Assembly: GCF_035474595.1 (NCBI RefSeq) | Contig: NZ_DATIND010000080.1 | Span: 1-64,000 of the forward strand | Source: Longimicrobium sp. | GTDB taxonomy: Bacteria; Gemmatimonadota; Gemmatimonadetes; Longimicrobiales; Longimicrobiaceae | Reading direction: 5' to 3' | DNA length: 64,000 bases | Part shown: positions 1 to 64,000 of the stretch, piece by piece | How positions within the stretch are numbered: the first letter of the stretch is position 1 | Layout: each line of letters opens with the position of its first letter | Made by a program: the position numbers and the translations under genes | Notes under the pieces: model-generated | Databases searched by the model: none | Seen by the model: the letters and a program-made list of their open reading frames with translations, nothing else | What the model was told of the DNA's origin: nothing

Positions 1-225
1 GCGATGATGCCGGTCCCGAGGACAATCGGCGCGGTGCGAGCGAACTCGGCCTGCCACGGTCGCACTCCACAGGAAGATGCCACTGAAGTGGCGGCTACAA
101 CGGCACGCAGTCCGCCTTCGCGGACTTCATCGGTGCGAGACGACCCGCGGCGCGCCGACTCGCATCACCGCGGCCGCGATGATGCCGGTCCCGAGGACAA
201 TCGGCGCGGTGCGAGCGAACTCGGC
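1..225. repeat. Perfect 50-bp direct repeat, period 175 bp
   Basis: Bases 1-50 and 176-225 are identical (both begin GCGATGATGCCGG and end AACTCGGC). The first copy is cut by the window edge, so the tandem duplication may extend to the left. The duplicated unit contains the left arm of the family A palindrome. No coding function is evident. Confidence 0.9.
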
Positions 226-272
226 GCAGGCCGAGTGCGTGCAGTTGTAGCCGCCACTTTAGTGGCATCTTT
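74..272. repeat. Family A paired palindromic repeat, copy 1
   Basis: Two inverted arms flank a roughly 100-bp spacer. The left arm (about 74-131) carries the palindrome CCACTGAAGTGG, then GCTACAACGGCACGCAG, then the hairpin AGTCCGCCTTCGCGGACTT. The right arm (about 241-272) is the inverse, GCAGTTGTAGCCGCCACTTT. The same two-hairpin unit recurs at 22388 and 40539, and partly at 44551. Confidence 0.8.
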
Positions 273-304
273 CCAACACCGGCCTTCGCACTAACGCACC
301 AACG

Positions 305-352
305 CACTCCCGCACTCCCGCACTCCCGCACTCCCGCACTCCCGCACTCCCG
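305..352. repeat. (CACTCCCG)6 tandem repeat at dprA stop
   Basis: Six perfect 8-bp copies run up to the dprA stop codon (358-360). On the dprA strand the unit reads GTGCGGGA, a member of the GTGC repeat class found at many gene ends in this window. Degenerate copies continue leftwards to about 290. Confidence 0.9.
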
Positions 353-357
353 CACTT

Positions 358-1497
358 CTACCGCCGCCGATACTGCTTGCCCGGCAGCGATTCGACCAGC
401 TCGCGCAACTCCAGCCCCAGCAGCGCGGCCAGCACGTTGCTCGGCGCCAGCTCGGCCGCGGCGGCGATGTCGTCCACCGGCCGCGGGTCCGCCGTGAGCG
501 CGGCGTAGACCTTCGCCTCGTCGGGCGCCAGGTCCGCGGGCGGGGGCGGCGGCACGTCGGGGTTGGCGGGCGACGCGGGGCCGGCCGACGCGGTGAAGGC
601 GTGGCCCACGCCGCGCAGCTCCTCCAGGATGTCGGCCGCGGTGGTGACCAGGCTGGCGCCCTCCTTCAGCAGCTGGTTCGTCCCCGCGCTCTGCGGGCTG
701 CCGATGGGACCGGGCACGGCGAACACCTCCTTCCCCTGCTCCAGCGCGTAGCTCACCGTGTGCTGCGCCCCGCTCTTCTCCCCCATCTCCACCACCAGCA
801 CGCCCAGGCTGAGCGCGGCGATCAGCCGGTTGCGGCGCGGGAAGTTCCCCGCGTTCGGCTCCTCGCCCGGCGCCAGCTCGGTCAGCAGCAGCCCGCGCTC
901 GCGCACCCGGGCGAACAGCTTCTCGTTCTCCGGCGGATAGACGCGGTCGATGCCGTGGCCCAGGACGCCGACGGTGGTTCCGCCCGCGTCCAGCGCCGCC
1001 GCGTGCGCCGCGCTGTCGATCCCCCGCGCCATCCCGCTGACGATGGACAGCCCCGCGCGCGCCAGCTCGCCGGAAAGGGAGATGGCGGTGCGCCGCCCGT
1101 AATCCGTGGGCGAGCGCGTGCCCACCACGCCGATGCCGGGCGCGGCCAGCAGCGCCAGGTCGCCGATGGCGAAGAGGAGGTACGGCCGGTCCGGCAGATT
1201 CCGGAACGCGTCCGGGTACGCCGCGTCGTCGGGGGTGATGGCCACGGCGCCCGCCTCGCGCAGCGTCCGCATCGCCTCGTGGGTGCGGCGCAGCCCGTCG
1301 TCGGTGGCCGCGGCGCGGAGGCGCTTCACGAACTCGCGCCCGAAGCCGGGGACCGCCGCCAGCTCGTCCTCGCGCGCGGCCAGCACGCGCTCGGCCGAGC
1401 CGAAGCGCGCCAGCAGCGCCGACAATCGCGCCGGTCCGATGCCGTCGACGATCGCCAGCCGGAGGATGGGTTCCAGCGCGGAGGAGGAGAGGGGCAT
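358..1497 (-). CDS. dprA: DNA-processing protein DprA
   Basis: DprA (Smf) protects incoming single-stranded DNA and loads RecA on it during natural transformation in the cytoplasm. The 379-residue product has a helix-hairpin-helix-like N-terminus (about residues 13-60). The Rossmann-type processing domain follows, with GVVGTRSPTDYG (about 122), SGMARGIDSAAH (about 155), GVLGHGIDRVYPPEN (about 177) and FPRRNRLIAALS (about 219). A winged-helix C-terminus ends the protein (about 315-379). A proline run (about 300) links the last two. The length is normal for the family. It begins 9 bp after the obgE stop, so the two are probably cotranscribed. Other competence genes are not in the window, so actual transformability is unknown. 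Confidence 0.95.
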   Translation of the reverse strand: MPLSSSALEPILRLAIVDGIGPARLSALLARFGSAERVLAAREDELAAVPGFGREFVKRLRAAATDDGLRRTHEAMRTLREAGAVAITPDDAAYPDAFRNLPDRPYLLFAIGDLALLAAPGIGVVGTRSPTDYGRRTAISLSGELARAGLSIVSGMARGIDSAAHAAALDAGGTTVGVLGHGIDRVYPPENEKLFARVRERGLLLTELAPGEEPNAGNFPRRNRLIAALSLGVLVVEMGEKSGAQHTVSYALEQGKEVFAVPGPIGSPQSAGTNQLLKEGASLVTTAADILEELRGVGHAFTASAGPASPANPDVPPPPPADLAPDEAKVYAALTADPRPVDDIAAAAELAPSNVLAALLGLELRELVESLPGKQYRRR

Positions 1498-1506
1498 CCG
1501 CGGGCC

Positions 1507-2535
1507 TCAGGGGCGCCAGGGCTCGGGCTGGTCGTCGTGCGCCTTCTCCTCCTCCACCGCCTTCGCCGCGTGCTGCCACAGCCCTTCCAGCAGCGTGTCC
1601 AGCCCGCGCCGGGCCACCGAGGAGATGACGAACTGCCCCCACGCCTCGGGCGCGTCGACCCGCGGCGTGGGCCAGTCGGGCGGGAGCAGGTCGGCCTTGG
1701 TGAAGACGACCGCGTGCGGCTTGGCGGCCAGCTCGGCCGAGTAGGCGCGCAGCTCGTCCATCAGCCGCGTGTACTCCTCCTGCGGCTCCAGCGCGTCGGC
1801 GGGGATCATGATGGCCAGCGTGCGGGTGCGCTCGATGTGGCGCAGGAACTGGTGCCCCAGCCCCTTCCCCTCGTGCGCGCCCTCGATGATCCCCGGGATG
1901 TCGGCGACGACGAAGGTGCGGTGCCCGGGGAGCTGCACCACGCCCAGGTTGGGCGTCAGCGTGGTGAACGGATAGTCCGCCACCTTCGGCGTCGCGGCCG
2001 AGACCGAGGAAAGGAAGGTCGACTTCCCCGCGTTCGGCTCGCCGACCAGCCCCACGTCGGCAATCAGCTTCAGTTCCAGCGCGATCCGCCGCTCCTGCCC
2101 GGCGAGGCCCGAGTCGGCGCGGCGCGGGGCCTGGTTGGTGGAGGTGGCGAAGCGCGCGTTCCCCCATCCCCCGCGCCCGCCCGCGGCCACCACCATCTCC
2201 TGTCCGTTCTCCAGCAGCTCGCCCAGCACCTCGCCCGTCTCCACGTCGCGCACCGTGGTTCCCGGCGGCACGCGCAGCACCAGGTGCTCGCCGCTGCGGC
2301 CGGTGGAGTTGGTGCCCTCGCCCTTGTTGCCGTTGGGCGCCGCGTACTTCTGCCGATAGCGATAGTCGAGCAGCGTGGACATCTGCCCGTCCGCCCGCAG
2401 GATGATGTCGCCGCCGCGGCCGCCGTCGCCGCCGTCAGGGCCGCCCATGGGCGCGAACGACTCGCGGCGGAACGAGGATGCCCCCGGCCCGCCATCGCCC
2501 GCCTTGATCTGGATTTCCGCGTAATCGAGAAACAC
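1507..2535 (-). CDS. obgE: GTPase ObgE/CgtA
   Basis: Obg is an essential GTPase that binds the 50S ribosomal subunit and links ribosome assembly to stress signalling. The 342-residue protein has the glycine-rich Obg fold first (residues 1 to about 157, with GGPDGGDGGRGGDI near 32). The G domain follows, with G1 GEPNAGKST, G3 DIPGIIEG and G4 FTKADLL. It ends at about residue 342 without the extra C-terminal OCT domain of Bacillus-type Obg, as is common outside Firmicutes. It lies 9 bp upstream of dprA on the same strand and 165 bp downstream of the decarboxylase-like gene. Confidence 0.96.
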   Translation of the reverse strand: MFLDYAEIQIKAGDGGPGASSFRRESFAPMGGPDGGDGGRGGDIILRADGQMSTLLDYRYRQKYAAPNGNKGEGTNSTGRSGEHLVLRVPPGTTVRDVETGEVLGELLENGQEMVVAAGGRGGWGNARFATSTNQAPRRADSGLAGQERRIALELKLIADVGLVGEPNAGKSTFLSSVSAATPKVADYPFTTLTPNLGVVQLPGHRTFVVADIPGIIEGAHEGKGLGHQFLRHIERTRTLAIMIPADALEPQEEYTRLMDELRAYSAELAAKPHAVVFTKADLLPPDWPTPRVDAPEAWGQFVISSVARRGLDTLLEGLWQHAAKAVEEEKAHDDQPEPWRP

Positions 2536-2649
2536 GTCCGCCCACCTCCGGATAAACCCGTCAGGGGGATGAAGATCACCCCTCCCGATCCATCTCTTCT
2601 CTCCTCCCCACCGCCGGTTTCGGTAGATGGAGATCGGAGGATCCGCCCC

Positions 2650-2711
2650 AATGCAGCCCTGCAGTCGCGGAGCGACTTGGTGCTTTTGTTGCCCCCGATT
2701 TCAATCGGGGG
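2650..2711. repeat. Double hairpin overlapping the 2701-3336 gene stop
   Basis: A stem GCAGTCGC/GCGACT-type hairpin (about 2661-2680) is followed by the perfect 9-bp stem CCCCCGATT/AATCGGGGG (2692-2711). The second stem includes the stop codon of the minus-strand gene. There is no T-run on that strand, so this looks more like a dispersed repeat than a classical terminator. Confidence 0.5.
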
Positions 2712-3336
2712 AAGATGCCAATGGCTCGGGCGATGCCGCCGCCTTCGCGCGGATCTCGCCCCACAGCGCGCGCACCCGCTCCGCCGCTTCGGGGGCGACG
2801 AAGCCGCACGCGATCTCCATCGCCTCGTCCACCTCGGCCACCGACGCGCCGGTGTTCAGCGCGCCGCGGAGATGCGAATGCAGCTGGCGTGGCACGTTCC
2901 AGACCGCCAGCAGCGCGGCGATGCACAGCTCGCGCACGCGCAGCTCCAGCCCCGGCCGCCCGATCACCCGGCCGTAGCCGCCGGTGACCATCCAGTCCTC
3001 GAAATCGGGGTGCAGCGCGCGGACGTTCTCGCGCAGCTTCCCGTAGTTCGCGCCGTAGACGGCGTGGCAGACGACGTCTCCCCGCGCCTCCCACGACGCG
3101 GGATCCTCCCCCAGCGCGGGCGGGGCGGGGGAGCCGCCGACCTCGCGCCAGACGCCGAGCGAGTTCAGCGCGTCCGGAAAGCCCACGAACAGGTGCGACT
3201 GGAGGATCACCTCCTCCACCGCCGTCGCGTCGGCCGCGCCGCGCGCCTCCTCCAGCGCGCGCCGCACCGCCCCCGCGTCGCGCGTCGCCAGGGCGGCGGC
3301 CACGCGCAGCAGCGCGCGCCGCGCCGCGTCAGGCAT
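2701..3336 (-). CDS. Carboxymuconolactone decarboxylase family protein
   Basis: The 211-residue protein resembles the all-helical carboxymuconolactone decarboxylase/AhpD fold. This family includes decarboxylases and thioredoxin-like peroxidase partners. The central and C-terminal helices (ELCIAALLAVWNVPRQLHSH and the following GASVAEVDEAMEIACGF) match the usual core with the conserved histidine. The AhpD CxxC pair is absent, so a peroxidase-reductase role is unlikely and the substrate is unknown. Its ATG overlaps the asparaginase stop by 8 bp (shared ATGCCTGA), which implies translational coupling with that gene. The C-terminus is encoded inside the hairpin at 2692-2711. Confidence 0.8.
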   Translation of the reverse strand: MPDAARRALLRVAAALATRDAGAVRRALEEARGAADATAVEEVILQSHLFVGFPDALNSLGVWREVGGSPAPPALGEDPASWEARGDVVCHAVYGANYGKLRENVRALHPDFEDWMVTGGYGRVIGRPGLELRVRELCIAALLAVWNVPRQLHSHLRGALNTGASVAEVDEAMEIACGFVAPEAAERVRALWGEIRAKAAASPEPLASSPD

Positions 3337-4342
3337 CCGGCGCCTGCAGGGCGATCGCGGGGCGGATCTGGCCGACCGGCTCGCCGCGCGTGTTCAGCAG
3401 CTCGGGATAGGCGTGGTGATGCAGCGCGCCGTAGTCGTCCTCGCTGATCAGGTCCAGCTCGCGCAGCACGCCCAGGATGGCCGGGGCCACCGCCCGCGCG
3501 GCGCCGTCCTCCACCTTCAGCGCGATCCCCAGCTCCGCGCCGGGGACGCCCACGCAGTAGACGCCTTCCGCGCCGACCTTGGCGAAGAGCCGCCCCGCCG
3601 CCTGCCGCATCAGCTCCGTGCAGATGCGCCCCTCGCCCGCCACCATCTCCGGGTGCGTCGTCATCGCCTCGAAGACCACGGTGGGCGACCGCTCGCCCGC
3701 GCGCACCGCGGCCGCGAAGGCGGCGAACGACAGCGCCATCTGCCGCAGCGGCAGCGCGAAGCAGGGCACGCCGCACCCGTCGGTCGCCAGCGCGATCGCC
3801 TCTTCCGGCATCCGCGTCCAGCGCGACACCTCGGCCAGCAGGCGCCGCTGCACCGGGTGCTCGGGGCGGTGGTACTCGGCCGGCTCCCAGCCGTGCGCGC
3901 GGGCCAGCATCATCATCCCCGCGTGCTTGCCGGAGCAGTTGTTGTGCAGCCGCCCGGGCTCCAGGTGCGCCTCCTCCAGCTTCCGCCGCGCGTCGTCGTC
4001 GAACGGGGGGTGCGGCCCGCACGCCAGCGCGTCGCTGGTGACCGCCGCCTTCTCCAGGATGCGCGTGGCCACGCCCGTGTGGTCCGCGCTGCCGGAGTGC
4101 GAGCCGCAGCAGAGCGCCAGCTCCTCGGGCGTCAGGCCGTAGCGGTCGTACGCGCCGTCCTCCACCAGCGGAAGCGCCTGCAGCGGCTTGGCGGCCGAGC
4201 GGAAGAAGGTGATCAGGTCGGGGTCGCCGGCGCCGGCCCGCAGGCGGCCCTCGGCGTCGACCACGGCCACGTGCACGCGGTGGCGGCTTTCCGGCACGCC
4301 GCCGCGCGTGACCTCGATGCTGCACTCCGTCGCTTCGTTCAT
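3329..4342 (-). CDS. Asparaginase II family protein
   Basis: The product (337 residues from the chosen ATG) matches the asparaginase II family typified by the thermolabile Rhizobium etli enzyme. Members hydrolyse L-asparagine to aspartate and ammonia, usually in the cytoplasm. Visible signatures are FFRSAAKPLQALPLVEDG near residue 45, CCGSHSG near 80, NNCSGKHAGMM near 140 and ATDGCGVPCFALPL near 190. The upstream in-frame extension (to 4525) is arginine- and proline-rich and looks non-coding, so the start at 4342 with MNEATECSIEV is preferred. The stop overlaps the start of the next gene, so the pair is likely translated together. The link between the two activities is not known. Confidence 0.88.
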   Translation of the reverse strand: MNEATECSIEVTRGGVPESRHRVHVAVVDAEGRLRAGAGDPDLITFFRSAAKPLQALPLVEDGAYDRYGLTPEELALCCGSHSGSADHTGVATRILEKAAVTSDALACGPHPPFDDDARRKLEEAHLEPGRLHNNCSGKHAGMMMLARAHGWEPAEYHRPEHPVQRRLLAEVSRWTRMPEEAIALATDGCGVPCFALPLRQMALSFAAFAAAVRAGERSPTVVFEAMTTHPEMVAGEGRICTELMRQAAGRLFAKVGAEGVYCVGVPGAELGIALKVEDGAARAVAPAILGVLRELDLISEDDYGALHHHAYPELLNTRGEPVGQIRPAIALQAPDA

Positions 4343-4530
4343 CCGTTTCCCGGGGTGGCGGTCGCGGGGGGAAGATAAGCGCGCTCCCCGGCGCGGCAAC
4401 CGCCCGCAGCGGACGCCGCCCGCATTCCGCCACCGGCGCAACAGCCGCTCCATCTCCGTGCCCCATCCCGCAACCAAACAGGGCGCCTCGCAGGGGAGCG
4501 CCCGGTTGCATCCGCTTGGCCGCATTCGCG

Positions 4531-4752
4531 TCAGCCGCCCCAGCCTTCCGGCGTCGCGTCGAAGTCCTCGGCCATGTGGATGAGGCCGCGAGCGCTCCCT
4601 GGGCGGCGCGGCTGCCGTGGAATCCGAAGCGAGACGATCTTCGCGACGGGCTCGCCTTCCCGGGTGAGGATCACTTCGCCATGCCGCATCGCCAGATCGA
4701 CAACGGCGCGAAGCTCATCCGATGCGTCGCCCAGATCGAAGGTGGTGCTCAT
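4531..4752 (-). CDS. Phd/YefM-type antitoxin, apparently orphan
   Basis: This 73-residue protein has the layout of prevent-host-death antitoxins. A short alpha/beta DNA-binding part contains RHGEVILTREGEPVAKIV (about 24-41). The tail GLIHMAEDFDATPEGWGG is typical of the toxin-neutralising C-terminus paired with PIN-domain toxins. Such a toxin normally follows immediately. Here the next gene on the strand is the asparaginase (start 4342) and the 190 bp between them hold no reading frame of suitable size. It may be a relic, or it may act on a toxin elsewhere. Confidence 0.75.
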   Translation of the reverse strand: MSTTFDLGDASDELRAVVDLAMRHGEVILTREGEPVAKIVSLRIPRQPRRPGSARGLIHMAEDFDATPEGWGG

Positions 4753-5154
4753 GGATCCCGCAGGGTTGAGGTGATCATATCTTCAATTAAAGGATGATCT
4801 CGACGGAATCCCACAATGCGCAACCAGCCGTTGCTGTCCGTGTTGAGCCGCGCTCCGATGCGGCCGCATCCGCACCGATCCGCGGATCAGGCGCGCGCCA
4901 CATCTGCCTGCGGGCGCAAAGCGGACGGATATGCACGCGCTCCGGGCCGGGCGTAATCGTTCCCATAAATCTGGAATTTCCGCGTGAACAGGCGATGTTT
5001 GCACTCCAATCGCGACGTAGAATGTCTCATGCAAGCCCGTTGCGTCGCCGAACGCACAGGTTTATTGTTGGCTGAAAACGTAAAATCTACGGAGGCGATT
5101 CCCATCGCGCGGAGTTCGCGTGTGGGGCCTTCACACCTGGAGCGGAGGCGGACG
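4753..5154. other. Intergenic leader of the peptide array
   Basis: No convincing gene lies in these 402 bp. The stretch 5060-5095 is notably AT-rich for this genome (TTTATTGTTGGCTGAAAACG, then TAAAATCTACGG) and is the most likely promoter area for the precursor array. A TTGTTG at 5065 lies 17 bp before TACGGA, but the match is weak. The first gene has a clear GGAGCGGAGG Shine-Dalgarno region. Confidence 0.4.
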
Positions 5155-5382
5155 ATGCGCAAGAAGCTCAGCCTGAACGTGGACGAGCTCGCGGTGAGCT
5201 CGTTCGAGACCGGCGAGGGTGAAGCGGCCGGGCGCGGCACGGTGCATGGAGAAGCGGCGGCGTGTACCTGCAACGCCTCGTGCGTGTGTCCCAGCGCCAT
5301 CTACTGGTGCGCGGAGATCGCGTACACCGTGTACTCCTGCGACTACACGAAGAACGCGAGCTGCATCACCACTCCCACGTGA
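5155..5382 (+). CDS. Pinensin-like RiPP precursor 1
   Basis: First of eight tandem precursors; 75 residues. The leader MRKKLSLNVDELAVSSFETG matches the KKLxL-x-x-LxVxSF pattern shared by all of them and resembles leaders of pinensin-type lanthipeptides. A glycine/alanine linker ends in GRGTVHG, the presumed protease boundary. The core (about residues 36-75) has seven cysteines, with CTCNASCVCPS followed by YTVYSCDYTKNASC. Thr and Ser next to many Cys residues would suit thioether formation, but no modification enzyme is in the window. The ATG at 5155 is chosen because GGAGG lies 7 bp ahead and the leader motif begins there. The frame is open upstream without meaning. Confidence 0.85.
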   Translation: MRKKLSLNVDELAVSSFETGEGEAAGRGTVHGEAAACTCNASCVCPSAIYWCAEIAYTVYSCDYTKNASCITTPT

Positions 5383-5453
5383 GCGCAGAGGGGTGCGGGC
5401 CAGGCCGGTCCGCACCCCTTCCCGCATCTCCCCGATCCTCCGGAGGTGGACCG

Positions 5454-5690
5454 ATGAAGAAGCTCAGCCTGAACCTCGAACGCCTGGCCGTCACCTCGTT
5501 CTCCACCTCGGCGGCCGAGGAGGGGCGCGGCACCGTGCGCGCGGCGGCGGACGACTGCACCTGCGCGCGGTCGTGCGCCTGCCCATCGGCGTACTTCTAC
5601 TGCAACACCAACCCGGTGAACACCATCTACTCGTGCCAGTACACGGCCAACGCCAGCTGCTGGTACTCGAAGGGGTGCACTCCGGCCTGA
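5454..5690 (+). CDS. Pinensin-like RiPP precursor 2
   Basis: 78-residue precursor, 71 bp after the first. The leader is MKKLSLNLERLAVTSFSTS, the boundary is GRGTVRAAA, and the core is CTCARSCACPSAYFYC followed by NTIYSCQYTANASC and a terminal extension ending GCTPA. Eight cysteines are present, one more than in neighbours 1, 3 and 4, because of that extension. The ATG follows CGGAGGTGGACCG. The core keeps the same CTC-x3-C-x-C-x-[ST]-x-Y layout as precursors 3 and 4, so they form one subfamily (1-4). A secreted modified peptide is inferred; activity is unknown. Confidence 0.85.
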   Translation: MKKLSLNLERLAVTSFSTSAAEEGRGTVRAAADDCTCARSCACPSAYFYCNTNPVNTIYSCQYTANASCWYSKGCTPA

Positions 5691-5752
5691 AGCACCCGCT
5701 GCCCGGCCCACCCCGCGAGCAGAACGTTCCCAACCCGCGAAGTGGAGGCACG

Positions 5753-5995
5753 ATGCAACGCAAGAAGAAGCTGGACATGGACGCGCTGGCGGTGGACAGC
5801 TTCCAGACCACGGAAGCCGAGGAAGGCCGGGGCACCGTGCACGCGCGCGGGATCGAGCCCACGCCGCCGGAATACGCGTGCACCTGCGCCAACACCTGCC
5901 TGTGCAAGACGGCGTACTACCACTGCGGGACCGGATACTACACCATCTACTCCTGCGACTACACGCAGAACGGCAGCTGCGCGGTCACGCAGTGA
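5753..5995 (+). CDS. Pinensin-like RiPP precursor 3
   Basis: 80-residue precursor, 62 bp downstream of number 2. The leader MQRKKKLDMDALAVDSFQTT is followed by GRGTVHARG and a slightly longer linker (IEPTPPEYA). The core has seven cysteines, CTCANTCLCKTAYYHCGTG then YTIYSCDYTQNGSC. AGTGGAGGCACG precedes the ATG. The sequence YTIYSC is identical in precursors 2-4, and aromatic residues are frequent in all these cores. Very similar DNA in the leader-coding segments suggests recent tandem duplication. Confidence 0.85.
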   Translation: MQRKKKLDMDALAVDSFQTTEAEEGRGTVHARGIEPTPPEYACTCANTCLCKTAYYHCGTGYYTIYSCDYTQNGSCAVTQ

Positions 5996-6069
5996 CGACG
6001 GGCGGCGGGAGCGGGGCATCGCGCGCCGCTTCCGCTCCGCCCGGAAGGCATTCGTTCCACGGAGGAGCC

Positions 6070-6306
6070 ATGCAGACCCGGAAGAAGCTCGATCTGGACA
6101 CGCTGGCCGTCGACTCCTTCGCCACGGCGGCGGAGGATGGAGCGCGCGGCACCGTACGCGCGCACGAGAACGAGCCGGACGTGGCCGCGAGGGGGTGCAC
6201 CTGCCAGGGCACCTGCCTGTGCCCCACCGCCTACTACAACTGCGGCACCGGCCCGTACACCATCTACTCGTGCGAGTACACGGCCAACAACAGCTGCCAC
6301 GTGTAG
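6070..6306 (+). CDS. Pinensin-like RiPP precursor 4
   Basis: 78-residue precursor, 74 bp after number 3. The leader MQTRKKLDLDTLAVDSFATA leads to ARGTVRAHE. A charged linker (NEPDVAARG) precedes the core CTCQGTCLCPTAYYNCGTG followed by YTIYSCEYTANNSCHV, with seven cysteines. The strong Shine-Dalgarno GGAGGAG ends 2 bp before the ATG. The core is closest to that of precursor 3 and ends two residues after the last cysteine, so the cysteine framework itself seems to define the product. Confidence 0.85.
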   Translation: MQTRKKLDLDTLAVDSFATAAEDGARGTVRAHENEPDVAARGCTCQGTCLCPTAYYNCGTGPYTIYSCEYTANNSCHV

Positions 6307-6353
6307 CCGGAACGCACGGGTTCATCTCCGCCGGGCAAAGGGACGCAAGCACG

Positions 6354-6602
6354 ATGAAGAAGCTGAAGCTGGACCCCGGGTCGCTCTCCGTGCAGGGATT
6401 CGAGACCGCGCCCGCCGCTCCCGCCCGCGGCACCGTGCAGGCGCTGGCCAGGGGCGTCTGCACCGCGCTGGCGAGCTGCCCGTGCGACACCGGCCAGTGG
6501 GCATGCGGCCCGTTCACCAACCAATCGTGCGACTACACGCGGGCCGGCAACACCTGCGACTCGTTTCCCACCGAGGTGGACCCGACCTGCATCTGTGCGT
6601 GA
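6354..6602 (+). CDS. Pinensin-like RiPP precursor 5 (divergent core)
   Basis: 82-residue precursor, 47 bp after number 4. The leader MKKLKLDPGSLSVQGFETA is the most divergent of the array (GF replaces SF). The boundary ARGTVQALA is kept. The core CTALASCPCDTGQWACG, then NQSCDYTRAGNTC and a tail PTEVDPTCICA, holds eight cysteines. Only the second half resembles precursors 1-4. The Shine-Dalgarno is weak (AAAGGGA about 12 bp upstream), so expression may be lower than that of its neighbours. Confidence 0.82.
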   Translation: MKKLKLDPGSLSVQGFETAPAAPARGTVQALARGVCTALASCPCDTGQWACGPFTNQSCDYTRAGNTCDSFPTEVDPTCICA

Positions 6603-6630
6603 CACGCCGACCCCAACCCGGAGACGGACG

Positions 6631-6834
6631 ATGAAGAAGCTGGAGCTCTCGATCGACCAGCTGGCGGTGGACTCGTTCCCCACCGAAGCCGCCGCGCTCG
6701 AGGAGCGCGGCACCGTGCGCGGCGCGGCGGCCCCGTGCACCGCGTTCGACAGCTGCTACTGCAACACCTCGCTGTACCGCTGCGGAACCATCCGGGCAAC
6801 ATACTCGTGCCCGGCCACGCAGATCTGCCTGTAG
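6631..6834 (+). CDS. Pinensin-like RiPP precursor 6 (short subfamily)
   Basis: 67-residue precursor, 28 bp after number 5, first of the short subfamily (6-8). The leader MKKLELSIDQLAVDSFPTE is nearly identical in 7 and 8, at DNA level too. The boundary is ERGTVRGAA and the core CTAFDSCYCNTSLYRCGT then ATYSCPATQIC has six cysteines. The second half (YSCPATxxC) is shorter than the YSCxYTxNxSC of precursors 1-4. The ribosome site is CGGAGACGGACG. Confidence 0.85.
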   Translation: MKKLELSIDQLAVDSFPTEAAALEERGTVRGAAAPCTAFDSCYCNTSLYRCGTIRATYSCPATQICL

Positions 6835-6860
6835 CGCGGCTCGCAACCGGGAGACGGAAG

Positions 6861-7067
6861 ATGAAGAAGCTGGAGCTCTCGATCGACAGGCTGGAGGTGG
6901 ACTCGTTCCCCACCGCGGCCGCCGCGCCGCCCGAGCCGGGGACGGTGCAGGGGCAGGCGGCCGACTGCACGTCGCCCGCGACCTGCAAGTGCCCCACCTC
7001 GCTGTGGGCGTGCGGCACCGTCGCGTTCACCGCGTACTCCTGCCCGGCGAGCTGGAACTGCGTCTGA
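6861..7067 (+). CDS. Pinensin-like RiPP precursor 7 (short subfamily)
   Basis: 68-residue precursor, 26 bp after number 6, with the same GGGAGACGGAAG ribosome site. The leader is MKKLELSIDRLEVDSFPTA. The boundary reads EPGTVQGQA, so the arginine before GTV is not essential. The core CTSPATCKCPTSLWACGT then FTAYSCPASWNC has six cysteines in the same spacing as precursor 6. Strong DNA identity to genes 6 and 8 over the leader suggests duplication or conversion between them. Confidence 0.85.
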   Translation: MKKLELSIDRLEVDSFPTAAAAPPEPGTVQGQAADCTSPATCKCPTSLWACGTVAFTAYSCPASWNCV

Positions 7068-7078
7068 AGGAGGAGATG

Positions 7079-7285
7079 ATGAAGAAGAAGCTGGAACTCT
7101 CGATCGACGCGCTGGCGGTGGACTCGTTCGCCGCGGGCCAGGCGGAGCGGCGGATGGAGGGAACCGTGCACGCCGCGGCCCGGCCGTGCACGTCGTGGAG
7201 CACCTGCCAGTGCCCCACCTCCGCCTACATCTGCTCCACCCAGCCGGCGACCGCCATCTCCTGCCCCGCCACCTCGCTCTGCTGA
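7079..7285 (+). CDS. Pinensin-like RiPP precursor 8 (short subfamily)
   Basis: 68-residue precursor, 11 bp after number 7, the tightest spacing in the array. Two ATG codons are adjacent (7076 and 7079). The second is chosen because AGGAGG (7068-7073) is then 5 bp away. The leader is MKKKLELSIDALAVDSFAA. The boundary is MEGTVHAAA and the core CTSWSTCQCPTSAYICST then AISCPATSLC has six cysteines and ends exactly at the last cysteine. A terminator-like hairpin follows at 7307, closing the array. Confidence 0.85.
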   Translation: MKKKLELSIDALAVDSFAAGQAERRMEGTVHAAARPCTSWSTCQCPTSAYICSTQPATAISCPATSLC

Positions 7286-7306
7286 GCGGCGGGACGGACG
7301 AAAAGA

Positions 7307-7342
7307 AGAGCCGCGGGGGGATCGTCTTCCCCTCGCGGCTCT
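7307..7342 (+). terminator. Terminator of the peptide array
   Basis: Stem AGAGCCGCG/CGCGGCTCT with extra G:C pairs encloses GATCGTCTT, then GCTTATCT follows. It lies 21 bp after the last precursor. The T-run is imperfect, so strength is uncertain. Confidence 0.6.
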
Positions 7343-7378
7343 GCTTATCTATTGGTCACGACGCCGGTGCGGTGACGC

Positions 7379-7409
7379 TACGAGCGCGCACTCACGCACT
7401 TCCGCACTA
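7379..7409 (-). repeat. GTGC-type repeat at M28 peptidase stop
   Basis: On the minus strand the stop TAG is directly continued by TGCGGAAGTGCGTGAGTGCG, three 8-bp GTGC units. The stop codon is part of the first unit. Confidence 0.75.
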
Positions 7410-8996
7410 TCTCGTGCTCTGCGCCGTGTTCCGCGCCGGCGGCTGGCAGACCGGCCACGACCCCCGCTGCCCCGTCCGCTGGTCGACGGGGAACTCGGTG
7501 CGGCGCTCGCGCGGGAGGCGCTGCGGCTCCTCGCTGGCCAGGTACGCCAGCATGGCCGTGAGCGTGGCGTTCATCCGCACGTCGTCCCACGAGATCTTGT
7601 CGTAGGTGTCGCGGTTGGTGTGCCAGGTGTACGTGCCGTAGTCCCACGACAGCGACCCCAGCCCGAACGCCGGCGCCCCCGCGCACACGAACGACGCGTT
7701 GTCCGTCCCCCCCGCTGACGGCAGTCCGGGGTCGTTCAGCTGGATGCTGTCCACCAGCGCCGGCGGCAGCATGGCGAACCAGCGGCGGAAGTACGGCGCC
7801 ACCCCGGTGAAGCCCTGGAACGAGAAGTTGCGGATGCGCCCGGTGCCGTTGTCCTGGTTGAACAGCGCCTGGAGGTTCTGCACCACCTGCGGATGGTCCT
7901 CCACGTAGGCGCGCGAGCCGTTCAGTCCCTGCTCCTCGCCCGCCCAGTGGCCGGCCAGGATGGTGCGCGCCGGGCGGGGATACACGGACTTCAGGATGCG
8001 CATCGCCTCCATCATCACCACCGTGCCCGTGCCGTTGTCCGTCGCGCCCGAGCCGCCGTCCCACGAGTCGAAGTGCGCCGACAGCATCACGTACTCGTTC
8101 GGCTTCCGCGCGCCCCGCATCTCCGCGATCACGTTGCTGGCGGGCAGGTCGCCCGGGAACCGGGCCTGCGCGTCCACCCGCATCCGCGGACCCTGGCCGT
8201 GCTCCGCCAGGCGGTAGACCAGGCCGTAGTCCTCGCAGCTCAGGTCCAGCGTGGGCGCGTGCATCGTCCGGGCGTTGAAGATCTTGTCGACGCCCCACCC
8301 CAGCGACCACAGGTTGGTGATCACCCCCGCGGCGCCCGCGTCCTCCAGCACCCGCGGCAGGGTGCGCGTGTCCTGCCCCGTCCGGCGGATGCGCGCGGTC
8401 CACGCCTCGGCGGCCGCGGCGCGCTCCGTCTTCATCCGCTCGAAGCTCTCGGGCATGGCCCAGCGCGCCCAGTTGCTGTCGGGGCGGCAGGTGGGCTGGG
8501 GCTGGGAGATGAGGACGAACTTGCCGCGCGCGCCCGGCAGCCACGCGCGGAACGCCGCCGAGTCCGCCACGTCGGGGAGGATGACGGCGGGCGCGGTGAC
8601 GGGGCCGTCGGTCCCCGGGCTCCACGCCAGCATGGTGGCCTCGAGGGTGCGCACGCGCGGCGCGACCAGGTCCACGTGCGTGTACCCGCGCTGCCACCCG
8701 CGCCAGGTGCCCCACTGCTCGGCGCGCGCGGTGATCCCCCAGCCGGCGTACCTGCGCACGGCCCAGTCGTACGCGGCCTGGATGGCGGGCGAGCCGGTGA
8801 GGCGCGGGCCTACCGAGTCCAGCAGCGCCTGCGCCAGCGGCTGCACCTGCGAGCGGTTCATCCCCTCGTCCCAGATGCGCTGCAGGACGGGGTCGCTGCT
8901 GGCCCACGCGGGCGCGGGCGGCGCCTGCTGCGCGCGTGCGGGATGGACGGCCAGCGCGCACGCCGCCGCCAGGGCGAACGGAAGGGTTCGCTTCAT
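7407..8996 (-). CDS. Secreted M28 family zinc aminopeptidase/carboxypeptidase
   Basis: A 529-residue exported peptidase of family M28. An N-terminal signal peptide (MKRTLPFALAAACALAVHPA, cleaved near ARAQQ) precedes a lid/PA-like insert and the catalytic domain. Zinc ligands and catalytic residues are visible in SAHFDSWDGGSGATDNGTG (about residue 335), AGHWAGEEQGLNGS (about 375) and the late HTNRDTYDKI (about 478). Family members trim N- or C-terminal residues from peptides in the periplasm or outside. The ATG at 8996 is chosen for the signal peptide; the frame upstream has no such property. It faces the precursor array convergently. A role in peptide maturation is conceivable but unsupported. 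Confidence 0.9.
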   Translation of the reverse strand: MKRTLPFALAAACALAVHPARAQQAPPAPAWASSDPVLQRIWDEGMNRSQVQPLAQALLDSVGPRLTGSPAIQAAYDWAVRRYAGWGITARAEQWGTWRGWQRGYTHVDLVAPRVRTLEATMLAWSPGTDGPVTAPAVILPDVADSAAFRAWLPGARGKFVLISQPQPTCRPDSNWARWAMPESFERMKTERAAAAEAWTARIRRTGQDTRTLPRVLEDAGAAGVITNLWSLGWGVDKIFNARTMHAPTLDLSCEDYGLVYRLAEHGQGPRMRVDAQARFPGDLPASNVIAEMRGARKPNEYVMLSAHFDSWDGGSGATDNGTGTVVMMEAMRILKSVYPRPARTILAGHWAGEEQGLNGSRAYVEDHPQVVQNLQALFNQDNGTGRIRNFSFQGFTGVAPYFRRWFAMLPPALVDSIQLNDPGLPSAGGTDNASFVCAGAPAFGLGSLSWDYGTYTWHTNRDTYDKISWDDVRMNATLTAMLAYLASEEPQRLPRERRTEFPVDQRTGQRGSWPVCQPPARNTAQSTR

Positions 8997-9079
8997 TCGT
9001 GTCTCCTGAGGTGTAAACGGAAGCCGGGGCGACCATGATGGCGCCCCGGCACGGGTTGCTGCAAGGAGATGGCGGGAGA

Positions 9080-9355
9080 TCAGGAGATGGCGGTGCGCGG
9101 GGTTCGCGGCGCGGGCGCTCCGCGGAGAAGCCCTTCCGTGCTCAGGTCCTCGTCCACGTCGGGCCAATGGATGCCGAAGCCCGCGCCCGAGACGCGCCAG
9201 TTGGACCGCTGCGCCGGCGTGGCGTGCAGCAGGCGCGGGTACCACGCCAGCGGCACCGTGATGGTGCGGCCGTCGGCCAGGTCCACGCTGAGCGTCTCTT
9301 CGCCCAGGCGAACGCCCTTCACGCGATCATGCGCCTCCGGTGCGGAAGTAGTCAC
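9080..9355 (-). CDS. DUF2442 domain-containing protein
   Basis: A 91-residue protein with the DUF2442 pattern: ETLSVDLADGRTITVPLAWY (about 20-39), RLLHATPAQRSNW and GIHWPDVDEDLSTEGLL. Proteins of this family are small and cytoplasmic. They often occur near toxin-antitoxin or mobile genes, where some are suspected to pair with a DUF4160 partner. No DUF4160 gene is visible here. The gene stands alone between the M28 peptidase and a small membrane protein. Confidence 0.85.
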   Translation of the reverse strand: MTTSAPEAHDRVKGVRLGEETLSVDLADGRTITVPLAWYPRLLHATPAQRSNWRVSGAGFGIHWPDVDEDLSTEGLLRGAPAPRTPRTAIS

Positions 9356-9606
9356 GTAATCCCCACATAAGTGAAGGACGGAAGATGCACCGCGATATGT
9401 CGATAGAGATGAACGCTGTATCGATGGATACTGCCTGACAAGTGGACGATCCGGATAGGCCAGCGGTGGGACTTTTTCTCGATATGAGGCTCGGGATGAG
9501 CGGGGGATGAAGCGAGGTGGTACAGGGCTGATGCACGGTGGCGCGGCTCGTGCAATGCGGAGGCGACTCTGGGCGGAGATGACAACCCGTTGCGCAGGAG
9601 TGGGTT

Positions 9607-9864
9607 ATGGCGAGTCTGGGACGGAAGCTGATGTGGGCCGTGGTAGGCGGCGCGGTCACCAAGACGGCGCGGAGCATGACGCGCAACGCGCTGACCACCC
9701 CCGGCGGCGCGCCGCGGCTGCCGCAGCCCGTGCGCCGCAGCCGCAACATGGAGACGGCGCTGCTGCTGGCCCTGGGCACCGGCGTGGTGCTGGCGCTCGG
9801 CGACGTGCTCTCGGAGCAGACCAAGACCACGGCGAGGGTGAAGCAGCCGAAGCCTGCGTACTGA
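9607..9864 (+). CDS. Small membrane protein of unknown function
   Basis: 85 residues that I do not recognise. It has a hydrophobic N-terminal stretch (LMWAVVGGAVT, about 8-18) and a probable transmembrane helix TALLLALGTGVVLALGDVL (about 50-68), joined by a basic segment rich in Arg and Pro. The ATG has GCAGGAG 7 bp upstream. The gene is isolated: a roughly 250-bp gap precedes it and a strong hairpin follows. A house-keeping envelope role is only a guess. Confidence 0.6.
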   Translation: MASLGRKLMWAVVGGAVTKTARSMTRNALTTPGGAPRLPQPVRRSRNMETALLLALGTGVVLALGDVLSEQTKTTARVKQPKPAY

Positions 9865-9867
9865 ACA

Positions 9868-9938
9868 GAAGGTGCGAAAGTGCGAGAGTGCGAAGGTGCG
9901 AGAGTAAGGGCCACTCTCGCACTCTCGCACTTCTTTTT
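9868..9938 (+). terminator. GTGC repeat hairpin terminator
   Basis: GTGCGAAA/GTGCGAGA units are followed by their inverse. The core stem GTGCGAGAGT (9896-9905) pairs with ACTCTCGCAC (9913-9922), ending in TTCTTTTT. It lies between convergent stops at 9864 and 9943, so it can serve both genes. Confidence 0.8.
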
Positions 9939-9942
9939 CGGC

Positions 9943-11100
9943 TTACTTCACGGTGATGGGGACGAACGCCTCCAGGTCGTCCCACTGCAGGCGCAGCACG
10001 CCGCCGCCGGCCTGCGGCTCAAGGCGGACGGTGAACTCCTCCAGCGGCGTGTCGATGCGGCGCGTCTGCATGTCGATGCGCGCCAGGTCCTGCGCCGCGT
10101 CGTACTCCGTTCCCCACTGGCCCGTCTGCCTGTTCACGATCAGCTTCCACCCGCTCTGCGTGGGCAGGGTCCAGAGCGTGTACCTGCCCGCGGGCACGCT
10201 CACGCCGCCGATCGTCAGGTCGCGCGTGGTGGTGAAGCCCGTGGCCGCGTTGGCGCCGGTGCGCCAAACCTGCCCCCACGGCACCACGTTGCCGAACACC
10301 ACGCGGCCGCGCTTGAACGGCCGTCCGTAGTCCACCGCCAGGTGCGCCCCTCCGAAGTCCGCCACCGCCGAGTCGCGCGGGCTGAGCGGCCCCATCCCCT
10401 GGTGCGCGGCGTCGCGGCGCGCGAACTCGGTGGCGAAGGCGTCCACGTCCACGTCGGGAACGCGGTGCACGATGAACTTGGCCGTGCTCTCGATCCCGTT
10501 CAGCCCCAGCAGGCGGCCGCGCGCGTCGGTGGCCACGCGCTGCACGCCGGCCACGTTGGCCAGCCGCATCGAGTCCGCGCCCACCGCCGACACGAGCATG
10601 GGGTAGCTCTGGTTCGCGCCGATCGGCACCAGCGCCAGCGTCACGGTGTCGCGGCGCATCGCGCGCGCCTGCATCATCGCCTGCTCGTAGAACACGTGCG
10701 ACAGGTTCACCAGCGGCACCGCGCGCGGCGCGGCGATGCGGAAGCTGTACACGCTGTCGCCGCGCTGCACGCGGGTGAAGGCGCTGTCGGCGGTGAACTG
10801 CGCCGCGGCGGTCACGGCCGGCTGGCCGCTGCCGGGCTGGCTGCTGGTCATCTCCATCCGCTGCACGCTGCCGTCGGGGTTCAGCACGGCCGTGTAGCTG
10901 CGCACGGTGGTCCGCGGCGAGCGCGACACCATCTGCCCCTCCAGCCGGTCGCCGGTGCGCGTGTACTTCTCCACCGCCAGCGTGTCGCTGCCGAGGGTGA
11001 CCACGAAGGCGGCGGTTTCGCCCTGCGCCTGGGCGCCGGCCCGCGACGCCGCGCACGCGACGAGCGCTGCGGCCAGGGTGCCGCGGAGGATCGAATTCAT
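9943..11100 (-). CDS. Exported DUF2911 protein
   Basis: A 385-residue protein with a signal peptide (MNSILRGTLAAALVACAASRA, cleaved near AGAQA). The C-terminal part is a DUF2911 domain, recognised by YGRPFKRGRVVFGNVVPWG (about residue 255), VWRTGANAATGF and VPAGRYTLWTLP. DUF2911 proteins are periplasmic or surface proteins of Bacteroidota and Gemmatimonadota with no known activity. The N-terminal half (about 30-220) is a beta-rich region I cannot assign. It is monocistronic as far as can be seen and ends at the shared hairpin terminator. Confidence 0.85.
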   Translation of the reverse strand: MNSILRGTLAAALVACAASRAGAQAQGETAAFVVTLGSDTLAVEKYTRTGDRLEGQMVSRSPRTTVRSYTAVLNPDGSVQRMEMTSSQPGSGQPAVTAAAQFTADSAFTRVQRGDSVYSFRIAAPRAVPLVNLSHVFYEQAMMQARAMRRDTVTLALVPIGANQSYPMLVSAVGADSMRLANVAGVQRVATDARGRLLGLNGIESTAKFIVHRVPDVDVDAFATEFARRDAAHQGMGPLSPRDSAVADFGGAHLAVDYGRPFKRGRVVFGNVVPWGQVWRTGANAATGFTTTRDLTIGGVSVPAGRYTLWTLPTQSGWKLIVNRQTGQWGTEYDAAQDLARIDMQTRRIDTPLEEFTVRLEPQAGGGVLRLQWDDLEAFVPITVK

Positions 11101-11242
11101 TAGCGTCGCACTCCGGTCCGTTGAACGGTTGGGATGGGAACTACAAGGTCGTGCTGGGGCGCTGTGTGCACAAGAATCGCGTAGGGCGCAGTGCGAAGCC
11201 GAGCGAGCGGTCGAGGAGGATCAAGGGAGGGGTGACGAAACG

Positions 11243-11623
11243 ATGGCGTACGGGCTGATCGAGTTCCTGGAGGACGGCAATGGCAGGGCGATGCTGTGCC
11301 GCACGAGCAACGGCCAGCCCACGGGCGCGGACGGGGTGATGGATCCGCTCGCCGCGTTCATCGAGGAGACGTCGCCCACGCTGCTGCGGCAGGGCTCGCC
11401 GGGCGCGCTGTACATGGCGCAGCTCTTCGCCGCGCGCGAGCACGAGGCCGGCCGCGAGATCCGCGTGGTCGGCGGCCAGGGCGAGCTCGGCATCACCGCC
11501 GCCGAGGTGGAGCAGCTGCCGCCGCCCGGCTACCTGTACGAGATCTCCTTCCCCCGCGAGGGCGAGCGCGGCCAGCCGTCCATCCGCACGCGCGCGCTCG
11601 GCGAGCCCGGAATCACCACGTAG
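11243..11623 (+). CDS. Hypothetical protein
   Basis: 126 residues, soluble and acidic, that I do not recognise. The sequence begins MAYGLIEFLEDGNGRAML and has no signal peptide or membrane helix. It contains a helical middle (TLLRQGSPGALYMAQLFAAR) and a C-terminal segment with PPPGYLYEISFPREG. The chosen ATG follows GGGAGGGG with a longer than usual 9-11 bp gap. The frame is open upstream, but that part lies over the 5-prime end of the divergent DUF2911 gene. The stop TAG begins a GTGC repeat. Confidence 0.65.
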   Translation: MAYGLIEFLEDGNGRAMLCRTSNGQPTGADGVMDPLAAFIEETSPTLLRQGSPGALYMAQLFAAREHEAGREIRVVGGQGELGITAAEVEQLPPPGYLYEISFPREGERGQPSIRTRALGEPGITT

Positions 11624-11667
11624 TGCGAAAGTGGTTTTCACTCTCGCACCTTCGCACTTTCGCACCT
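11622..11667. terminator. GTGC repeat hairpin between convergent stops
   Basis: GTGCGAAAGTG (11623-11633) pairs with CACTTTCGCAC (11655-11665), an 11-bp perfect stem, and starts inside the TAG stop of the plus-strand gene. The minus-strand L,D-transpeptidase stop is at 11668. The spacer carries two further GTGC units in inverse orientation. Confidence 0.7.
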
Positions 11668-12834
11668 TCAGTTCACCGCCAGGCCCCGCTGCTCCCGCAA
11701 CTCCTGCTCGGCGTCGTGCAGCGCGTCCCAGGCGCGCTCGGCGTAGCGGTCGTCCAGCACTTCGCGCGGGGCACGCTTCGTGGGCCAGGGCGTCGCGGCG
11801 TCGTCCGGGTTGCCGGGGTAGAGGCCGACCGCGGCGCTGACGATGGCCTGCGCCACCTGCTCGCGCGTCTGCCGGTCCAGGCGGCCGAGCACGGCCAGCG
11901 TGCGCAGCGGGCCCTGCGTGAAGGCGTCGGCCAGGATGGCGGCGTACTCGTCGCGCAGGCGGCCCTGCCCCAAGTCGTCAATGCGCGTGAGGAGGCCGGC
12001 GAGCGCCGCATTGTCGTCGTCCTTCACGCCGCGGAAGATCAGCACGCTGGCCACGCTCGGCCACTTCGCCTCGCTCTCGGCAAAGGCGTCGGCCACCAGC
12101 TCGTCGTCCAGCCGCGCCAGCAGCTCGCCGGTCTCCATCCCCTCCAGCTCCACCACGAACGGGTCGCGCGGGGGCGGCGTTCCGGCGGGGCGCGAGCTGG
12201 CGCGCGCGGCCGGCGGCGGCGCGGAGACGGCCTCGCGCCCGCCGCCCACGATCACCACCTCGGTGCCCACCTGCACGTCGTGGTACAGCCGCAGCGCGTT
12301 CGCGTCGGACAGGCGGATGCAGCCGTGGCTCACGCGCCGGCCCAGCAGCTCGGGCTTGTCGGTGCCGTGGATGGCCAGCCCGTGCCCGATGTACACCGCC
12401 GCCGCGCCCAGCCCGCGCGTGAAGCGCCGCTTGGGATCGTTCGGCCCGGGGACGGCGAGATTGTGTTCGAGGAAGTACCAGTCGGGCGCGATCCAGTCCG
12501 GCTCGCGCGCCTTGTGGGTCACGTGGTAGGCGCCGTTCGGCGTGTGGAAGTCCCACGCGTCGCGGTCCGTCTCCATCCTCAGGCCCGTTCCCGTGCCCAC
12601 CGGCGCGCGCCACAGCACCCGCCGCCCCTTGGCGAAGTAGAGCTCGTTCTCGTCCAGGTCCACCACCACGGCGTAGCCGCCGCGCGCCAATGCCTCCGAG
12701 CGCACGCGAACCGGCTGGCGCGTGGACACGGGCGTGGCGCCGCGGCCGCCGCGCTGCTGTGCGTCCGCGGCGCCGCCCGCATGCAGGGCCGCGGCAAGCG
12801 CGGCGGCGATCGGAAGAGCAGTGGAGATGCGCAT
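11668..12834 (-). CDS. L,D-transpeptidase (YkuD domain), exported
   Basis: A 388-residue secreted enzyme expected to form 3-3 peptidoglycan cross-links or attach proteins to meso-diaminopimelate in the periplasm. A signal peptide (MRISTALPIAAALAAALHAGG) precedes a short linker. The YkuD domain spans about residues 50-195. The catalytic motif is present: HGTDKPELLGRRVSHGCIRL, with the nucleophilic cysteine in SHGC. The C-terminal 190 residues are helical and unassigned. The preceding 320 bp hold no gene on either strand. Confidence 0.92.
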   Translation of the reverse strand: MRISTALPIAAALAAALHAGGAADAQQRGGRGATPVSTRQPVRVRSEALARGGYAVVVDLDENELYFAKGRRVLWRAPVGTGTGLRMETDRDAWDFHTPNGAYHVTHKAREPDWIAPDWYFLEHNLAVPGPNDPKRRFTRGLGAAAVYIGHGLAIHGTDKPELLGRRVSHGCIRLSDANALRLYHDVQVGTEVVIVGGGREAVSAPPPAARASSRPAGTPPPRDPFVVELEGMETGELLARLDDELVADAFAESEAKWPSVASVLIFRGVKDDDNAALAGLLTRIDDLGQGRLRDEYAAILADAFTQGPLRTLAVLGRLDRQTREQVAQAIVSAAVGLYPGNPDDAATPWPTKRAPREVLDDRYAERAWDALHDAEQELREQRGLAVN

Positions 12835-13156
12835 CTTTTCCAGCGGGGGACCGGGTGCGGAAGGGACCGTCGATCGTCCGTCAGGCTACCCCGCACCGGA
12901 GGGGCAGGGTTCCGTCGTCCCGATGCGCAAGTCCGGTTCCGCGCCGGACCCGCCATCCTGATTCTTCCACGCGGGGACGGAAGATCGCGAAGGAAGGATC
13001 GAGACACCTTGCGTCGAAACGTCAACCGTCATCGCCACGCCAACGCGGAAGGAATCCGTCCTGATCGATGAAGTTCTTGACAGCGCCGGTTTTCCATTCC
13101 ACACATAACGACACAAACTGTTGGCGTAATATAACCTCGTCGAATCGGAGGGACCG
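12835..13156. other. Divergent intergenic region
   Basis: No gene seen. It separates the L,D-transpeptidase from precursor 9. The last 80 bp are AT-rich. A TTGACA (13077) has no properly spaced -10. TATAAC at 13130 has only a poor -35 (ACGACA, 16-bp spacing). A promoter for precursor 9 probably lies here, but I cannot place it firmly. Confidence 0.4.
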
Positions 13157-13408
13157 ATGAAGAAGCTGAAGCTCGCCCTCGAGGGCCTGCGCGTGGAGTC
13201 GTTCGCCACCGGCGACCTCCGGCGCGGAGGGACGGTGCGCGGGTTCTACGCGGAGGTGGAAAGCCGTGACATCTGCATTCTCACGCGCACGGCCTCGGAT
13301 CCCGCCATCACCTGCCAGGTGGAGTGCGGGACCAGTCTCGGCTACACCTACTGCGTGGACAGCTGCGAGGCCAATCCCACGAACCCCGCCACCTGCCCCT
13401 GCCAGTAG
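13157..13408 (+). CDS. Solitary pinensin-like RiPP precursor 9
   Basis: 83-residue precursor with the same leader type, MKKLKLALEGLRVESFATG, followed by RGGTVRGFY. The core differs from the array: CILTRTASDPAITCQVECG, YTYCVDSCEAN and a terminal CPCQ, seven cysteines in a new spacing. TCGGAGGGACCG precedes the ATG. The gene stands alone and ends in a strong terminator shared with pdhC. It shows that the leader has been combined with unrelated cores at separate loci. Confidence 0.85.
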   Translation: MKKLKLALEGLRVESFATGDLRRGGTVRGFYAEVESRDICILTRTASDPAITCQVECGTSLGYTYCVDSCEANPTNPATCPCQ

Positions 13409-13428
13409 CCGTTCCGACGGGCAGGACG

Positions 13429-13473
13429 CACGAAGGCCCCGGCCGGGACCGCCCGCCGGGGCCTTCGTGTTTT
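13429..13473. terminator. Strong intrinsic terminator, bidirectional
   Basis: Perfect 15-bp stem CACGAAGGCCCCGGC (13429-13443) / GCCGGGGCCTTCGTG (13455-13469), followed by TTTT. It lies between the stops of precursor 9 and pdhC, which converge. Confidence 0.9.
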
Positions 13474-13490
13474 CGGGAGATGAAGATCGG

Positions 13491-14963
13491 TCAGGCGACC
13501 ATCATCATCGGCTCTTCGAGGTAGCTCTTCAGCGTCTCCAGGAACTTGGCGCCCGTCGCGCCGTCGATCACGCGGTGGTCGCAGGAGAGGGTGACGCGCA
13601 TCCGCTGGCGGATGGCCATGTCGCCGGCCTCGTCCACCACCACCCTGGGGCCGATGGCGCCCACCGCCAGGATCGCCGCCTCGGGCGGGTTGATGACGGC
13701 GGTGAACTCCTCGATCCCGAACATCCCCAGGTTGCTGATGGAGAAGGTGGAGCCCGTGTACTCGTCGGGCTTCAGCTTCTTCTCCCGCGCCCGCCCGGCC
13801 AGCTCGCGCACCTCGGTGGCGATTTCGGTGACGCCCTTGCGGTCCGCGTCGCGCACCACCGGCGTGATCAGCCCCTCGTCCACCGCCACCGCCACGCCGA
13901 TGTGCACCGCGTCGTGGAAGCGGATGGCGTCGCCGGTCCACGCGGCGTTCACCCACGGGTGCTTGCGCAGCGCCGCGGCCACCGCCTTGATGACCAGGTC
14001 GTTGGGGGAGACCTTCACCCCCTGGTCCTTGAAGCGCTCGTTGATCTTCCCGCGCAGCCGCATCGCCTCGCCCATGTCGATCTCCACGGTGAGGAAGAAG
14101 TGCGGCACCGGGCCGATGGACTGCGTGAGCCGCTTCGCGATGGTCTTGCGCATCGGCGAGAGCGGAAGGTCGCGGTCGCCCGCGCCCGCCGGCCGCACCT
14201 GCGGCGCGGCGGGAGCGGGAGCCGCCGCCTCGGGCTGGGCAGACGCCTGCGCGGCCTGCTGCGGCGCCGCCTCGGCCTGCGCGCCGCCGCCCTGCATGGC
14301 CGCCTCCACGTCACGCTTGATGATGCGCCCGCCGGGGCCGGAGCCCTGCACGCCGCCCAGCTGCACGCCCGACTCCGACGCCATCCTGCGCGCCAGCGGC
14401 GACGCCTTCACCCGCCCGTTCCCGGCCGCGTCGCCGGACGTATCCGCGCCGCCGCCCGCCTGCTGCGCGCCGCGGTCGGTCCCCGCCACGCCCGACGCGG
14501 GAACCGGCGTCGGCGCGGCGCCCTTGGGCGTGTCCTCGGCGGGGGTGCCGCGCTCGGCCGAGTCCTGCTCCGTCTGCCCGGCGGCGGCCACCGCGGCGGC
14601 GCCCCGGCCCACCTCCGACGAGCCGGCGGCCTGCGCCACCGTCTCCTGCTTCGGCGCCTCGGCCACCGACGCGGCCTGGTCCGCCTGCGCCTCGCCCGCG
14701 CCGGTAAGCGCGGACACGTCCTCGTCCGCGCCCGCGATCACCGCGATCACGGTGCCGACGTTGGCGGTGTCGCCCTCGCCGATCATGCGCTTGCGCAGCA
14801 CGCCCGAGCCGCGGGCCACCAGCTCCATCGTGGCCTTGTCGGTCTCGACCTCGGCCAGGACGTCGCCCTCCTTGACCTGGTCGCCCTCGTTCTTCAGCCA
14901 GGTGGCCAGGCGCCCCTCTTCCATCGTGGGCGAGAGCGCCTCCATGTAGACCTTGGTCGCCAT
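13491..14963 (-). CDS. pdhC: Pyruvate dehydrogenase E2 (dihydrolipoamide acetyltransferase)
   Basis: A 490-residue E2 core subunit that transfers acetyl groups from its lipoyl arm to CoA. One lipoyl domain (1 to about 76) carries the lipoylated lysine in VETDKATMEL. Long Ala/Glu/Gln-rich linkers follow, then a peripheral-subunit-binding domain with ASPLARRMASESG (about 200). The catalytic domain (about 260-490) ends with the active-site motif LSCDHRVIDGATG. The ATG at 14963 is chosen because the lipoyl domain starts there; the extra upstream codons are repeat sequence. It lies downstream of pdhB across an intercistronic hairpin of GTGC units. Lipoylation would use the lipA product of the same cluster. 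Confidence 0.95.
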   Translation of the reverse strand: MATKVYMEALSPTMEEGRLATWLKNEGDQVKEGDVLAEVETDKATMELVARGSGVLRKRMIGEGDTANVGTVIAVIAGADEDVSALTGAGEAQADQAASVAEAPKQETVAQAAGSSEVGRGAAAVAAAGQTEQDSAERGTPAEDTPKGAAPTPVPASGVAGTDRGAQQAGGGADTSGDAAGNGRVKASPLARRMASESGVQLGGVQGSGPGGRIIKRDVEAAMQGGGAQAEAAPQQAAQASAQPEAAAPAPAAPQVRPAGAGDRDLPLSPMRKTIAKRLTQSIGPVPHFFLTVEIDMGEAMRLRGKINERFKDQGVKVSPNDLVIKAVAAALRKHPWVNAAWTGDAIRFHDAVHIGVAVAVDEGLITPVVRDADRKGVTEIATEVRELAGRAREKKLKPDEYTGSTFSISNLGMFGIEEFTAVINPPEAAILAVGAIGPRVVVDEAGDMAIRQRMRVTLSCDHRVIDGATGAKFLETLKSYLEEPMMMVA

Positions 14964-14969
14964 CTTCCG

Positions 14970-15049
14970 TTCACTGGAAAGTGCGGAAGTGCGTGAGTGC
15001 GGAAGTGCGTGGGTGCCGTTGCGCACTCACGCACTTCCGCACTTCCGCA
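14970..15049. repeat. GTGC repeat 20-bp hairpin between pdhB and pdhC
   Basis: GTGCGGAAGTGCGTGAGTGC (14981-15000) is perfectly complementary to 15023-15042. The right arm abuts the pdhB stop TAG (15050-15052). Because both genes read leftwards, the hairpin would lie in the middle of the transcript. It could be a partial terminator or an mRNA-end stabiliser that sets the E1:E2 ratio. Confidence 0.85.
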
Positions 15050-16030
15050 CTATCGGTAAAGAACCCGGTTCACCTTCTCCACCACCAGCTCGGCGCTCGG
15101 CTTCACGGCCTTCTCCAGCGCCTTGGCGTACGGCATCGGCACGTCGGCCTGGGTCACGCGCAGCACCGGCGCGTCCAGCAGGTCGAACGCCTCTTCCTGG
15201 ATCAGCGCGGCCACCGTGGCGGTGATCCCGCCATGCGGCCACCCCTCCTCCAGCAGCACCGCGCGGTTCGTCTTCCCCACCGAGTTCAGGATGGTGTCCA
15301 CGTCCAGCGGGCGGATGGAGCGCAGGTCCACCACCTCGGCGTTGATCCCGTCCTTCTCCAGCATCCCCGCGGCCTGCAGCGCCACGTGGATCATCTTGCC
15401 GTGGGTGATGATGGACACGTCGCTCCCCACGCGCTTCACCTCCGCCACGCCCAGGGGGATGATGAAATCGTCGTCCTCGGGCACCTCGCCCTTCAGGTTG
15501 TACAGCATCTCGCCCTCGAACACGGCCACCGGGTCGTCGTCGCGGATGGCGGCCTTCAGCAGCCCCTTGGCGTCGGCCGGGGTGCCGGGGACCACCACCT
15601 TCACGCCGGGATAGTGCGCCACCTGGCTCTCCAGCGCCTGCGAGTGCTGCGCCGCCAGCTGCAGCGCCGCGCCGGTGGGCCCGCGGAAGGTGATCGGCAT
15701 CTTGAACTGGCCGGCGCTCATCGAGCGCATCTTGGCCGCCGAGTTGAAGATCTGGTCGAAGGCCAGGATGGCGAAGTTCCAGGTCATGAACTCGATCACC
15801 GGCCGCACCCCCGTCATCGCCGCGCCCACGCCCAGCCCCGCGAACCCCAGCTCGGTGATGGGCGTGTCGACCACGCGCATCTCGCCGTACTTGTCCAGCA
15901 GCCCCTTGGAAACCTTGTACGCGCCGTTGTAGACGCCGACTTCCTCGCCCATGAGGAAGACGTCGGGATCGCGCGCCATCTCTTCATCGAGGGCCTGATT
16001 GAGCGCCTCGCGATACGTGATTACTGCCAT
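15050..16030 (-). CDS. pdhB: Pyruvate dehydrogenase E1 beta
   Basis: A 326-residue beta subunit of the thiamine-diphosphate-dependent decarboxylase of the pyruvate dehydrogenase complex. The start MAVITYREALNQALDEEM, FLMGEEVGVYNGAYKV (about 25), DTPITELGFAGLGVGAAM (about 55) and ITHGKMIHVALQAA (about 210) are characteristic. EEGWPHGGI (about 268) lies near the interface with E1 alpha. The length is normal. Its partner pdhA is 480 bp upstream, separated by the four-helix-bundle gene. An acetoin or branched-chain 2-oxoacid role cannot be excluded, but lipA in the cluster fits pyruvate dehydrogenase. Confidence 0.95.
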   Translation of the reverse strand: MAVITYREALNQALDEEMARDPDVFLMGEEVGVYNGAYKVSKGLLDKYGEMRVVDTPITELGFAGLGVGAAMTGVRPVIEFMTWNFAILAFDQIFNSAAKMRSMSAGQFKMPITFRGPTGAALQLAAQHSQALESQVAHYPGVKVVVPGTPADAKGLLKAAIRDDDPVAVFEGEMLYNLKGEVPEDDDFIIPLGVAEVKRVGSDVSIITHGKMIHVALQAAGMLEKDGINAEVVDLRSIRPLDVDTILNSVGKTNRAVLLEEGWPHGGITATVAALIQEEAFDLLDAPVLRVTQADVPMPYAKALEKAVKPSAELVVEKVNRVLYR

Positions 16031-16050
16031 TGGGCCATCCGCAGGTTCAA

Positions 16051-16080
16051 AGTGCCTAGTGCCTAGTGCCTAGTGCCTAG
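16051..16080. repeat. (AGTGCCT)4 repeat, left flank of inserted gene
   Basis: Four perfect 7-bp copies overlap the 3-prime end of the four-helix-bundle gene and encode its last residues GTRH and the TAG stop. The inverted counterpart is at 16467. Confidence 0.9.
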
Positions 16081-16449
16081 TAACAGCTCATCTCTCCAGC
16101 GACTTGCGAAGGGAGACGAGTATCCGCGTGACTCAAGGCACGCGCTCAACAGGGCACCCGATTCCTCTTCACCTAAGTATCCGAGCTCTTTCGCCAGATA
16201 AAGCTGGCTGCGCACCTCACCGGCAGATCCGCGGGCGATCGCAAGAAACCGCGCGAACTCGGCACGGCTGTTCCGGTTGAACCTTTCGGCGATATTCGAC
16301 ATCACCGACACTGCCGCTCGTTGTATCTGATCCCGCAGGCCAAAGTCCCTGGCGAAGCGCGCGTTGGCCGTAACGCGATAGATGGCCACGCACAGGTGCT
16401 TCGACTTCTGCCACGCAACAAGATCCTCGAATCGCTCAACCCGCACCAT
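16063..16449 (-). CDS. Four-helix bundle protein (23S rRNA intervening-sequence type)
   Basis: A 128-residue protein matching the small four-helix-bundle family first found in intervening sequences of 23S rRNA genes. Typical features are [13 protein letters not shown] near the start, [19 protein letters not shown] (about 38-56) and [19 protein letters not shown] (about 68-86), followed by a C-terminal helix. The family forms pentamers with a basic surface and may bind nucleic acid, but its function is unsettled. The gene sits between pdhA and pdhB with 7-bp GTGCC repeats in inverted orientation at both sides. Its stop codon and last four residues are repeat-encoded. It looks like a cassette that entered the operon. 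Confidence 0.88.
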
Positions 16450-16466
16450 TCCTCCCGGGTTCGATT

Positions 16467-16506
16467 ACTTGGCACTTGGCACTAGGCACTTGGCACTTGG
16501 CACTTC
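16467..16506. repeat. (ACTTGGC)5 repeat, right flank of inserted gene
   Basis: Five 7-bp copies (third is ACTAGGC) end 5 bp short of the pdhA stop. On the minus strand the unit reads GTGCCAA/GTGCCTA, the inverse of the repeat at 16051. The two therefore form imperfect inverted flanks around the four-helix-bundle gene. Confidence 0.88.
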
Positions 16507-16511
16507 CGTTC

Positions 16512-17633
16512 TCAGCGCTCCCTCATGTCGAAGTAGAGCCGGCCGTTCACGTCCTCTTCGGCGTAGATGTCCTTGTAGATCTCGTCGACCGCCGGCTCGG
16601 GCGAGTTCTCGGCGAACTCGGCCGACTGCTCGGAGACGCGCTTGGCCTCGGCGTCCATCTCCTCCAGCTCCTGCTGGCTGAGGATGTCGTTGCGGGCGAG
16701 GAGCTGGGCGAAGATGGTGATGGGATCGTTCGCCTTCTCCTTCTCCACGTCTTCCTTCGTCCGGTAGACGCCGGAGACGGGGTCGGACATGGAGTGCCCC
16801 ACGTAGCGGTAGGTGCGCGCCTCGATGAGCGTGGGCCCCTCCCCGCGGCGGGCGCGCTCGGCGGCCTCGCCGGCCACGCGGTACATGTCCAGCACGTCCA
16901 TCCCGTCGGCCACGGCGCTCGGCATGGCGTACGCGCTGGCCTTCTGCCAGATGTCGTACAGCGACGCGGCGCGCTCCCACGCCGTGCCCATCCCGAAGCG
17001 GTTGTTCTCGACGATGAGGATCATGGGCAGCTTCCACAGCGCCGCCATGTTCAGCGACTCGTGGAAGGCGCCCTGGTTCACCGCCGCCTCGCCGCAGTAC
17101 ACCTGGATGACGCGGTCTTCCTGGCGGTACTTGATCTTCCACGCCACGCCCAGCGCCAGCGGGATCTGGCCGCCCACGATGCCGTGGCCGCCCAGGTAGT
17201 TCTGCTCGGCGCCGAACATGTGCATGGAGCCGCCCTTTCCGCCGCTGCAGCCGTCGCGGCGGCCGTACAGCTCGGCCATCACCGCCCCGGGGTCGATCCC
17301 CTTCTGCAGCGCGTGCACGTGCTCGCGGTAGGCGGTCATCACGTAGTCGTCGCCACGCAGCGCGTGGATGGCGCCGATGGCGACGGCCTCCTGGCCGATG
17401 TACAGGTGGCAGAACCCGCCGATCTTGCCCAGCGCGTAGCTCTCGGCCGCCTTCTCCTCGAAGCGGCGGGCCAGGAGCATGTCGTACATCATCTTGCGCA
17501 GCGTCTCGCGGTCGAGCCCCTGCAGGCGCTCCTCGTCGCTCTTCGGCGCCTGCTCCTGCGGCTCCTCGGGCGCGCCGCCCTGCTCCGGTCCGGCGTCGCG
17601 CGCAACGGGCTTCCGTGTCTTCGTATCAGGCAT
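16512..17633 (-). CDS. pdhA: Pyruvate dehydrogenase E1 alpha
   Basis: A 373-residue alpha subunit that binds thiamine diphosphate with E1 beta. A charged N-terminal extension (1 to about 33) precedes the fold. RRFEEKAAESYALGKIGGF (about 56), YREHVHALQKG, GKGGSMHMFG (about 130) and the phosphorylation-loop-like TYRYVGHSMSDP (about 275) are all present. The cofactor motif reads YCGEAAVNQGAFHESLN, ending at VENN. The usual GDG is GEA, a conservative change but worth noting. It is the first E1 gene of the cluster and lies 60 bp downstream of the Uma2 gene. In related operons pdhB follows directly; here a four-helix-bundle gene intervenes. Confidence 0.95.
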   Translation of the reverse strand: MPDTKTRKPVARDAGPEQGGAPEEPQEQAPKSDEERLQGLDRETLRKMMYDMLLARRFEEKAAESYALGKIGGFCHLYIGQEAVAIGAIHALRGDDYVMTAYREHVHALQKGIDPGAVMAELYGRRDGCSGGKGGSMHMFGAEQNYLGGHGIVGGQIPLALGVAWKIKYRQEDRVIQVYCGEAAVNQGAFHESLNMAALWKLPMILIVENNRFGMGTAWERAASLYDIWQKASAYAMPSAVADGMDVLDMYRVAGEAAERARRGEGPTLIEARTYRYVGHSMSDPVSGVYRTKEDVEKEKANDPITIFAQLLARNDILSQQELEEMDAEAKRVSEQSAEFAENSPEPAVDEIYKDIYAEEDVNGRLYFDMRER

Positions 17634-17693
17634 CGTACCCTTCAGTTCGAACCGGGTGAATCCCTCGGTTTCGCCGTTCCGCTGCCATCCCGC

Positions 17694-18296
17694 TCACGCC
17701 TCCGGCGCGGGATTCACGTTCCGGTAGATCTCGGCCAGCGACAGGTCGCATCCGATGGCGTCCAGCCGCACGAGGTCACCGAGCCGCTGGTAGATGGTGC
17801 AGTCCCAGGCACCTTCGGGACCGCGGGCGTACATCTCCACCCGCGGCTCCTTCTGCGAAACCAGCACGTACGCGGCCAGCGACGGCACCTGCCGGTACGC
17901 CGCCGCCTTCACCGTGCGGTCGCGCACCTCCGTGCCGGGCGAGAGGACCTCGAACACGACCGCCGGGTTGGTGACCACGTCGTGCGTACGGTCCAGGTAG
18001 CGCGGCTCGCCGCAGAGCACGAACACGTCGGGATACGCGTACTCGCCTCCCGTGCCGACCTGCACCTTCACGTCCGACTGGTACACGCGGCACCCGCCCG
18101 GCAGGCGGAAGTACAGGTGCGAGCCGATGTTCTGCGCGATCGCGGCATGGCGCGGCGATGCGCCGGCCATGGCCACGATCTCGCCGTCGAAGAACTCGCT
18201 CCGCTGCTCGGCCGCGCGCTCGCGCACCAGGTACTGGCGCGGCGTCAGGCGGCCGTACGGCCGCGGCGGTGCGCCGGGTGTGTCGAGAGTCGGCAT
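17694..18296 (-). CDS. Uma2 family endonuclease (DUF820)
   Basis: A 200-residue protein of the Uma2 family, PD-(D/E)xK-type nucleases that are abundant in cyanobacteria and Gemmatimonadota. Recognisable parts are LTPRQYLVRERAAEQRSEFF, DGEIVAMAGASPRHAAI (about 40-56), VYQSDVKVQV, the catalytic-type YPDVFVLCGEP (about 96) and VVFEVLSPGTEVRDR (about 120) with TVKAAAYRQVPSL. Cellular substrates are unknown. The ATG at 18296 is taken because the upstream in-frame region is low-complexity. It lies 183 bp downstream of lipA and 60 bp upstream of pdhA and has no obvious link to lipoate metabolism. Confidence 0.9.
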   Translation of the reverse strand: MPTLDTPGAPPRPYGRLTPRQYLVRERAAEQRSEFFDGEIVAMAGASPRHAAIAQNIGSHLYFRLPGGCRVYQSDVKVQVGTGGEYAYPDVFVLCGEPRYLDRTHDVVTNPAVVFEVLSPGTEVRDRTVKAAAYRQVPSLAAYVLVSQKEPRVEMYARGPEGAWDCTIYQRLGDLVRLDAIGCDLSLAEIYRNVNPAPEA

Positions 18297-18479
18297 GTCT
18301 GCCTCTCCGGAAGCCGTGGACGATGAATGCTCCTCGTCGCCGGCCTCTCCGCCGCGCCCGCTGTCGCCGTTGTGGTTCCCGCCCGGCGCTTCCTCGCGCC
18401 GGCGCCGCAGCAGCTCCTGGACGGCCTGGAGCTGCCCCGCCGTGTCATTCGGCCCCCCGCCGCCCCCGGGGCCCACCGC

Positions 18480-19601
18480 CTACAGGCTCCCGAGCTGCAC
18501 CAGCCGCGGCGCGGGCGGCGCCACCAGCGAGGCGCGGATCGCGGCCTCGGCGGCGTCGATGCGCACCTCGGCGCCCACGTCGGCCTCGAGGATCTCGGTG
18601 ATCCGGCCGGGGCCGTCGGGGTCGATGGTGCGCGCCTGCTCCTTGGCGTGGTACGACGAGCGCACCAGCGGCCCGCTCTCCACGTGCCCGAAGCCCAGCT
18701 CGCGCTCGCCCACGTCCTTCCACGAGCGGAACTCGTCGGGGGTAACCCAGCGGTCCAGCGGCACGTGGTGCTCGCTGGGGCGCAGGTACTGCCCCATCGT
18801 GAGGATGTCGACCGAGGCGTCGCGCAGGTCCCGCATGGAGCGGCGCACCTCGTCGGGGGTCTCGCCCATCCCCAGGATGATGGCGCTCTTGGTCAGCTGC
18901 CGCGGGTTCATGCGCTTCACCGCGCCCAGCAGCGAGATGGAGCGCCAGTAGCGCCCGCCGGGGCGGATCCAGCGCGAAAGCCGCTCCACGGTGTCGATGT
19001 TGTGGGCCAGGATCTCGGGACCGGCCTCGACCACCGTGCGCAGCGCCTCCTCGTTCCCCTTGAAGTCGGGGATGAGCACCTCCACGGTGCAGCCGGGGAC
19101 GCGCTCGTGGATCTGGCGGATGGTCTCGGCGTAGATGGCCGCGCCGCCGTCGGAGAGCTCGTCGCGGTTCACCGAGGTGATCACCGCGTGCTCCAGCCCC
19201 ATGGCCGCCACCGAGTCGGCCACGCGGCGGGGCTCGTCCCAGTCCAGCTCGGCGGGCATGCCGTGGGCGACCGCGCAGTACTTGCAGGCGCGGGTGCACA
19301 CGTCGCCCAGGATCATGAAGGTGGCGGTGCCGCTCTCCCAGCACTCGCCGATGTTGGGGCAGTGCGCCTCCTCGCACACGGTGTGCAGCCCCTGCGAGCG
19401 CATCAGCCCCTTCAGCCGCAGGTAGTTGGTGCCGCCGGGGGCACGCACCTTCAGCCACTCGGGCTTGCGCGCGCGGTGGCTCACCGGCTCGTGGCCGTCG
19501 GGGCGCGGAAGGTTCACCGTGCCCTTGCTCTTGACGATCCCGTTGTCCTTGCCGCGCGGCGCGTAGCCGCCGGCGGGAACGCCGGGCGCCTGGGTGCTCA
19601 T
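18480..19601 (-). CDS. lipA: Lipoyl synthase
   Basis: A 373-residue radical-SAM enzyme that inserts two sulfurs into protein-bound octanoyl groups. The auxiliary cluster motif CEEAHCPNIGECW (about 85) precedes the radical-SAM motif CTRACKYC (about 112). Further matches are HNIDTVERLSRWIRPGG (about 220), KSAIILGMGE (about 258) and MGQYLRPSEHHVPLDRWVTP (about 290). The ATG at 19601 gives a normal-length protein with a slightly long N-terminus. It leads the minus-strand cluster that ends with pdhC, which carries the lipoyl domain needing this activity, so a common transcript makes biological sense. Confidence 0.95.
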   Translation of the reverse strand: MSTQAPGVPAGGYAPRGKDNGIVKSKGTVNLPRPDGHEPVSHRARKPEWLKVRAPGGTNYLRLKGLMRSQGLHTVCEEAHCPNIGECWESGTATFMILGDVCTRACKYCAVAHGMPAELDWDEPRRVADSVAAMGLEHAVITSVNRDELSDGGAAIYAETIRQIHERVPGCTVEVLIPDFKGNEEALRTVVEAGPEILAHNIDTVERLSRWIRPGGRYWRSISLLGAVKRMNPRQLTKSAIILGMGETPDEVRRSMRDLRDASVDILTMGQYLRPSEHHVPLDRWVTPDEFRSWKDVGERELGFGHVESGPLVRSSYHAKEQARTIDPDGPGRITEILEADVGAEVRIDAAEAAIRASLVAPPAPRLVQLGSL

Positions 19602-19904
19602 ATCTCCATCTCCCGGGCGGCGAACGGTGGCCGCCCACGGATCGAACGCAAGGTAGGCAGCGGAGACGCGGGACGGGTCCGAAGCCGTGCTCCGGACCGC
19701 ATGGACCGTTCCGCGCCTGTGGCTCGGAAAAACGCTGAAAGTTACCGCCCGCCGGGTGGCGGAGCAACCGCGCCCCTCCGGCGCGCGCCCCGGCGGCGTT
19801 CGCGACATTCTGCGTCTCGCGCCATCGGAGGCGGCGCATGATATTGGGGATGCGGTCAACGCGCGGCATCCTCCTCCCGATGCTTTCCGCCATGACGATC
19901 CCCC

Positions 19905-20016
19905 CATCCCACGCTCCGCGTCCTCGCCGCGCTGGCCGTGACGATGGTCGCGGCGGCGCCTGCGGCCGCGCTGCAGGGCACCGTCACCTTCACGTGTTCG
20001 CGCGGATCCCGTTGAA
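19905..20016 (+). pseudogene. Degenerate duplicate of a signal-peptide/N-terminal segment
   Basis: One frame reads TLRVLAALAVTMVAAAPAAA followed by LQGTVTF before a stop. This is the pattern of the next gene's signal peptide and first beta strand (AALACFAAAKAAAAQQSAVTF). The DNA CCGTCACCTTCA..GTGTTCGCG is shared with 20160-20182. No start codon is in frame, so this looks like a decayed or truncated copy. The remainder of 19602-19904 shows nothing I can identify. Confidence 0.35.
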
Positions 20017-20072
20017 TCCCTGACGTATGATGTGGTAGGATGTGTCCCGGTTACCCGCACCCCGGTCATCCG

Positions 20073-20843
20073 ATGCGCCGCACGAATCCCGTCCGCCCCG
20101 CCCTTCTGGCCGCGCTTGCCTGCTTCGCCGCGGCCAAGGCCGCGGCGGCGCAGCAGAGCGCCGTCACCTTCAGCGTGTTCGCGGCGGAGACGCAGCAGGC
20201 GCTTCCGGGCGTGCAGGTGTCCGTCGACAACCGCGTCCGCGGGGTCACGGACGCGCGCGGGGAGCTCCGCGTCGCCGGGCTGGGCGCGGGGACGCACCGC
20301 GCCAGCGTTACGCTGATCGGCCGCATCCCCCGGGCGGTGCTGCTGCAGCTGGCCCCCGGCGAGGAGCGCGACGCGCTGGTGCTGATGGAGCCGATCGCCG
20401 TGTCCCTTCCCGGCATCACGGCGGCGGCGCGCGAGCGGTCGCGGGACCCGCGCGTCGAGGAGTTCTACCGCCGGGCGCAGAACTCCACCGTGGGCCGCTT
20501 CATCACCCGCGCGCAGATCGAGGAGCGCAACGCGCTGGTGTTCTCCGACATCTTCCGCGGCATGCCCGGTGTCCGCGTGAGCCCGGGGCCCGAGGGGAAC
20601 ACGGTGCGCAACGCGCGCGCGGTGGCCATGAGCAACGGGGGCGACTGCGCGCCGATCTACTTCGTCGACGGCTTTCCCTACCGTCCCGACGGCCCCGTGG
20701 ACACCGAGTTCTTTCCCGCGGACATCGAGGGGGTGGAGCTTTACATGGGGAACGTGCCCGCGCAGTGGGGCGGATCCAGGGCCATGTGCGGGGTGATCGT
20801 GATCTGGACGCGCACCACCGCGGCGCCGGCGACGCGGAATTAG
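20073..20843 (+). CDS. TonB-plug domain protein without a barrel
   Basis: 256 residues from the preferred ATG. A signal peptide (ending AKAAAAQQ) is followed by a carboxypeptidase-regulatory-like beta domain (about 30-115) with VFAAETQQALPGVQVSVDN and VTDARGELRVAGL. A TonB-dependent-receptor plug-like segment then spans about 150-250, with NALVFSDIFRGMPGVRVSPG and PIYFVDGFPY. In full receptors a 600-residue outer-membrane barrel follows; here the protein ends at ATRN. Many Gemmatimonadota encode such stand-alone plug proteins, so truncation is not proven. A start 33 bp earlier (20040) is possible, but the signal peptide fits 20073 better. Confidence 0.82.
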   Translation: MRRTNPVRPALLAALACFAAAKAAAAQQSAVTFSVFAAETQQALPGVQVSVDNRVRGVTDARGELRVAGLGAGTHRASVTLIGRIPRAVLLQLAPGEERDALVLMEPIAVSLPGITAAARERSRDPRVEEFYRRAQNSTVGRFITRAQIEERNALVFSDIFRGMPGVRVSPGPEGNTVRNARAVAMSNGGDCAPIYFVDGFPYRPDGPVDTEFFPADIEGVELYMGNVPAQWGGSRAMCGVIVIWTRTTAAPATRN

Positions 20844-21057
20844 GCGACAGGGGAAAGGGACAGGGGACAGGGGGCGGATCAGCGTCCTTGCCCGGGGTGG
20901 TGTGATCGATGCGGCGGCGCGTCCAGGGGCGGGCGCGCCGCTTCCTCTTGCCGCGCACGGCGGGCCTCGCGAGCTTTCGGGTCCCACCAAGTCAACTCCA
21001 GCGGCGGCCCGGATGGCGCCGCCCGGCAATCGTCGCCCCCTCCGCCCGCGAGGAACG

Positions 21058-22206
21058 ATGAGCACGGAGTTCGATCGCGCCGTCACGGCACTCGGCACCC
21101 GCTACCGCACCTTCTTCTCCGGCCGCGAGGCCGTTCCCTTCGCCGTCCGCTCCAACGGGCGGCTGGAGCGCTTCGGGCCGGGCGAGCCGCGCTTCACCCT
21201 CGTGGCCAACAACGGCAAGGGCGCGTCCGCGCTGGGAAGCCTGGACCTGCTCGCCGTCACCGCCGGCTACCTCAACGGCGACATCGACCTGGAGGGCGAC
21301 TTCCTGTCCGCCATCGACGTCCGCGACTTCTTCTCCGACCGCCATCCGCTGCAGTTCGCCTGGCGCTTCGTGCAGCCGCTGCTCAAGGGCCGGGTGAAGG
21401 CCGACGAGAGCTGGATCGCCGAGCACTACGACTACGACCAGGACTTCTACCTCCTCTGGCTGGACCGCCGCCACCGCTGCTACTCGCAGGCGATCTTCGA
21501 GCGCGACGACGAGCCGCTGGAAGACGCGATCACGCGCAAGCTGGACTTCGCGCTGGACGCCGTGGGCGCGAAGCCGGGTGACCGCGTGCTGGACATCGGC
21601 GGGGGGTGGGGCGCCTTCACCGAGCACGCGGGGCAGCACGGCGTCCGCGTCACCTCGCTCACCATCTCCCGCCAGTCCGAGCGCTTCCTGCGCGCGCTGA
21701 TCGACCGGGAGACGCTGCCGTGCGAGGTGCGGCTGGAGCACCTGTTCCGCCACCAGCCCGCGGAGCGCTACGACGCCATCGTGAACCTCGGGGTGACGGA
21801 GCACCTGCCGGACTACCGCGCCACGCTGAAGAAGTACGGCGAGCTGCTGAAGCCCGGCGGCAGGATCTACCTGGACGCCAGCGCCACGCGGAAGAAGCAC
21901 GGGCAGGTGGCCTTCCTGGTGAAGTACATCTACCCTGGAAACGGCTCGCTCATGTGCCTGCACGAGTACCTGGCCGAGGTGGCGCGCTCGCCCTTCCGCC
22001 TGCGCGGCGTGTGGGACGACAATCACAGCTACGCGCTGACGCTGCGGCACTGGGCCACGAACCTGGACCGCGCCCGCGAGGAGATCGAGCGGCGCTGGGG
22101 GAAGGAGCTGTACCGCAAGTTCCAGCTCTACCTCTGGGGCGCCGCCGAGGGCCACCGCAGCGAGCGCAACCAGGCGTACCGGGTGGTGCTGGAGAATCCG
22201 GGTTGA
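21058..22206 (+). CDS. Cyclopropane-fatty-acyl-phospholipid synthase family methyltransferase 1
   Basis: A 382-residue SAM-dependent methyltransferase of the CFA/mycolic-acid-cyclase family, which methylenates or methylates unsaturated acyl chains of membrane lipids. The N-terminal lipid-binding part contains the family pattern AGYLNGDIDLEGDFLSAIDV (about 80). The SAM site is VLDIGGGWGAF (about 178). Downstream are LGVTEHLPDYRATLKKYGEL and LKPGGRIYLDASA. The C-terminal RHWATNLDRAREEIERRWG is typical. The ATG is preceded by GAGGAACG. A second, divergent homologue begins 293 bp later, separated by repeats. Confidence 0.88.
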   Translation: MSTEFDRAVTALGTRYRTFFSGREAVPFAVRSNGRLERFGPGEPRFTLVANNGKGASALGSLDLLAVTAGYLNGDIDLEGDFLSAIDVRDFFSDRHPLQFAWRFVQPLLKGRVKADESWIAEHYDYDQDFYLLWLDRRHRCYSQAIFERDDEPLEDAITRKLDFALDAVGAKPGDRVLDIGGGWGAFTEHAGQHGVRVTSLTISRQSERFLRALIDRETLPCEVRLEHLFRHQPAERYDAIVNLGVTEHLPDYRATLKKYGELLKPGGRIYLDASATRKKHGQVAFLVKYIYPGNGSLMCLHEYLAEVARSPFRLRGVWDDNHSYALTLRHWATNLDRAREEIERRWGKELYRKFQLYLWGAAEGHRSERNQAYRVVLENPG

Positions 22207-22215
22207 TGGAAAGAA

Positions 22216-22275
22216 GTGCTGAGTGCTGAGTGCTGAGTGCTGAGTGCTGAGTGCTGAGTGCTGAGTGCTGAGTGC
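22216..22275. repeat. (GTGCTGA)8 tandem repeat
   Basis: Eight perfect 7-bp copies plus GTGC start 9 bp after the stop of the first CFA-type gene. The same unit follows mutS2 at 56053. Confidence 0.92.
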
Positions 22276-22345
22276 GCCTCCGGCCTCGCGCCCTCTCCGG
22301 CCGGCCGAGGCCGTCCACCTCTCCCGTACCGGGAGAGGTAGCTCC
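22276..22345. repeat. Family C box, copy 1
   Basis: About 65 bp (from GCCTCCGGCCTCGCGCCCTC to CCGGGAGAGGTAGCT) recur almost unchanged at 56148-56213. Each copy lies directly after a (GTGCTGA)n array. It includes the palindromes CCGGCCGG and CTCTCCCGTACCGGGAGAG. Confidence 0.85.
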
Positions 22346-22387
22346 CTCACCATGGGTGCGGGCCGCGACGCTGCGCTCCCGGCGCCG

Positions 22388-22455
22388 ATGAAGTCCGCGA
22401 AGGCGGCGCGAAGGCGGACTGCGTGCCGTTGTAGCCGCGACTTCAGTCGCATTTT
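22388..22455. repeat. Family A palindromic repeat, single arm
   Basis: ATGAAGTCCGCGAAGGCGG...GACTGCGTGCCGTTGTAG is followed by CCGCGACTTCAGTCGCATTT. It matches one arm of the paired elements at 74 and 40539, with a short internal duplication of CGCGAAGGCGG. Confidence 0.8.
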
Positions 22456-22499
22456 CGCCACCTTCGAGGCTCCGGATCTCCCCCCGTCCCCCGACGCCG

Positions 22500-23840
<1,341 letters not shown>

Positions 23841-23858
23841 AGCGCGGGATGGCGGACG

Positions 23859-23899
23859 CGCGAAGGGCCGCGGCTCGTGTGGAGCCGCGGCCCTTCGCG
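23859..23899. terminator. Intrinsic terminator, 18-bp stem
   Basis: CGCGAAGGGCCGCGGCTC (23859-23876) pairs perfectly with 23882-23899, loop GTGTG. It lies between the second CFA-type gene and the convergent precursor 10. The T-run is weak (GTTCAGG). Confidence 0.8.
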
Positions 23900-23920
23900 T
23901 TCAGGGATGGTGCGATCGGA

Positions 23921-24232
23921 TCAGTAGCCGCAGTGCTTGTAGTCCTGCGTGCAGGTGTTGTATTCGGTGGGGTCGCCGCAAGTGTCGCCGCGGCTGAAGT
24001 AGCTGCCGCCGCCGCCGCAACCGTCCAGGCACGAGGCATACTCCGAGCATCCCGCGCCCATCCCCGTGTAGGGCTGCTGCGACGTGGTGCAGCCGGGGTC
24101 CACGCAGGACCAGCAGGTATACTCGTCGACGGTCGCCGCGTTGGCGTTCACGGTGCCGCGCGGCTTCACGCCGCCGCGGGTGCTGAACGATTCCACCTGC
24201 AGCTCGTCGAGGTTCAGGCTGAGCTTCTTCAT
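23921..24232 (-). CDS. Solitary pinensin-like RiPP precursor 10
   Basis: 103-residue precursor. The leader MKKLSLNLDELQVESFSTRG is the clearest match to the pinensin-type pattern. PRGTVNANA follows as boundary. The long core (about 70 residues) has nine cysteines, including CWSCVDPGCTTSQQPYTG, YASCLDGCGGGGS and NTCTQDYKHCGY, rich in Gly and Tyr. GAAAGGATATCGTACC precedes the ATG. Upstream in-frame codons are ignored because the leader starts here. It lies alone, convergent with a CFA-type gene. Confidence 0.86.
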   Translation of the reverse strand: MKKLSLNLDELQVESFSTRGGVKPRGTVNANAATVDEYTCWSCVDPGCTTSQQPYTGMGAGCSEYASCLDGCGGGGSYFSRGDTCGDPTEYNTCTQDYKHCGY

Positions 24233-24452
24233 GGTACGATATCCTTTCGCGCTTTCGCGTTGGGTGAATCCGGGCGCCATGCGCCCGCGATCATCGCGGC
24301 AGCATGCCGCATCCGCGCGGCCTGACAGATGAGGCCGCGCGCCGCCGCCGTTCGCCGGCGACGGCCCACCAGAAATCAGGATCCGTACCGGCCGCGGACC
24401 GCGCGGTTTTGCGTGTTTCCGGCCCCCTCCGCGCCGTTCCGGACCGCGGCCC

Positions 24453-24513
24453 TAAGCGATTTCGGGAAAAGAACATGGATTTGCGGCGAAGCAGCACTTC
24501 GTCGCATCGCTTA
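24453..24513. other. Structured AT-richer element in a 380-bp gap
   Basis: TAAGCGAT (24453-24460) is complementary to ATCGCTTA (24506-24513), and an inner GCGAAG/CTTCGTCGC hairpin sits between. The rest of 24233-24612 holds no gene on either strand. It might be a small structured RNA or a protein-binding site; no class is recognised. Confidence 0.35.
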
Positions 24514-24612
24514 ACGAGCGGGCGATTCGCTGTTTTGTGGCATGGATGGTACAGATTGGGACGTCGCGGACTCACCAGCTGCTTGAGAGGGGCATCCGTG
24601 TCCCGATGAGAT

Positions 24613-25011
24613 TCAGGCGAGGGGAGATGACGAGGAGGACGACGGCTTCGGCGCCGGCTCGTCCTCGTACAGCTCCAGGTGGAAGCGGTGGAGGAAGCGC
24701 TGCGCCAGCGGGCCCAGGAGAACCGCGATCATGGAGAGGAAGACGACGCCGCTGAAGACGGAGTAGAAGATCCCGAACACCTTGGCGGCGGAGCTGCGGA
24801 AGGGCGCGAGCGGGCCCATCCCGGTGAGGATCATCGCCGCGTTGAGATACGCGTCCAGCCAGTCCAGCCCGTCGGTGGCGTGGTACCCCACCGCGCCGAT
24901 GCTCAGCGCCAGGAACACCACGCCGAACACGACCGCCGCGTTGCGGGCGAAGCGCCGCATGAAGTGGCGCGGCGACGGCAGCGGCCGTATCCGTTTTCCG
25001 TGCGGTTCCAT
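24613..25011 (-). CDS. Small two-to-three-helix membrane protein, channel-like
   Basis: 132 residues. The hydrophobic segments are AAVVFGVVFLALSIGAVGYH (about 25-44) and KVFGIFYSVFSGVVFLSMIA (about 77-96). Between them is a short half-hydrophobic stretch LNAAMILTGMGPL (about 56-68) placed like a pore loop of two-helix channels. A potassium-selectivity TVGYG is not present, so ion conduction is a guess. The tail is polar and ends in a serine run. The ATG at 25011 follows the AidB-like gene by 14 bp on the same strand, suggesting cotranscription. Confidence 0.7.
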   Translation of the reverse strand: MEPHGKRIRPLPSPRHFMRRFARNAAVVFGVVFLALSIGAVGYHATDGLDWLDAYLNAAMILTGMGPLAPFRSSAAKVFGIFYSVFSGVVFLSMIAVLLGPLAQRFLHRFHLELYEDEPAPKPSSSSSSPLA

Positions 25012-25025
25012 GGATCTCCCGTCGC

Positions 25026-26750
25026 TCAGGCGATGAGCTGGGCCGCCCCGGAAGCGGCTTCGGCGGCCGATGCGGATTCGGGCGCTCGCTCGTGGACCAG
25101 CAGCCGCGAGTCGTCCGCGTCGACCGCGGCGAGCAGGTCGATGCCGTTGGCGGCCAGGCGGCGCGCGGCGGCGGCGGGGCGGGCGTCGCCGCGGTCCAGC
25201 GCCCACTGCGCGTGGGCCGCCAGCAGCGCCGTCTCCAGTGCGCGCCCCAGCGTCATCGCGAAGCGGCGCGCGCCCGCCTGAACGGCCGGCTCGCCCGCGC
25301 GCGTGGCGTGGCGCATCCACTCCGCCGCGTGCTCGGTCGCCCGGAGGGCGGCGCGCGTGGGGGCGCCCAGCGACGCGTCGCGCACCTCCGCCGCGCACCG
25401 CGCGACCTCGGCCACGACCGGGTCCAGCCCGCCGGCGTCGTTCAGCGCGCGCAGCGTGTCCAGCGCGAGCACGTTCGTCGTCCCCTCCCAGATCGCCAGC
25501 ACCTGCGCGTCGCGGAGGAGCGACGGGATCCCCGTGTCTTCCACGTACCCCGCGCCGCCGAACGACTCCACCACCTCGCTGGCGACGGCGACCGACTGGC
25601 GCGCGGTGGCCAGCTTGGCGATGGGGGTGAGGATGCGCAGCAGCGCGCGCCCCGCGTCGTCCAGCGCCCCCGCCTCGGCGCGGCCGAGCAGCCCGACCAC
25701 GCGGAAGGTGAGGTGCAGCGCGCCCTCGAATTCCGCCTGCGCGCCGGCGAGCGTGTCCAGGTGCAGCGGCAGCTCTGAGAGCGGCTCGCCGAACGCCCGC
25801 CGCAGCGGCGCGTATGCCCGGGCCAGCGCCACGCCGCGCCGCATCAGCGCCGCCGCGCTCACCGCGTTCCAGGTGCGCGTCACGTTCAGCATCGGGGCGA
25901 TGCTGCGCACGCCGCCGTCCAAGCCGCGCACGGGCGTGGCGACGGCGCCGTCCAGCGTCAGCTCCGCGGTCGGCAGCTTGCGCGTCCCCAGCTTGTCCTT
26001 CAGCCGGTCGATGCGGATGCCGTTCAATCGCCCGTCATCCCCCCGCGTCTCCAGGTAGAACAGCGCCAACCCGCGGCCGCCGGGCGCGTTGCCCTCGGGC
26101 CGCGCGAGCGTCAGCGCCATCTGCGACGTGGCGGCCGAGGTGAACCACTTGCGCCCGTGCAGCCGCCAGCGCCCGTCATCCCCCCGCCGCGCCACCGTCT
26201 CCGAGTTGCCGACGTCCGAGCCGCCCGCCGTTTCCGTCATCCACTGCCCGCTGGTCCAGAACGTCGCGGGGTCGCGGGAGACGAGGTGCGGCACCGCGCG
26301 CCGCGTCAGCCCGTCGTTGCCGGAGGCGAGGAGCGCGCGGGCGGCGCCATCGGTCATCGCCAGCGGGCAGGAGTAGATGTCGGTGGACGGGGTGAAGAGG
26401 TACGCCAGCGCGAACTGGTGCACCCGCGCGAACGGGCCGTGCGCCGGGTCGTACGCCGCCGCGACCACCCCGTGCTCCGCCGCGATGCGCTCGGCCGTGC
26501 ACCAGAGCGGCGTCAGCTCGATGCGGTCGGTGCGGTTCCCCCACGCGTCCCACTGCACCAGCCGCGGCTCGTTCGGCAGGTCGGCCAGCTGCGCCGGGTA
26601 GAGCTCGGCGGAAAGGCGTCCCATCTCCCGCAGCCCCGGCTCGACCTCCGCGAGCACCTCCGCCGGCAGCACGCGCGCGAGGAGCGAGCGCAGCGCCAGG
26701 TCTGCGTCGTACTGGTTGCCGAGCGAGGGCGGCGTCTGCGTGAACGGCAT
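25026..26750 (-). CDS. AidB-like acyl-CoA dehydrogenase
   Basis: A 574-residue flavoprotein of the acyl-CoA dehydrogenase superfamily, closest in layout to the AidB/ACAD11 branch. MTETAGGSDVGNSETVA (about 165) and WRLHGRKWFTSAATSQMAL are in the FAD-binding middle domain. ESFGGAGYVEDTGIPSLLRD and AIWEGTTNVLALDTLRAL (about 430) are in the C-terminal helical domain. E. coli AidB is an alkylation-inducible, DNA-associated member, while others oxidise acyl-CoAs; which applies here is unclear. The start at 26750 (MPFTQTPPSLG) matches the family N-terminus; 26789 is an alternative. The channel-like gene follows on the same strand. Confidence 0.88.
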   Translation of the reverse strand: MPFTQTPPSLGNQYDADLALRSLLARVLPAEVLAEVEPGLREMGRLSAELYPAQLADLPNEPRLVQWDAWGNRTDRIELTPLWCTAERIAAEHGVVAAAYDPAHGPFARVHQFALAYLFTPSTDIYSCPLAMTDGAARALLASGNDGLTRRAVPHLVSRDPATFWTSGQWMTETAGGSDVGNSETVARRGDDGRWRLHGRKWFTSAATSQMALTLARPEGNAPGGRGLALFYLETRGDDGRLNGIRIDRLKDKLGTRKLPTAELTLDGAVATPVRGLDGGVRSIAPMLNVTRTWNAVSAAALMRRGVALARAYAPLRRAFGEPLSELPLHLDTLAGAQAEFEGALHLTFRVVGLLGRAEAGALDDAGRALLRILTPIAKLATARQSVAVASEVVESFGGAGYVEDTGIPSLLRDAQVLAIWEGTTNVLALDTLRALNDAGGLDPVVAEVARCAAEVRDASLGAPTRAALRATEHAAEWMRHATRAGEPAVQAGARRFAMTLGRALETALLAAHAQWALDRGDARPAAAARRLAANGIDLLAAVDADDSRLLVHERAPESASAAEAASGAAQLIA

Positions 26751-26867
26751 GGGAGAGATGGAGATCGGGGAAGATGCGGACCGGCCCACGCCTGCAACGT
26801 CACCGTTGAACGCCGCTCACGCCAGAGCGGAGGCGATGCATTCAAGAGTCCCATCGCCACCTTTCTG

Positions 26868-26895
26868 TTGGATTTCCGTGGATGGAGATTAGAAT
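26868..26895 (+). promoter_or_regulatory. Sigma-70-like promoter candidate
   Basis: TTGGAT (26868-26873), 16-bp spacer, TAGAAT (26890-26895), 41 bp before the ATG of the next exported protein. The surrounding 40 bp are AT-rich for this genome. Confidence 0.45.
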
Positions 26896-26936
26896 CTAGC
26901 CGTTCGACTTCATCACCCCGCCTCCGGAGCCGCACC

Positions 26937-27356
26937 ATGATCCGCCCACTGATCGCCATCGTCCTGACGCTGGCCGCGCCGCTCGCGCGGTCCACGCCGC
27001 CGCACGCCAGCTACCGCGCGTTCCACACGCCCACCGGCAACATCGGCTGCGCGGCGGACGACAACTCGGGCACGTGGGAGCTGAGGTGCGACATCGGCGA
27101 GAAGAACTGGCGCGGCCCATCGCACCCGCGCAGCTGCGACCTGGACTACGGCGACGCGCTGGGGATGAGCGCGTCCGGCCGCCCGTACTGGGTGTGCCAC
27201 GGCGACACCGTGCTGGGACAGGGACCCGCGCTGCAGTACGGGCAGAGCTGGCGCGCCGGCCCGTTCACCTGCCTGTCGCAGATCGCGGGGCTGACGTGCA
27301 GCAACCGCACGGGGCACGGGATCTTTCTCAGCCGCGGGAATTACCGGGTCTACTAA
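26937..27356 (+). CDS. Exported small protein, DUF6636-like
   Basis: A 139-residue secreted protein. A signal peptide (MIRPLIAIVLTLAAPLARST) is followed by FHTPTGNIGCAADDNSG, RCDIGEKNW, CDLDYGDALGMS, VCHGDT, FTCLSQIAGLTCSNRTGHG and IFLSRGNYRVY. This order of Cys pairs and the closing GHGF-like motif match the DUF6636 family of secreted or periplasmic proteins found mainly in actinobacteria. Six cysteines suggest disulfides. The function is unknown. It is probably monocistronic, reading towards metK, with a shared terminator region beyond. Confidence 0.75.
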   Translation: MIRPLIAIVLTLAAPLARSTPPHASYRAFHTPTGNIGCAADDNSGTWELRCDIGEKNWRGPSHPRSCDLDYGDALGMSASGRPYWVCHGDTVLGQGPALQYGQSWRAGPFTCLSQIAGLTCSNRTGHGIFLSRGNYRVY

Positions 27357-27458
27357 GCCGGTGCCGGCCGCTACATCGTTGAAATCATCGTTGGGAGACG
27401 CGGAGATGAAGAGGTCGCGGTGAAGTCCTGAATCCCAAGCTCCATTCAGATAGAAAAT

Positions 27459-27489
27459 ACCCGGCCCTCTCGTTCGGAGAGGGCCGGGT
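27459..27489 (-). terminator. metK terminator
   Basis: Perfect 13-bp stem ACCCGGCCCTCTC (27459-27471) / GAGAGGGCCGGGT (27477-27489). On the minus strand it is followed by ATTTTCTAT. It lies 39 bp beyond the metK stop. Confidence 0.9.
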
Positions 27490-27527
27490 GAACTGCTGAA
27501 GCCAGGCGGATCGATGATCGCCCGGTC

Positions 27528-28673
27528 CTACTCCTCCCAGGGCAGCTCCGGCTTGCCGAAGTGGCCGTAGTTCGTGGTCAGGCGGTAGATCGGGCGGAGC
27601 AGGTTCAGCCGCTCCACGATGGCGCCCGGGCGGAAGTCGAAGTTCTGGCGCACGTACTCGGCCGCCGCGCGCTCGTCGCCCGTGCCGAAGGTGTCCACCT
27701 TCACCGACACCGGCTGCGCCACGCCGATCGCGTACGCCACCTGCACCTCGGCGCGCCTGGCCAGCCCCGCCTTCACCACCTGCCGCGCCACGAAGCGGCA
27801 GAAGTACGCGCCCGAGCGGTCCACCTTGCTGGGGTCCTTGCCGCTGAACGCGCCGCCGCCGTGGCGCCCCATCCCGCCGTAGCTGTCCACGATGATCTTG
27901 CGCCCGGTCACGCCGGCGTCGGCGCTGGGGCCGCCCTGCACGAAGCTGCCGGTGGGGTTCACCATCAGCGCGATGTCGTCGTGGTACCACTGCCCCAGCG
28001 CCTCGGGAACCACGTTCAGCGCCACGAACTGGCGGATGGCCTCGCGGTCGGCGTCGGCCGAGTGCTGCGTGCTCACCAGCACGTCGGTCACCGCCACCGG
28101 CGCGCCGTTCTCGTAGCGCACCGAGACCTGCGTCTTGCTGTCCGGCCGCAGCCAGCCGACCGCGCCGTTCTTGCGGTGCGTGGCCAGCGAGCGCGCCAGC
28201 CGGTGGGCGAGGAGGATCGGCAGCGGCATCAGCTCCGGCGTCTCGTCGGTCGCGTAGCCGAACATGATCCCCTGGTCGCCCGCGCCCTGCTCGCCCGACA
28301 GGCTGGTGTCGGCGTCCACCCCCTGCGCGATCTCGGCCGCCTGGCGCGAGAGGAAGATGTGCACGTTCAGGTTGTCGGGGCGGAACACCTGGTCGGCGTC
28401 CACGTACCCGATCTCGCGCACCACCTCGCGCACCAGCTCGTCGTAGTTCACGCCGTGGTTCGAGGTGATCTCGCCCGCGAGCACCACGTTGTTCTCCTTG
28501 CACAGCACCTCGCAGGCCACCCGGCTGGCCGGGTCGGCGGCCAGGTGCGCGTCGAGGATCGAGTCGGCGATGGTGTCGCACACCTTGTCGGGGTGGCCTT
28601 CGCTGACCGACTCGCTGGTGAACGTGTACGCCACGGTGGCCGGGGCGCGCGTGGGGTCGAGGACGGTGCTCAT
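27528..28673 (-). CDS. metK: S-adenosylmethionine synthetase
   Basis: A 381-residue cytoplasmic enzyme making SAM from methionine and ATP. ESVSEGHPDKVCDTIADSIL (about 20) with the ATP-binding GHPDK, GAGDQGIMFGYATDET (about 115), DSYGGMGRHGGGAFSGKDP (about 250) with the P-loop-like GGGAFSGKD, and DRSGAYFCRFVARQVVKAGL are diagnostic. Upstream, on the same strand, lie a promoter, a SAM-II-like aptamer and two terminator hairpins in a roughly 300-nt leader. Expression is therefore likely repressed by its own product. The start at 28673 gives the normal length. SAM made here feeds lipA, the CFA-type enzymes and methylases. Confidence 0.97.
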   Translation of the reverse strand: MSTVLDPTRAPATVAYTFTSESVSEGHPDKVCDTIADSILDAHLAADPASRVACEVLCKENNVVLAGEITSNHGVNYDELVREVVREIGYVDADQVFRPDNLNVHIFLSRQAAEIAQGVDADTSLSGEQGAGDQGIMFGYATDETPELMPLPILLAHRLARSLATHRKNGAVGWLRPDSKTQVSVRYENGAPVAVTDVLVSTQHSADADREAIRQFVALNVVPEALGQWYHDDIALMVNPTGSFVQGGPSADAGVTGRKIIVDSYGGMGRHGGGAFSGKDPSKVDRSGAYFCRFVARQVVKAGLARRAEVQVAYAIGVAQPVSVKVDTFGTGDERAAAEYVRQNFDFRPGAIVERLNLLRPIYRLTTNYGHFGKPELPWEE

Positions 28674-28725
28674 GGTCTCTCGTTTCGGGGCTCGGGTGTT
28701 GGCGTCCGGCCGGTGCCGGAACGAA

Positions 28726-28761
28726 GAAAGGGTCCCCCGTCGCGAAGGGCGAGGGGGACCC
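28726..28761 (-). terminator. Second terminator hairpin in the metK leader
   Basis: GGGTCCCCC (28730-28738) pairs with GGGGGACCC (28753-28761), extended by TCG/CGA. On the minus strand TTTC follows. Lying between the riboswitch region and the metK start, it is a possible second attenuation point. Confidence 0.65.
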
Positions 28762-28872
28762 GGACGACGCTTTAGGCGGTGATCCGTTGCCGGCGCGGGC
28801 CCGCCAAGCTGTCGCTGTTCAAAGCGCCCGCACCGCCCGCGCAACCGCCGCGGGCCGGATCTGTGGAATGTC

Positions 28873-28910
28873 AAAAGGGGTCCCCGGCGGATGCGACCGC
28901 CGGGGACCCC
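28873..28910 (-). terminator. Intrinsic terminator behind the SAM-II-like aptamer
   Basis: Perfect 14-bp stem GGGGTCCCCGGCGG (28877-28890) / CCGCCGGGGACCCC (28897-28910), loop ATGCGA, followed on the minus strand by TTTT. It starts within about 10 nt of the aptamer 3-prime end, as expected of an expression platform. Confidence 0.85.
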
Positions 28911-28966
28911 CCGAGCGGTTTAGCACATTTGTAACGCGGAGCAATCGCCAGAACTCGCCGCGGCGC
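28911..28966 (-). promoter_or_regulatory. SAM-II-like riboswitch upstream of metK
   Basis: On the minus strand P1 CGCGG (28958-28962) pairs with CCGCG (28935-28939) across an 18-nt loop, the loop length of known SAM-II aptamers. The 3-prime segment CCGCGTTACAAATGTGCTAAA closely follows the SAM-II pattern, in which P1 runs into a UUA/UGAUAAA stretch and then GCUAAA. GATTGC just before P1-prime resembles the UUGC of the family. A promoter lies 16-20 nt upstream and a strong terminator directly downstream. SAM-II normally controls SAM or methionine genes, and metK is the next gene. The assignment is from sequence pattern only; a covariance-model score was not available. Confidence 0.65.
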
Positions 28967-28984
28967 CGGTGAAGGCGCGGAGGG

Positions 28985-29013
28985 ATGATAACGGCGGCCG
29001 CGGGATCGGTCAA
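28985..29013 (-). promoter_or_regulatory. Sigma-70-like promoter of the metK leader
   Basis: On the minus strand TTGACC (29008-29013), 17-bp spacer, TATCAT (28985-28990). The transcript would start near 28978, just ahead of the riboswitch P1 helix. Confidence 0.7.
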
Positions 29014-29042
29014 GCACCTTTCCCGACTCGTCGCGGGGGCCG

Positions 29043-29699
29043 TCAGCCGCCGGCCAGCATCTGCTCGCGGCGCGAGTCCACGTAGCCGAAGGTGGTCTCG
29101 CGGTTCCGGCGCTCGAACAGCACGCTCAGGCGGTCGGTGTACCCCACGTGCGCCCACGGCGCCGCGTGGTGGACGGTCCGGATCAGCTCGTGCACCGTCT
29201 TCTCCTTCCCGTTCACCGTGTACTGGCGGCCGCGGGTGACGATGATGGCGTCGTGCCGCCGGTTCACGGGGATCACGCCGTAGTAGCGCGTGGTGGTGAC
29301 CTTGGGGTACGTCCACATCACGTCCGCGGGGCGCACGGCGTCCAGCCGCGCGAACGACGGGATCAGCATCCACTCCCTGCCCACCGTCACGCCCAGCACG
29401 GTCTGCCCGCCGCGCGCGATCTCCACCGCCAGCGCCTGCGCCACCTGCTCGGGGTCGCCGTATGCGGCCAGGGCGCGGAAGCTGGCGTGGCGGCGCGGGT
29501 CCAGCAGCGCCGGCAGGTGCCACGCGGCGTACAGCACGAAGATGCCGGCGATGACCCCGCCGACGATCCAGACGTCGTGGTCGCCGAGCCAGGCGCCGAG
29601 CAGGAGCCAGGCCGGCACGGCCGCCAGGCAGAGGAGCACGGCGCGGAGCGTAGCGCGGTGGAGGCGGCGGAGATAGGCGTTCGAATCCCAGGCGGGCAT
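29043..29699 (-). CDS. Membrane protein of unknown function
   Basis: 218 residues. A basic N-terminus is followed by two transmembrane helices, TLRAVLLCLAAVPAWLLLGA (about 17-36) and VWIVGGVIAGIFVLYAAWHL (about 42-62). A cytoplasmic or periplasmic beta-rich domain (about 75-218) has paired segments such as GGQTVLGVTVGREWMLIPS and YYGVIPVNRRHDAIIVTRG. No enzyme motif is seen. The ATG at 29699 fits the hydrophobic profile better than the longer upstream option. It ends just upstream of the metK promoter on the same strand but has its own context. Confidence 0.7.
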   Translation of the reverse strand: MPAWDSNAYLRRLHRATLRAVLLCLAAVPAWLLLGAWLGDHDVWIVGGVIAGIFVLYAAWHLPALLDPRRHASFRALAAYGDPEQVAQALAVEIARGGQTVLGVTVGREWMLIPSFARLDAVRPADVMWTYPKVTTTRYYGVIPVNRRHDAIIVTRGRQYTVNGKEKTVHELIRTVHHAAPWAHVGYTDRLSVLFERRNRETTFGYVDSRREQMLAGG

Positions 29700-29882
29700 G
29701 GCGGACGGTCTCTGTGGGAGGGTGATGCGGGCAGGCGGAGTGCGGCTGAATTTCGGCCAATATAAAACCGTCCCCCGCCGCGCGCCAGCGCCGCGGCGGG
29801 GGATCGGATGGGTCCGGTGGATGGGGAACATCTGAAAGCGAGCCCAGCTCCGATCGCCCCCGCACCGCCACCGGAACCGCGT

Positions 29883-30677
29883 TCACCGCAGGCGCCGCAT
29901 CACCGCCTTCGCGGCGCGGATGGCGAGGCCGCGCGGGGCCACGCGGACGGCGGCGACGGCAAGGCGGTTGACGAGGCCGGGGGTGACGGTCATCCGCCCG
30001 GTCTCCAGCGCGTGGAGCGCGGCGTCCACAATTTGTTCCGGGGTGCGGATGCCAGGCGCCCGGTCGCGCACCTCGGTCCCGGCGACGGCCTGGAAGCCGG
30101 TCTTCACCGGGCCCGGGTTCACCGTCACCACGCGGACGCCGGCCTCGCGCGACTCGATGGCGAGGGCTTCGGAGAGGGAGATGAGGAACGCCTTGGACGC
30201 GGCGTAGGTGGCGATCAGGGGGATGGGCTGCGCGCCAGCGACGGACGCGACGTTGACGATCCCTCCGCCGCGGCCGCGCATCCGGTTCAGCGCGTGGTGC
30301 GCCAGCTCCATGGGGGCGATGCAGTTCACGCGTACCATCTCCGACTGGCGCTCCAGCGGCAGCTCGTGGAAGGCGCCCTTCAGCCCGAAGCCGGCGTTGT
30401 TCACCAGCAGGTGGATGTCTCGCCCCTCCGCCGCCTGGCGCCAGAGCTCGCCCGCGGCACCGGGCTCGCCCAGGTCGGCGGGGAGCACCAGCGTGCGAAT
30501 GCGGTGCGCGGACGCGAGCTCGTCCGCCAGCGCGCGCAGGCGGTCCTCGCGGCGCGCGGCCAGCGCCACGTGCATCCCGCGCCGCGCCAGCTCGCGCGCG
30601 AACGCCTTGCCGATGCCGGACGACGCGCCGGTCACCAGCGCCCAGCGCCCGCGATACTCCCACGCATCCCGCGCCAT
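29883..30677 (-). CDS. Short-chain dehydrogenase/reductase
   Basis: A 264-residue NAD(P)-dependent oxidoreductase of the classical SDR family. The cofactor motif TGASSGIGKAFARELARRG (about 16), LLVNNAGFG (about 93) and the catalytic Ser in IVNVASVAG (about 145) are all present. So is the YAASK pair (Tyr and Lys, about 160-164). PGPVKTGF follows. The C-terminus is basic (RAAKAVMRRLR) and includes a GLVNRLAVAAVRVAPRGLA helix, often seen in membrane-associated DltE-like SDRs. The substrate is unknown. The start at 30677 is chosen over 30941 because the SDR fold begins there. Confidence 0.92.
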   Translation of the reverse strand: MARDAWEYRGRWALVTGASSGIGKAFARELARRGMHVALAARREDRLRALADELASAHRIRTLVLPADLGEPGAAGELWRQAAEGRDIHLLVNNAGFGLKGAFHELPLERQSEMVRVNCIAPMELAHHALNRMRGRGGGIVNVASVAGAQPIPLIATYAASKAFLISLSEALAIESREAGVRVVTVNPGPVKTGFQAVAGTEVRDRAPGIRTPEQIVDAALHALETGRMTVTPGLVNRLAVAAVRVAPRGLAIRAAKAVMRRLR

Positions 30678-30764
30678 GCTCCTCCTCGATTTCTGATCGC
30701 CCCTAGCACCCCGGCCGTGACTGTCGTCGATGTAGCGATCCGCGCGCCACCGCCGCCCCGCAGG

Positions 30765-30850
30765 TCTCACGCGGAGCCGCGGAGACGCGGAGATGCTGCC
30801 CCGGCACCTCCGCTCCTCCGCGTCTCCGCGGGAGATCCAGCGAGGCGGGG
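30765..30850. repeat. Family B inverted repeat, copy 1
   Basis: TCACGCGGAGCCGCGGAGAC is inverted as CCTCCGCGTCTCCGCGGGAG, with the tail GAGATCCAGCGAGGC. Other copies are at 34351 and 37091. All lie in gene gaps. The right end is less perfect here than in copy 3. Confidence 0.85.
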
Positions 30851-30958
30851 AGACGCGGGAAGCCTCCGTCGCTCCGCTTCTCCGGCGCGAACCCGTCCGG
30901 CGGTGCAAATGCATTGGCCTTCTGGTCTCGCTCGGGAACATCTGTGACGGGCGGGAGG

Positions 30959-30986
30959 TTGTGATCTTCCCGAAGTCGTGTATTTT
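30959..30986 (+). promoter_or_regulatory. Sigma-70-like promoter candidate
   Basis: TTGTGA (30959-30964), 16-bp spacer, TATTTT (30981-30986). It would give a roughly 125-nt leader before the metalloprotease gene at 31118. The rest of 30678-31117 is the family B repeat plus unassigned sequence. Confidence 0.4.
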
Positions 30987-31117
30987 CCTTCGCTCCGGCC
31001 CTCACGTCCGCCGGAAGATCTCCCCCATCCCCACATCGCTGTCCCGCCGCCTGTCGGCAATCGCACGCCGGAGCCTTCCCGCGCGCGCCCACACGTTTCT
31101 GTCCACGGGACCCCCGC

Positions 31118-33841
31118 ATGCACCGACGAATTTCCACGCGTTTCGCGGCGGCCGCGCTTGCCGTGCTTCCGCTGCTGGCCGCCTGCGGCGACCGGGCCGG
31201 CACCCCGGCGTCGCCCGTCGACCGCCCCATCGACCTGCCCCGCAACGCCGTGGCGGCGCTGCGCTGCACGGCCAGCGTGGCCCGGGCGTCGGTCACCTGC
31301 GACCCGCTGGCGCTGACTCCCACGGCCAACGGCTTCCGCGCCAGCGCGCACGTGCTGGGCGGCCAGGGCACCTACGTGCGCCTGGCCTCGTCGGGCGTGG
31401 CCTACAACACGGGCACGTCGGTGTTCTCGTTCAACATGACGGTGCAGAACCTGTCCACGCTGGCCCTGGGCACGGCCGACGGGAGCACGCGCCACGCCAG
31501 CGGCGTGCAGGTGTTCTTCGCCAGCGCCCCCACCGCCACCGCGGGCGAGGGCGAGATCACCGTGGCCAACGCCACGGGGCAGGGCACCTTCACCAGCACC
31601 GGGCAGGACTACTTCCAGTACGGCGGCGCGGTGGGCGGCGTGGACCAGGGCGAGCTGGGCGCCGACGGCATCCTGGCCACCGCCGAGGTCTCGGCCTCCA
31701 AGCCCTGGCAGCTGAGCATGCCGCTCAGCGTGACCACCTTCAGCTTCACGCTGTACGTGGCCACCGAGACGCAGCCGGGCACGCTGGCGTCGGCGGCGCC
31801 GCAGGTGACCTCGGTGTCGCCCTCGCCGCTGGTGCCGGGCGCCACGGCCACGCTCACGGGGATCAACTTCAACGCCACGCCGGGCAGCAACACCGTCAGC
31901 ATCGGCGGGCGCGCGGCCTCGGTGACGGGCGGCGACGCGACCTCGCTGCAGGTGACCGTGCCCTGCACGGCCAGCGGCAACGTGGCGGTGAACGTCACGG
32001 CCAACGGGATGCGCGGCGCCGACCGGACGCACCCGCTGCAGGTGGCGCAGCGCACGCTGGGCGTGGGCGAGGCGGTGGTCCTGACCAGCTCGTCCGAGTC
32101 GCAGTGCAACGAGCTGGCGGCCACGGGCACGGCCGCGCGCTACGTGGTGACGGTGTTCAGCGTGAACGCGTCGCCCTCGTCGAACGCGCCGTTCCAGTTC
32201 TCGGCCGACGGCGACGCGCCGGCGGCCGCGGCGCCGGCCGCCGTGCGCGCGCCCGAGCAGCTGGCGCCCGCGCGGCTGTCGCTGGACGACGCGATGGAGG
32301 CGGCGCGGCAGAAGGTGGCCGACGAGCGGCACTACGACCTGCTGGAGAAGAACCGCGCCGCCTACGAGCTGGGCCGCGCGCAGTTCCCCCGCGGCCGGGC
32401 GCCGCGCGGAATGCGGCTCAACCGTGACGTGGTGTACGGCGACCCGCCGTCCACGCGCCAGTTCCGCGTGTCGAACATCTCGCCGCCGGCGGGGCAGACC
32501 ATCTGCAGCAGCTTCTACGTGGTGAACGCCACCCGCGTGTACTTCAACGGCAAGCTGGCCATCTACGAGGACGACGCCACCCCCGCGGGGCTGCGCTTCT
32601 CCGACAACGCCTCGATGGCGGCGTACTACCAGCAGATCGGCGACCAGTTCAACGCCGACATGGAGCCGATCATCCGCAACAACTTCGGCGACATCCTGCG
32701 CCGCGACGCCGAGACCGACAACAACGGGATCGAGATCGCGCTGTTCACGCCCCGCATCAACAACTCGTTCAGCGGCGTGGCCGGGTTCGTGGTGAGCTGC
32801 GACCAGTTCCCCAACAACGACACCACTACCGCTCCGCGCGCGGCCGGCGGCCCCTACACCGGGCTGGATGCCAGCGGCGCCACCGCCAGCTTCGGCGCCA
32901 GCAACTTCGGCGAGTACTTCTACGCCTACCAGCCCACCATCAACGGCACGGGCTTCGGCACCGTGGGCACGCCGGACTACTGGTACCGCACCATCCGCAG
33001 CACCTTCATCCACGAGAGCAAGCACGTGGCCTCGATGGCGGCCCGCGTGGCCAACAACGCCCCGGCGTTCGAGGCGAGCTGGCTGGAGGAGGGCACCGCG
33101 CGGCACAGCGAGGAGCTGTGGATGCGCAACGCGGTCGACAACGTGGCGTGGAAGGGCAACACGGGGTACGGCAGCGCCGCGAACCCCATCAACCTGTACT
33201 GCGACGCGCGTCCGACCACCGCCGCGTGCAACGCCAACACGCGCCGCCCTGCGGTGATCATGCAGCGGCACTTCTCCACGCTGGCCAACTACCTGGTGGG
33301 CCAGAACGGGCGCTTCTACTCGCCGTTCGGCCCCTCGCCGAACGACACGCAGTCGCTCTTCTACGCGTTCTCGTGGTCGCTGGTGCGCTACTCCATCGAC
33401 CGGTACGGTGCGTCGGACGCCGCGTTCCTGACGGCGCTCACCAACTCGACCACCTCGGGGGTCACCAACCTGAGCGGGCGCGCCGGTGTGTCCATCGGCC
33501 AGCTGGTGGGCGGGTGGGGGCTGTCGCTGTACGCCGACGACTATCCCGGGCTGGCGGCGCCGAGCGCCGACATCCAGCTCCCCACCTGGAACACGCGCGA
33601 CATCTACGCGGGGCTGAACGCCGACTTCCCCGCGACCTACACCAGCCCGTTCCTGCTGGTGCCCACGCCGCTGTCGTTCGGCTCGGTCGCCCCGCTGGCG
33701 TCCACCACCATGCGCGGCGGCGGCACGCGCTACTTCGAGTTCAGCGGCACGCAAACGGCCGCGCAGCTGCTGCGGCTCGAGGCCAGCGGGGGCGGAACGC
33801 TCCCGACCGACCTGCGCCTCGCGGTCGCCCGCCTGCAGTAG
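31118..33841 (+). CDS. Surface lipoprotein with IPT/TIG domain and HExxH metalloprotease motif
   Basis: A 907-residue lipoprotein. The signal peptide ends in the lipobox LLAAC (Cys about residue 23). A beta-rich region follows, then an IPT/TIG domain with APQVTSVSPSPLVPGATATL (about 227). From about residue 430 comes a peptidase-like region with STFIHESKHVASMAARVANN (about 630). HESKH fits HExxH, and a likely third zinc ligand lies in ASWLEEGTARHSEELW about 26 residues later. This spacing is like that of M30 (hyicolysin) gluzincins. It should act outside the cell, anchored to a membrane. Substrate and exact family are not certain. The next small lipoprotein starts 1 bp after its stop. Confidence 0.8.
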   Translation: MHRRISTRFAAAALAVLPLLAACGDRAGTPASPVDRPIDLPRNAVAALRCTASVARASVTCDPLALTPTANGFRASAHVLGGQGTYVRLASSGVAYNTGTSVFSFNMTVQNLSTLALGTADGSTRHASGVQVFFASAPTATAGEGEITVANATGQGTFTSTGQDYFQYGGAVGGVDQGELGADGILATAEVSASKPWQLSMPLSVTTFSFTLYVATETQPGTLASAAPQVTSVSPSPLVPGATATLTGINFNATPGSNTVSIGGRAASVTGGDATSLQVTVPCTASGNVAVNVTANGMRGADRTHPLQVAQRTLGVGEAVVLTSSSESQCNELAATGTAARYVVTVFSVNASPSSNAPFQFSADGDAPAAAAPAAVRAPEQLAPARLSLDDAMEAARQKVADERHYDLLEKNRAAYELGRAQFPRGRAPRGMRLNRDVVYGDPPSTRQFRVSNISPPAGQTICSSFYVVNATRVYFNGKLAIYEDDATPAGLRFSDNASMAAYYQQIGDQFNADMEPIIRNNFGDILRRDAETDNNGIEIALFTPRINNSFSGVAGFVVSCDQFPNNDTTTAPRAAGGPYTGLDASGATASFGASNFGEYFYAYQPTINGTGFGTVGTPDYWYRTIRSTFIHESKHVASMAARVANNAPAFEASWLEEGTARHSEELWMRNAVDNVAWKGNTGYGSAANPINLYCDARPTTAACNANTRRPAVIMQRHFSTLANYLVGQNGRFYSPFGPSPNDTQSLFYAFSWSLVRYSIDRYGASDAAFLTALTNSTTSGVTNLSGRAGVSIGQLVGGWGLSLYADDYPGLAAPSADIQLPTWNTRDIYAGLNADFPATYTSPFLLVPTPLSFGSVAPLASTTMRGGGTRYFEFSGTQTAAQLLRLEASGGGTLPTDLRLAVARLQ

Positions 33842-33842
33842 C

Positions 33843-34349
33843 GTGCTGATCCGCGCCGTCCTGGTCCCCTGCGCGCTCGCCGCCATGGCGTGCGTGCGGG
33901 GGACGCCGGCTCCGCCCGCCGCCGCGCTCGTCGCGGCGGCGGGCGACTCGCTTCGCGGCATGGTCGAGGTCGTCGGCTCGGAGCCGGGGACGTCGGTGGC
34001 GCTGCTGATGGACGGCGGCCGCCGTGCGGTGACGCTGGAGGGCGAGCGGCCGCTGCTGGACCGGATGGCGGGGCTGGAGGTCGCCGTATGGGGCGCGACC
34101 GTGCGGCCCGGCGTGTTCCGCGTCGATCGCTTCGCGGTCCGCGCATCGGGCGGCGTCGCGGCGACCGACGGCGTCCTGGCGCGGGAAGGCGGCGGGTGGG
34201 CGCTGGTGACGGGGGATGGGAAGCATCTCCCCGTCCCCCATCTCCCCGAGTCGCTGGAGGGGATGGAGGGCGCGCGCGTCTGGCTCGCCGGACCGCTCGA
34301 CCGCCCGCCAAATTCATCCGGCATCCTCGCGGATCCTCCGCACCGCTGA
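33843..34349 (+). CDS. Small lipoprotein of unknown function
   Basis: 168 residues starting at GTG, with a lipoprotein signal ending in LAAMAC (Cys about 17). The mature part is Ala/Pro-rich at first. It then looks like an OB-type beta domain (SLRGMVEVVGSEPGTSVALL, RRAVTLEGERPLLDRMAGLE, VRPGVFRVDRFAVR). No enzyme motif is seen. The start lies 1 bp after the metalloprotease stop, so the two are almost certainly one transcript and may work together at the envelope. The end overlaps the beginning of a family B repeat region. Confidence 0.7.
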   Translation: MLIRAVLVPCALAAMACVRGTPAPPAAALVAAAGDSLRGMVEVVGSEPGTSVALLMDGGRRAVTLEGERPLLDRMAGLEVAVWGATVRPGVFRVDRFAVRASGGVAATDGVLAREGGGWALVTGDGKHLPVPHLPESLEGMEGARVWLAGPLDRPPNSSGILADPPHR

Positions 34350-34350
34350 A

Positions 34351-34422
34351 CTCACGCGGAGCCGCGGAGTCGCGGAGTCGTGGCCCATGCACCTCCGCGA
34401 CTCCGCGTCTCCGCGTGAGATC
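34351..34422. repeat. Family B inverted repeat, copy 2
   Basis: CTCACGCGGAGCCGCGGAGT and the inverse ACTCCGCGTCTCCGCGTGAG flank a short loop. The tail GATCCAGCGAGGCATGGAGA continues to 34443 and matches that of copy 1. Confidence 0.88.
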
Positions 34423-34445
34423 CAGCGAGGCATGGAGACGCAGAG

Positions 34446-34487
34446 AAGAAAGGGCTCCCGACGCATTCCGCGCCGGGAGCCCTTCTT
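34446..34487. terminator. Bidirectional terminator
   Basis: AAGAAAGGGCTCCCG pairs with CGGGAGCCCTTCTT around ACGCATTCCGCGC. It sits between the convergent small lipoprotein gene and the thiolase gene. The stem begins and ends in A/T-rich bases, so both strands carry a T-rich side. Confidence 0.8.
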
Positions 34488-34507
34488 CCGTCCCTGTCCC
34501 CTGTCCC

Positions 34508-35800
34508 CTACTCAGTCTCCACCACCATCACGAACCCCATCGCCCCGGCCGCGCAGACGGAGATGAGGCCGAACTGCTTGCCGCGGCGGCGCAGCTCGTT
34601 CAGCAGGGTGATGGTGATGCGCCCGCCGGTGGCGCCGAAGGGGTGGCCGATGGCGATGGAGCCGCCCATCACGTTGATGCGGTCCTCGTCCGGCAGCCCC
34701 ACCGCCCTGTCCCGCCCCAGCCGCTCCTTCGCGATCTTGTCGCTGGTGAACCACTGGAAGTTGGAGAGCACCTGCGCGGCGAACGCCTCGTGCACCTCCA
34801 TCAGGTCGATGTCCTGCATCGTCAGCCCCGCGCGGTCGAGCGCGACCGGGCAGGCGTACACCGGCCCCTGCAGCAGCTGGTCGGCGGGCGAGAGCGAGGC
34901 GTAGGCGTAGCTGCGGATGTAGCCCAGCGGCTTGTATCCCAGCGCCTTCGCCTTCTCCTCGCTCATGAGCAGCACCGCGCTCCCGCCGTCGGTCAGCGGG
35001 CTGGCGTTGCCGGCGGTGACCGTGCCGTACCTGCGGTCGAAGACGGGCTTCAGCGAGGCCAGCTTCTCCAGCGAGGTGTCGGAGCGGATGCCGTTGTCGC
35101 TGGTGACCACCTTCTCGTACTTCGGGGGGATGTACGCCGCGGCGATCTCCGCCGTCAGCCGCCCGTCGGCGGTGGCCGCGGCGGCAAGCTGGTGCGAGCG
35201 CAGCGCCCATTTGTCCTGCTCCTCGCGGGAGATGCCGTTCTCCTGCGCCATCTTCTCCGCCGATTCGCCCATCGTCAGCCCGGTGGTGGGCTCGGCGATG
35301 GCGGGGGTGACGGGGATCAGGCTCTTCGGGCGGATGGTGGCGAACGCCTTCAGCCGCTCGCCCAGGCTGCGCGCCTTGGAGGCGCGGACGAGGGCGTTGC
35401 GCATCTCGGGCGAGAAGAGGATGGGGATATCGGTGAGGCTCTCGGAGCCGCCGGCGATCACCACGTCGGCCAGCCCCAGCGCGATCTGCTCGGCGCCGCT
35501 GGTGATGGCCTGGTTGCTCGACGCGCACGCCCGGCCCACGGTGAACGACGGGACGGACGGCGGGATCCCGGCGCCCAGCGTGACCTCGCGGGCGATGTTG
35601 GGCTCCTTCACCGACTGCACCACCGTGCCGAAGATCACGTGGTCGATCTCGTTCACGTCCAGCTCGGCCCGGGCGATCAGCTCGCGGACGGCGATCTTCC
35701 CCAGCTCGGTGGAGGTCATGTCCTTGAAGTCGGTGCCGCTCCGGGCGAACGGCGTCCGGCACCCCTCCACGATGGCCACCCTGCGCCCGATGCGGTTCAT
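34508..35800 (-). CDS. fadI: Acetyl-CoA C-acyltransferase (thiolase, FadI type)
   Basis: A 430-residue thiolase expected to cleave 3-ketoacyl-CoA in fatty acid beta-oxidation, in the cytoplasm. The nucleophile is in VGRACASSNQAITSGAEQIA (about residue 90). The second-domain motifs EVHEAFAAQVLSN (about 340), GGSIAIGHPFGATGGRI (about 385) and the catalytic Cys in SVCAAGAMGFVMVVE at the end are all present. The size and the C-terminus fit FadI rather than the shorter biosynthetic PhaA type. FadJ is not adjacent, so partner genes lie elsewhere. A roughly 200-bp gap with a hairpin separates it from precursor 11. Confidence 0.93.
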   Translation of the reverse strand: MNRIGRRVAIVEGCRTPFARSGTDFKDMTSTELGKIAVRELIARAELDVNEIDHVIFGTVVQSVKEPNIAREVTLGAGIPPSVPSFTVGRACASSNQAITSGAEQIALGLADVVIAGGSESLTDIPILFSPEMRNALVRASKARSLGERLKAFATIRPKSLIPVTPAIAEPTTGLTMGESAEKMAQENGISREEQDKWALRSHQLAAAATADGRLTAEIAAAYIPPKYEKVVTSDNGIRSDTSLEKLASLKPVFDRRYGTVTAGNASPLTDGGSAVLLMSEEKAKALGYKPLGYIRSYAYASLSPADQLLQGPVYACPVALDRAGLTMQDIDLMEVHEAFAAQVLSNFQWFTSDKIAKERLGRDRAVGLPDEDRINVMGGSIAIGHPFGATGGRITITLLNELRRRGKQFGLISVCAAGAMGFVMVVETE

Positions 35801-35935
35801 CCTGATCCTTTATCGTTCAGTGCGCGAAATCCGGCGGAACGGTGGAACGTGACGGTGAACCTGGCTCATAGCAAGTGGAGTCTTGGCCGGGAATGTTTCG
35901 TGGGCCGATCACGGCGTGGGCCATACCGGAAATGC

Positions 35936-35965
35936 GCGCGGCGCCGCAACCTGCCGGCGCCGCGC
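35936..35965 (-). terminator. Terminator of precursor 11
   Basis: GCGCGGCGCCG (35936-35946) pairs with CGGCGCCGCGC (35955-35965). On the minus strand ATTTCC follows. It lies 43 bp beyond the precursor 11 stop. Confidence 0.65.
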
Positions 35966-36008
35966 GAGCTCACGCGTGAATCGTGTCAGGGGGCCGTGAG
36001 CCGGGCGT

Positions 36009-36329
36009 TCAGCATCCGTCCGGTGAGGCACCGGTGGGGCACTGCCCGTTGTCCGACATGCAGTTGAGGAAGTACGTGCAGTCGTAGCCGTCCAGCGTGC
36101 CGCAGTGATAGACGTCGCACGACTGGCAGCTTTCGACGCAGGTCTGCTCCAGCACGCCCCCGCAGGTGGCGTTTCCGCAGGTGTTTCCTCCGTCGCACGT
36201 CGCGTTCACGGTGTCACAGCGCCCGGTGTAACCGATGTGGCCGATGATCGTACCGGCCCCTTTCGGCCCGTTCGCGGTTGTGAACGACTCCACCACCAGG
36301 CTCTCGACCGACAGGCTGAGCTTCTTCAT
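36009..36329 (-). CDS. Solitary pinensin-like RiPP precursor 11 (12-Cys core)
   Basis: 106-residue precursor with the leader MKKLSLSVESLVVESFTTA. The boundary GAGTIIGHIG varies the GTV motif to GTI. The core (about 70 residues) is the most cysteine-rich of the eleven, with twelve. These include CDTVNATCDGGNTCGNATCG, VESCQSCDVYHCGTLDGYDC and a terminal CPTGASPDGC. Thr or Ser precedes eight of them. A well-formed promoter lies about 60 nt upstream and a terminator downstream, so it is an independent transcription unit. Upstream in-frame codons are not counted because the leader begins at this ATG. Confidence 0.86.
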   Translation of the reverse strand: MKKLSLSVESLVVESFTTANGPKGAGTIIGHIGYTGRCDTVNATCDGGNTCGNATCGGVLEQTCVESCQSCDVYHCGTLDGYDCTYFLNCMSDNGQCPTGASPDGC

Positions 36330-36396
36330 GTGTCTTGCACCTTGAAACAGGACAGGATCGCCGCGCGGTGGGGTACGGCAGGAGCGGGGCGCGGGC

Positions 36397-36425
36397 ATAT
36401 TAAGTCCGAAAAGGATAATTGACAA
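36397..36425 (-). promoter_or_regulatory. Strong sigma-70-like promoter of precursor 11
   Basis: On the minus strand TTGTCA (36420-36425), 17-bp spacer, TAATAT (36397-36402). The predicted start gives a roughly 60-nt leader. This is one of the two best promoter matches in the window. Confidence 0.75.
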
Positions 36426-36471
36426 GACGAGGGTGCCTGGCTGCCCCGCGTGGCAACCCGTCATGCCGGCC

Positions 36472-36951
36472 TCACCGCACGCCCCACTCCCACATCCCGT
36501 ACTGCACCTTCCTGTCGGGCAGGTGCCCGTTCGCCTTCAGCGCGAGCATGATCTGGCCGCGGTGGTGGGATTCGTGGGAGATCAGGTAGCCCAGGAACGC
36601 GGCCGGGTGCGGCTTGAATCCCTTGATCTTCTCCGCCTCCAATCCCCGCGCCAGCAGCGTCTCGATGGCGGATGCGGACGCCTGGAGCGCGGCGCGCAGC
36701 ATCGCCCGGTCCGGCGCGGCATCGGCATCTCCCAGCTTCTCCAATCCTTCCAGCAGCTCGGGCGCGGCGGACTTCAGCCACATCAGCCGCACGTTGTGCA
36801 CGTGCGCGAACGTCTTCCCCACGCCGCGCCCCTTCGTCGCACCGACGTCGGCCAGCGCGTCGCCCGCGATGGCGTCGAGCAGGTAGAGGTTGATGCGGTT
36901 GTGGATGCGCCAGGTGTCCAGCAGCTGCCCGGTGAGGGAGTCGGCAGTCAT
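36472..36951 (-). CDS. DinB family protein
   Basis: A 159-residue four-helix protein of the DinB/YfiT metal-binding superfamily. LLDTWRIHNRINLYLLDAI (about 10-28), a FAHVHNVRLMWLKSA helix with the first His (about 49) and GYLISHESHHRGQIMLALKA (about 120) carry the usual three-histidine site. Superfamily members include thiol-dependent transferases and DNA-damage-inducible proteins; the substrate is unknown. The start at 36951 is chosen over 37026 because the first helix follows it. It is monocistronic, divergent from the IleRS gene across a family B repeat. Confidence 0.9.
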   Translation of the reverse strand: MTADSLTGQLLDTWRIHNRINLYLLDAIAGDALADVGATKGRGVGKTFAHVHNVRLMWLKSAAPELLEGLEKLGDADAAPDRAMLRAALQASASAIETLLARGLEAEKIKGFKPHPAAFLGYLISHESHHRGQIMLALKANGHLPDRKVQYGMWEWGVR

Positions 36952-37090
36952 CGGTGAATGCGCTGTGGGAAGATGGAGGAAGATGCGTCCAGAGTGCTCG
37001 CGACGCCCATTTCCGTCAAGCATCATCTCCGCGAGCCGCGGCGGGGGTTGACGCGAAGGCGATCTTCATCTGCGTCTCCAGACCTTGGCA

Positions 37091-37166
37091 GATCTCACGC
37101 GGAGCCGCGGAGACGCGGAGGTGCACGCCCAGCCTCCTCCGCGTCTCCGCGCCTCCGCGTGAGATC
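37091..37166. repeat. Family B inverted repeat, copy 3
   Basis: Ends are perfect: GATCTCACGCGGAG at the left and CTCCGCGTGAGATC at the right, with CCGCGGAGACGCGGAGG and its inverse inside. It fills most of the gap between the DinB-like gene and the IleRS gene (36952-37288); the remainder shows no gene. Confidence 0.9.
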
Positions 37167-37288
37167 CCGCTGTGCCCGAGGTGGCGAACAGGATGAGGAA
37201 CGGCTAACATCACGGGTTCCACCCCATTGGAAAATCAACCGCTTGCCGCCCTGTGGAGGCGCGGGCGGAGAGCGCGCCGGGATAGAGA

Positions 37289-40200
37289 ATGACCGAGACG
37301 AAGAAGCTGGACGCAGAGCTGGAGACCGCGCCCGACATGGTGGCGCTGGAGCACGGCGTTCTCGCCCACTGGGAGGAGCGCGGGTGCTTCGACCAGCTGC
37401 GCGAGAAGAACGCCCACGGGCCGGTGTTCCGCTTCCTGGACGGCCCCATCACCGCCAACAACCCCATGGGCGTGCACCACGCCTGGGGGCGCACGCTGAA
37501 GGACGTTTTCCTCCGCTACAAGGCGCTGCAGGGCTTCGTCTGCAACTGGCAGAACGGCTTCGACGCGCAGGGGCTGTGGGTGGAGGTGGAGGTGGAGAAG
37601 GAGCTGGGCTTCGCCAGCAAGCGCGACATCGAGGCGTACGGCATCGCCGAGTTCGTGCGGCGCTGCAAGGAGCGCGTGGCCAAGTACGCCGGCATCCAGG
37701 CCCGGCAGTCCATCCGTCTGGGGCAGTGGATGGACTGGAGCAACTCGTACTTCACCAACACCGACACCAACATCCAGGGGATCTGGCACTTCCTGCGGAC
37801 CTGCCACGAGAACGGCTGGATCCACCGGATGCGCATGCCGCTGACCTGGTGCCCGCGCTGCGGCACCAGCCTGAGCGAGCACGAGGCCGCCGGCAGCCAC
37901 CGCGAGCTGACGCACACCGCCATCTTCGCCAAGGCCACGCTGCAGGACGGCCGCCGCGCGCTGGTTTGGACCACCACGCCGTGGACCCTTCCCGCCAACG
38001 TCGCCCTCGCCGTCAATCCGGCCTCCATCTACTGCGAGGTGCACGCGGGCGGGAGCGACGAGGTGCTGGTGGTGGGCGAGGAGGCGCTGCCCTTCGTCCG
38101 CGCGAAGGACGTGCACATCCTGCGCACCTTTCCCGGCGCGGAGCTGGTCGGGCTGGAGTACGAGACCTTCTTCCCCGACACCGACGCCCAGCGCGGCGTC
38201 CCCCACCGTGTCGTCGCGTGGAGCGACGTGGACCCGCACGAGGGGACGGGGATCGTGCACATCGCGCCCGGGTGCGGCGCGGAGGACTTCGAGCTGGGGA
38301 AGACGGAGGGGCTGCCCACCATCCTTCCCATCGACGAGTCCGGCCGCTACGTGGACGGGTTCGCCTGGCTGACGGGGATGAGCACCGCCGAGGCGGCCCA
38401 GCCGATCGTGGACGCGCTGAGTGAGGCGGGGAAGCTGTTCAAGGCCGAGCCGCACACGCACAGCTATCCGGTCTGCTGGCGGTGCAAGACGGAGACGGTG
38501 TTCCGCCTCAGCGAGGAGTGGTTCATCCGCTCCGACTCGGTGCGTCCGCGGATGCTGGCCGCCGCCGAGGCCGTGCGCTGGGAGCCCGAGCACGTGGGCA
38601 AGCGCATGGCCGACTGGCTGACCAACATGGGCGACTGGAACATCTCCCGGAAGCGCTTCTACGGGATGCCGCTCCCCTTCTATCCCTGCGCCGAATGCGG
38701 GGAGGTGACGGTGATCGGCTCCAAGGCGGAGCTGCTGGAGCGGGCGGTGAACCCGGACGCCGACCTCCCCTCGCTGCACCGGCCGTGGGTGGACGAGATC
38801 CGCATCTCCTGCCCCCGCTGCTCGCAGCCCGTCTCGCGGGTGACGGAGGTGGGCGACGTGTGGCTGGACGCGGGGATCGTCCCCTTCTCCACCCTGGGGT
38901 ACTTCGACGACCGCGAGCGCTTCCAGAAGTTCTATCCGGCGGAGTGGATCACGGAGATGCGCGAGCAGGTGCGCCTGTGGTTCTACTCCATGCTGTACAT
39001 GAGCGTCACCCTCCTCGACCGCGCGCCGTACGACCGCGTGCTGTCGTACGAGTCGGTGGTGAGCGAGGACCGGCGCAAGTTCTCGAAGACGGGCTACATG
39101 ATCGCCTTCGAGGACGCGGCCGAGGAGATGGGGGTGGACGTGATGCGCTACCTGTTCGCCCGCGCCAACGTGGGGAGCAGCGTGCGCTTCGGCTACAACC
39201 TGGGCGACGAGGTGCGGCGGCAGCTGCTGGGGCTGTGGAACGCCTTCGTCTTCTTCAACACCTACGCGGCGCTCGACAAGCCGGACCTGGCCGGCTTCCG
39301 CCCCGACTTCGAGCGGCTGACGACGGTGGACCACTGGCTGCTGGCGCGCACCAACGCCTACAAGCGCGCGGTGGCGACGGCGTACGACTCGTTCGACACG
39401 CCGTCCGTGGTGCGCGAGTTCGAGCTGTATATCGACGACCTGTCGAACTGGTACATCCGCGTGAACCGGCGCCGCTTCTGGCGCGGCGAGGACAGCGCGG
39501 ACAAGCGCACCGCGTACTGGTGCCTGCTGCGCGCGCTGCGGGTGGCGCTGCAGACCATGGCGCCCGTCATCCCCTTCGTGACCGACGCGCTCTGGCAGAA
39601 GGTGGTGCGGCGCTACGACGCGTCGGTCGCCGACGTGGAGTCGGTCCATCTCGCGGGGTGGCCCAAGGACTTCCCGGTGCACGAAGGCGCGGAGATCGTG
39701 CTGAAGGACACCGCCGTCGCCCGCGAGGCCATCGCCCTGGCGCTCCGGCTGCGCAACGAGCACGGGCTGAAGGTGCGCCAGCCGCTGCTGCGCATGGACG
39801 TGGTCGCGAGCGGCGACGACCTGGGCGCGGTGGAGCGGATGCGCGAGGTGATTGCCGACCAGGTGAACGTGAAGGAGGTGGTGCCGCTCCGCAGCCAGGA
39901 GGAGCTGGAGGTGCCGTTCCTGACCCTGGACTTCGGCGTGGCCGGGCCGACGCTGAAGGGGGCGGTGAAGGAGCTGAAGGCGCTGCTGGCCGAGATGCGC
40001 CCCGACGACATGCTTGCGGCGGTGGAGATGTACGACCGGGAGCAGCCCGTGGCCCTTCCCGGCTGGCACGAGCCGCTGCCGCACCGGGTCTTCCAGCGCA
40101 AGACGCAGCCGCGCGAGGGGGTTCTCGTGGCGTCGGGGGAGACGATGACGGTGGCGCTGGACACCGAGCTGCCGCCCTGGCTGGTGGAGGAGGGGATGGT

Positions 40201-40447
40201 GCGCGACCTGATCCGCCAGGTTCAGGTGATGCGCAAGGACGCCGGCTTCCGCGTGGAGGAGCGCATCGCGCTGGGCATCGTGGGCGCGGACGAGACGGTG
40301 GCCCGCGCGGTGGACGCGCACCGCGACTTCATCATGGAGCAGACGCTGGCGCGCGAGCTGACCGCGGAGATGGACCACGCCGACTACAGCGGCGAGGCCC
40401 AGGTCGGCGAATCGACCCTCACCCTCGCCCTCCGCCGCCTCGGCTGA
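37289..40447 (+). CDS. ileS: Isoleucyl-tRNA synthetase family, divergent
   Basis: A 1052-residue class I aminoacyl-tRNA synthetase. Its overall layout is IleRS: catalytic fold, editing insert with VWTTTPWTLPANVALAVNP (about 225), a WLDAGIVPFSTLGYF segment (about 530), KFSKT as KMSKS (about 595) and an anticodon domain with LYIDDLSNWYIRVNRRRFW (about 715). The signature HxGH reads GVHH in ANNPMGVHHAWGRTLKD (about 57). The GWDxHGLP motif reads NGFDAQGLWVEVEVEKELG. Both changes set it apart from E. coli-type enzymes and place it in a divergent clade. Charging of tRNA-Ile with isoleucine is inferred. Four Cys pairs suggest zinc sites. Confidence 0.85.
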   Translation: MTETKKLDAELETAPDMVALEHGVLAHWEERGCFDQLREKNAHGPVFRFLDGPITANNPMGVHHAWGRTLKDVFLRYKALQGFVCNWQNGFDAQGLWVEVEVEKELGFASKRDIEAYGIAEFVRRCKERVAKYAGIQARQSIRLGQWMDWSNSYFTNTDTNIQGIWHFLRTCHENGWIHRMRMPLTWCPRCGTSLSEHEAAGSHRELTHTAIFAKATLQDGRRALVWTTTPWTLPANVALAVNPASIYCEVHAGGSDEVLVVGEEALPFVRAKDVHILRTFPGAELVGLEYETFFPDTDAQRGVPHRVVAWSDVDPHEGTGIVHIAPGCGAEDFELGKTEGLPTILPIDESGRYVDGFAWLTGMSTAEAAQPIVDALSEAGKLFKAEPHTHSYPVCWRCKTETVFRLSEEWFIRSDSVRPRMLAAAEAVRWEPEHVGKRMADWLTNMGDWNISRKRFYGMPLPFYPCAECGEVTVIGSKAELLERAVNPDADLPSLHRPWVDEIRISCPRCSQPVSRVTEVGDVWLDAGIVPFSTLGYFDDRERFQKFYPAEWITEMREQVRLWFYSMLYMSVTLLDRAPYDRVLSYESVVSEDRRKFSKTGYMIAFEDAAEEMGVDVMRYLFARANVGSSVRFGYNLGDEVRRQLLGLWNAFVFFNTYAALDKPDLAGFRPDFERLTTVDHWLLARTNAYKRAVATAYDSFDTPSVVREFELYIDDLSNWYIRVNRRRFWRGEDSADKRTAYWCLLRALRVALQTMAPVIPFVTDALWQKVVRRYDASVADVESVHLAGWPKDFPVHEGAEIVLKDTAVAREAIALALRLRNEHGLKVRQPLLRMDVVASGDDLGAVERMREVIADQVNVKEVVPLRSQEELEVPFLTLDFGVAGPTLKGAVKELKALLAEMRPDDMLAAVEMYDREQPVALPGWHEPLPHRVFQRKTQPREGVLVASGETMTVALDTELPPWLVEEGMVRDLIRQVQVMRKDAGFRVEERIALGIVGADETVARAVDAHRDFIMEQTLARELTAEMDHADYSGEAQVGESTLTLALRRLG

Positions 40448-40472
40448 ACGGCCACGGCGGGACGGACGTCGA

Positions 40473-40504
40473 GAGCCCCAGCCCTGGTTTCCGGGCTGGG
40501 GCTC
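40473..40504 (+). terminator. Terminator after ileS
   Basis: GAGCCCCAGCCC (40473-40484) pairs perfectly with GGGCTGGGGCTC (40493-40504), followed by GTTTCG. It lies 26 bp after the stop. Confidence 0.8.
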
Positions 40505-40538
40505 GTTTCGTCGAGAGATACAGATCCCCCCCCCCGAA

Positions 40539-40732
40539 AATGCGACTGAAGTCGCGGCTACAAAGGCACGCAGTCCGCCTTCGCGGACTTCATCCGCGAC
40601 GTATCCCATGCTCCGTGTCGCGAATCCGGCATCCGCTGGCCGGTGGCGCGGTGGCGCACCGCCATGGGCCCCGCGGGATGTCCGCGAAGGCGGACAGTGT
40701 GCAGTTGTAGCCGCGACTTCAGTCGCATTTTC
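40539..40732. repeat. Family A paired palindromic repeat, copy 3
   Basis: The left arm (40539-40592) starts AATGCGACTGAAGTCGCGGC and includes CAGTCCGCCTTCGCGGACTT. The right arm (40678-40732) is its inverse. The roughly 85-bp spacer has no gene. It is preceded by a run of nine or more C residues (40526-40535). The gap 40448-40856 otherwise contains only the ileS terminator and the leader of the next gene. Confidence 0.85.
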
Positions 40733-40856
40733 CTTCCGCATAGGCTGCGACGGGTTTGTCGAACCGGCGGCATGGGGGATGCGAGAGGGGTTCGCCCCGA
40801 AATCCGGCCGCAGGATCCCGGGTTGGACGGTAAACCGATCCGCCGAGGAGGTGACG

Positions 40857-41327
40857 ATGGACGCGACGATGACGGAAACCCCGCGCTACAGCGCGCCCGC
40901 CGCCATGGGCCGCCCGCGCACCGAGGTCAACCGCATCCGCAACGAGGTGCCCGAGCTGGCCACGCCCGTTTGGGCCAAGCGCCTGTCGGTGGGGCTGGGC
41001 TGGTTCAGCATCGGGCTGGGGCTGGCCGAGCTCGCCGCCACCGGCCCGCTCACCCGCTGGCTGGGGGTGGAGGACCACGCGAAGCTCGTGCGCGCCTACG
41101 GGCTGCGCGAGGTCGCCACGGGCGCGTCGATCCTGATGGGAAGCCGCATCGCCCCGTTCCTGTGGGGGCGCGTGGCCGGCGACGCGGTGGACCTGGCTTC
41201 GCTGGGCGCGGCCATGCGCGACGAGGACAGCAACCGCCGCAACCTGGCCATCGCCATCGGCGCGGTGGTGGGCGTCACGGCGCTCGACATCCTGGCCGGG
41301 CAGCGGATGAGCGCCACGCGCTCGTAG
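40857..41327 (+). CDS. Membrane protein of unknown function
   Basis: A 156-residue protein with three to four hydrophobic segments: VGLGWFSIGLGLAELAATG (about 46-64), ATGASILMGSRIAPFLWGRV (about 88-107) and AIAIGAVVGVTALDILAGQ (about 131-149). GLREVATGASIL and GRVAGDAVDLASLG are motifs I associate with a membrane domain sometimes fused to polyketide-cyclase-like (SRPBCC) domains. No SRPBCC part is present here. CCGAGGAGGTGACG provides a strong ribosome site for the ATG at 40857. The alcohol dehydrogenase follows 154 bp later on the same strand. Confidence 0.72.
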   Translation: MDATMTETPRYSAPAAMGRPRTEVNRIRNEVPELATPVWAKRLSVGLGWFSIGLGLAELAATGPLTRWLGVEDHAKLVRAYGLREVATGASILMGSRIAPFLWGRVAGDAVDLASLGAAMRDEDSNRRNLAIAIGAVVGVTALDILAGQRMSATRS

Positions 41328-41481
41328 CGCTCGGAAGCGGGGGAGATGCGCCGGACGGCCCATCTCCCCCGAACCACGAGGTGATTCGGAGACAGGCGGG
41401 CGGAAGGCGTGCGGGAGCAGTCGCGCGGGCAGTTCCGCCGGCACGGTGTGAACCCGGAAGACGATGCGCGGAGGTGGCTGG

Positions 41482-42678
41482 ATGAAGGCGCTGCTCTGGC
41501 ACGGCAAGCAGGACATTCGGTGCGAGACCGTTCCCGATCCGGTGATCGAGGAGCCCACGGACGCGATCGTCCGCATCACCTCGACGGCGATCTGCGGGAG
41601 CGACCTGCACCTGTACGACGGCTACGTTCCCTTCATGAAGCCCGGCGACATCATGGGGCACGAGCCCATGGGGATCGTGGAGGAGGTGGGGAGCGCGGTC
41701 ACCAACCTGAAGCGCGGCGACCGCGTGGTCATCCCCTTCACCATCTGCTGCGGGAGCTGCTGGTTCTGCCAGAAGGGGCTGTGGAGCTGCTGCGACACCA
41801 CCAACCGCAAGCCCGAGATCGCCCAGAAGCTGATGGGGCACGCGCCGGCGGGGCTGTTCGGCTACTCGGCGCTCACCGGCGAGTATCCCGGCGGGCAGGC
41901 GCAGTTTCTTCGCGTGCCGCACGCCAACGTCATCTGCCTGAAGATCGAGAACTCGCTCCCCGACGAGCAGGTGCTCTTCCTCTCCGACGTCTTTCCCACC
42001 GGGTGGATGGCGGCCGAGAACGCCGACATCGAGCCGGGCGAGACGGTGGCGGTGTGGGGATGCGGGCCGGTGGGGCAGTTCTCCATCCAGAGCGCGTGGA
42101 TGATGGGCGCCGGCCGCGTGATCGCCATCGACCGCGTGCCCGAGCGGCTCAGGATGGCGCAGGAGCACGGCCGCGCCGACGTCATCGACATGAGCGAGGG
42201 GCACGTCTACGACAGGATCCAGGAGATGACGAACGGCCGCGGCGCCGACCGCTGCATCGACGCGGTGGGCGCCGAGGCGCACGCGTTCGGCAGCGTGGAC
42301 AGCATGATGGACGCGGTGAAGGTGATGCTGCTGCAGGAGACCGACCGCCCGCACGTGCTGCGCGAGGCCATCATGTGCTGCCGGAAGGGGGGCACCATCT
42401 CCATGCCCGGCGTGTACGTGGGGCTGGGCGACAAGATCCCGCTGGGCGCGTTCATGAACAAGGGGCTCACCCTCAAGACCGGCCAGACGCACATGCTGCG
42501 CTACATGGAGCCGCTGCTGCGCCGCATCGAGGGGGGCGAGATCGACCCGTCGTTCATCATCACCCACGTGCTGCCGATCGACGAGGGCCCGAACGCGTAC
42601 AAGACCTTCCGCGAGAAGCAGGACGGCTGCATCAAGGTGGTGCTGAAGCCCTGGGACGAGCCGCGCGCGCAGGCCTGA
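41482..42678 (+). CDS. Zinc-dependent alcohol dehydrogenase
   Basis: A 398-residue medium-chain dehydrogenase. The catalytic zinc site is in [14 protein letters not shown] (about 35) and [12 protein letters not shown] (about 60). The structural zinc cysteines are in [16 protein letters not shown] (about 93). The NAD(P) motif [14 protein letters not shown] (about 190) follows. The long insert ([15 protein letters not shown]) and length near 400 resemble the glutathione-independent formaldehyde dehydrogenase branch, so aldehyde or short alcohol oxidation is plausible. The ATG at 41482 has GGAGGTGGCTGG upstream. No partner gene points to a pathway. Confidence 0.92.
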
Positions 42679-42704
42679 TCCGCGTCTCGCCATCTGGCGA
42701 AAGG

Positions 42705-42736
42705 ACGGCCGCCGGGCCAGGGTGCCCGGCGGCCGT
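42705..42736 (+). terminator. Terminator-like hairpin after the alcohol dehydrogenase
   Basis: ACGGCCGCCGGGC (42705-42717) pairs perfectly with GCCCGGCGGCCGT (42724-42736). There is no T-run, so it may be Rho-aided or an mRNA-end structure. Confidence 0.5.
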
Positions 42737-42831
42737 CGCCACGTCATGGGACGGTGCGGTGCCGCTTGGCCGCGTCCTTGCGAGCCGGGGACGCGCGCAC
42801 GCCGCATCCCCCGCCCACCCGCCGAATCCGC

Positions 42832-44511
42832 ATGATCTGCATCCTGCACGGGTACCTGCTCGAAGGCTCCGGAAGCAACCTGTGGACGCGCTCGGTGGTC
42901 GAGTCGCTGTGCCGCAACGGCGAGACGGTGCACCTGATGGCGCAGGAGAACCATCCCGATCGCTACCCCTTCATCACCGAGGCGCGCCGCTACGCGCCCG
43001 ACGGCACGGTGGAGACCTTTTACCGCGCGGATGGGACCGGATACGCGGGGCAATGCATCCTGCACAAGCCGGTGCTGGGAGACACGCTGCCGGTGTACGT
43101 GTGGGACCGCTACGAGGAGTTCCCGCGCGTGGTGCCCATGGTGGACCTGCCCGACGACGAGATCGAGGCGTACGTGGAGACCAACGTCCGCGCGCTCACC
43201 CGCATCGTGCGCGAGAACGGCGTCACCGCCATCCACGCCAACCACGCGGTGCTGATGTCGGTGGTGGCGCAGCGGGTGTGCGCGGCGGAGGGGATCCCGT
43301 TCAGCATCATGCCGCACGGCTCTGCGCTGGAGTACGCGGTGAAGCGCGACGCTCGCTTCCTGCGCCTGGCGACGGATGCGTTCGCGGCTGCGGACCGCAT
43401 CTTCGTGCACGGCGACGAGATGCGCGCGCGGGTGCACGACGTGTTCGCCGGCATCCCGGGGCTGGACGCGAAGATGGTGGACCTGCACCTGGGGGTGGAC
43501 ACCAGCCAGTTCGAGCCCGTGCCCCGCGCCGGCCGCGAGGCGAAGGCCCTGCAGCTGCGCGACGCGCTGGTCGGCGTCCCGCGCGGCCGCACGCCGGAGC
43601 AGACGGCGGCCATGCTCGCCGGGCTGCGGGGCGACCTGGCCGGCCCGGCGCTGGAGGCGGCGCTCGGCGCCGGCCGCGGCTTCGCGTCGAAGTCCCCCGA
43701 CGCGGGGCTGGAGGAGAAGCTCGACACGGTGGATTGGGAGCACGGGCGCACCCTGCTCTACGTCGGCCGCCTGATCTCCGCCAAGGGCGTGCAGGAGGTG
43801 GTGGCCGCGCTGCCGCTGATCCTGGAGCGCGCGCCGGAGATGCGCCTGCTGCTCGTCGGCCACGGCCCCCTGCGCGAGCCGCTGGAGGCCATGCTGTGGG
43901 CGCTGGAGCACGGCGAGCGCGCGCTGTTCGCCGAGACCGTGGCCCGCGGGCGGGCGCTGGAGGGCGACCCCGAGGGCGAGGGCGGCGGGCACGAGCTGAC
44001 CAAGGTGGCGCGCTTCGTGGAAGACCTGGAGGCGCGCGGCGAGCTGGACGCGTACTTCGAGGCGGGACGGCGGAACGTGCGGTCGGACCGGGTGATCTTC
44101 ACCGGCTACCTGACGCACCGCGAGCTGCGCCACCTCTTCCCGTGCTGCGACGCGGCGGTCTTCCCGTCGGTGGTGAAGGAGGCGGGGCCGCTGGTGTTCC
44201 TGGAGGCGCTGGCCAGCGGCGCGTTTCCGCTGGGCACCTACTTCGGCGGGATGAAGGCCAGCATCGACTCGGTGGCCGAGGTGCTGCCGCCCGAGGTGGC
44301 CGAGGTGATGAAGCTGGACCCCGCGCCGGCGCACACCGTGGCCGACATCGTCCACCACGTGCCGCTGGCGCTGGAGGCCGGCGAGCGCTACAAGGAAGCG
44401 CTCTTCCGCGTCGCCCGCGACCGCTACGACTGGTCCAGTGTGTCGCGCACCCTGTCGGACGAGCTGAGCTCGCTGTCGGCAACCGACACTGGAAAGCAGA
44501 CGTCATCCTGA
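42832..44511 (+). CDS. Glycosyltransferase family 4 protein
   Basis: A 559-residue GT-B fold glycosyltransferase. The N-terminal domain starts MICILHGYLLEGSGSNLWTR, a glycine-rich loop typical of GT4 enzymes. HANHAVLMSVVAQRVC and MPHGSALEYAV (about 165) follow. The C-terminal nucleotide-sugar domain has LLYVGRLISAKGVQEVVAAL (about 305) and the donor-site Glu pattern VFPSVVKEAGPLVFLEALA (about 443). A charged insert (about 360-410) lengthens it beyond the usual 400 residues. Donor and acceptor are unknown; no other sugar genes are adjacent. The ATG has no strong ribosome site. Confidence 0.88.
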   Translation: MICILHGYLLEGSGSNLWTRSVVESLCRNGETVHLMAQENHPDRYPFITEARRYAPDGTVETFYRADGTGYAGQCILHKPVLGDTLPVYVWDRYEEFPRVVPMVDLPDDEIEAYVETNVRALTRIVRENGVTAIHANHAVLMSVVAQRVCAAEGIPFSIMPHGSALEYAVKRDARFLRLATDAFAAADRIFVHGDEMRARVHDVFAGIPGLDAKMVDLHLGVDTSQFEPVPRAGREAKALQLRDALVGVPRGRTPEQTAAMLAGLRGDLAGPALEAALGAGRGFASKSPDAGLEEKLDTVDWEHGRTLLYVGRLISAKGVQEVVAALPLILERAPEMRLLLVGHGPLREPLEAMLWALEHGERALFAETVARGRALEGDPEGEGGGHELTKVARFVEDLEARGELDAYFEAGRRNVRSDRVIFTGYLTHRELRHLFPCCDAAVFPSVVKEAGPLVFLEALASGAFPLGTYFGGMKASIDSVAEVLPPEVAEVMKLDPAPAHTVADIVHHVPLALEAGERYKEALFRVARDRYDWSSVSRTLSDELSSLSATDTGKQTSS

Positions 44512-44550
44512 GGGGCTGAATGGACGGTTCGCGGGCTGGCTTTCTCACCG

Positions 44551-44603
44551 GCGACTGAAGTCGCAGCAACAACTACGGGAAGCCTCGCAAACTGCGCGAG
44601 GCT
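44551..44603. repeat. Family A-like fragment with hairpin
   Basis: The palindrome GCGACTGAAGTCGC, as in family A, is followed by GCAACAACTACGG and a second hairpin AGCCTCGC/GCGAGGCT. Only the first half matches the other copies. Confidence 0.6.
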
Positions 44604-44643
44604 GTCAGGATGGGGGCTCGGTGGCACGGAGAAAACGCCGGTC

Positions 44644-45009
44644 ATGATCAATCGCACGAAGATGCTCGAAATCGCCAGGGGGATCGCCATCCTCCTGGCG
44701 TTCCTCTACCTGGGCGACGCGGTCTCGGCGCTTCTCCATCTCCCGCTGCCGGGGAGCGTGGTGGGGATGGTGCTGCTCGCCGTCTCGCTGCAGCGGAAGT
44801 GGCTCCCGTTCGAGTGGGTGCGGCCCGCGGCGCACCTGCTGATCCGCCACATGTCGCTGCTGTACATCCCGCCCGGCGTGGGGGTGATGGTGTACTTCGG
44901 GCTGATCCGGCGCGAGTGGCTGCCGCTCGCCGCCGCGGGGGTGGTGGGGATGGTGGCGGTGCTGCTGGCGGTCGGCGTCCTGCAGCAGCGGCTGGAGCGG
45001 CGTGGCTGA
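44644..45009 (+). CDS. lrgA: CidA/LrgA family holin-like protein
   Basis: A 121-residue membrane protein with four hydrophobic helices (about 12-27, 36-50, 64-83 and 92-113). The family hallmark LGDAVSALLHLPLPGSVVGM (about 23-42) and RHMSLLYIPPGVGVMVYF (about 69-86) are evident. LrgA/CidA proteins act with LrgB/CidB at the cytoplasmic membrane. They were proposed as holin/antiholin modulators and more recently as pyruvate or metabolite transport systems. The GTG start of lrgB overlaps its stop by 8 bp, so the two are coupled. Confidence 0.92.
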   Translation: MINRTKMLEIARGIAILLAFLYLGDAVSALLHLPLPGSVVGMVLLAVSLQRKWLPFEWVRPAAHLLIRHMSLLYIPPGVGVMVYFGLIRREWLPLAAAGVVGMVAVLLAVGVLQQRLERRG

Positions 45010-45712
45010 GCGCATCGGCTGGTCCGTCTTCGCGATCGCGATCACCATCGCCGCGTACGAGGCGGCGCGGCGGCTGTACGCGCGCTTCCGGCATCCGCTG
45101 CTGAACCCGCTGCTCGTCGCCATCTGCGCGTTGATCCTGCTGTTGCGGGGACTGGGGATCTCGTTCGGCGAGTACGATCGCGGCGGGCGGCTCATCTCCT
45201 TCTGGCTGGGCCCGGCCGTGGTCGCGCTCGGCGTCCCCCTCTACCTGCAGGTGGGCGAGATCGTGCGCCGCGGCCGGGCGATGCTGGTCTCCATCCTCGT
45301 TGGCGGCGTGGTGGGAATCGTGAGCGCGACGGCGACGGCGCTGCTGCTGGGCGCGCCGCGGCAGGTGGTCCTCTCCGTGGCCCCGCGCTCGGTGACCACG
45401 CCGATCGCGATGGGCGTGGCGCAGAAGCTGGGCGGGCTGCCGCCGCTGACCGCGGTGCTGGTGATCTCCACCGGCGTCCTCGGCGCCGTGGCCGGCCCGG
45501 CCATCCTGCGCCTGGCGGGCGTCCGCAGCCACACGGCGTGGGGGCTGGCGATGGGCTCGGCGGCGCACGGCATCGGCACCGCGCGCGCGGTGGAGGAGGG
45601 CGAGGTCGAGGGCGCCACCAGCGGCCTCGCCATCGGGCTGATGGGGCTGGCGACGGCGGTGCTGGCGCCGATGCTCGTCCCCCTGCTCCTGCGCATCTTC
45701 GGCGCGCGGTGA
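45002..45712 (+). CDS. lrgB: LrgB/CidB family protein
   Basis: A 236-residue integral membrane protein beginning at GTG. Several hydrophobic helices contain the family motifs: RFRHPLLNPLLVAICALILL (about 27), ISFWLGPAVVALGVPLYLQ (about 60), APRQVVLSVAPRSVTTPIAM (about 115) and GVRSHTAWGLAMGSAAHGIG (about 174). It forms the second half of the CidAB/LrgAB pair. The start overlaps the lrgA stop (8 bp), implying equal synthesis. No LytTR-type regulator is adjacent. Confidence 0.93.
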   Translation: MAERIGWSVFAIAITIAAYEAARRLYARFRHPLLNPLLVAICALILLLRGLGISFGEYDRGGRLISFWLGPAVVALGVPLYLQVGEIVRRGRAMLVSILVGGVVGIVSATATALLLGAPRQVVLSVAPRSVTTPIAMGVAQKLGGLPPLTAVLVISTGVLGAVAGPAILRLAGVRSHTAWGLAMGSAAHGIGTARAVEEGEVEGATSGLAIGLMGLATAVLAPMLVPLLLRIFGAR

Positions 45713-45817
45713 GCTGCGCGGCGTCCTGCGTGGCGGCCGATCTTCTTGCGTTTCCTCGACTTCCCGCACAATTGTTGTCCCGCCCGCCCGCATCATCCCT
45801 CCCCGAAAGAATCGCCG

Positions 45818-46624
45818 ATGCTTCGCCAGCACCTGGTCCAGAACGCCGTGCGCGGCGACGACAGCGGGTTCCGCTGGCGCGGCACCGAGGTGTCGCGGCT
45901 GGAGGCGCTTTCCGACGCGGTGTTCGGCTTCGCCATCACCCTGCTGGTGGTGTCGCTGGAGCCGCCGCGCACCTTCGATCAGCTGATGGTGGCGGTGCGC
46001 GGCTTCTTCACCTTCGCCGCGTGCTTCGCGCTGCTGTTCATGGTGTGGCTGAACCAGTACCGCTGGTTCCGGCGCTACGGGCTGGAGGACGCGGCCACGG
46101 TGTGGCTGAACGCCATCCTCCTGTTCGTCATCGTCTTCTTCGTGTATCCGCTGAAGTTCGTGTTCGGGCTGGTGGTGGGGAAGATGATGGGCGGGCAGGG
46201 AAACCTGGCGCGGCTCGCGGACGGCACGGTGGTCCCCATCTTCACCGCCGAGCGGCAGGGGGTCACGATGATGCTGATCTTCGGCGGGGGCTACATGGCG
46301 GTGTTCCTGATCTTCGCACTGATGTACGGCCACGCCTGGCGCAGGCGCGACGCGCTGCGGCTCGACGAGCTGGAGCGGTACGAGACGCGCGACAACATCC
46401 GCGAAACGCTGATGCACGCGGGGATCGGCGTGCTGTCGGTGGCCCTGTCGCTGCGGTTCGGCTCGCTGGAGGGCGGGCTGACGTACATGCTGGTCGCGCC
46501 GGTGATGACGGCGCACGGCTTCATCTCCGGCGCCGGCCGCCGCCGCCTGGTCGCGCGCCTCGCCCGCGAGCATGCAGATGCGGATACGGCGCCGCCGCGC
46601 GAGCCGCAGACCGCGCCGATGTAG
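45818..46624 (+). CDS. TMEM175-like (DUF1211) membrane protein
   Basis: A 268-residue protein. RLEALSDAVFGFAITLLVVS (about 28-47) carries the FSD-like signature (here LSDAVFGF) of bacterial TMEM175 potassium channels. Five further hydrophobic segments follow, including FFTFAACFALLFMVWLNQYRW (as two parts around residue 70) and ILLFVIVFFVYPLKFVFGL (about 105). The canonical bacterial channels have one six-helix repeat and act as tetramers, consistent with this size. Potassium conduction is inferred only from the motif. The ATG at 45818 is favoured because the first helix follows at the normal distance. Confidence 0.82.
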   Translation: MLRQHLVQNAVRGDDSGFRWRGTEVSRLEALSDAVFGFAITLLVVSLEPPRTFDQLMVAVRGFFTFAACFALLFMVWLNQYRWFRRYGLEDAATVWLNAILLFVIVFFVYPLKFVFGLVVGKMMGGQGNLARLADGTVVPIFTAERQGVTMMLIFGGGYMAVFLIFALMYGHAWRRRDALRLDELERYETRDNIRETLMHAGIGVLSVALSLRFGSLEGGLTYMLVAPVMTAHGFISGAGRRRLVARLAREHADADTAPPREPQTAPM

Positions 46625-46764
46625 CCACCGGTGAGACGCGAATCACGCCGCTGGCGCATGGGGTGCGGGCGGCGAAGTTCTTCGGTGGGAGCGACTTGAC
46701 TGCCTCTCCAGAGTTGGAGAGATTCTATTTCGATTCCGAACCGTTCTGTTTACTGGAGGTCTCG

Positions 46765-46941
46765 ATGGGCTTTAGACGCACGCCTCCACTTTCGTTTGAA
46801 GGTACCCGCGAAGTGCTCGAGGAGATGTCTCGTCCGCCGGAAGACACGCCGGAGCGGCGGCGCATCATGCAGCTTGTGCATGAGATCGAGGCGGCAAAGA
46901 AGCAGCGCAAGCTCGAAGAGGAAGCAGCAGCGAAGAAGTAG
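46765..46941 (+). CDS. Small charged protein of unknown function
   Basis: 58 residues, very polar: MGFRRTPPLSFEGTREVLEE followed by RPPEDTPERRRIMQLVHEIE and a lysine/glutamate/alanine helix to the end. It looks like two helices or a short coiled coil. CTGGAGGTCTCG gives a good ribosome site for the ATG. The region around it is lower in GC than its neighbours. It lies 89 bp upstream of the GNAT gene. An antitoxin-like role for that gene is conceivable, but the sequence is not a ribbon-helix-helix and I do not recognise it. Confidence 0.6.
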   Translation: MGFRRTPPLSFEGTREVLEEMSRPPEDTPERRRIMQLVHEIEAAKKQRKLEEEAAAKK

Positions 46942-47030
46942 AAGCGCGGAGTCGCGCATTCTGCCGGGCAAGTCGAGATCACGGCCTGCCCGGCATTTCT
47001 TTGCCACCTGTTTTGGCCGGGGAGGATACG

Positions 47031-47570
47031 ATGAGCCAGCGAATCATGCACGGAGACATCGTGGTCCGGAGGCTCGACGGTCCACCCGAGCCGGGTTTCG
47101 ACTGTGGCCATGAGGAGCAGAACACATTCTTGTACAGGTACGCCTGGACTGACCAGCAGCAGCAACTCTCCGTCACGTACCGCTACTATGTTCACGGGAT
47201 TTTCGCCGGCTTCGCGGCGCTGGCGATGGATGGGCTGGCACTGTCCTTTCGCGAGCGCGGGGTGCACATCCGTTATGAAACAGTCGGCGCCCTCAAGCTT
47301 GGGCAACTCGGCGTGGACAGGCGATTCCAGGGTCGCGGGCTTGGCGAGGTGATCGTAGCCGATGTAGCCACACTGGCGCGCGAATTCGCCCTCCAGGTGG
47401 GTTGCCGCTATATCGCCATCGACGCCAGGCCCGGGCTGGAACGCTGGTACGAGGCCTTGTCATTCAAGCGAAACAAGCTGATGCAGGAGCGGCTGCGCCA
47501 GTTCGCGATGGAGAAGAACCGCGATCCGGACCGGCTCGCAACGAGCATGCGTTTTGACATCCGCTCATAG
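47031..47570 (+). CDS. GNAT family N-acetyltransferase
   Basis: A 179-residue acetyltransferase. GFDCGHEEQNTFLYRYAWTD (about 22-41) and the acetyl-CoA loop LGQLGVDRRFQGRGLGEVIV (about 90-109) with the QGRGLG signature are clear. YIAIDARPGLERWYEALSF (about 136) contains the conserved Tyr. The arrangement resembles small GNAT proteins including the TacT/AtaT toxins, which acetylate aminoacyl-tRNA. Those are normally preceded by a ribbon-helix-helix antitoxin, not obvious here. GGGGAGGATACG precedes the ATG at 47031. Substrate unknown. Confidence 0.82.
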   Translation: MSQRIMHGDIVVRRLDGPPEPGFDCGHEEQNTFLYRYAWTDQQQQLSVTYRYYVHGIFAGFAALAMDGLALSFRERGVHIRYETVGALKLGQLGVDRRFQGRGLGEVIVADVATLAREFALQVGCRYIAIDARPGLERWYEALSFKRNKLMQERLRQFAMEKNRDPDRLATSMRFDIRS

Positions 47571-47691
47571 CCGATCTTCTGGACGCGAGTCGGGAGTCGC
47601 CCGCGCTGGGTCGCGATCGTGTCTGTCCGCTAGTGCGGAGCGTGCGCGACTTCTGCGCCGAGTGCGGCCTTACTCCGGAAGGAGGCGAAGA

Positions 47692-48054
47692 ATGAACTAC
47701 CGCGGGTACACGGCTCGCTACGACATCGACGAAGACGACCGCGTCCTGGTCGGCAGGATCGACGGCATTCGCGACGTGGTGACGTTCGAGGGGGATACGT
47801 TCAACCAACTGGAGGAGGAGTTCCACCGGTCGGTTGACGAGTATATCCGCTATTGCCGCGAGCAGGGCGCGGAACCCGAGCGTCCGTACTCGGGCACCTT
47901 CCTGATCCGGACCACCCCCGCTCGTCATGCCGCCGTGGCGAAACGGGCCCGCGAAGAGAATACGAGCCTCAACAGCTGGGTGATCGCCGCGCTCGACAGA
48001 GCCCTGGAACGAACACCGGACGAGGAAGTGGTCAGCGCGTTCGAGAAGCGCTGA
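47692..48054 (+). CDS. HicB family antitoxin, apparently without HicA
   Basis: A 120-residue protein. The degenerate RNase-H-like fold of HicB (YTARYDIDEDDRVLVGRIDG, about 6-25; VVTFEGDTFNQLEEEFHRSV) is followed by a C-terminal ribbon-helix-helix with SGTFLIRTTPARHAAVAKRA and TSLNSWVIAALDRALE (about 90-105). Such HicB proteins repress their operon and neutralise the HicA mRNA interferase. No 60-80 residue HicA-like gene lies within 500 bp on either side. GGAAGGAGGCGAAGA precedes the ATG. It may be an orphan regulator or solitary antitoxin. Confidence 0.85.
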   Translation: MNYRGYTARYDIDEDDRVLVGRIDGIRDVVTFEGDTFNQLEEEFHRSVDEYIRYCREQGAEPERPYSGTFLIRTTPARHAAVAKRAREENTSLNSWVIAALDRALERTPDEEVVSAFEKR

Positions 48055-48096
48055 GGCTCCGATGGTTCCGGCACAACTTGACCACCTGTCCGTACC

Positions 48097-48669
48097 TCAC
48101 CCCCTCCGCCCGCTCCCGGCCGCGTCCTTCAGCTCGCGGAAGAGGCGGGCGAAGTCGTCGGGGCGGTAGTTGGCGTTGAGGCCGCTGGGGTTGGGGAGGA
48201 TCCAGACGCCCGCCCCGCCGACCGTCTCCTCCTGTGGCCCCATCGCTGCTTTGGGCCGCGCGAAGGCGGTGCGGTAGGCGCCGAGGCCGAGGACGGCCAG
48301 CCAGCGCGGCGCATACCGGGCCACGCGCGCTTCCAGCAGCCGCCCGCCCTCGGCCAGCTCGGCGGGCGTGAGCTCGGCGGCGGCGGTGGTGGCGCGCGCC
48401 ACGACGTTGGTGATGCCGCAGCCGTAGCGCAGCAGCTCCTGCTCCTCCCACGGGTTCAGCACCCGCGGGGTGAAGCCGCCCGCGTGCAGCGCCTTCCAGA
48501 AGCGGTTTCCCGGCCGCGCGAAGTGGTGCCCCACGGCGGCCGTGTACAGCCCGGGGTTGATCCCGCAGAAGAGCACGTCCAGCTCCGGCGCGATCACGTC
48601 CGGCAGCGTCTTCCCGTCCGCGGCGCGGATCTCTTCGGGCGTGGGCCGTCGCGGTTTCTCCATCTCCAT
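48097..48669 (-). CDS. mug: G:T/U mismatch-specific DNA glycosylase
   Basis: A 190-residue single-domain uracil-DNA glycosylase of the Mug/TDG family, removing uracil or thymine opposite guanine. The active-site motif is in DVLFCGINPGLYTAAVGHHF (about 31-50), with GINPG corresponding to the catalytic Asn. RPGNRFWKALHAGGFTP (about 52) and the DNA-minor-groove loop near NPSGLNANYRPDDFA (about 160) match the family. Length is normal. It stands alone, convergent with the hicB-like gene. Confidence 0.93.
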   Translation of the reverse strand: MEMEKPRRPTPEEIRAADGKTLPDVIAPELDVLFCGINPGLYTAAVGHHFARPGNRFWKALHAGGFTPRVLNPWEEQELLRYGCGITNVVARATTAAAELTPAELAEGGRLLEARVARYAPRWLAVLGLGAYRTAFARPKAAMGPQEETVGGAGVWILPNPSGLNANYRPDDFARLFRELKDAAGSGRRG

Positions 48670-48740
48670 TCCTGTTCGGTTGGATCAACAGCAGGAGTCA
48701 GCGCGCTGACTCCGTGACCTCGATGCTTCATCCCTATCCC

Positions 48741-49196
48741 TCATTCCCGGCGGTGCGAGGACCAGTGGATGGCGGCGATGCGCCAGCCGGCAGGGGTGCG
48801 GATGAGCACCATCAGCTCGGCGCCGGCGGAGTTCACGTCGCGCCCGCGGAACCGGCCGCGCGTGACGCTGGTCGCGCTCGCCCACGCCACGTCGCCGCGC
48901 ACGCGGACGCGCGTGGGGCCGCGCTCGGAGCGCACCGCTCGCGCGAACTCGATGTCGGCGGCCAGGTGGTGGGCGCGGTACTCGGCGCGCGTCTCACGGT
49001 CGCCGCTCTCCAGCACCTCCACGTCGGGCGCGAGGAGCGCGAGCGCGCCAGCGCTGTCCGCCGTCGCCAGCGCCGCGTGGAAGCGCGCGACGGTGTTCGC
49101 CACTGCGGCCGAATCGGCGGACGTGCGATGCTGCGCCGCGGTGGGATGGGGGATCGCGGCGAAGGCAGCGGCGAGCGCGAGCGTGAGCATCTTCAT
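48741..49196 (-). CDS. Exported NTF2-like (SnoaL/DUF4440) protein
   Basis: A 151-residue protein with a signal peptide (MKMLTLALAAAFAAIPHPTA, cleaved near TAAQH) followed by one NTF2-like alpha/beta cone. VANTVARFHAALATADSAGA (about 34) and LLAPDVEVLESGDRETRAEY are the first helices and strand. GRDVNSAGAELMVLIRTPAG and WRIAAIHWSSH form the closing sheet. The family includes enzymes and binding proteins; catalytic residues cannot be assigned. It is likely periplasmic and stands alone. Confidence 0.82.
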   Translation of the reverse strand: MKMLTLALAAAFAAIPHPTAAQHRTSADSAAVANTVARFHAALATADSAGALALLAPDVEVLESGDRETRAEYRAHHLAADIEFARAVRSERGPTRVRVRGDVAWASATSVTRGRFRGRDVNSAGAELMVLIRTPAGWRIAAIHWSSHRRE

Positions 49197-49420
49197 GACG
49201 ATCTGGGGATCCGGGTGAGCGGGTGGGCGCCTCCGGCGAATCTGGCGCGGTCATCGGGGTGGGGCAACGCGTGAGGGTGATCCGAAGCGTACGGAAGTAC
49301 GGAAGTTGTAAAAAGATGGGGATCGGGCCCGATCCCCGCCGCCACGGCGTTTCGCCGGGCGCGGGGATTCGCTACACTTGGGGACCGAAACGAAACCGCA
49401 ACTCCGCACCCTCTCGCCCC

Positions 49421-50815
49421 ATGCACCGTCTTCTCCGCCGCGGCGCGCCGGCGCTGCTGGCCGCCCTCGCGCTGGCGCCGCATCTGGCCGCGCAGCAGCC
49501 GCTGGACGCGCGGTACCGCGACGCCGCCAACCGCCTGATCGGGGCCGCGCTCGCCGACAGCTTCGCCTACAACCGCCTGGCCACGATGGTCGACCGCTTC
49601 GGCAACCGCCTGAGCGGCTCGGCCAGCCTGGAGGCGACCATCGACTGGGCGATGGAGCAGATGCGCGCCGACGGCCTGCAGAACGTGCACGGCGAGGCAG
49701 TGATGGTTCCGCACTGGGTGCGCGGGGAGGAGAGCGCCGAGCTCGTGCTCCCGCGCGCGGTGCCGCTGCACATGATCGGGCTGGGCGGCAGCGTGGCCAC
49801 CCCGCCGGGCGGCATCACCGCCGACGTGATCGTGGTGGGGAGCGAGCAGGAGCTGGCCGCGCGCGGCGCCGAGGCGCGCGGAAAGATCATCCTCTTCGAC
49901 GTCCCCTTCACCACCTACGGCGAGACGGTGCGCTGGCGCACGGCGGGCGCGCTGGCGGCGGCGAAGGCGGGCGCGGTGGCGGCGCTGATCCGCTCCGTAT
50001 CCTCCTTCTCCATGCAGAACCCGCACACCGGGTCCATGCGCTACCCCGACAGCACCGTCGCCCGCATCCCCGGCGCGGCCGTCAGCGTGGAGGACGCGAT
50101 GATGCTGCACCGCATGCAGGCGCGCGGCGAGCGCATCCGCGTGCACCTGACGATGGGCGCGCGGACGCTCCCCGACGCGCCCTCGCGCAACGTCGTGGCG
50201 GAAATCGTGGGGAGCGAGCGCCCCGACGAGGTCGTGGTCATCAGCGGCCACCTGGATTCGTGGGACGTGGGGACGGGGGCGATGGACGACGGCGGCGGGA
50301 GCGTGGCCGCGTGGGAGGCGGTGCGGCTGATGCACCGGCTGGGGCTGCGCCCGCGGCGGACCGTGCGCGTCGTGCTCTGGACCAACGAGGAGAACGGCAC
50401 CCGCGGCGGGCAGGGGTACCGCGACCAGCACCGGGGGCAGCTGGACCGGCACATGCTGGCCATCGAGAGCGACAACGGCGTCTTCCGCCCCAACGGCTTC
50501 CGCTTCCAGGGCTCCGACGCGGCGCTGGCGACCCTGCGCCAGATCGCCCGCCTGCTGGAGCCGATCGGCGCCACGAAGATGGACCCGGGCGAGGGCGAGG
50601 CCGACGTGGGGCCGATGATCGCGCTGGGCGTGCCCGGCCTGGGGCTGGACGTGGACGGCACGCGCTACTTCTGGTACCACCACAGCAGCGCCGACACCCT
50701 CGACAAGCTGGACCCGCAGGAGATGGCCAGGTGCGTGGCCGCCATGGCCGTGATGGCCTACGTGGTCGCCGACATGCCGGAATCGCTCCCGCACCAGGTT
50801 CCCGCCGCGCGCTAG
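49421..50815 (+). CDS. Secreted M28 family peptidase (carboxypeptidase Q-like)
   Basis: A 464-residue secreted zinc peptidase. A signal peptide (MHRLLRRGAPALLAALALAP, cleaved near LAAQQ) precedes FAYNRLATMVDRFGNRLSGS, typical of the plasma glutamate carboxypeptidase branch. The PA-like insert (about 120-240) leads to the catalytic HLDSWDVGTGAMDDGGG (about 271-287), the catalytic glutamates in LWTNEENGTRGGQGYRD (about 320) and the late His in FWYHHSSADTLDKL (about 420). It should remove dipeptides or single residues from peptides outside the cytoplasm. It is not closely similar to the M28 gene at 7407, so the two are separate subfamilies. Confidence 0.93.
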   Translation: MHRLLRRGAPALLAALALAPHLAAQQPLDARYRDAANRLIGAALADSFAYNRLATMVDRFGNRLSGSASLEATIDWAMEQMRADGLQNVHGEAVMVPHWVRGEESAELVLPRAVPLHMIGLGGSVATPPGGITADVIVVGSEQELAARGAEARGKIILFDVPFTTYGETVRWRTAGALAAAKAGAVAALIRSVSSFSMQNPHTGSMRYPDSTVARIPGAAVSVEDAMMLHRMQARGERIRVHLTMGARTLPDAPSRNVVAEIVGSERPDEVVVISGHLDSWDVGTGAMDDGGGSVAAWEAVRLMHRLGLRPRRTVRVVLWTNEENGTRGGQGYRDQHRGQLDRHMLAIESDNGVFRPNGFRFQGSDAALATLRQIARLLEPIGATKMDPGEGEADVGPMIALGVPGLGLDVDGTRYFWYHHSSADTLDKLDPQEMARCVAAMAVMAYVVADMPESLPHQVPAAR

Positions 50816-50874
50816 CGGGCCAGCGGAGGAAAGTGCGTGAGTGCGTGAGTGCGTTGGATCTTCGCAGACTCCGC

Positions 50875-50962
50875 ACTTCCGCACTTCCGCACTTCCGCAC
50901 TTCCGCACTTCCGCACTTCCGCACTTCCGCACTTCCGCACTTCCGCACTTCCGCACTTCCGC
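50875..50962. repeat. (ACTTCCGC)11 tandem repeat before the histidine kinase
   Basis: Eleven perfect 8-bp copies, preceded by GTGCGTGA units (50832-50855) just after the M28 stop. On the minus strand the unit is GTGCGGAA, the same class as at 14981. Two plus-strand frames stay open across it because three units encode the same eight residues whatever the phase. No spacers exist, so it is not a CRISPR. Confidence 0.95.
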
Positions 50963-51026
50963 ACTTCGATTTGCCCGCTCCGGAGCGTCCACGCGCGACC
51001 CTTGCGCGCAGGCGCGATTTGCGCGC

Positions 51027-52742
51027 ATGTTGGCGACACCGGGCCCGACACGGCCGGGCCCCTCCGGCGCGCGGCCTTCGAATGCCGCCCCCGCGCCAGC
51101 ATCCCCACCTGCCCGCGCCGCCGTGACGGTGACCGACCCCGCCGACGTCCTCCGCGACCCCGCGCGCCTGGCCGCGCTCGCCGACACCGGCCTGCCCGAC
51201 TCGGGTCCCGAGGAGATCTTCGACCGCCTCACCCGCCTGGCCGCGCACCTGCTGGGCGCGCCCACCGCGCTCCTTTCCCTCGTCGACGACCGCCGCCAGT
51301 ACTTCAAGAGCGCCGCCGGGCTCCCCGCGGAGCTGGCCGGCGTGCGCGAAACCCCGCTCTCGCACTCCATCTGCGCGCACGTGGTGGCCGGCGGCGCCCC
51401 GCTCATCGCCGGCGACACCAGCGCCGACGCGCGGCTCCGCGACAACCCCATGGTCACCGTCTTCGGCGTGCGCGCGTACGCCGGCTATCCGGTGGCCACG
51501 GCGGGCGGGCAGGTGGTGGGCAGCTTCTGCGTGGCCGATACCGAGACGCACGACTGGGGCGACGCCGAGCTGCGCGCGCTGGCCGACCTGGCCGCCGTGG
51601 CCGCCTGCGAGGTGGAGCGCCGCCGCGCCGAGACCGTGCGCGTGCGCGGCGAACAGGGCGTGCGCGAGGCCGAGGGGTGGTACCGCGCGCTGGTCGAGCA
51701 GTCGATCATGGCCATCTACTGCTACCAGGACGGCCGTTTCCTCTACGTGAACCCCAAGACGGCCGAGATCTTCGGGCGCGGGCAGGCCGAGCTGCAGCAG
51801 CCGGGGGCGCTGGAGCGCATCATCCACCCCGACGACTACCCGCGGATGGCCGAGAACATCCGCATGCGCCTGGCCGGCGAGATCCCCACCATCCGCTACA
51901 CGCTGCGCGGCGTGCGCCCCGACGGCGAGATCATCTACCTGGACGTGCACGGCACCCGCACCGACCTGGGCGGGCGCCCCGCGCTCATCGGCGTGGGGTA
52001 CGACATCACCGACCGCGTGCGCGCCGAGCGCGAGCGCGAGGCCGCCATGCGCGCGCGCGACCGCTTCTACGCCATGGCCAGCCACGAGCTGCGCACCCCG
52101 GTCAGCACGGTCATGCTGTACAACGACCTGCTGCTGGGCGGGATGTACGACCCGCTCACCGCGGCCCAGCGCGAGGCGGTCGAGCGCTCGCAGTCGTCGG
52201 CCAGGCACCTGCTGGACCTCATCAACGACCTGCTGGACCTGTCCAAGCTCGAGGCCGGGCGGATGGACGCGCGCCACGACGAGGTGGACGTGGCCGAGCT
52301 GGTGCGGAGCGTGGCCGTGGAGCTCACCCCCATGGCCGCCGACCACGGGAGCACGCTGTCGCTGGAGCTGGAGGGGCGCCCCGGCCCGGTGGTGGGCGAC
52401 GGGCTGCGCATCCGGCAGATCCTGATGAACCTTCTGTCCAATGCCATCAAGTTCGGCCAGGGGCTCCCCATCGAGGTGCGCTGCGCTGCGGAGGAGGGCG
52501 GCGGCGTCTCGGTCGCCGTCACCGACCACGGCGGCGGCATCGCGGCCGAGGACCTGCCGCGCATCTGGGAAGACTTCGTGCAGCTCGGCAGCGGCGACGC
52601 CGCGGGCACGGGGCTGGGGCTGCCGATCGCGCGGCGGCTGGCCGAGCTGCTGGGCGGCGCCATCGAGGTGGTGTCCGCCCCGGACGCCGGCAGCACCTTC
52701 CGCCTGCGCCTCCCCGGCGCCCCGGCCGAGGTTCAGGGGTAG
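51027..52742 (+). CDS. GAF-PAS sensor histidine kinase
   Basis: A 571-residue soluble histidine kinase without membrane helices. A GAF domain (about 45-195, with LLGAPTALLSLVDDRRQYFK) is followed by a PAS domain (about 210-325, with YCYQDGRFLYVNPKTAEIFG). A HisKA dimerisation helix carries the phospho-acceptor in ASHELRTPVSTVMLYND (His about 352). A HATPase domain (about 440-565) has LLSNAIKFGQG as the N box, VTDHGGGIAAEDLPRIWEDF and GTGLGLPIARRLAELLGG. No response regulator is adjacent. The ATG at 51027 lies just after the repeat; an earlier in-frame ATG at 50841 would translate the repeat into HFRTSALP units. Confidence 0.9.
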   Translation: MLATPGPTRPGPSGARPSNAAPAPASPPARAAVTVTDPADVLRDPARLAALADTGLPDSGPEEIFDRLTRLAAHLLGAPTALLSLVDDRRQYFKSAAGLPAELAGVRETPLSHSICAHVVAGGAPLIAGDTSADARLRDNPMVTVFGVRAYAGYPVATAGGQVVGSFCVADTETHDWGDAELRALADLAAVAACEVERRRAETVRVRGEQGVREAEGWYRALVEQSIMAIYCYQDGRFLYVNPKTAEIFGRGQAELQQPGALERIIHPDDYPRMAENIRMRLAGEIPTIRYTLRGVRPDGEIIYLDVHGTRTDLGGRPALIGVGYDITDRVRAEREREAAMRARDRFYAMASHELRTPVSTVMLYNDLLLGGMYDPLTAAQREAVERSQSSARHLLDLINDLLDLSKLEAGRMDARHDEVDVAELVRSVAVELTPMAADHGSTLSLELEGRPGPVVGDGLRIRQILMNLLSNAIKFGQGLPIEVRCAAEEGGGVSVAVTDHGGGIAAEDLPRIWEDFVQLGSGDAAGTGLGLPIARRLAELLGGAIEVVSAPDAGSTFRLRLPGAPAEVQG

Positions 52743-53631
52743 ACCTTCTTTCCTCCTCTCCAACCAGCAGCGAACTGCGGGTTTGGGGCGTGTTGGGCGC
52801 TGGGGCGCCCAAACGGGCTGCGCGCGCGGTAGGCAACGATACGACTGTTGCCAACCGCGCCGGGCCGCCGCCGCGCCCGGCCTCGCGGCGATTCCTCCAC
52901 ATCCGCCCGCGCGCGGCGCCGTCCCGGCCCTCCGGGCGCGCATCCCTCACGCGGGTGCGCGCCCGGAGCCTCTTCCTGATCGCGCGGAGCCCGCTTCGCC
53001 GCCGTGCCCGCCGGAGCCCTCCCCCCGCGGCTGGGGCCGCGTACCTCCTCCCGATAACGGGGCCGATAACGGGAGGGGGTAACTTCGATCGCGGCGCTCG
53101 GACGACGTCGCACTCGTCGAGCGGTGTGGGATGCGAGGCCCGATCCCGCATCGCGGCGTGCGGCGAAGGCTCTCCCCGCGGTGAGTTCTCCCCTCCCCCG
53201 CGGAGCGGGCGGAGGGGCCGGGGGAGGGGGGCAGCCAGGCGGGCAAGATGATTCCTTATTTGCGGGAAGCCTCTCCTCGCGATGAGGTCTCCCCCTCCCC
53301 CAGGCAGTTTTTGGGGGAGGGGGCGGGAGGAGAGGGCCGCGGCGCCGCGGACGTGCACTGATGCAGCGCTCCACTCCGAATCGCATCTTCCCGCTCTTCT
53401 GCTTTCGGGATATATTCGGTATACAGATTGCTATCGCCATCCGGCGCATGGTGGCCTCGGTGGCAAAGAGTGCGGAGCAGGGCCTGCGGGGAAGAGAAGT
53501 TAGGTTGGGATGGCGTGCCCGAACGGCACCGGCGGCGGCGCGCGGGTGTACCGGCGTGCTTCCACGAGGGCGCCCGGCGGGGTTAGCTTTCGTGGCTTGG
53601 ACCCGAATCCCGCACGCCGCGCCGCCGACCG
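52743..53631. other. 889-bp gene-free region rich in GC hairpins
   Basis: I see no coding sequence. It holds C/G-tract inverted repeats: CTCCCCTCCCCCGC with GCGGAGGGGCCGGGGGAGGGG (about 53187-53228), and CTCCCCCTCCCCCAG with TGGGGGAGGGGGCGGG (about 53290-53328). Two GATAACGGG copies lie near 53056-53076. A short AT-rich stretch GGATATATTCGGTATACAG (53408-53426) could host the mutS2 promoter, but no -35 fits well. Confidence 0.55.
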
Positions 53632-56022
53632 ATGAATCCGCACGCCCTGAACGTCCTGGAGTACCGCGAGGCGCTGGACCTGGTCGCCCGCAATGCCGCG
53701 TCCGAACTGGGCGGGCAGGCGGTGCGCGCGCTGGAGCCCTCGGCCGACCTGGGGTGGATCGTCCCCGAGCTGGAGCGCGTGGACGAGATGCGCGCCTTCC
53801 TGGGCGGCGACAGCGGGTGGTCCATCCCCCCCATCCCCGATGCGCGCGGGGCGGTGCGGCGGCTGCGCATCGAGGGGTCGGTGCTCGAGGCCGGGCAGCT
53901 GCGCGACCTGCGCATCCTGCTGGCCTCGTCGCGCACCACGCGGCGGGCGCTGCTGGCGGGCGGCGGGGCCGAGCGCTTCCCGCTGCTGGCGCTCGTCGCC
54001 GGCGGGCTGCTGGACGCGGAGAAGGAGGAGAGCGCCATCGCCCGCGCCATCGGCGACGACGGCGCGGTGCGCGACGACGCCTCGCCCGCGCTGTCGCGGC
54101 TCCGGCGCGACATCAGGACGGTGCGCGGGCGGCTGGTGGAGCGGCTGGCGGGGTACATGGCCTCGCTCCCCGAACACTACCGCGTGGCCGATGCCTCGGT
54201 GACCGTGCGCGACGGGCGCTACGTGATCCCCGTGCGCCGCGAGGGGCGCGGCGAGGTGGGCGGCATCGTGCACGACGAGAGCGCCACCGGCGCCACCCTG
54301 TTCGTGGAGCCGCCACTGGCCGTCGAGGCCATGAACCGCCTGCGCGAGCTGGAGGCCGAGGAGGCGCGCGAGGTGCTGCGCATCCTGCGCGAGCTCACCG
54401 ACCGCCTCCGCCCGCTGCAGCCCGAGCTGCTGGCCACGCTCGACGCGCTGGTGGCGCTCGACAGCCTGTACGCGCGCGCCCGCTATGCGCTGCGCGTGGA
54501 CGGCCGGCGCCCGGCCATGCTCCCCGCCGGCACCGAGCACTACAGCGTGGTGAACGGCCGCCACCCCATCCTGCTGGCGCGCACCCGCGACGTGGTGCCG
54601 TTCGACCTGATGATGGACGGGCGCGAGCGCACCCTGCTGATCTCGGGCCCCAACACCGGCGGGAAGACGGTGCTGCTGAAGGCTATCGGCCTGGTCTCGC
54701 TGCTGGCGCAGAGCGGGGTAATCCCGCCGGTGAGCGAGGGCACGCGCCTGCCGGTGTTCCGCGAGGTGTTCGCCGACATCGGCGACGAGCAGAGCATCGA
54801 GGCGTCGCTCTCCACCTTTAGCGCGCACCTGAAGAACCTGCGCGAGGCGCTGGAGGGCGCCGGCTTCGAAAGCCTGGTGCTGACCGACGAGGCCGGGAGC
54901 GGCACCGACCCGGTGGAGGGGGGCGCGCTGGCCGCCGCCGTGCTGACCGAGCTCACGCGGCGCTCCTGCTTCACCGTGGCCACCACGCACCTGGGGCAGC
55001 TGAAGCTGCTGGCCGCACAGGAGCCAGGGATCGTGAACGCCTCGCTGCAGTTCGACGCCGAGCGGCTGGTGCCCACCTACCGGCTGGTGAAGGGCGTCCC
55101 CGGGCGCTCGTACGGGCTGGCGATCGCGCGCCGACTGGGCCTCCCTCAAGGCGTGCTGGAGACGGCCGAGGCCACCATGCCGCAGGGCGAGCGCGACGTG
55201 GGCCGGCTGCTGCTGGAGCTGGAGGCCAAGGAGCAGCGGCTGGACTCGACCACCGCGCAGCTGGAGCGCGAGCGGGCGAAGACCGAGGCGCTGCAGCGGG
55301 AGCTGGAAGAGCGCGAGCGCGACCTGAAGCAGCGCGAGAAGGACGCCGAGCGCCGCGCCCGCCAGCAGGCGCGCGACCTGCTGCTGAAGGCGCGCGAGGA
55401 GGTGGAGGCCGCCATCCGCGACGTGCGCGGCGCCGCCGACCAGGCGGGGCTCGACGAGGCCGCGAAGACCGCGCGGCGGCGGGTAGAGGAAGCCGCCAAG
55501 CGCCAGCGCGAGAAGGCGCCCGCCGAGCGCCGCCAGCGGAGCGGGACGGCGTCGACCCCGCGGCGGCAGGCGGCGGAGCTGGAGGCGGGCGTGCGCGTGC
55601 GCATCGAGTCGCTGGGGCGCACGGGAACCGTGGTGGAGCTGCGCGACGGCAAGGCGATGGTGGAGGCGGGCGCCATGCGGCTCCTCCTCCCGCGCGACGA
55701 CCTGACGCCGCTTCCGCCGGGCGACCAGGGGCCGGAGAAGCGGAAGGCCACCAGCGGCTACTTCGTGCACAGCGTGGAGGCGCGCCCCGAGGTGGACCTG
55801 CGCGGGATGCGGGTGGACGAGGTGGAGACCACGCTGGGGCGCGCCATCGACGACGCGATCCTGGCCGGGCTTCCCAGCTTCCGCATCATCCACGGCAAGG
55901 GTACCGGCGCGCTGCGGGCCCACGTTCGCGATCTGCTGAAGGCCGACCGCCGCATCTCTGCCGCGCGCCCCGGCGAGCTGTTCGAGGGGGGGACGGGGGT
56001 GACGGTGGTGGAGTTCGGGTGA
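53632..56022 (+). CDS. mutS2: Endonuclease MutS2
   Basis: A 796-residue MutS paralogue without the mismatch-reading domain. It acts as a ribosome-collision splitter or anti-recombination nuclease. The N-terminal core and clamp helices (about 1-310) precede the ATPase, with Walker A SGPNTGGKTVLLKAIGL (about 341), Walker B LTDEAGSGTDPVEGG (about 418) and VATTHLGQLK (about 445). A long charged coiled coil spans about 520-650. It then has a KOW-like beta segment (VRVRIESLGRTGTVVEL, about 652) and a C-terminal Smr nuclease domain (VDLRGMRVDEV, about 722; IIHGKGTGALR, about 757). Length is normal. It is followed by a (GTGCTGA) repeat and dnaG. Confidence 0.96.
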   Translation: MNPHALNVLEYREALDLVARNAASELGGQAVRALEPSADLGWIVPELERVDEMRAFLGGDSGWSIPPIPDARGAVRRLRIEGSVLEAGQLRDLRILLASSRTTRRALLAGGGAERFPLLALVAGGLLDAEKEESAIARAIGDDGAVRDDASPALSRLRRDIRTVRGRLVERLAGYMASLPEHYRVADASVTVRDGRYVIPVRREGRGEVGGIVHDESATGATLFVEPPLAVEAMNRLRELEAEEAREVLRILRELTDRLRPLQPELLATLDALVALDSLYARARYALRVDGRRPAMLPAGTEHYSVVNGRHPILLARTRDVVPFDLMMDGRERTLLISGPNTGGKTVLLKAIGLVSLLAQSGVIPPVSEGTRLPVFREVFADIGDEQSIEASLSTFSAHLKNLREALEGAGFESLVLTDEAGSGTDPVEGGALAAAVLTELTRRSCFTVATTHLGQLKLLAAQEPGIVNASLQFDAERLVPTYRLVKGVPGRSYGLAIARRLGLPQGVLETAEATMPQGERDVGRLLLELEAKEQRLDSTTAQLERERAKTEALQRELEERERDLKQREKDAERRARQQARDLLLKAREEVEAAIRDVRGAADQAGLDEAAKTARRRVEEAAKRQREKAPAERRQRSGTASTPRRQAAELEAGVRVRIESLGRTGTVVELRDGKAMVEAGAMRLLLPRDDLTPLPPGDQGPEKRKATSGYFVHSVEARPEVDLRGMRVDEVETTLGRAIDDAILAGLPSFRIIHGKGTGALRAHVRDLLKADRRISAARPGELFEGGTGVTVVEFG

Positions 56023-56025
56023 AGT

Positions 56026-56122
56026 GCGGGAGTGCTGAGTGCTGAGTAGTGAGTGCTGAGTGCTGAGTGCTGAGTGCTGAGTGCTGAGTGCTGAGTGCTG
56101 AGTGCTGAGTGCTGAGTGCTGA
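56026..56122. repeat. (GTGCTGA)10 tandem repeat
   Basis: Ten perfect 7-bp copies (56053-56122), preceded by imperfect units that begin 4 bp after the mutS2 stop. The first imperfect unit is GTGCGGGA, the unit found at the dprA stop, so the 7- and 8-bp forms occur side by side. Confidence 0.93.
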
Positions 56123-56127
56123 GTGCC

Positions 56128-56213
56128 GGGTCGTGGAGCGCGTCCTCCGGCCTCGCGCCCTCTCCGGCCGGCTTAGGCCGTCCACCTCTCCCGTACCGGG
56201 AGAGGTAGCTTGC
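56128..56213. repeat. Family C box, copy 2
   Basis: The segment 56148-56213 repeats 22276-22340 with about two changes (CCGGCTTAGG for CCGGCCGAGG), again directly behind a (GTGCTGA) array. Confidence 0.85.
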
Positions 56214-56522
56214 ATGCATCTCCGGCACACCGAAACATAGGTGTGACCAGAGGTTGCAGGGCACGCCGATGCTGGACGGCCCCCTCGCCCGGTACGGGAG
56301 AGGGCGAGCGCTCCAAGGCGCGGGGAGAGGGCGGCGCGGATGCCGGCCACTCGCAGCGGTACCAGCAGATCATCAAAGTCTGGAAATCTGGATCCGGAAG
56401 TACGATCCGGCCTCCGATGCGTTAGATTGGACGGGCAGCAGGGAGCGGGCGGAGAAGCCATTCACCGGGCGCCGTTGGTGGCTGTCCCCTGAGCCCTGTT
56501 CCCTGTCCCCCGAAGTACCCTG
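56214..56522. other. Gene-free region before dnaG
   Basis: Apart from CCCGGTACGGGAGAGGG (56287-56303), which echoes the family C palindrome, I see no gene or known element. The stretch 56369-56430 is lower in GC and could contain the dnaG promoter; no convincing hexamer pair stands out. Confidence 0.4.
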
Positions 56523-58430
56523 ATGCCGATCCCCGACCACCTCGTCGAACAGATCCGCGACGCCGCGGACATCGTGGAGATCCTCTCGGAGCACACGCGC
56601 CTCAAGCGCTCCGGGCGGACCTTCCGCGGGCCGTGCCCCCTGCACGGCGGCGAGGGGCCCAACTTCTCGGTCGACCCCGCCAAGGGGTTCTACAAGTGCT
56701 TCGTGTGCGGCGAGGGCGGCACCGTCTACACCTTCCTCATGAAGCACCTGGGGATGAGCTACCCCGACGCCATCCGCTGGACCGCGGCGCGCGTGGGGAT
56801 CGAGGTGCCCGACGAGCGCGAGGAGCGCCCCGAGGAAGACCCGCACCGGCACTACTACGAGGTGAACGAGTTCGCCCGCGACTGGTTCCGCCGCCAGCTG
56901 TGGGAGGAAGAGGGCGGGAAGGGCGCGCGCGAGTACCTGGAGCGGCGCGGCGTGGGGCGCGAGCCGGCCGAGCGCTTCGGGCTGGGATGGGCGCCCGAGG
57001 AGTGGCGCGCCTTCGGCGACGCGGCGCGCCACCACGGCATCCCCGACTGGCTGCTGCTGGAGCTGGGGCTGGTGAAGGAATCGACCAAGGGCGGACGCGA
57101 GCCGTACGATGTGTTCCGCGGGCGCGTCATCTTCCCCATCGTGGACCTGGCCGGCCGCGTGGTGGCCTTCGGCGGGCGCATCCTGGGGCAGGCCGAGGAG
57201 CACGTTCCCAAGTACCTGAACTCCCCCGAGACCCCCGTCTACAGCAAGGGGCGCACGCTGTACGGGCTGAACTGGTCCAAGAACGCCATCCGCCGCGAGG
57301 AGACCGCGCTGGTGGTGGAGGGCTACATGGACTACGTGTCGCTGGCGTCGCATGGGGTAGGGAACGCGGTGGCGCCGCTGGGCACGGCCATGACCGAGGA
57401 GCAGGCGGCGCTCATCGGGCGCTACTGCGGCCGCGCCATCCTCCTGTACGACAGCGACAAGGCGGGGTTGAAGGCCACCTTCCGCTCGGGCGACGAGCTG
57501 CTGCGGGCCGGCGTCGAGGTCCTGGTGGCCACCCTTCCCGAGGGCGAGGACCCGGACTCGCTGGTGCGCGGCAAGGGAGCGGCGGCGCTGAAGCGCTACC
57601 TGGACGACGCGGTCGACGTGCTGGAGCGCAAGATCCAGATCCTGGAGCGCAAGGACTACTTCGGCTCCATCCGCGGCACCCGCCAGGCCATCGACTCGCT
57701 GCTGCCCACGGTGCGCGCCGCCGCCGACGAGGTGATGCGCGGCGTGTACATCCAGCGCATCTCCGAGAAGACCGGTGTCCCGCGCGAAACGCTGGAGAAG
57801 GAGGCGGCCGAGGCCCCCGCGCACGAGCGCCGCGCGGGTGCGCCGCCGCGCGACCGGGGCACACCGCCGCCGCACGCGCCGCACCACGGCGGCCACGCGC
57901 GCCCCGAGGACGTGGGCGCCATGACGCGCGCGGTGATGGAGCGGCACCTCCCCGAGCGCATCCTGCTGCTGCTGATGCTGCGCGACGAGGCGTGGGTGGA
58001 GCGCGCGGCGGGCGACCTGTCGCCCGGCGACTTCCGCCACCCGCCGTACGGGGCGGTGTTCGCAGGGCTGGTCGAGGCCGAGGGACGGCGCGACGCCGAG
58101 GGCGAGTGGCTGAACGTGTTCCCCCCCGAGGTGCTGCCGCTGGTCGAGGAGCTGCGCGGCGACCCCGAGGCGGCCACGCTGGTGCCGGCCGACCAGTTCT
58201 TCAACGGGAGCCTGCAGCTGATCCGCGCGCGCAGCATCCAGGCGCGTCTGGCCGAGATCGCGCGCGAGCTGAGCGTGGCCGCCCCCGAGCAGCAGCTGAT
58301 GCTGTTCCGCGAGAAGAAGCAGCTCACCGACGAGCTCCGCGGCACCAGCGGCTACCTGCGCAAGGCGGGGCTGATGAAGGCGCCGCTGGTGCTCACGGAG
58401 CGGCCGGTGAACGGGCCGTACGGATCGTAA
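56523..58430 (+). CDS. dnaG: DNA primase
   Basis: A 635-residue replicative primase that makes RNA primers at the fork with DnaB. The N-terminal CHC2 zinc finger is CPLHGGEGPNFSVDPAKGFYK followed by CFVCGEGG (Cys and His about 38-64). The catalytic core contains FRGRVIFPIVDLAGRVVAFG (about 198) and KYLNSPETPVYSKG (about 229). The TOPRIM domain has LVVEGYMDYVSLASHG (about 262) with the catalytic Glu, and LLYDSDKAGLKATFR (about 308) with the metal-binding Asp pair. The C-terminal helicase-binding part (about 455-620) follows a His/Pro-rich linker. The usual rpsU-dnaG-rpoD order is not visible here. Confidence 0.97.
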   Translation: MPIPDHLVEQIRDAADIVEILSEHTRLKRSGRTFRGPCPLHGGEGPNFSVDPAKGFYKCFVCGEGGTVYTFLMKHLGMSYPDAIRWTAARVGIEVPDEREERPEEDPHRHYYEVNEFARDWFRRQLWEEEGGKGAREYLERRGVGREPAERFGLGWAPEEWRAFGDAARHHGIPDWLLLELGLVKESTKGGREPYDVFRGRVIFPIVDLAGRVVAFGGRILGQAEEHVPKYLNSPETPVYSKGRTLYGLNWSKNAIRREETALVVEGYMDYVSLASHGVGNAVAPLGTAMTEEQAALIGRYCGRAILLYDSDKAGLKATFRSGDELLRAGVEVLVATLPEGEDPDSLVRGKGAAALKRYLDDAVDVLERKIQILERKDYFGSIRGTRQAIDSLLPTVRAAADEVMRGVYIQRISEKTGVPRETLEKEAAEAPAHERRAGAPPRDRGTPPPHAPHHGGHARPEDVGAMTRAVMERHLPERILLLLMLRDEAWVERAAGDLSPGDFRHPPYGAVFAGLVEAEGRRDAEGEWLNVFPPEVLPLVEELRGDPEAATLVPADQFFNGSLQLIRARSIQARLAEIARELSVAAPEQQLMLFREKKQLTDELRGTSGYLRKAGLMKAPLVLTERPVNGPYGS

Positions 58431-58435
58431 ACAAG

Positions 58436-58504
58436 GTGCGAAAGTGCGAGAGTGCGAGAGTGGCGGGGTCCGCCGCGATCCCACGCACTCTCGCACTTTC
58501 GCAC
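58436..58504. terminator. 21-bp GTGC repeat hairpin between dnaG and the Ogt fusion
   Basis: The left arm 58436-58456 (begins GTGCGAAAGTGCGAGAGTG) and the right arm 58484-58504 are perfectly complementary over 21 bp. The loop contains a further GCGGGGTCCGC-type hairpin. It lies between convergent stops, so it can end both transcripts. Confidence 0.85.
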
Positions 58505-58518
58505 TTCAGTTCCGTCTC

Positions 58519-59415
58519 CTACGCCATCCCCGCCGCCTGCATCTTCTCCCGATCCCCATCTTCTCCTTCTTCCCCCGCATCTCCCAGCACCCGCGCGGCT
58601 TCCCAGCACAGCATCGCCTGCTTGCGCTCGGTGCCCCAGCGGTAGCCGCCGAACGCGCCCAGCTTGCGGATCACGCGGTGGCAGGGGATCACGTAGGCGA
58701 TCTGGTTGCGCGCCACGGCGCCAGCCACGGCGCGCACCGCGTCCGGCCGCCCCGCGGCGGCGGCGAGCTGCTCGTAGCTGACCACGGCGCCGGCGGGGAC
58801 GCGCAGCAGCGCCTCCCACACGCGCACCTGATGGTTCGTCCCCTGCACGAACAGCGGGATCGGGCGCTCGTCGCGCTCGCCGGGCGCGAAGATGCGCGCG
58901 GCCAGCGGGGCGGTCACGCGGGCGTCCTCGTCGAGATCCGCCAGCTCCCAGCGCTCGCGCAGCCCGTCGATGGCCTCGCCCTCGCCGCCCTCGTCCACGA
59001 ACGCGAGCGAGCAGAGGCCGCGGGCGGTGGCGCCCAGCAGCGCGGTGCCGAACGGCGTCTCGTGGAAGCCGTACGAAATGCGCAGTCCCGCGCCCTTCTG
59101 CTTGTACTCGCCGGGCGTCACGGCCTCGAGCGTGACGAACAGGTCGTGCAGGCGCCCCGGGCTGCTGAGGCCGGCGTCGTACGTCGCGTCGAGCACCGAG
59201 CGGCACTCGTCCAGGCGGCGCTTGGCGTGCTCGATGGTCAGGAACTGCAGGAAGCGCTTGGGGCTGATCCCCACCCAGCGGCGGAACAGGCGCTGGAAGT
59301 GGAACTCGCTCAGGAACACGCTCCGCGCCACCTCGTCCAGCGTGGGCTGGCGAAGGTGGTTCTGCTCGATGAAGCGGATCGCCTGGGCGATGCGGTCGTA
59401 GTCGGAGACGGGCAT
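58519..59415 (-). CDS. AraC-type HTH fused to O6-methylguanine-DNA methyltransferase
   Basis: A 298-residue Ada-like protein lacking the N-terminal phosphotriester-repair domain. An AraC-type HTH (about 8-100, with LDEVARSVFLSEFHFQRLFR and GISPKRFLQFLTIEHAKRRL) precedes a partial ribonuclease-like domain. The methyltransferase domain (about 190-280) follows, with FVQGTNHQVRVWEALLRVPA, the alkyl-accepting Cys in IPCHRVIRKLGAFGGYRWG, and a matching C-terminal helix. It repairs O6-alkylguanine by suicide transfer and may regulate genes. The tail (about 280-298) is polar. It stands alone on the minus strand. Confidence 0.94.
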   Translation of the reverse strand: MPVSDYDRIAQAIRFIEQNHLRQPTLDEVARSVFLSEFHFQRLFRRWVGISPKRFLQFLTIEHAKRRLDECRSVLDATYDAGLSSPGRLHDLFVTLEAVTPGEYKQKGAGLRISYGFHETPFGTALLGATARGLCSLAFVDEGGEGEAIDGLRERWELADLDEDARVTAPLAARIFAPGERDERPIPLFVQGTNHQVRVWEALLRVPAGAVVSYEQLAAAAGRPDAVRAVAGAVARNQIAYVIPCHRVIRKLGAFGGYRWGTERKQAMLCWEAARVLGDAGEEGEDGDREKMQAAGMA

Positions 59416-59579
59416 CGGGATCGTCCGGAGTGCGTTGGTCTCTCAATCTCGGATGCCGAAGGGTTTCGCGCATCCGTGAACGAAGGATAGGGCTGGACAC
59501 CCGCCGTCTCCACCCGGATCTTGCCCTTCTAACAACTGACATCGCTGCTGGCTGCGACCGAAAGGCTTGGGTGTGACGA

Positions 59580-60191
59580 ATGGACGTTCTACTCCTGATC
59601 CTTAACGTGTTGGCTCTTGCTGGAATCGGAGTCTTGGGAATTCTGCTGCGACTTTATCTTCCCGGGTACATTCAGGAAAAGGCGAAGAACCTGGCGACGA
59701 AGGAAGATGTTGGTGACATCACCCGAAAGATCGAATCGGTAAAGGTTGAGTATGCCGGTGAACTCGAGCGTCTGAAGGCCGAACTTCGGCGGTCCGGGTT
59801 TCAGGAAGAAACTCAGTTTGCCCACCTTTACGAGCGTCGTGCCGAGGTACTGATCCGGCTGTACAACAAGCTTGGGCGAGCTCGACTCTATACTGAGATA
59901 TCTCTGAAATATCCCAGCAACCACGAGGTACGGAACAGGGCTGGTAAATCGCTGATATCAGCGGGCTTATACTTCAGTGAATATAAGTTACTGATCCCGC
60001 AGCAACTGGCGAATGTTGTTTCGCGGGTATTCAGCCTCTCAGCTGGATTGCTCGCCGATCCCAGTACGTCCGGAACGGAGATTGTGAGTCCGACGCCCGA
60101 AGCATGGAAGAAGTTCGAGGTAGAGGCCCCCGGCGCGATGGAGCAGATTGAGATTCAGATCCGCCAGCTACTCGGCGACAAACATGACTAA
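59580..60191 (+). CDS. Membrane-anchored coiled-coil protein of unknown function
   Basis: A 203-residue protein with one N-terminal transmembrane helix (LLLILNVLALAGIGVLGILL, about 4-23). A coiled-coil stretch (EKAKNLATKEDVGDITRKIE and VEYAGELERLKAELRR, about 33-72) and a helical soluble domain follow. This architecture is widespread in accessory regions without an assigned activity. The gene is clearly lower in GC than all its neighbours, which suggests recent acquisition. Its stop overlaps the start of the next gene by 8 bp (ATGACTAA), so it has become translationally joined to that operon. Defence-related function is possible but unproven. Confidence 0.75.
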   Translation: MDVLLLILNVLALAGIGVLGILLRLYLPGYIQEKAKNLATKEDVGDITRKIESVKVEYAGELERLKAELRRSGFQEETQFAHLYERRAEVLIRLYNKLGRARLYTEISLKYPSNHEVRNRAGKSLISAGLYFSEYKLLIPQQLANVVSRVFSLSAGLLADPSTSGTEIVSPTPEAWKKFEVEAPGAMEQIEIQIRQLLGDKHD

Positions 60192-61290
60192 AAATCCAAT
60201 GACGCTGGACGAGCTGGAAACGCCCGCGGCCGTGGTCGACGTGGACCGCATGCACGCCAACCTGCGGCGCGCGGCCGAGTACTGCCGCGCGCACGGGCTG
60301 GCGTGGCGCCCGCACGCCAAGACGCACAAGATCCCCGCGCTGGCGGCCGAGCAGGTGCGCGCGGGCGCGGTCGGCGTCACCGTGGCCACCCCGCGCGAGG
60401 CGGAGGTGATGGCGCCGGCGGTGGACGACCTGCTGCTGGCGTATCCCCCCGTCGGCCGCGCCAAGCTGGACCGCCTGATGGCGCTCCCCGCGCGCGTCCG
60501 GCTCACCGTGGGCCTCGACTCGCGCGAGGCCCTGCGCGGGCTGGCGGAGGCGGCGCGCGCGGCGGGGCGGCGCGTGGGCGTGCTCGTCGAGTTCGACGCG
60601 GGGATGCACCGCGTGGGCGTGCAATCTCCCGGCGACGCGGTTGCCCTGGCGCGCGAGGCGGCGGAGCTGGAGATGGTCGACTACCGCGGCGTGATGCTGT
60701 ACCCCGGCCACATCCGCAGCCGCGTGGCGGAGCAGGATGCCGCCCTCCGCGACCTCTCCGCCACCGTCCGCCGCGTCGCCGACGCGCTGGCGGATGCGGG
60801 CGTGCCGCCGGAGGTCGTCAGTGGCGGGTCCACGCCCACGTTCTGGCGCTCGCACGAGATCGGCGGGCTGACGGAGGTGCGGCCGGGAACCAACATCTTC
60901 AACGACCGCACGACCGCCGAGATCGGCGCCTGCGGCTGGGACGAGGTCGCGTACTCGGTGCTGGCGACGGTCGTCAGCACCTCCGTGCCCGGGCAGGCGG
61001 TGGTCGACGCGGGCTCCAAGGCCCTGTCGCGCGAGGAATTGCGGGCCGAGGGCGGCGGCTTCGGCGCGCTGCTGGAGCGCCCCGGGGTCGTGGTGAAGGG
61101 CGTCTCCGAAGAGCACGGCCTCCTCGACCTTGCCGGGACCGACTGGCGGCCGCGCGTGGGCGACCGGGTGCGGGTGGTGCCGAACCACGTCTGCGTCTCC
61201 GTCAATCTCCAGGAACGGCTCTGGGGGATCCGGGGCGACGAACTCGTGGCGGAGTGGCCGGTGGCGGGGCGGGGACGGGGTCCGCTTTGA
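60184..61290 (+). CDS. D-threonine aldolase-like PLP enzyme (D-TA family)
   Basis: A 368-residue PLP enzyme of fold type III (alanine-racemase-like barrel), resembling D-threonine aldolase and D-serine dehydratase. LDELETPAAVVDVDRMHANL (about 7-26) and RPHAKTHKIPALAAEQVRAG (about 42-61), with the PLP lysine in KTHK, are diagnostic. LVEFDAGMHRVGVQSPGDAV follows. The C-terminal metal-site motifs PNHVCVSVNLQERLW (about 337) with the conserved His and Cys, and GGSTPTFW (about 218), are present. It should cleave D-threonine or D-3-hydroxy amino acids, or dehydrate D-serine. The start at 60184 is preferred because of the overlap with the preceding stop. Confidence 0.9.
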   Translation: MTKNPMTLDELETPAAVVDVDRMHANLRRAAEYCRAHGLAWRPHAKTHKIPALAAEQVRAGAVGVTVATPREAEVMAPAVDDLLLAYPPVGRAKLDRLMALPARVRLTVGLDSREALRGLAEAARAAGRRVGVLVEFDAGMHRVGVQSPGDAVALAREAAELEMVDYRGVMLYPGHIRSRVAEQDAALRDLSATVRRVADALADAGVPPEVVSGGSTPTFWRSHEIGGLTEVRPGTNIFNDRTTAEIGACGWDEVAYSVLATVVSTSVPGQAVVDAGSKALSREELRAEGGGFGALLERPGVVVKGVSEEHGLLDLAGTDWRPRVGDRVRVVPNHVCVSVNLQERLWGIRGDELVAEWPVAGRGRGPL

Positions 61291-61377
61291 AACAGCCAGC
61301 CTCGGTGCCGCGCCGATGCGGGGGCTGTTAGATTGATCCCATCTTCCGATGATTCCGAGGGATAGGCTCCCGCCGCC

Positions 61378-61923
61378 ATGAACCTGATCTTCCGGCTCAT
61401 CCAGGTCGCCGTCGCGGCGCTGTTCCGATCGCGGCTCTCCCCGCTGGGCGAGTCGGTGACGCGCTTCACCGTGCTGCCCACGGACCTGGACCTGAACGGC
61501 CACATGAACAACGGCCGCTACCTGACCATCATGGACCTGGGCCGCGTGGACCTGCTGCTGCGCACCGGGGTGGTGGGCGCCATGCGGCGGAACCGCTGGG
61601 CCGGCGTGGTGGCGTCGGTCGCCATCCGCTACCGGCGCGCGCTGAACCCGTTCCAGCGCTACGACCTGCGCACGCGGCTGGTGGGGTGGGACGAGCGCTG
61701 GTTCTTCATGGAGCAGCGCTTCACCCGCCGCGGCGAGCTGTGCGCGTACGGCATCGTGAAGATCCAGTTCGCCGGGCGGGGGCGCCGCGTGGCGCCGCAG
61801 GAGATGGCCGACGCCATCCACCCCGGCGCCGAGTCGCCGCCGCTGCCGCGGGCGGTGCGCGACTGGCAGGACAGCGAGGACCGCCTCGTCAGCGGCCAGG
61901 AACCCGCACCGGCGCTCGCATGA
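61378..61923 (+). CDS. Hotdog-fold acyl-CoA thioesterase (THEM6/4HBT-like)
   Basis: A 181-residue protein with a single hotdog domain. A short hydrophobic N-terminus (LIFRLIQVAVAALF) precedes TRFTVLPTDLDLNGHMNNGR (about 28-47). In this stretch the Asp and Asn-Gly-His-Met-Asn pattern matches 4HBT-type and THEM6 thioesterases. YLTIMDLGRVDLLLRTG and WFFMEQRFTRRGELCAYGIV (about 104) complete the fold. It hydrolyses an acyl-CoA or acyl-ACP of unknown chain. It starts 87 bp after the D-TA-like gene and overlaps the next gene by 4 bp (ATGA). Confidence 0.85.
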   Translation: MNLIFRLIQVAVAALFRSRLSPLGESVTRFTVLPTDLDLNGHMNNGRYLTIMDLGRVDLLLRTGVVGAMRRNRWAGVVASVAIRYRRALNPFQRYDLRTRLVGWDERWFFMEQRFTRRGELCAYGIVKIQFAGRGRRVAPQEMADAIHPGAESPPLPRAVRDWQDSEDRLVSGQEPAPALA

Positions 61924-63656
61924 ACCCGCAGGACCCCCGCGCGCTCGAGGAGCGCATCGAGCGCCTGGAGCGCATGGTCGACGAGCTGAATCGCCAGCTC
62001 GCCGCCCGTCCCGCCGCGCCGTTCATCCCCCCGCAGGCGCAGCGGCCCGCTCAGATGGGCGGGATGGCGGCGGATCCGCATCTCCATCCCCCGCAGCCCG
62101 CTCCGCACCGGCGCGGGCCGGGGCTGCCGAAGCTGGAGTGGGATGGGCAGCTGTGGCTGAACCGGCTGGGGATCGGGCTGGTGCTGCTGGGAACCGGGCT
62201 GCTCTTCCGCTACTCGATCGAGATGGGGTGGCTGACGCCCGCCGTGCGCGTGGCGTTCGGCGCGGCGCTGGGGCTGGTGCTCTTCCTCGTGGGGCTGCGC
62301 ATCGACCGGCGGCAGCGCTTCGGCGCGGTGCTGCTGGGCGGCGGCGTGGCCACGTGGTACATCACCGGGTGGTCTGCGTTCAACCTGTACGGACTGCTGG
62401 GCTACACCGCCGCGTTCGTGGGGATGGTGGGCATCACCGTGCTGGCGTTCGGCTTCGCGCTGGGGCGAGACGCGCCGGCGCTGGCCGTGCTCGGCGCCAT
62501 CGGCGGGCTGGGGACGCCGCTCCTGCTGGGCGTGTCGTACGGCACCCCGCGCGGCTTCGCCCTCTACACCTGCCTGATCCTGGCGTGGATCGCGGCCGTC
62601 TACCTCCGCCGCGGCTGGCGCGTGGCGCTGTGGACGGCGATGCCGCTGGGGTGGGCGCTGCTCTTCATCTACGCGCGCCGCCAGCCGCCCGAGCCCGCAC
62701 TGACGCCCGGCGACGCCTGGGTGCTGCAGGCCGCCGCGGTGTTCGCCTGGGCCGCGCTCGGCGCGCTTCCGCTGGCCCGGCGCGTGGTGCTGCTGCGGCG
62801 CGCGGGCGGCCACGAGTTCCACTGGAAGCACCTGGAAACCGCGCACTGGTACGCGCTCGCGCTGATCCCCCCCGCCGCCGCGCTGGCCGTGGCCGCGGCC
62901 ATCTGGCATCCCCAGCCGGAGCCGTGGGGGTGGTGGACGCTCTCGGTCGCCGCGGGGTACGCGCTGGCGGGATGGGGATTGTACGGCCCCGACCACCGCA
63001 TCGCCCGCGCGCTCTTCTTCACCGCGTCGATGCTGGTCTCGGCCGGGTGCGTGGCGGCGTTCAGCGGCGATGCGCTCCTCTTCGCGTTCGCGCTGCAGGC
63101 GCTGGCGCTGCACTGGCTGGCCGGGCGCGGCGGCGGACCGTCGATCCGGTGGATGGCGCACCGCGTGTTCCTGGTGGCCGCGGCGTGGATGCTCTTCCGG
63201 CTGGTGCAGAATGATGATACGGACGCGCCGCGCGTGCTGGCCGACCTCTCGGTGGTCGGCGTCGGCTTCGTGGCCTCCTTCCTCTTCCGCGGCAGGCGAT
63301 GGGTGACGGGGTATCGCTACTTCGTGCACGTGGCGCTGATGGGATGGATCTGGCGCCAGCTGCGCCCGTACGACGGCGGCGAGGGGCTGGCGACCATCGC
63401 GTGGGGCGTGTACGGCCTGGCGCTGCTGCTGGTCGGCCTGCGGCGCGGACGCCCGGTGCTGGAGCGGACGGGGATCGCCACGCTCTTCGCGGTGGTCGCC
63501 AAGCTCTTCCTGGTCGATCTCTCCGCGCTGCACCCGCTCTTCCGCGTGCTGCTGTTCCTGGGCTTCGGCGGCGTCTTCCTCTTCCTCAGCTACTCGCTGC
63601 AGGCGTGGTGGAAGGACGCGCGCGACCAGGCCTCCGCCCGTGCCGCCGCGCGCTGA
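61920..63656 (+). CDS. DUF2339 multi-spanning membrane protein
   Basis: A 578-residue protein. An N-terminal coiled coil (ALEERIERLERMVDELNRQL, about 7-26) and a Pro-rich linker precede about 14 hydrophobic segments. The first contains WLNRLGIGLVLLGTGLLFRY, which with GQLWLNRLG is the DUF2339 hallmark. GLGTPLLLGVS and FLGFGGVFLFLSYSLQAWWK near the end also match. DUF2339 proteins are widespread inner-membrane proteins of unknown function, possibly envelope-related. ATGA overlap with the thioesterase stop and a 3-bp gap to the next gene show operon structure. Confidence 0.88.
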   Translation: MNPQDPRALEERIERLERMVDELNRQLAARPAAPFIPPQAQRPAQMGGMAADPHLHPPQPAPHRRGPGLPKLEWDGQLWLNRLGIGLVLLGTGLLFRYSIEMGWLTPAVRVAFGAALGLVLFLVGLRIDRRQRFGAVLLGGGVATWYITGWSAFNLYGLLGYTAAFVGMVGITVLAFGFALGRDAPALAVLGAIGGLGTPLLLGVSYGTPRGFALYTCLILAWIAAVYLRRGWRVALWTAMPLGWALLFIYARRQPPEPALTPGDAWVLQAAAVFAWAALGALPLARRVVLLRRAGGHEFHWKHLETAHWYALALIPPAAALAVAAAIWHPQPEPWGWWTLSVAAGYALAGWGLYGPDHRIARALFFTASMLVSAGCVAAFSGDALLFAFALQALALHWLAGRGGGPSIRWMAHRVFLVAAAWMLFRLVQNDDTDAPRVLADLSVVGVGFVASFLFRGRRWVTGYRYFVHVALMGWIWRQLRPYDGGEGLATIAWGVYGLALLLVGLRRGRPVLERTGIATLFAVVAKLFLVDLSALHPLFRVLLFLGFGGVFLFLSYSLQAWWKDARDQASARAAAR

Positions 63657-63659
63657 GCC

Positions 63660-63878
63660 GTGGACGCGCCCCACACGTACGCGCCGCCCGCCGGCCTCTG
63701 CGAGAGCTGCCGCAACGTGAAGATCGTGGAGACGCGGAAGGGCTCGCGCTTCTTCCTCTGCACGCTCTCGGACGTCGACCCGCGCTTCGCGAAATACCCG
63801 CGCATCCCCGTGGTCCGCTGCCTCGGCTACGTCCCCGCCGGGGCGGCGGCACCCGCGCTCAGCGAGGAATCCGCATGA
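63660..63878 (+). CDS. Small CxxC protein of unknown function
   Basis: A 72-residue protein starting at GTG. LCESCRNVKIVETRKGSRFF (about 13-32) holds a CxxC pair, and CTLSDVDPRF plus VVRCLGYV give two more cysteines. The protein is therefore a probable four-Cys zinc ribbon. Similar tiny proteins occur widely next to unrelated genes and have no known role. It begins 3 bp after the DUF2339 stop and overlaps the MOSC gene by ATGA, so it belongs to the same operon. Confidence 0.78.
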   Translation: MDAPHTYAPPAGLCESCRNVKIVETRKGSRFFLCTLSDVDPRFAKYPRIPVVRCLGYVPAGAAAPALSEESA

Positions 63879-64000
63879 CGATGCGCATCGCCTCCATCCA
63901 GGTCGCGCTGCCGCGCGAGCACGGTGACGCCGGCGCGGCCGAGCCGATGGGGCGGCCGTGGACGACCGCGTTCTACAAGGAGCCCGTCGAGGGGCCGGTG
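63875..64000 (+). CDS. MOSC domain protein, partial (cut by window end)
   Basis: Only the first 42 residues are visible: MTMRIASIQVALPREHGDAG, then PWTTAFYKEPVEGPV. IxSIQVxLPRE and the W-T-x-x-FYKEPVEGPV pattern match the N-terminus of stand-alone MOSC proteins (YiiM-like). These handle molybdenum-cofactor-bound sulfur, for example in reduction of N-hydroxylated compounds. The start overlaps the preceding stop (ATGA). The catalytic cysteine lies beyond the window. Confidence 0.8.
   Translation, partial: MTMRIASIQVALPREHGDAGAAEPMGRPWTTAFYKEPVEGPV

Follow-up and report, generated by a model that had tools for sequence, protein, structure and literature searches.

Pinensins, from Chitinophaga in the phylum Bacteroidota, are class I lanthipeptides with a split LanB. 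The split LanB of pinensin biosynthesis has been noted in a survey of lanthipeptide clusters (PMC7268733). Combinatorial biosynthesis of lanthipeptides in trans is known from marine cyanobacteria, where it relies on class II (LanM) enzymes; ProcM has 29 substrates, and Synechococcus MIT9509 encodes 79–83 precursors, with runs of up to 16 genes (PMC10783134). For the Gemmatimonadota, three lanthipeptide regions without known homologues have been predicted in the cultured species Longimicrobium terrae (PMC7291104). We found no published class I system of the trans-acting, combinatorial kind in the open-access literature. The locus described here comes from a genome of the Gemmatimonadota, and its best reading is a prochlorosin-like combinatorial system based on class I, pinensin-type enzymes that act in trans.

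The window, that is, the whole stretch of 64,000 nucleotides analysed here, lies on contig C80. A previous sequence-only reading had proposed eight tandem genes for Cys-rich peptide precursors at 5155–7285, and all eight were confirmed as intact open reading frames (ORFs) on the + strand, encoding peptides of 67–82 aa with Cys-free leaders and with cores of 36–52 aa that hold 6–8 Cys each. The two subfamilies and the single outlier that had been distinguished among the cores were all seen in the alignment: subfamily A consists of precursors 1 (5155–5382; 75 aa, 7 Cys), 2 (5454–5690; 78 aa, 8 Cys), 3 (5753–5995; 80 aa, 7 Cys) and 4 (6070–6306; 78 aa, 7 Cys), precursor 5 (6354–6602; 82 aa, 8 Cys) has the outlier core, and subfamily B consists of precursors 6 (6631–6834; 67 aa, 6 Cys), 7 (6861–7067; 68 aa, 6 Cys) and 8 (7079–7285; 68 aa, 6 Cys). 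The start of precursor 8 can be placed at 7076 or 7079, and the gene caller chose 7076. The proposed GTV boundary was found in all eight precursors, and the leader pattern KKLxLxxxxLxVxSF held overall, although with small departures, as gene 5 has QGF in place of xSF and the leaders of genes 3 and 4 are approximately one residue shorter. A ribosome site had been claimed for each gene; a GGAG/GAGG-like site does lie 5' of most of them, but it is weak at gene 5. The gaps between the array genes are short (approximately 10–75 nt), and a terminator-like hairpin of 15 pairs (7307–7342, + strand; consensus match only) closes the array; therefore, the eight genes are probably co-transcribed as one unit. 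The neighbouring genes that were tested (Obg, CMD family, L-asparaginase II, M28 peptidase, DUF2442, DUF2911, YkuD and lipoyl synthase) are housekeeping or unrelated genes.

Although the array of eight stood, three further single precursors of the same family in the window had been overlooked, at 13157–13408 (+ strand; 7 Cys), 23921–24232 (− strand; 9 Cys) and 36009–36329 (− strand; 12 Cys), and the picture of an orphan array had to be corrected, because the array makes up only about 5% of the precursor set of this genome (6.57 Mb in a fragmented assembly of 163 contigs, 97% complete, with 4% contamination). When precursor 2 was used as a query against its own genome, 133 matches were obtained, and a 29-position leader profile built from 67 leaders gave at least 150 matches, all with E < 5e-7. 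The union of both searches covered at least 159 places in 96 loci on 55 contigs, and eight more precursors read directly from the sequence of individual loci brought the number to at least 167 precursors in approximately 100 loci on at least 55 contigs, a lower bound that comes from profile searches. Contamination of the assembly could add a few copies, but it could hardly account for 55 contigs. The precursor genes occur in arrays of one to eight, and the array in the window is the largest among those found. No convincing shared regulatory motif was found upstream of 43 leading precursor genes. The 8-mer CACGCGGG was enriched in these upstream regions (7 of 43 compared with 2 of 385).

To link the leaders to enzymes, we used a profile trained exclusively on 22 leaders from within enzyme clusters, on contig C23 of this genome and in four relatives. 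With this profile, the eight array precursors scored 32.6–42.0 bits (42.0, 38.5, 39.6, 32.6, 39.7, 34.7, 36.1 and 36.1 bits for genes 1–8 in order) and the three single precursors of the window 31.5–40.0 bits (31.7, 40.0 and 31.5 bits in order of position), whereas the best unrelated ORF among approximately 1,490 small ORFs in the genome scored 5.9 bits, and all other small ORFs above 6 bits read as further precursors of the same family. The sequence-only reading had named leaders no better than random small ORFs as an outcome that would speak against it; with 31.5–42 bits against at most 5.9 bits, it was not refuted. Its description of the leaders as pinensin-like was borne out for gene 4, which exceeded the cut-off of the curated pinensin leader family NF038180 (27.9 bits compared with 24), but genes 1, 2, 3 and 6 matched only below the cut-off (12.7–18.8 bits) and genes 5, 7 and 8 gave no match, so that one of eight array leaders passes, which counts against the assignment. 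Across the genome, 23 of the 67 leaders matched NF038180 at E ≤ 0.001.

The absence of LanB and LanC from the 64 kb, as previously stated, was confirmed, since PF04738, PF14028 and PF05147 had no match on contig C80; nor did PF03412 (C39), and the genome-wide check for C39 protease-transporters yielded two, on contigs C11 and C64, away from the LanB cluster. That cluster, on contig C23, contains in order the LanB glutamylation part, a stand-alone elimination domain, LanC, precursors, an ABC transporter without C39, an HlyD protein and an S8 subtilase (Pfam support: Lant_dehydr_C, LANC_like, ABC, HlyD and Peptidase_S8); its precursors number six and carry the shared leader. The LanB elimination domain (PF14028) is a separate protein of 346 aa and the sole copy in the genome, where no second one was found. 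The glutamylation domain (PF04738) was matched on C23 with 37.3 bits, truncated by the contig end, and on C4 with 128.7 bits, in a second glutamylation part that is also truncated at the end of its contig and is 77% identical to the first over their overlap; both copies are thus cut and LanB-N is not whole in this genome, a point that counts against our reading. LanC, with 683 aa, matched PF05147 with 194.8 bits, and residues C313, C360 and H361, its putative zinc ligands on the model of NisC, were invariant in eight sequences. The elimination-domain and LanC profiles also matched MibB, NisB, NisC and LANCL sequences in the PDB. The order of LanB-N, LanB-C and LanC was complete in relatives G001, G007, G008 (a close relative, with the three genes at L074:6242–12603), G009, G014 and G015, with complete glutamylation proteins of 1,055–1,104 aa in six relatives; the cluster arrangement recurred in relatives, and several had precursors with the same leader inside the cluster. 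Four features of a class I system are present, namely a LanB glutamylation domain, a separate elimination domain, a LanC with putative zinc ligands and a Cys-free leader followed by a Ser/Thr/Cys core. The sequence-only reading had left a choice between modification in trans and a different chemistry: one split LanB/LanC cluster elsewhere in the genome, with same-leader precursors inside it, supports the former, and the latter is disfavoured. Its view of the precursors as combinatorial is likewise upheld, as the genome holds numerous precursors whose leader is conserved and whose cores vary, scattered away from one enzyme set (one elimination domain).

LanC extends approximately 240 residues beyond the cyclase domain. 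Because the full-length model was of low confidence (pLDDT 58), the tail was modelled separately, and its last ~80 residues formed two strands and three helices with modest confidence (pLDDT ~72–85 in the relevant blocks). The top structural matches were leader-bound RREs of lasso peptide systems (TbiB1 and a lasso synthetase B1; Z 7.3–7.5), followed at lower ranks by PqqD, a sactipeptide synthase and the LanB-type proteins MibB and TbtB, although the statistics of these matches are weak (Foldseek E 0.13, Z < 8). As a lead, the C-terminal domain of LanC is probably a leader-binding, RRE-like domain. FxLD, with LxLD variants, was described as a lanthipeptide recognition motif in a survey of RREs (PMC12710340), and LxLD is present in many leaders of this genome.

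Among 146 related genomes, 11 had both leader and elimination domain, one had the enzyme without the leader and none had the leader without the enzyme (Fisher p ~1e-15, a statistic that ignores phylogeny). Three genomes of the same genus, G003–G005, lacked both, and in 395 genomes across the phylum large precursor numbers were confined to one family, with a single copy in two other genomes. This distribution bears on the question of whether a LanM or LanKC of the same genome, instead of the split LanB/LanC, modifies the array. LanM-size ORFs with a LanC domain occur on C25 and C136, and C87 has a LanKC-like ORF; these two probable LanM proteins and the LanKC-like one count against our reading; however, LanM-size LanC proteins do not follow the distribution of the leader, the LanM on C136 has precursors of its own, whose leader is different, G003 has a LanM-size LanC ORF (963 aa) but no leader of the present kind, and the precursor-rich genomes G007 and G008 have no strong LanM-size match outside the split clusters. 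We accordingly regard modification by LanM or LanKC as very unlikely, slightly more so than the other alternatives. The array could also be a decaying or silent store of pseudo-precursors, left by an expansion after which processing was lost, an idea favoured by the distance to the enzymes and by gene gain and loss between species. Orthologous arrays, which differ by such gains and losses, were found in G008 (L118:3743–6196) and G001 (L119:13234–15522). Six of the eight array precursors have G008 orthologs with cores 71–86% identical, among them L118:3743 for precursor 1, L118:4029 for precursor 2 (also L119:14493 in G001), L118:4876 for precursor 3 (also L119:14183), an 81% identical ortholog for precursor 4, L118:5497 for precursor 5 (71% core identity) and L118:5990 for precursor 8 (86% core identity); precursor 6 has the ortholog L119:15097. 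Together with the eight intact frames, this conservation speaks against decay, and so do the pN/pS values over pooled ortholog pairs of 0.60 for the leader and 0.64 for the core (core bootstrap 0.57–0.72), indicating that both are under purifying selection; we regard the pseudo-precursor explanation as very unlikely, with a chance only a little short of that of the mini-proteins considered below. Synteny of the array with the flanking M28 peptidase gene was also considered and rejected, as the M28 loci of the relatives examined contained no precursors and the arrays of G008 and G001 are located elsewhere; relative to the genes beside them, arrays thus change place or disappear.

The remaining alternative is that the array encodes secreted disulfide-rich mini-proteins, with the coincidence of leader and enzyme due to shared ancestry with true lanthipeptide precursors. 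The high Cys content and the lack of an enzyme near the array would fit this explanation. However, the contrast in composition between leader and core (Cys at 0.2% of leader and 14.7% of core residues, with Thr at 12.8% of core residues) favours lanthipeptide precursors, and Ser and Thr are nearly as conserved in the cores as Cys: over 37 ortholog pairs, Cys was retained at 98% and the Ser/Thr class at 89%, compared with 68% for DE, 64% for ILVM, 49% for NQ and 44% for KR. Ser plus Thr were never fewer than Cys, in 85 of 85 cores, whereas 68.9 ± 2.6 were expected when the non-Cys residues were redealt, and Ser or Thr stood immediately before Cys 233 times compared with 117 ± 9 expected. Relatedness was controlled by taking one core per locus, since collapsing by similarity put all cores into one cluster; with this control, the balance held in 22 of 22 cores (17.5 expected) and the excess before Cys persisted. 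Moreover, the Cys number is odd in 27 of the 85 cores. Taken together, the conservation and balance of Ser/Thr and the odd Cys counts suggest, indirectly, that dehydration and thioether formation fit these cores better than disulfides do. By eye, the leader (KKLxLD...) is not a signal peptide and has no hydrophobic stretch, and the near-perfect co-occurrence of leader and split LanB is a further point against mini-proteins, which we also consider very unlikely, if the least so of the three alternatives.

We therefore favour, with a probability of roughly 0.85, the reading that the array genes, probably on one transcript, encode precursors of class I lanthipeptides that have leaders of the pinensin type and are modified in trans by the split LanB/LanC of contig C23. 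The shared leader (KKLxLDxxxLxVxSF...GTV) would dock on leader-binding domains: such a domain normally lies within the glutamylation part of LanB, and the C terminus of LanC probably carries another. The glutamylation part would place glutamate from glutamyl-tRNA on Ser and Thr of the core, and the stand-alone elimination domain would take it off to give Dha and Dhb, to which Zn-dependent LanC would join core Cys, closing multiple thioether rings in each core. Export of the product would then fall to the ABC/HlyD transporter encoded in the C23 cluster, and removal of the leader, at a presumptive cleavage site, to the subtilase encoded there. One machine for at least 167 precursors would amount to a genome-encoded library of ring topologies; its host seems to maintain ring-shaped, ribosomally made peptides as a very large library, and any biological role for it is presumptive. 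We consider it rather likely that one split class I machine, with its LanC-fused RRE-like domain, serves all of these mostly unlinked precursors, and that this is the first class I combinatorial system and the largest lanthipeptide set per genome, conserved across a bacterial family. Cluster-based mining needs an enzyme beside the precursor, so nearly all these peptides, including those of the array, would be missed by it. The system would make it possible to test how ring patterns in more than 100 different cores are determined by a single dehydratase/cyclase pair, and its naturally occurring class I enzymes could be used to produce peptide libraries.

Compared with the pinensins, the system shares the leader family and the split LanB with LanC, but it has at least 167 precursors instead of a small cluster, most of them unlinked to the enzymes, a host in the Gemmatimonadota and a LanC with an extra RRE-like C-terminal domain, in a comparison that covered leader family and gene organisation. 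The Longimicrobium terrae clusters differ in that neither a precursor family nor modification in trans is described for them (PMC7291104). With the prochlorosins and synechococsins (ProcM and SyncM, class II, marine cyanobacteria), it has in common one enzyme set for many precursors, a conserved leader with diverse cores, dispersed genes together with tandem arrays, and modification in trans, which is probable in the present system. Unlike those systems, it uses a split LanB with LanC instead of LanM, and across genomes the occurrence of the precursors follows that of the split LanB and not that of LanM. Its leader is of the pinensin type with a GTV boundary, matching NF038180 and not Nif11, whereas prochlorosins have a Nif11 leader with Gly-Gly, and the cluster here includes the ABC, HlyD and subtilase genes. 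Lanthipeptide chemistry and modification in trans are both known; what appears to be new is that the two are combined with split class I enzymes on such a scale. A tRNA-dependent class I system in the Gemmatimonadota appears to match the LanM systems, with a precursor number per genome approximately double that of the largest cited set (83).

Two partial LanB glutamylation genes lie in the window's genome, at the ends of contig C4 (L039:7969-10374) and of contig C23 (L037:11215-12690), the contig that holds the split LanB/LanC cluster proposed to act in trans. They share 77% identity over their overlap and both are truncated by the contig ends, whereas this genome has a single copy of the elimination domain; the gene may have been duplicated, the assembly may mix strains, or it may contain a gap. 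The genome also encodes an independent predicted class II system on contig C136 (L040:3617-4231 with 297-3545), comprising a LanM-size protein (1082 aa) beside two small, near-identical precursors, whose cores include ...TFCCDGTKVCCC... and whose leader differs from that of the window family. Upstream of the array, a 73-aa ORF (window 4531-4752, minus strand; TTFDLGDASDELRAVVDLAMRHGEVILTREGEPVAKIVSLRIP) resembles by eye a Phd/YefM-type antitoxin, and this candidate had no Pfam match at E<=1e-5.

In the related genome G008, a second split LanB set adjoins a precursor with the repetitive core CSNCSDCSNC (contig C98; L085:4825-5097), suggesting a sub-branch with repeat cores and its own enzymes. 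In G014, contig C273 carries two LanB-C-like genes and one LanB-N-like gene (L086:7311-16352), which are divergent (25-27% identity to the main set), and a precursor with the same leader as the window family (L086:4576-4800), possibly another RiPP cluster.

In an Acidobacteriota MAG, a separate 105-aa gene (L146:13159-13476) is flanked by LanB-C and an ABC gene, and its product resembles by eye the RRE-like tail of Gemmatimonadota LanC. The putative leader-binding domain looks, by eye, discrete in this MAG but LanC-fused in Gemmatimonadota.
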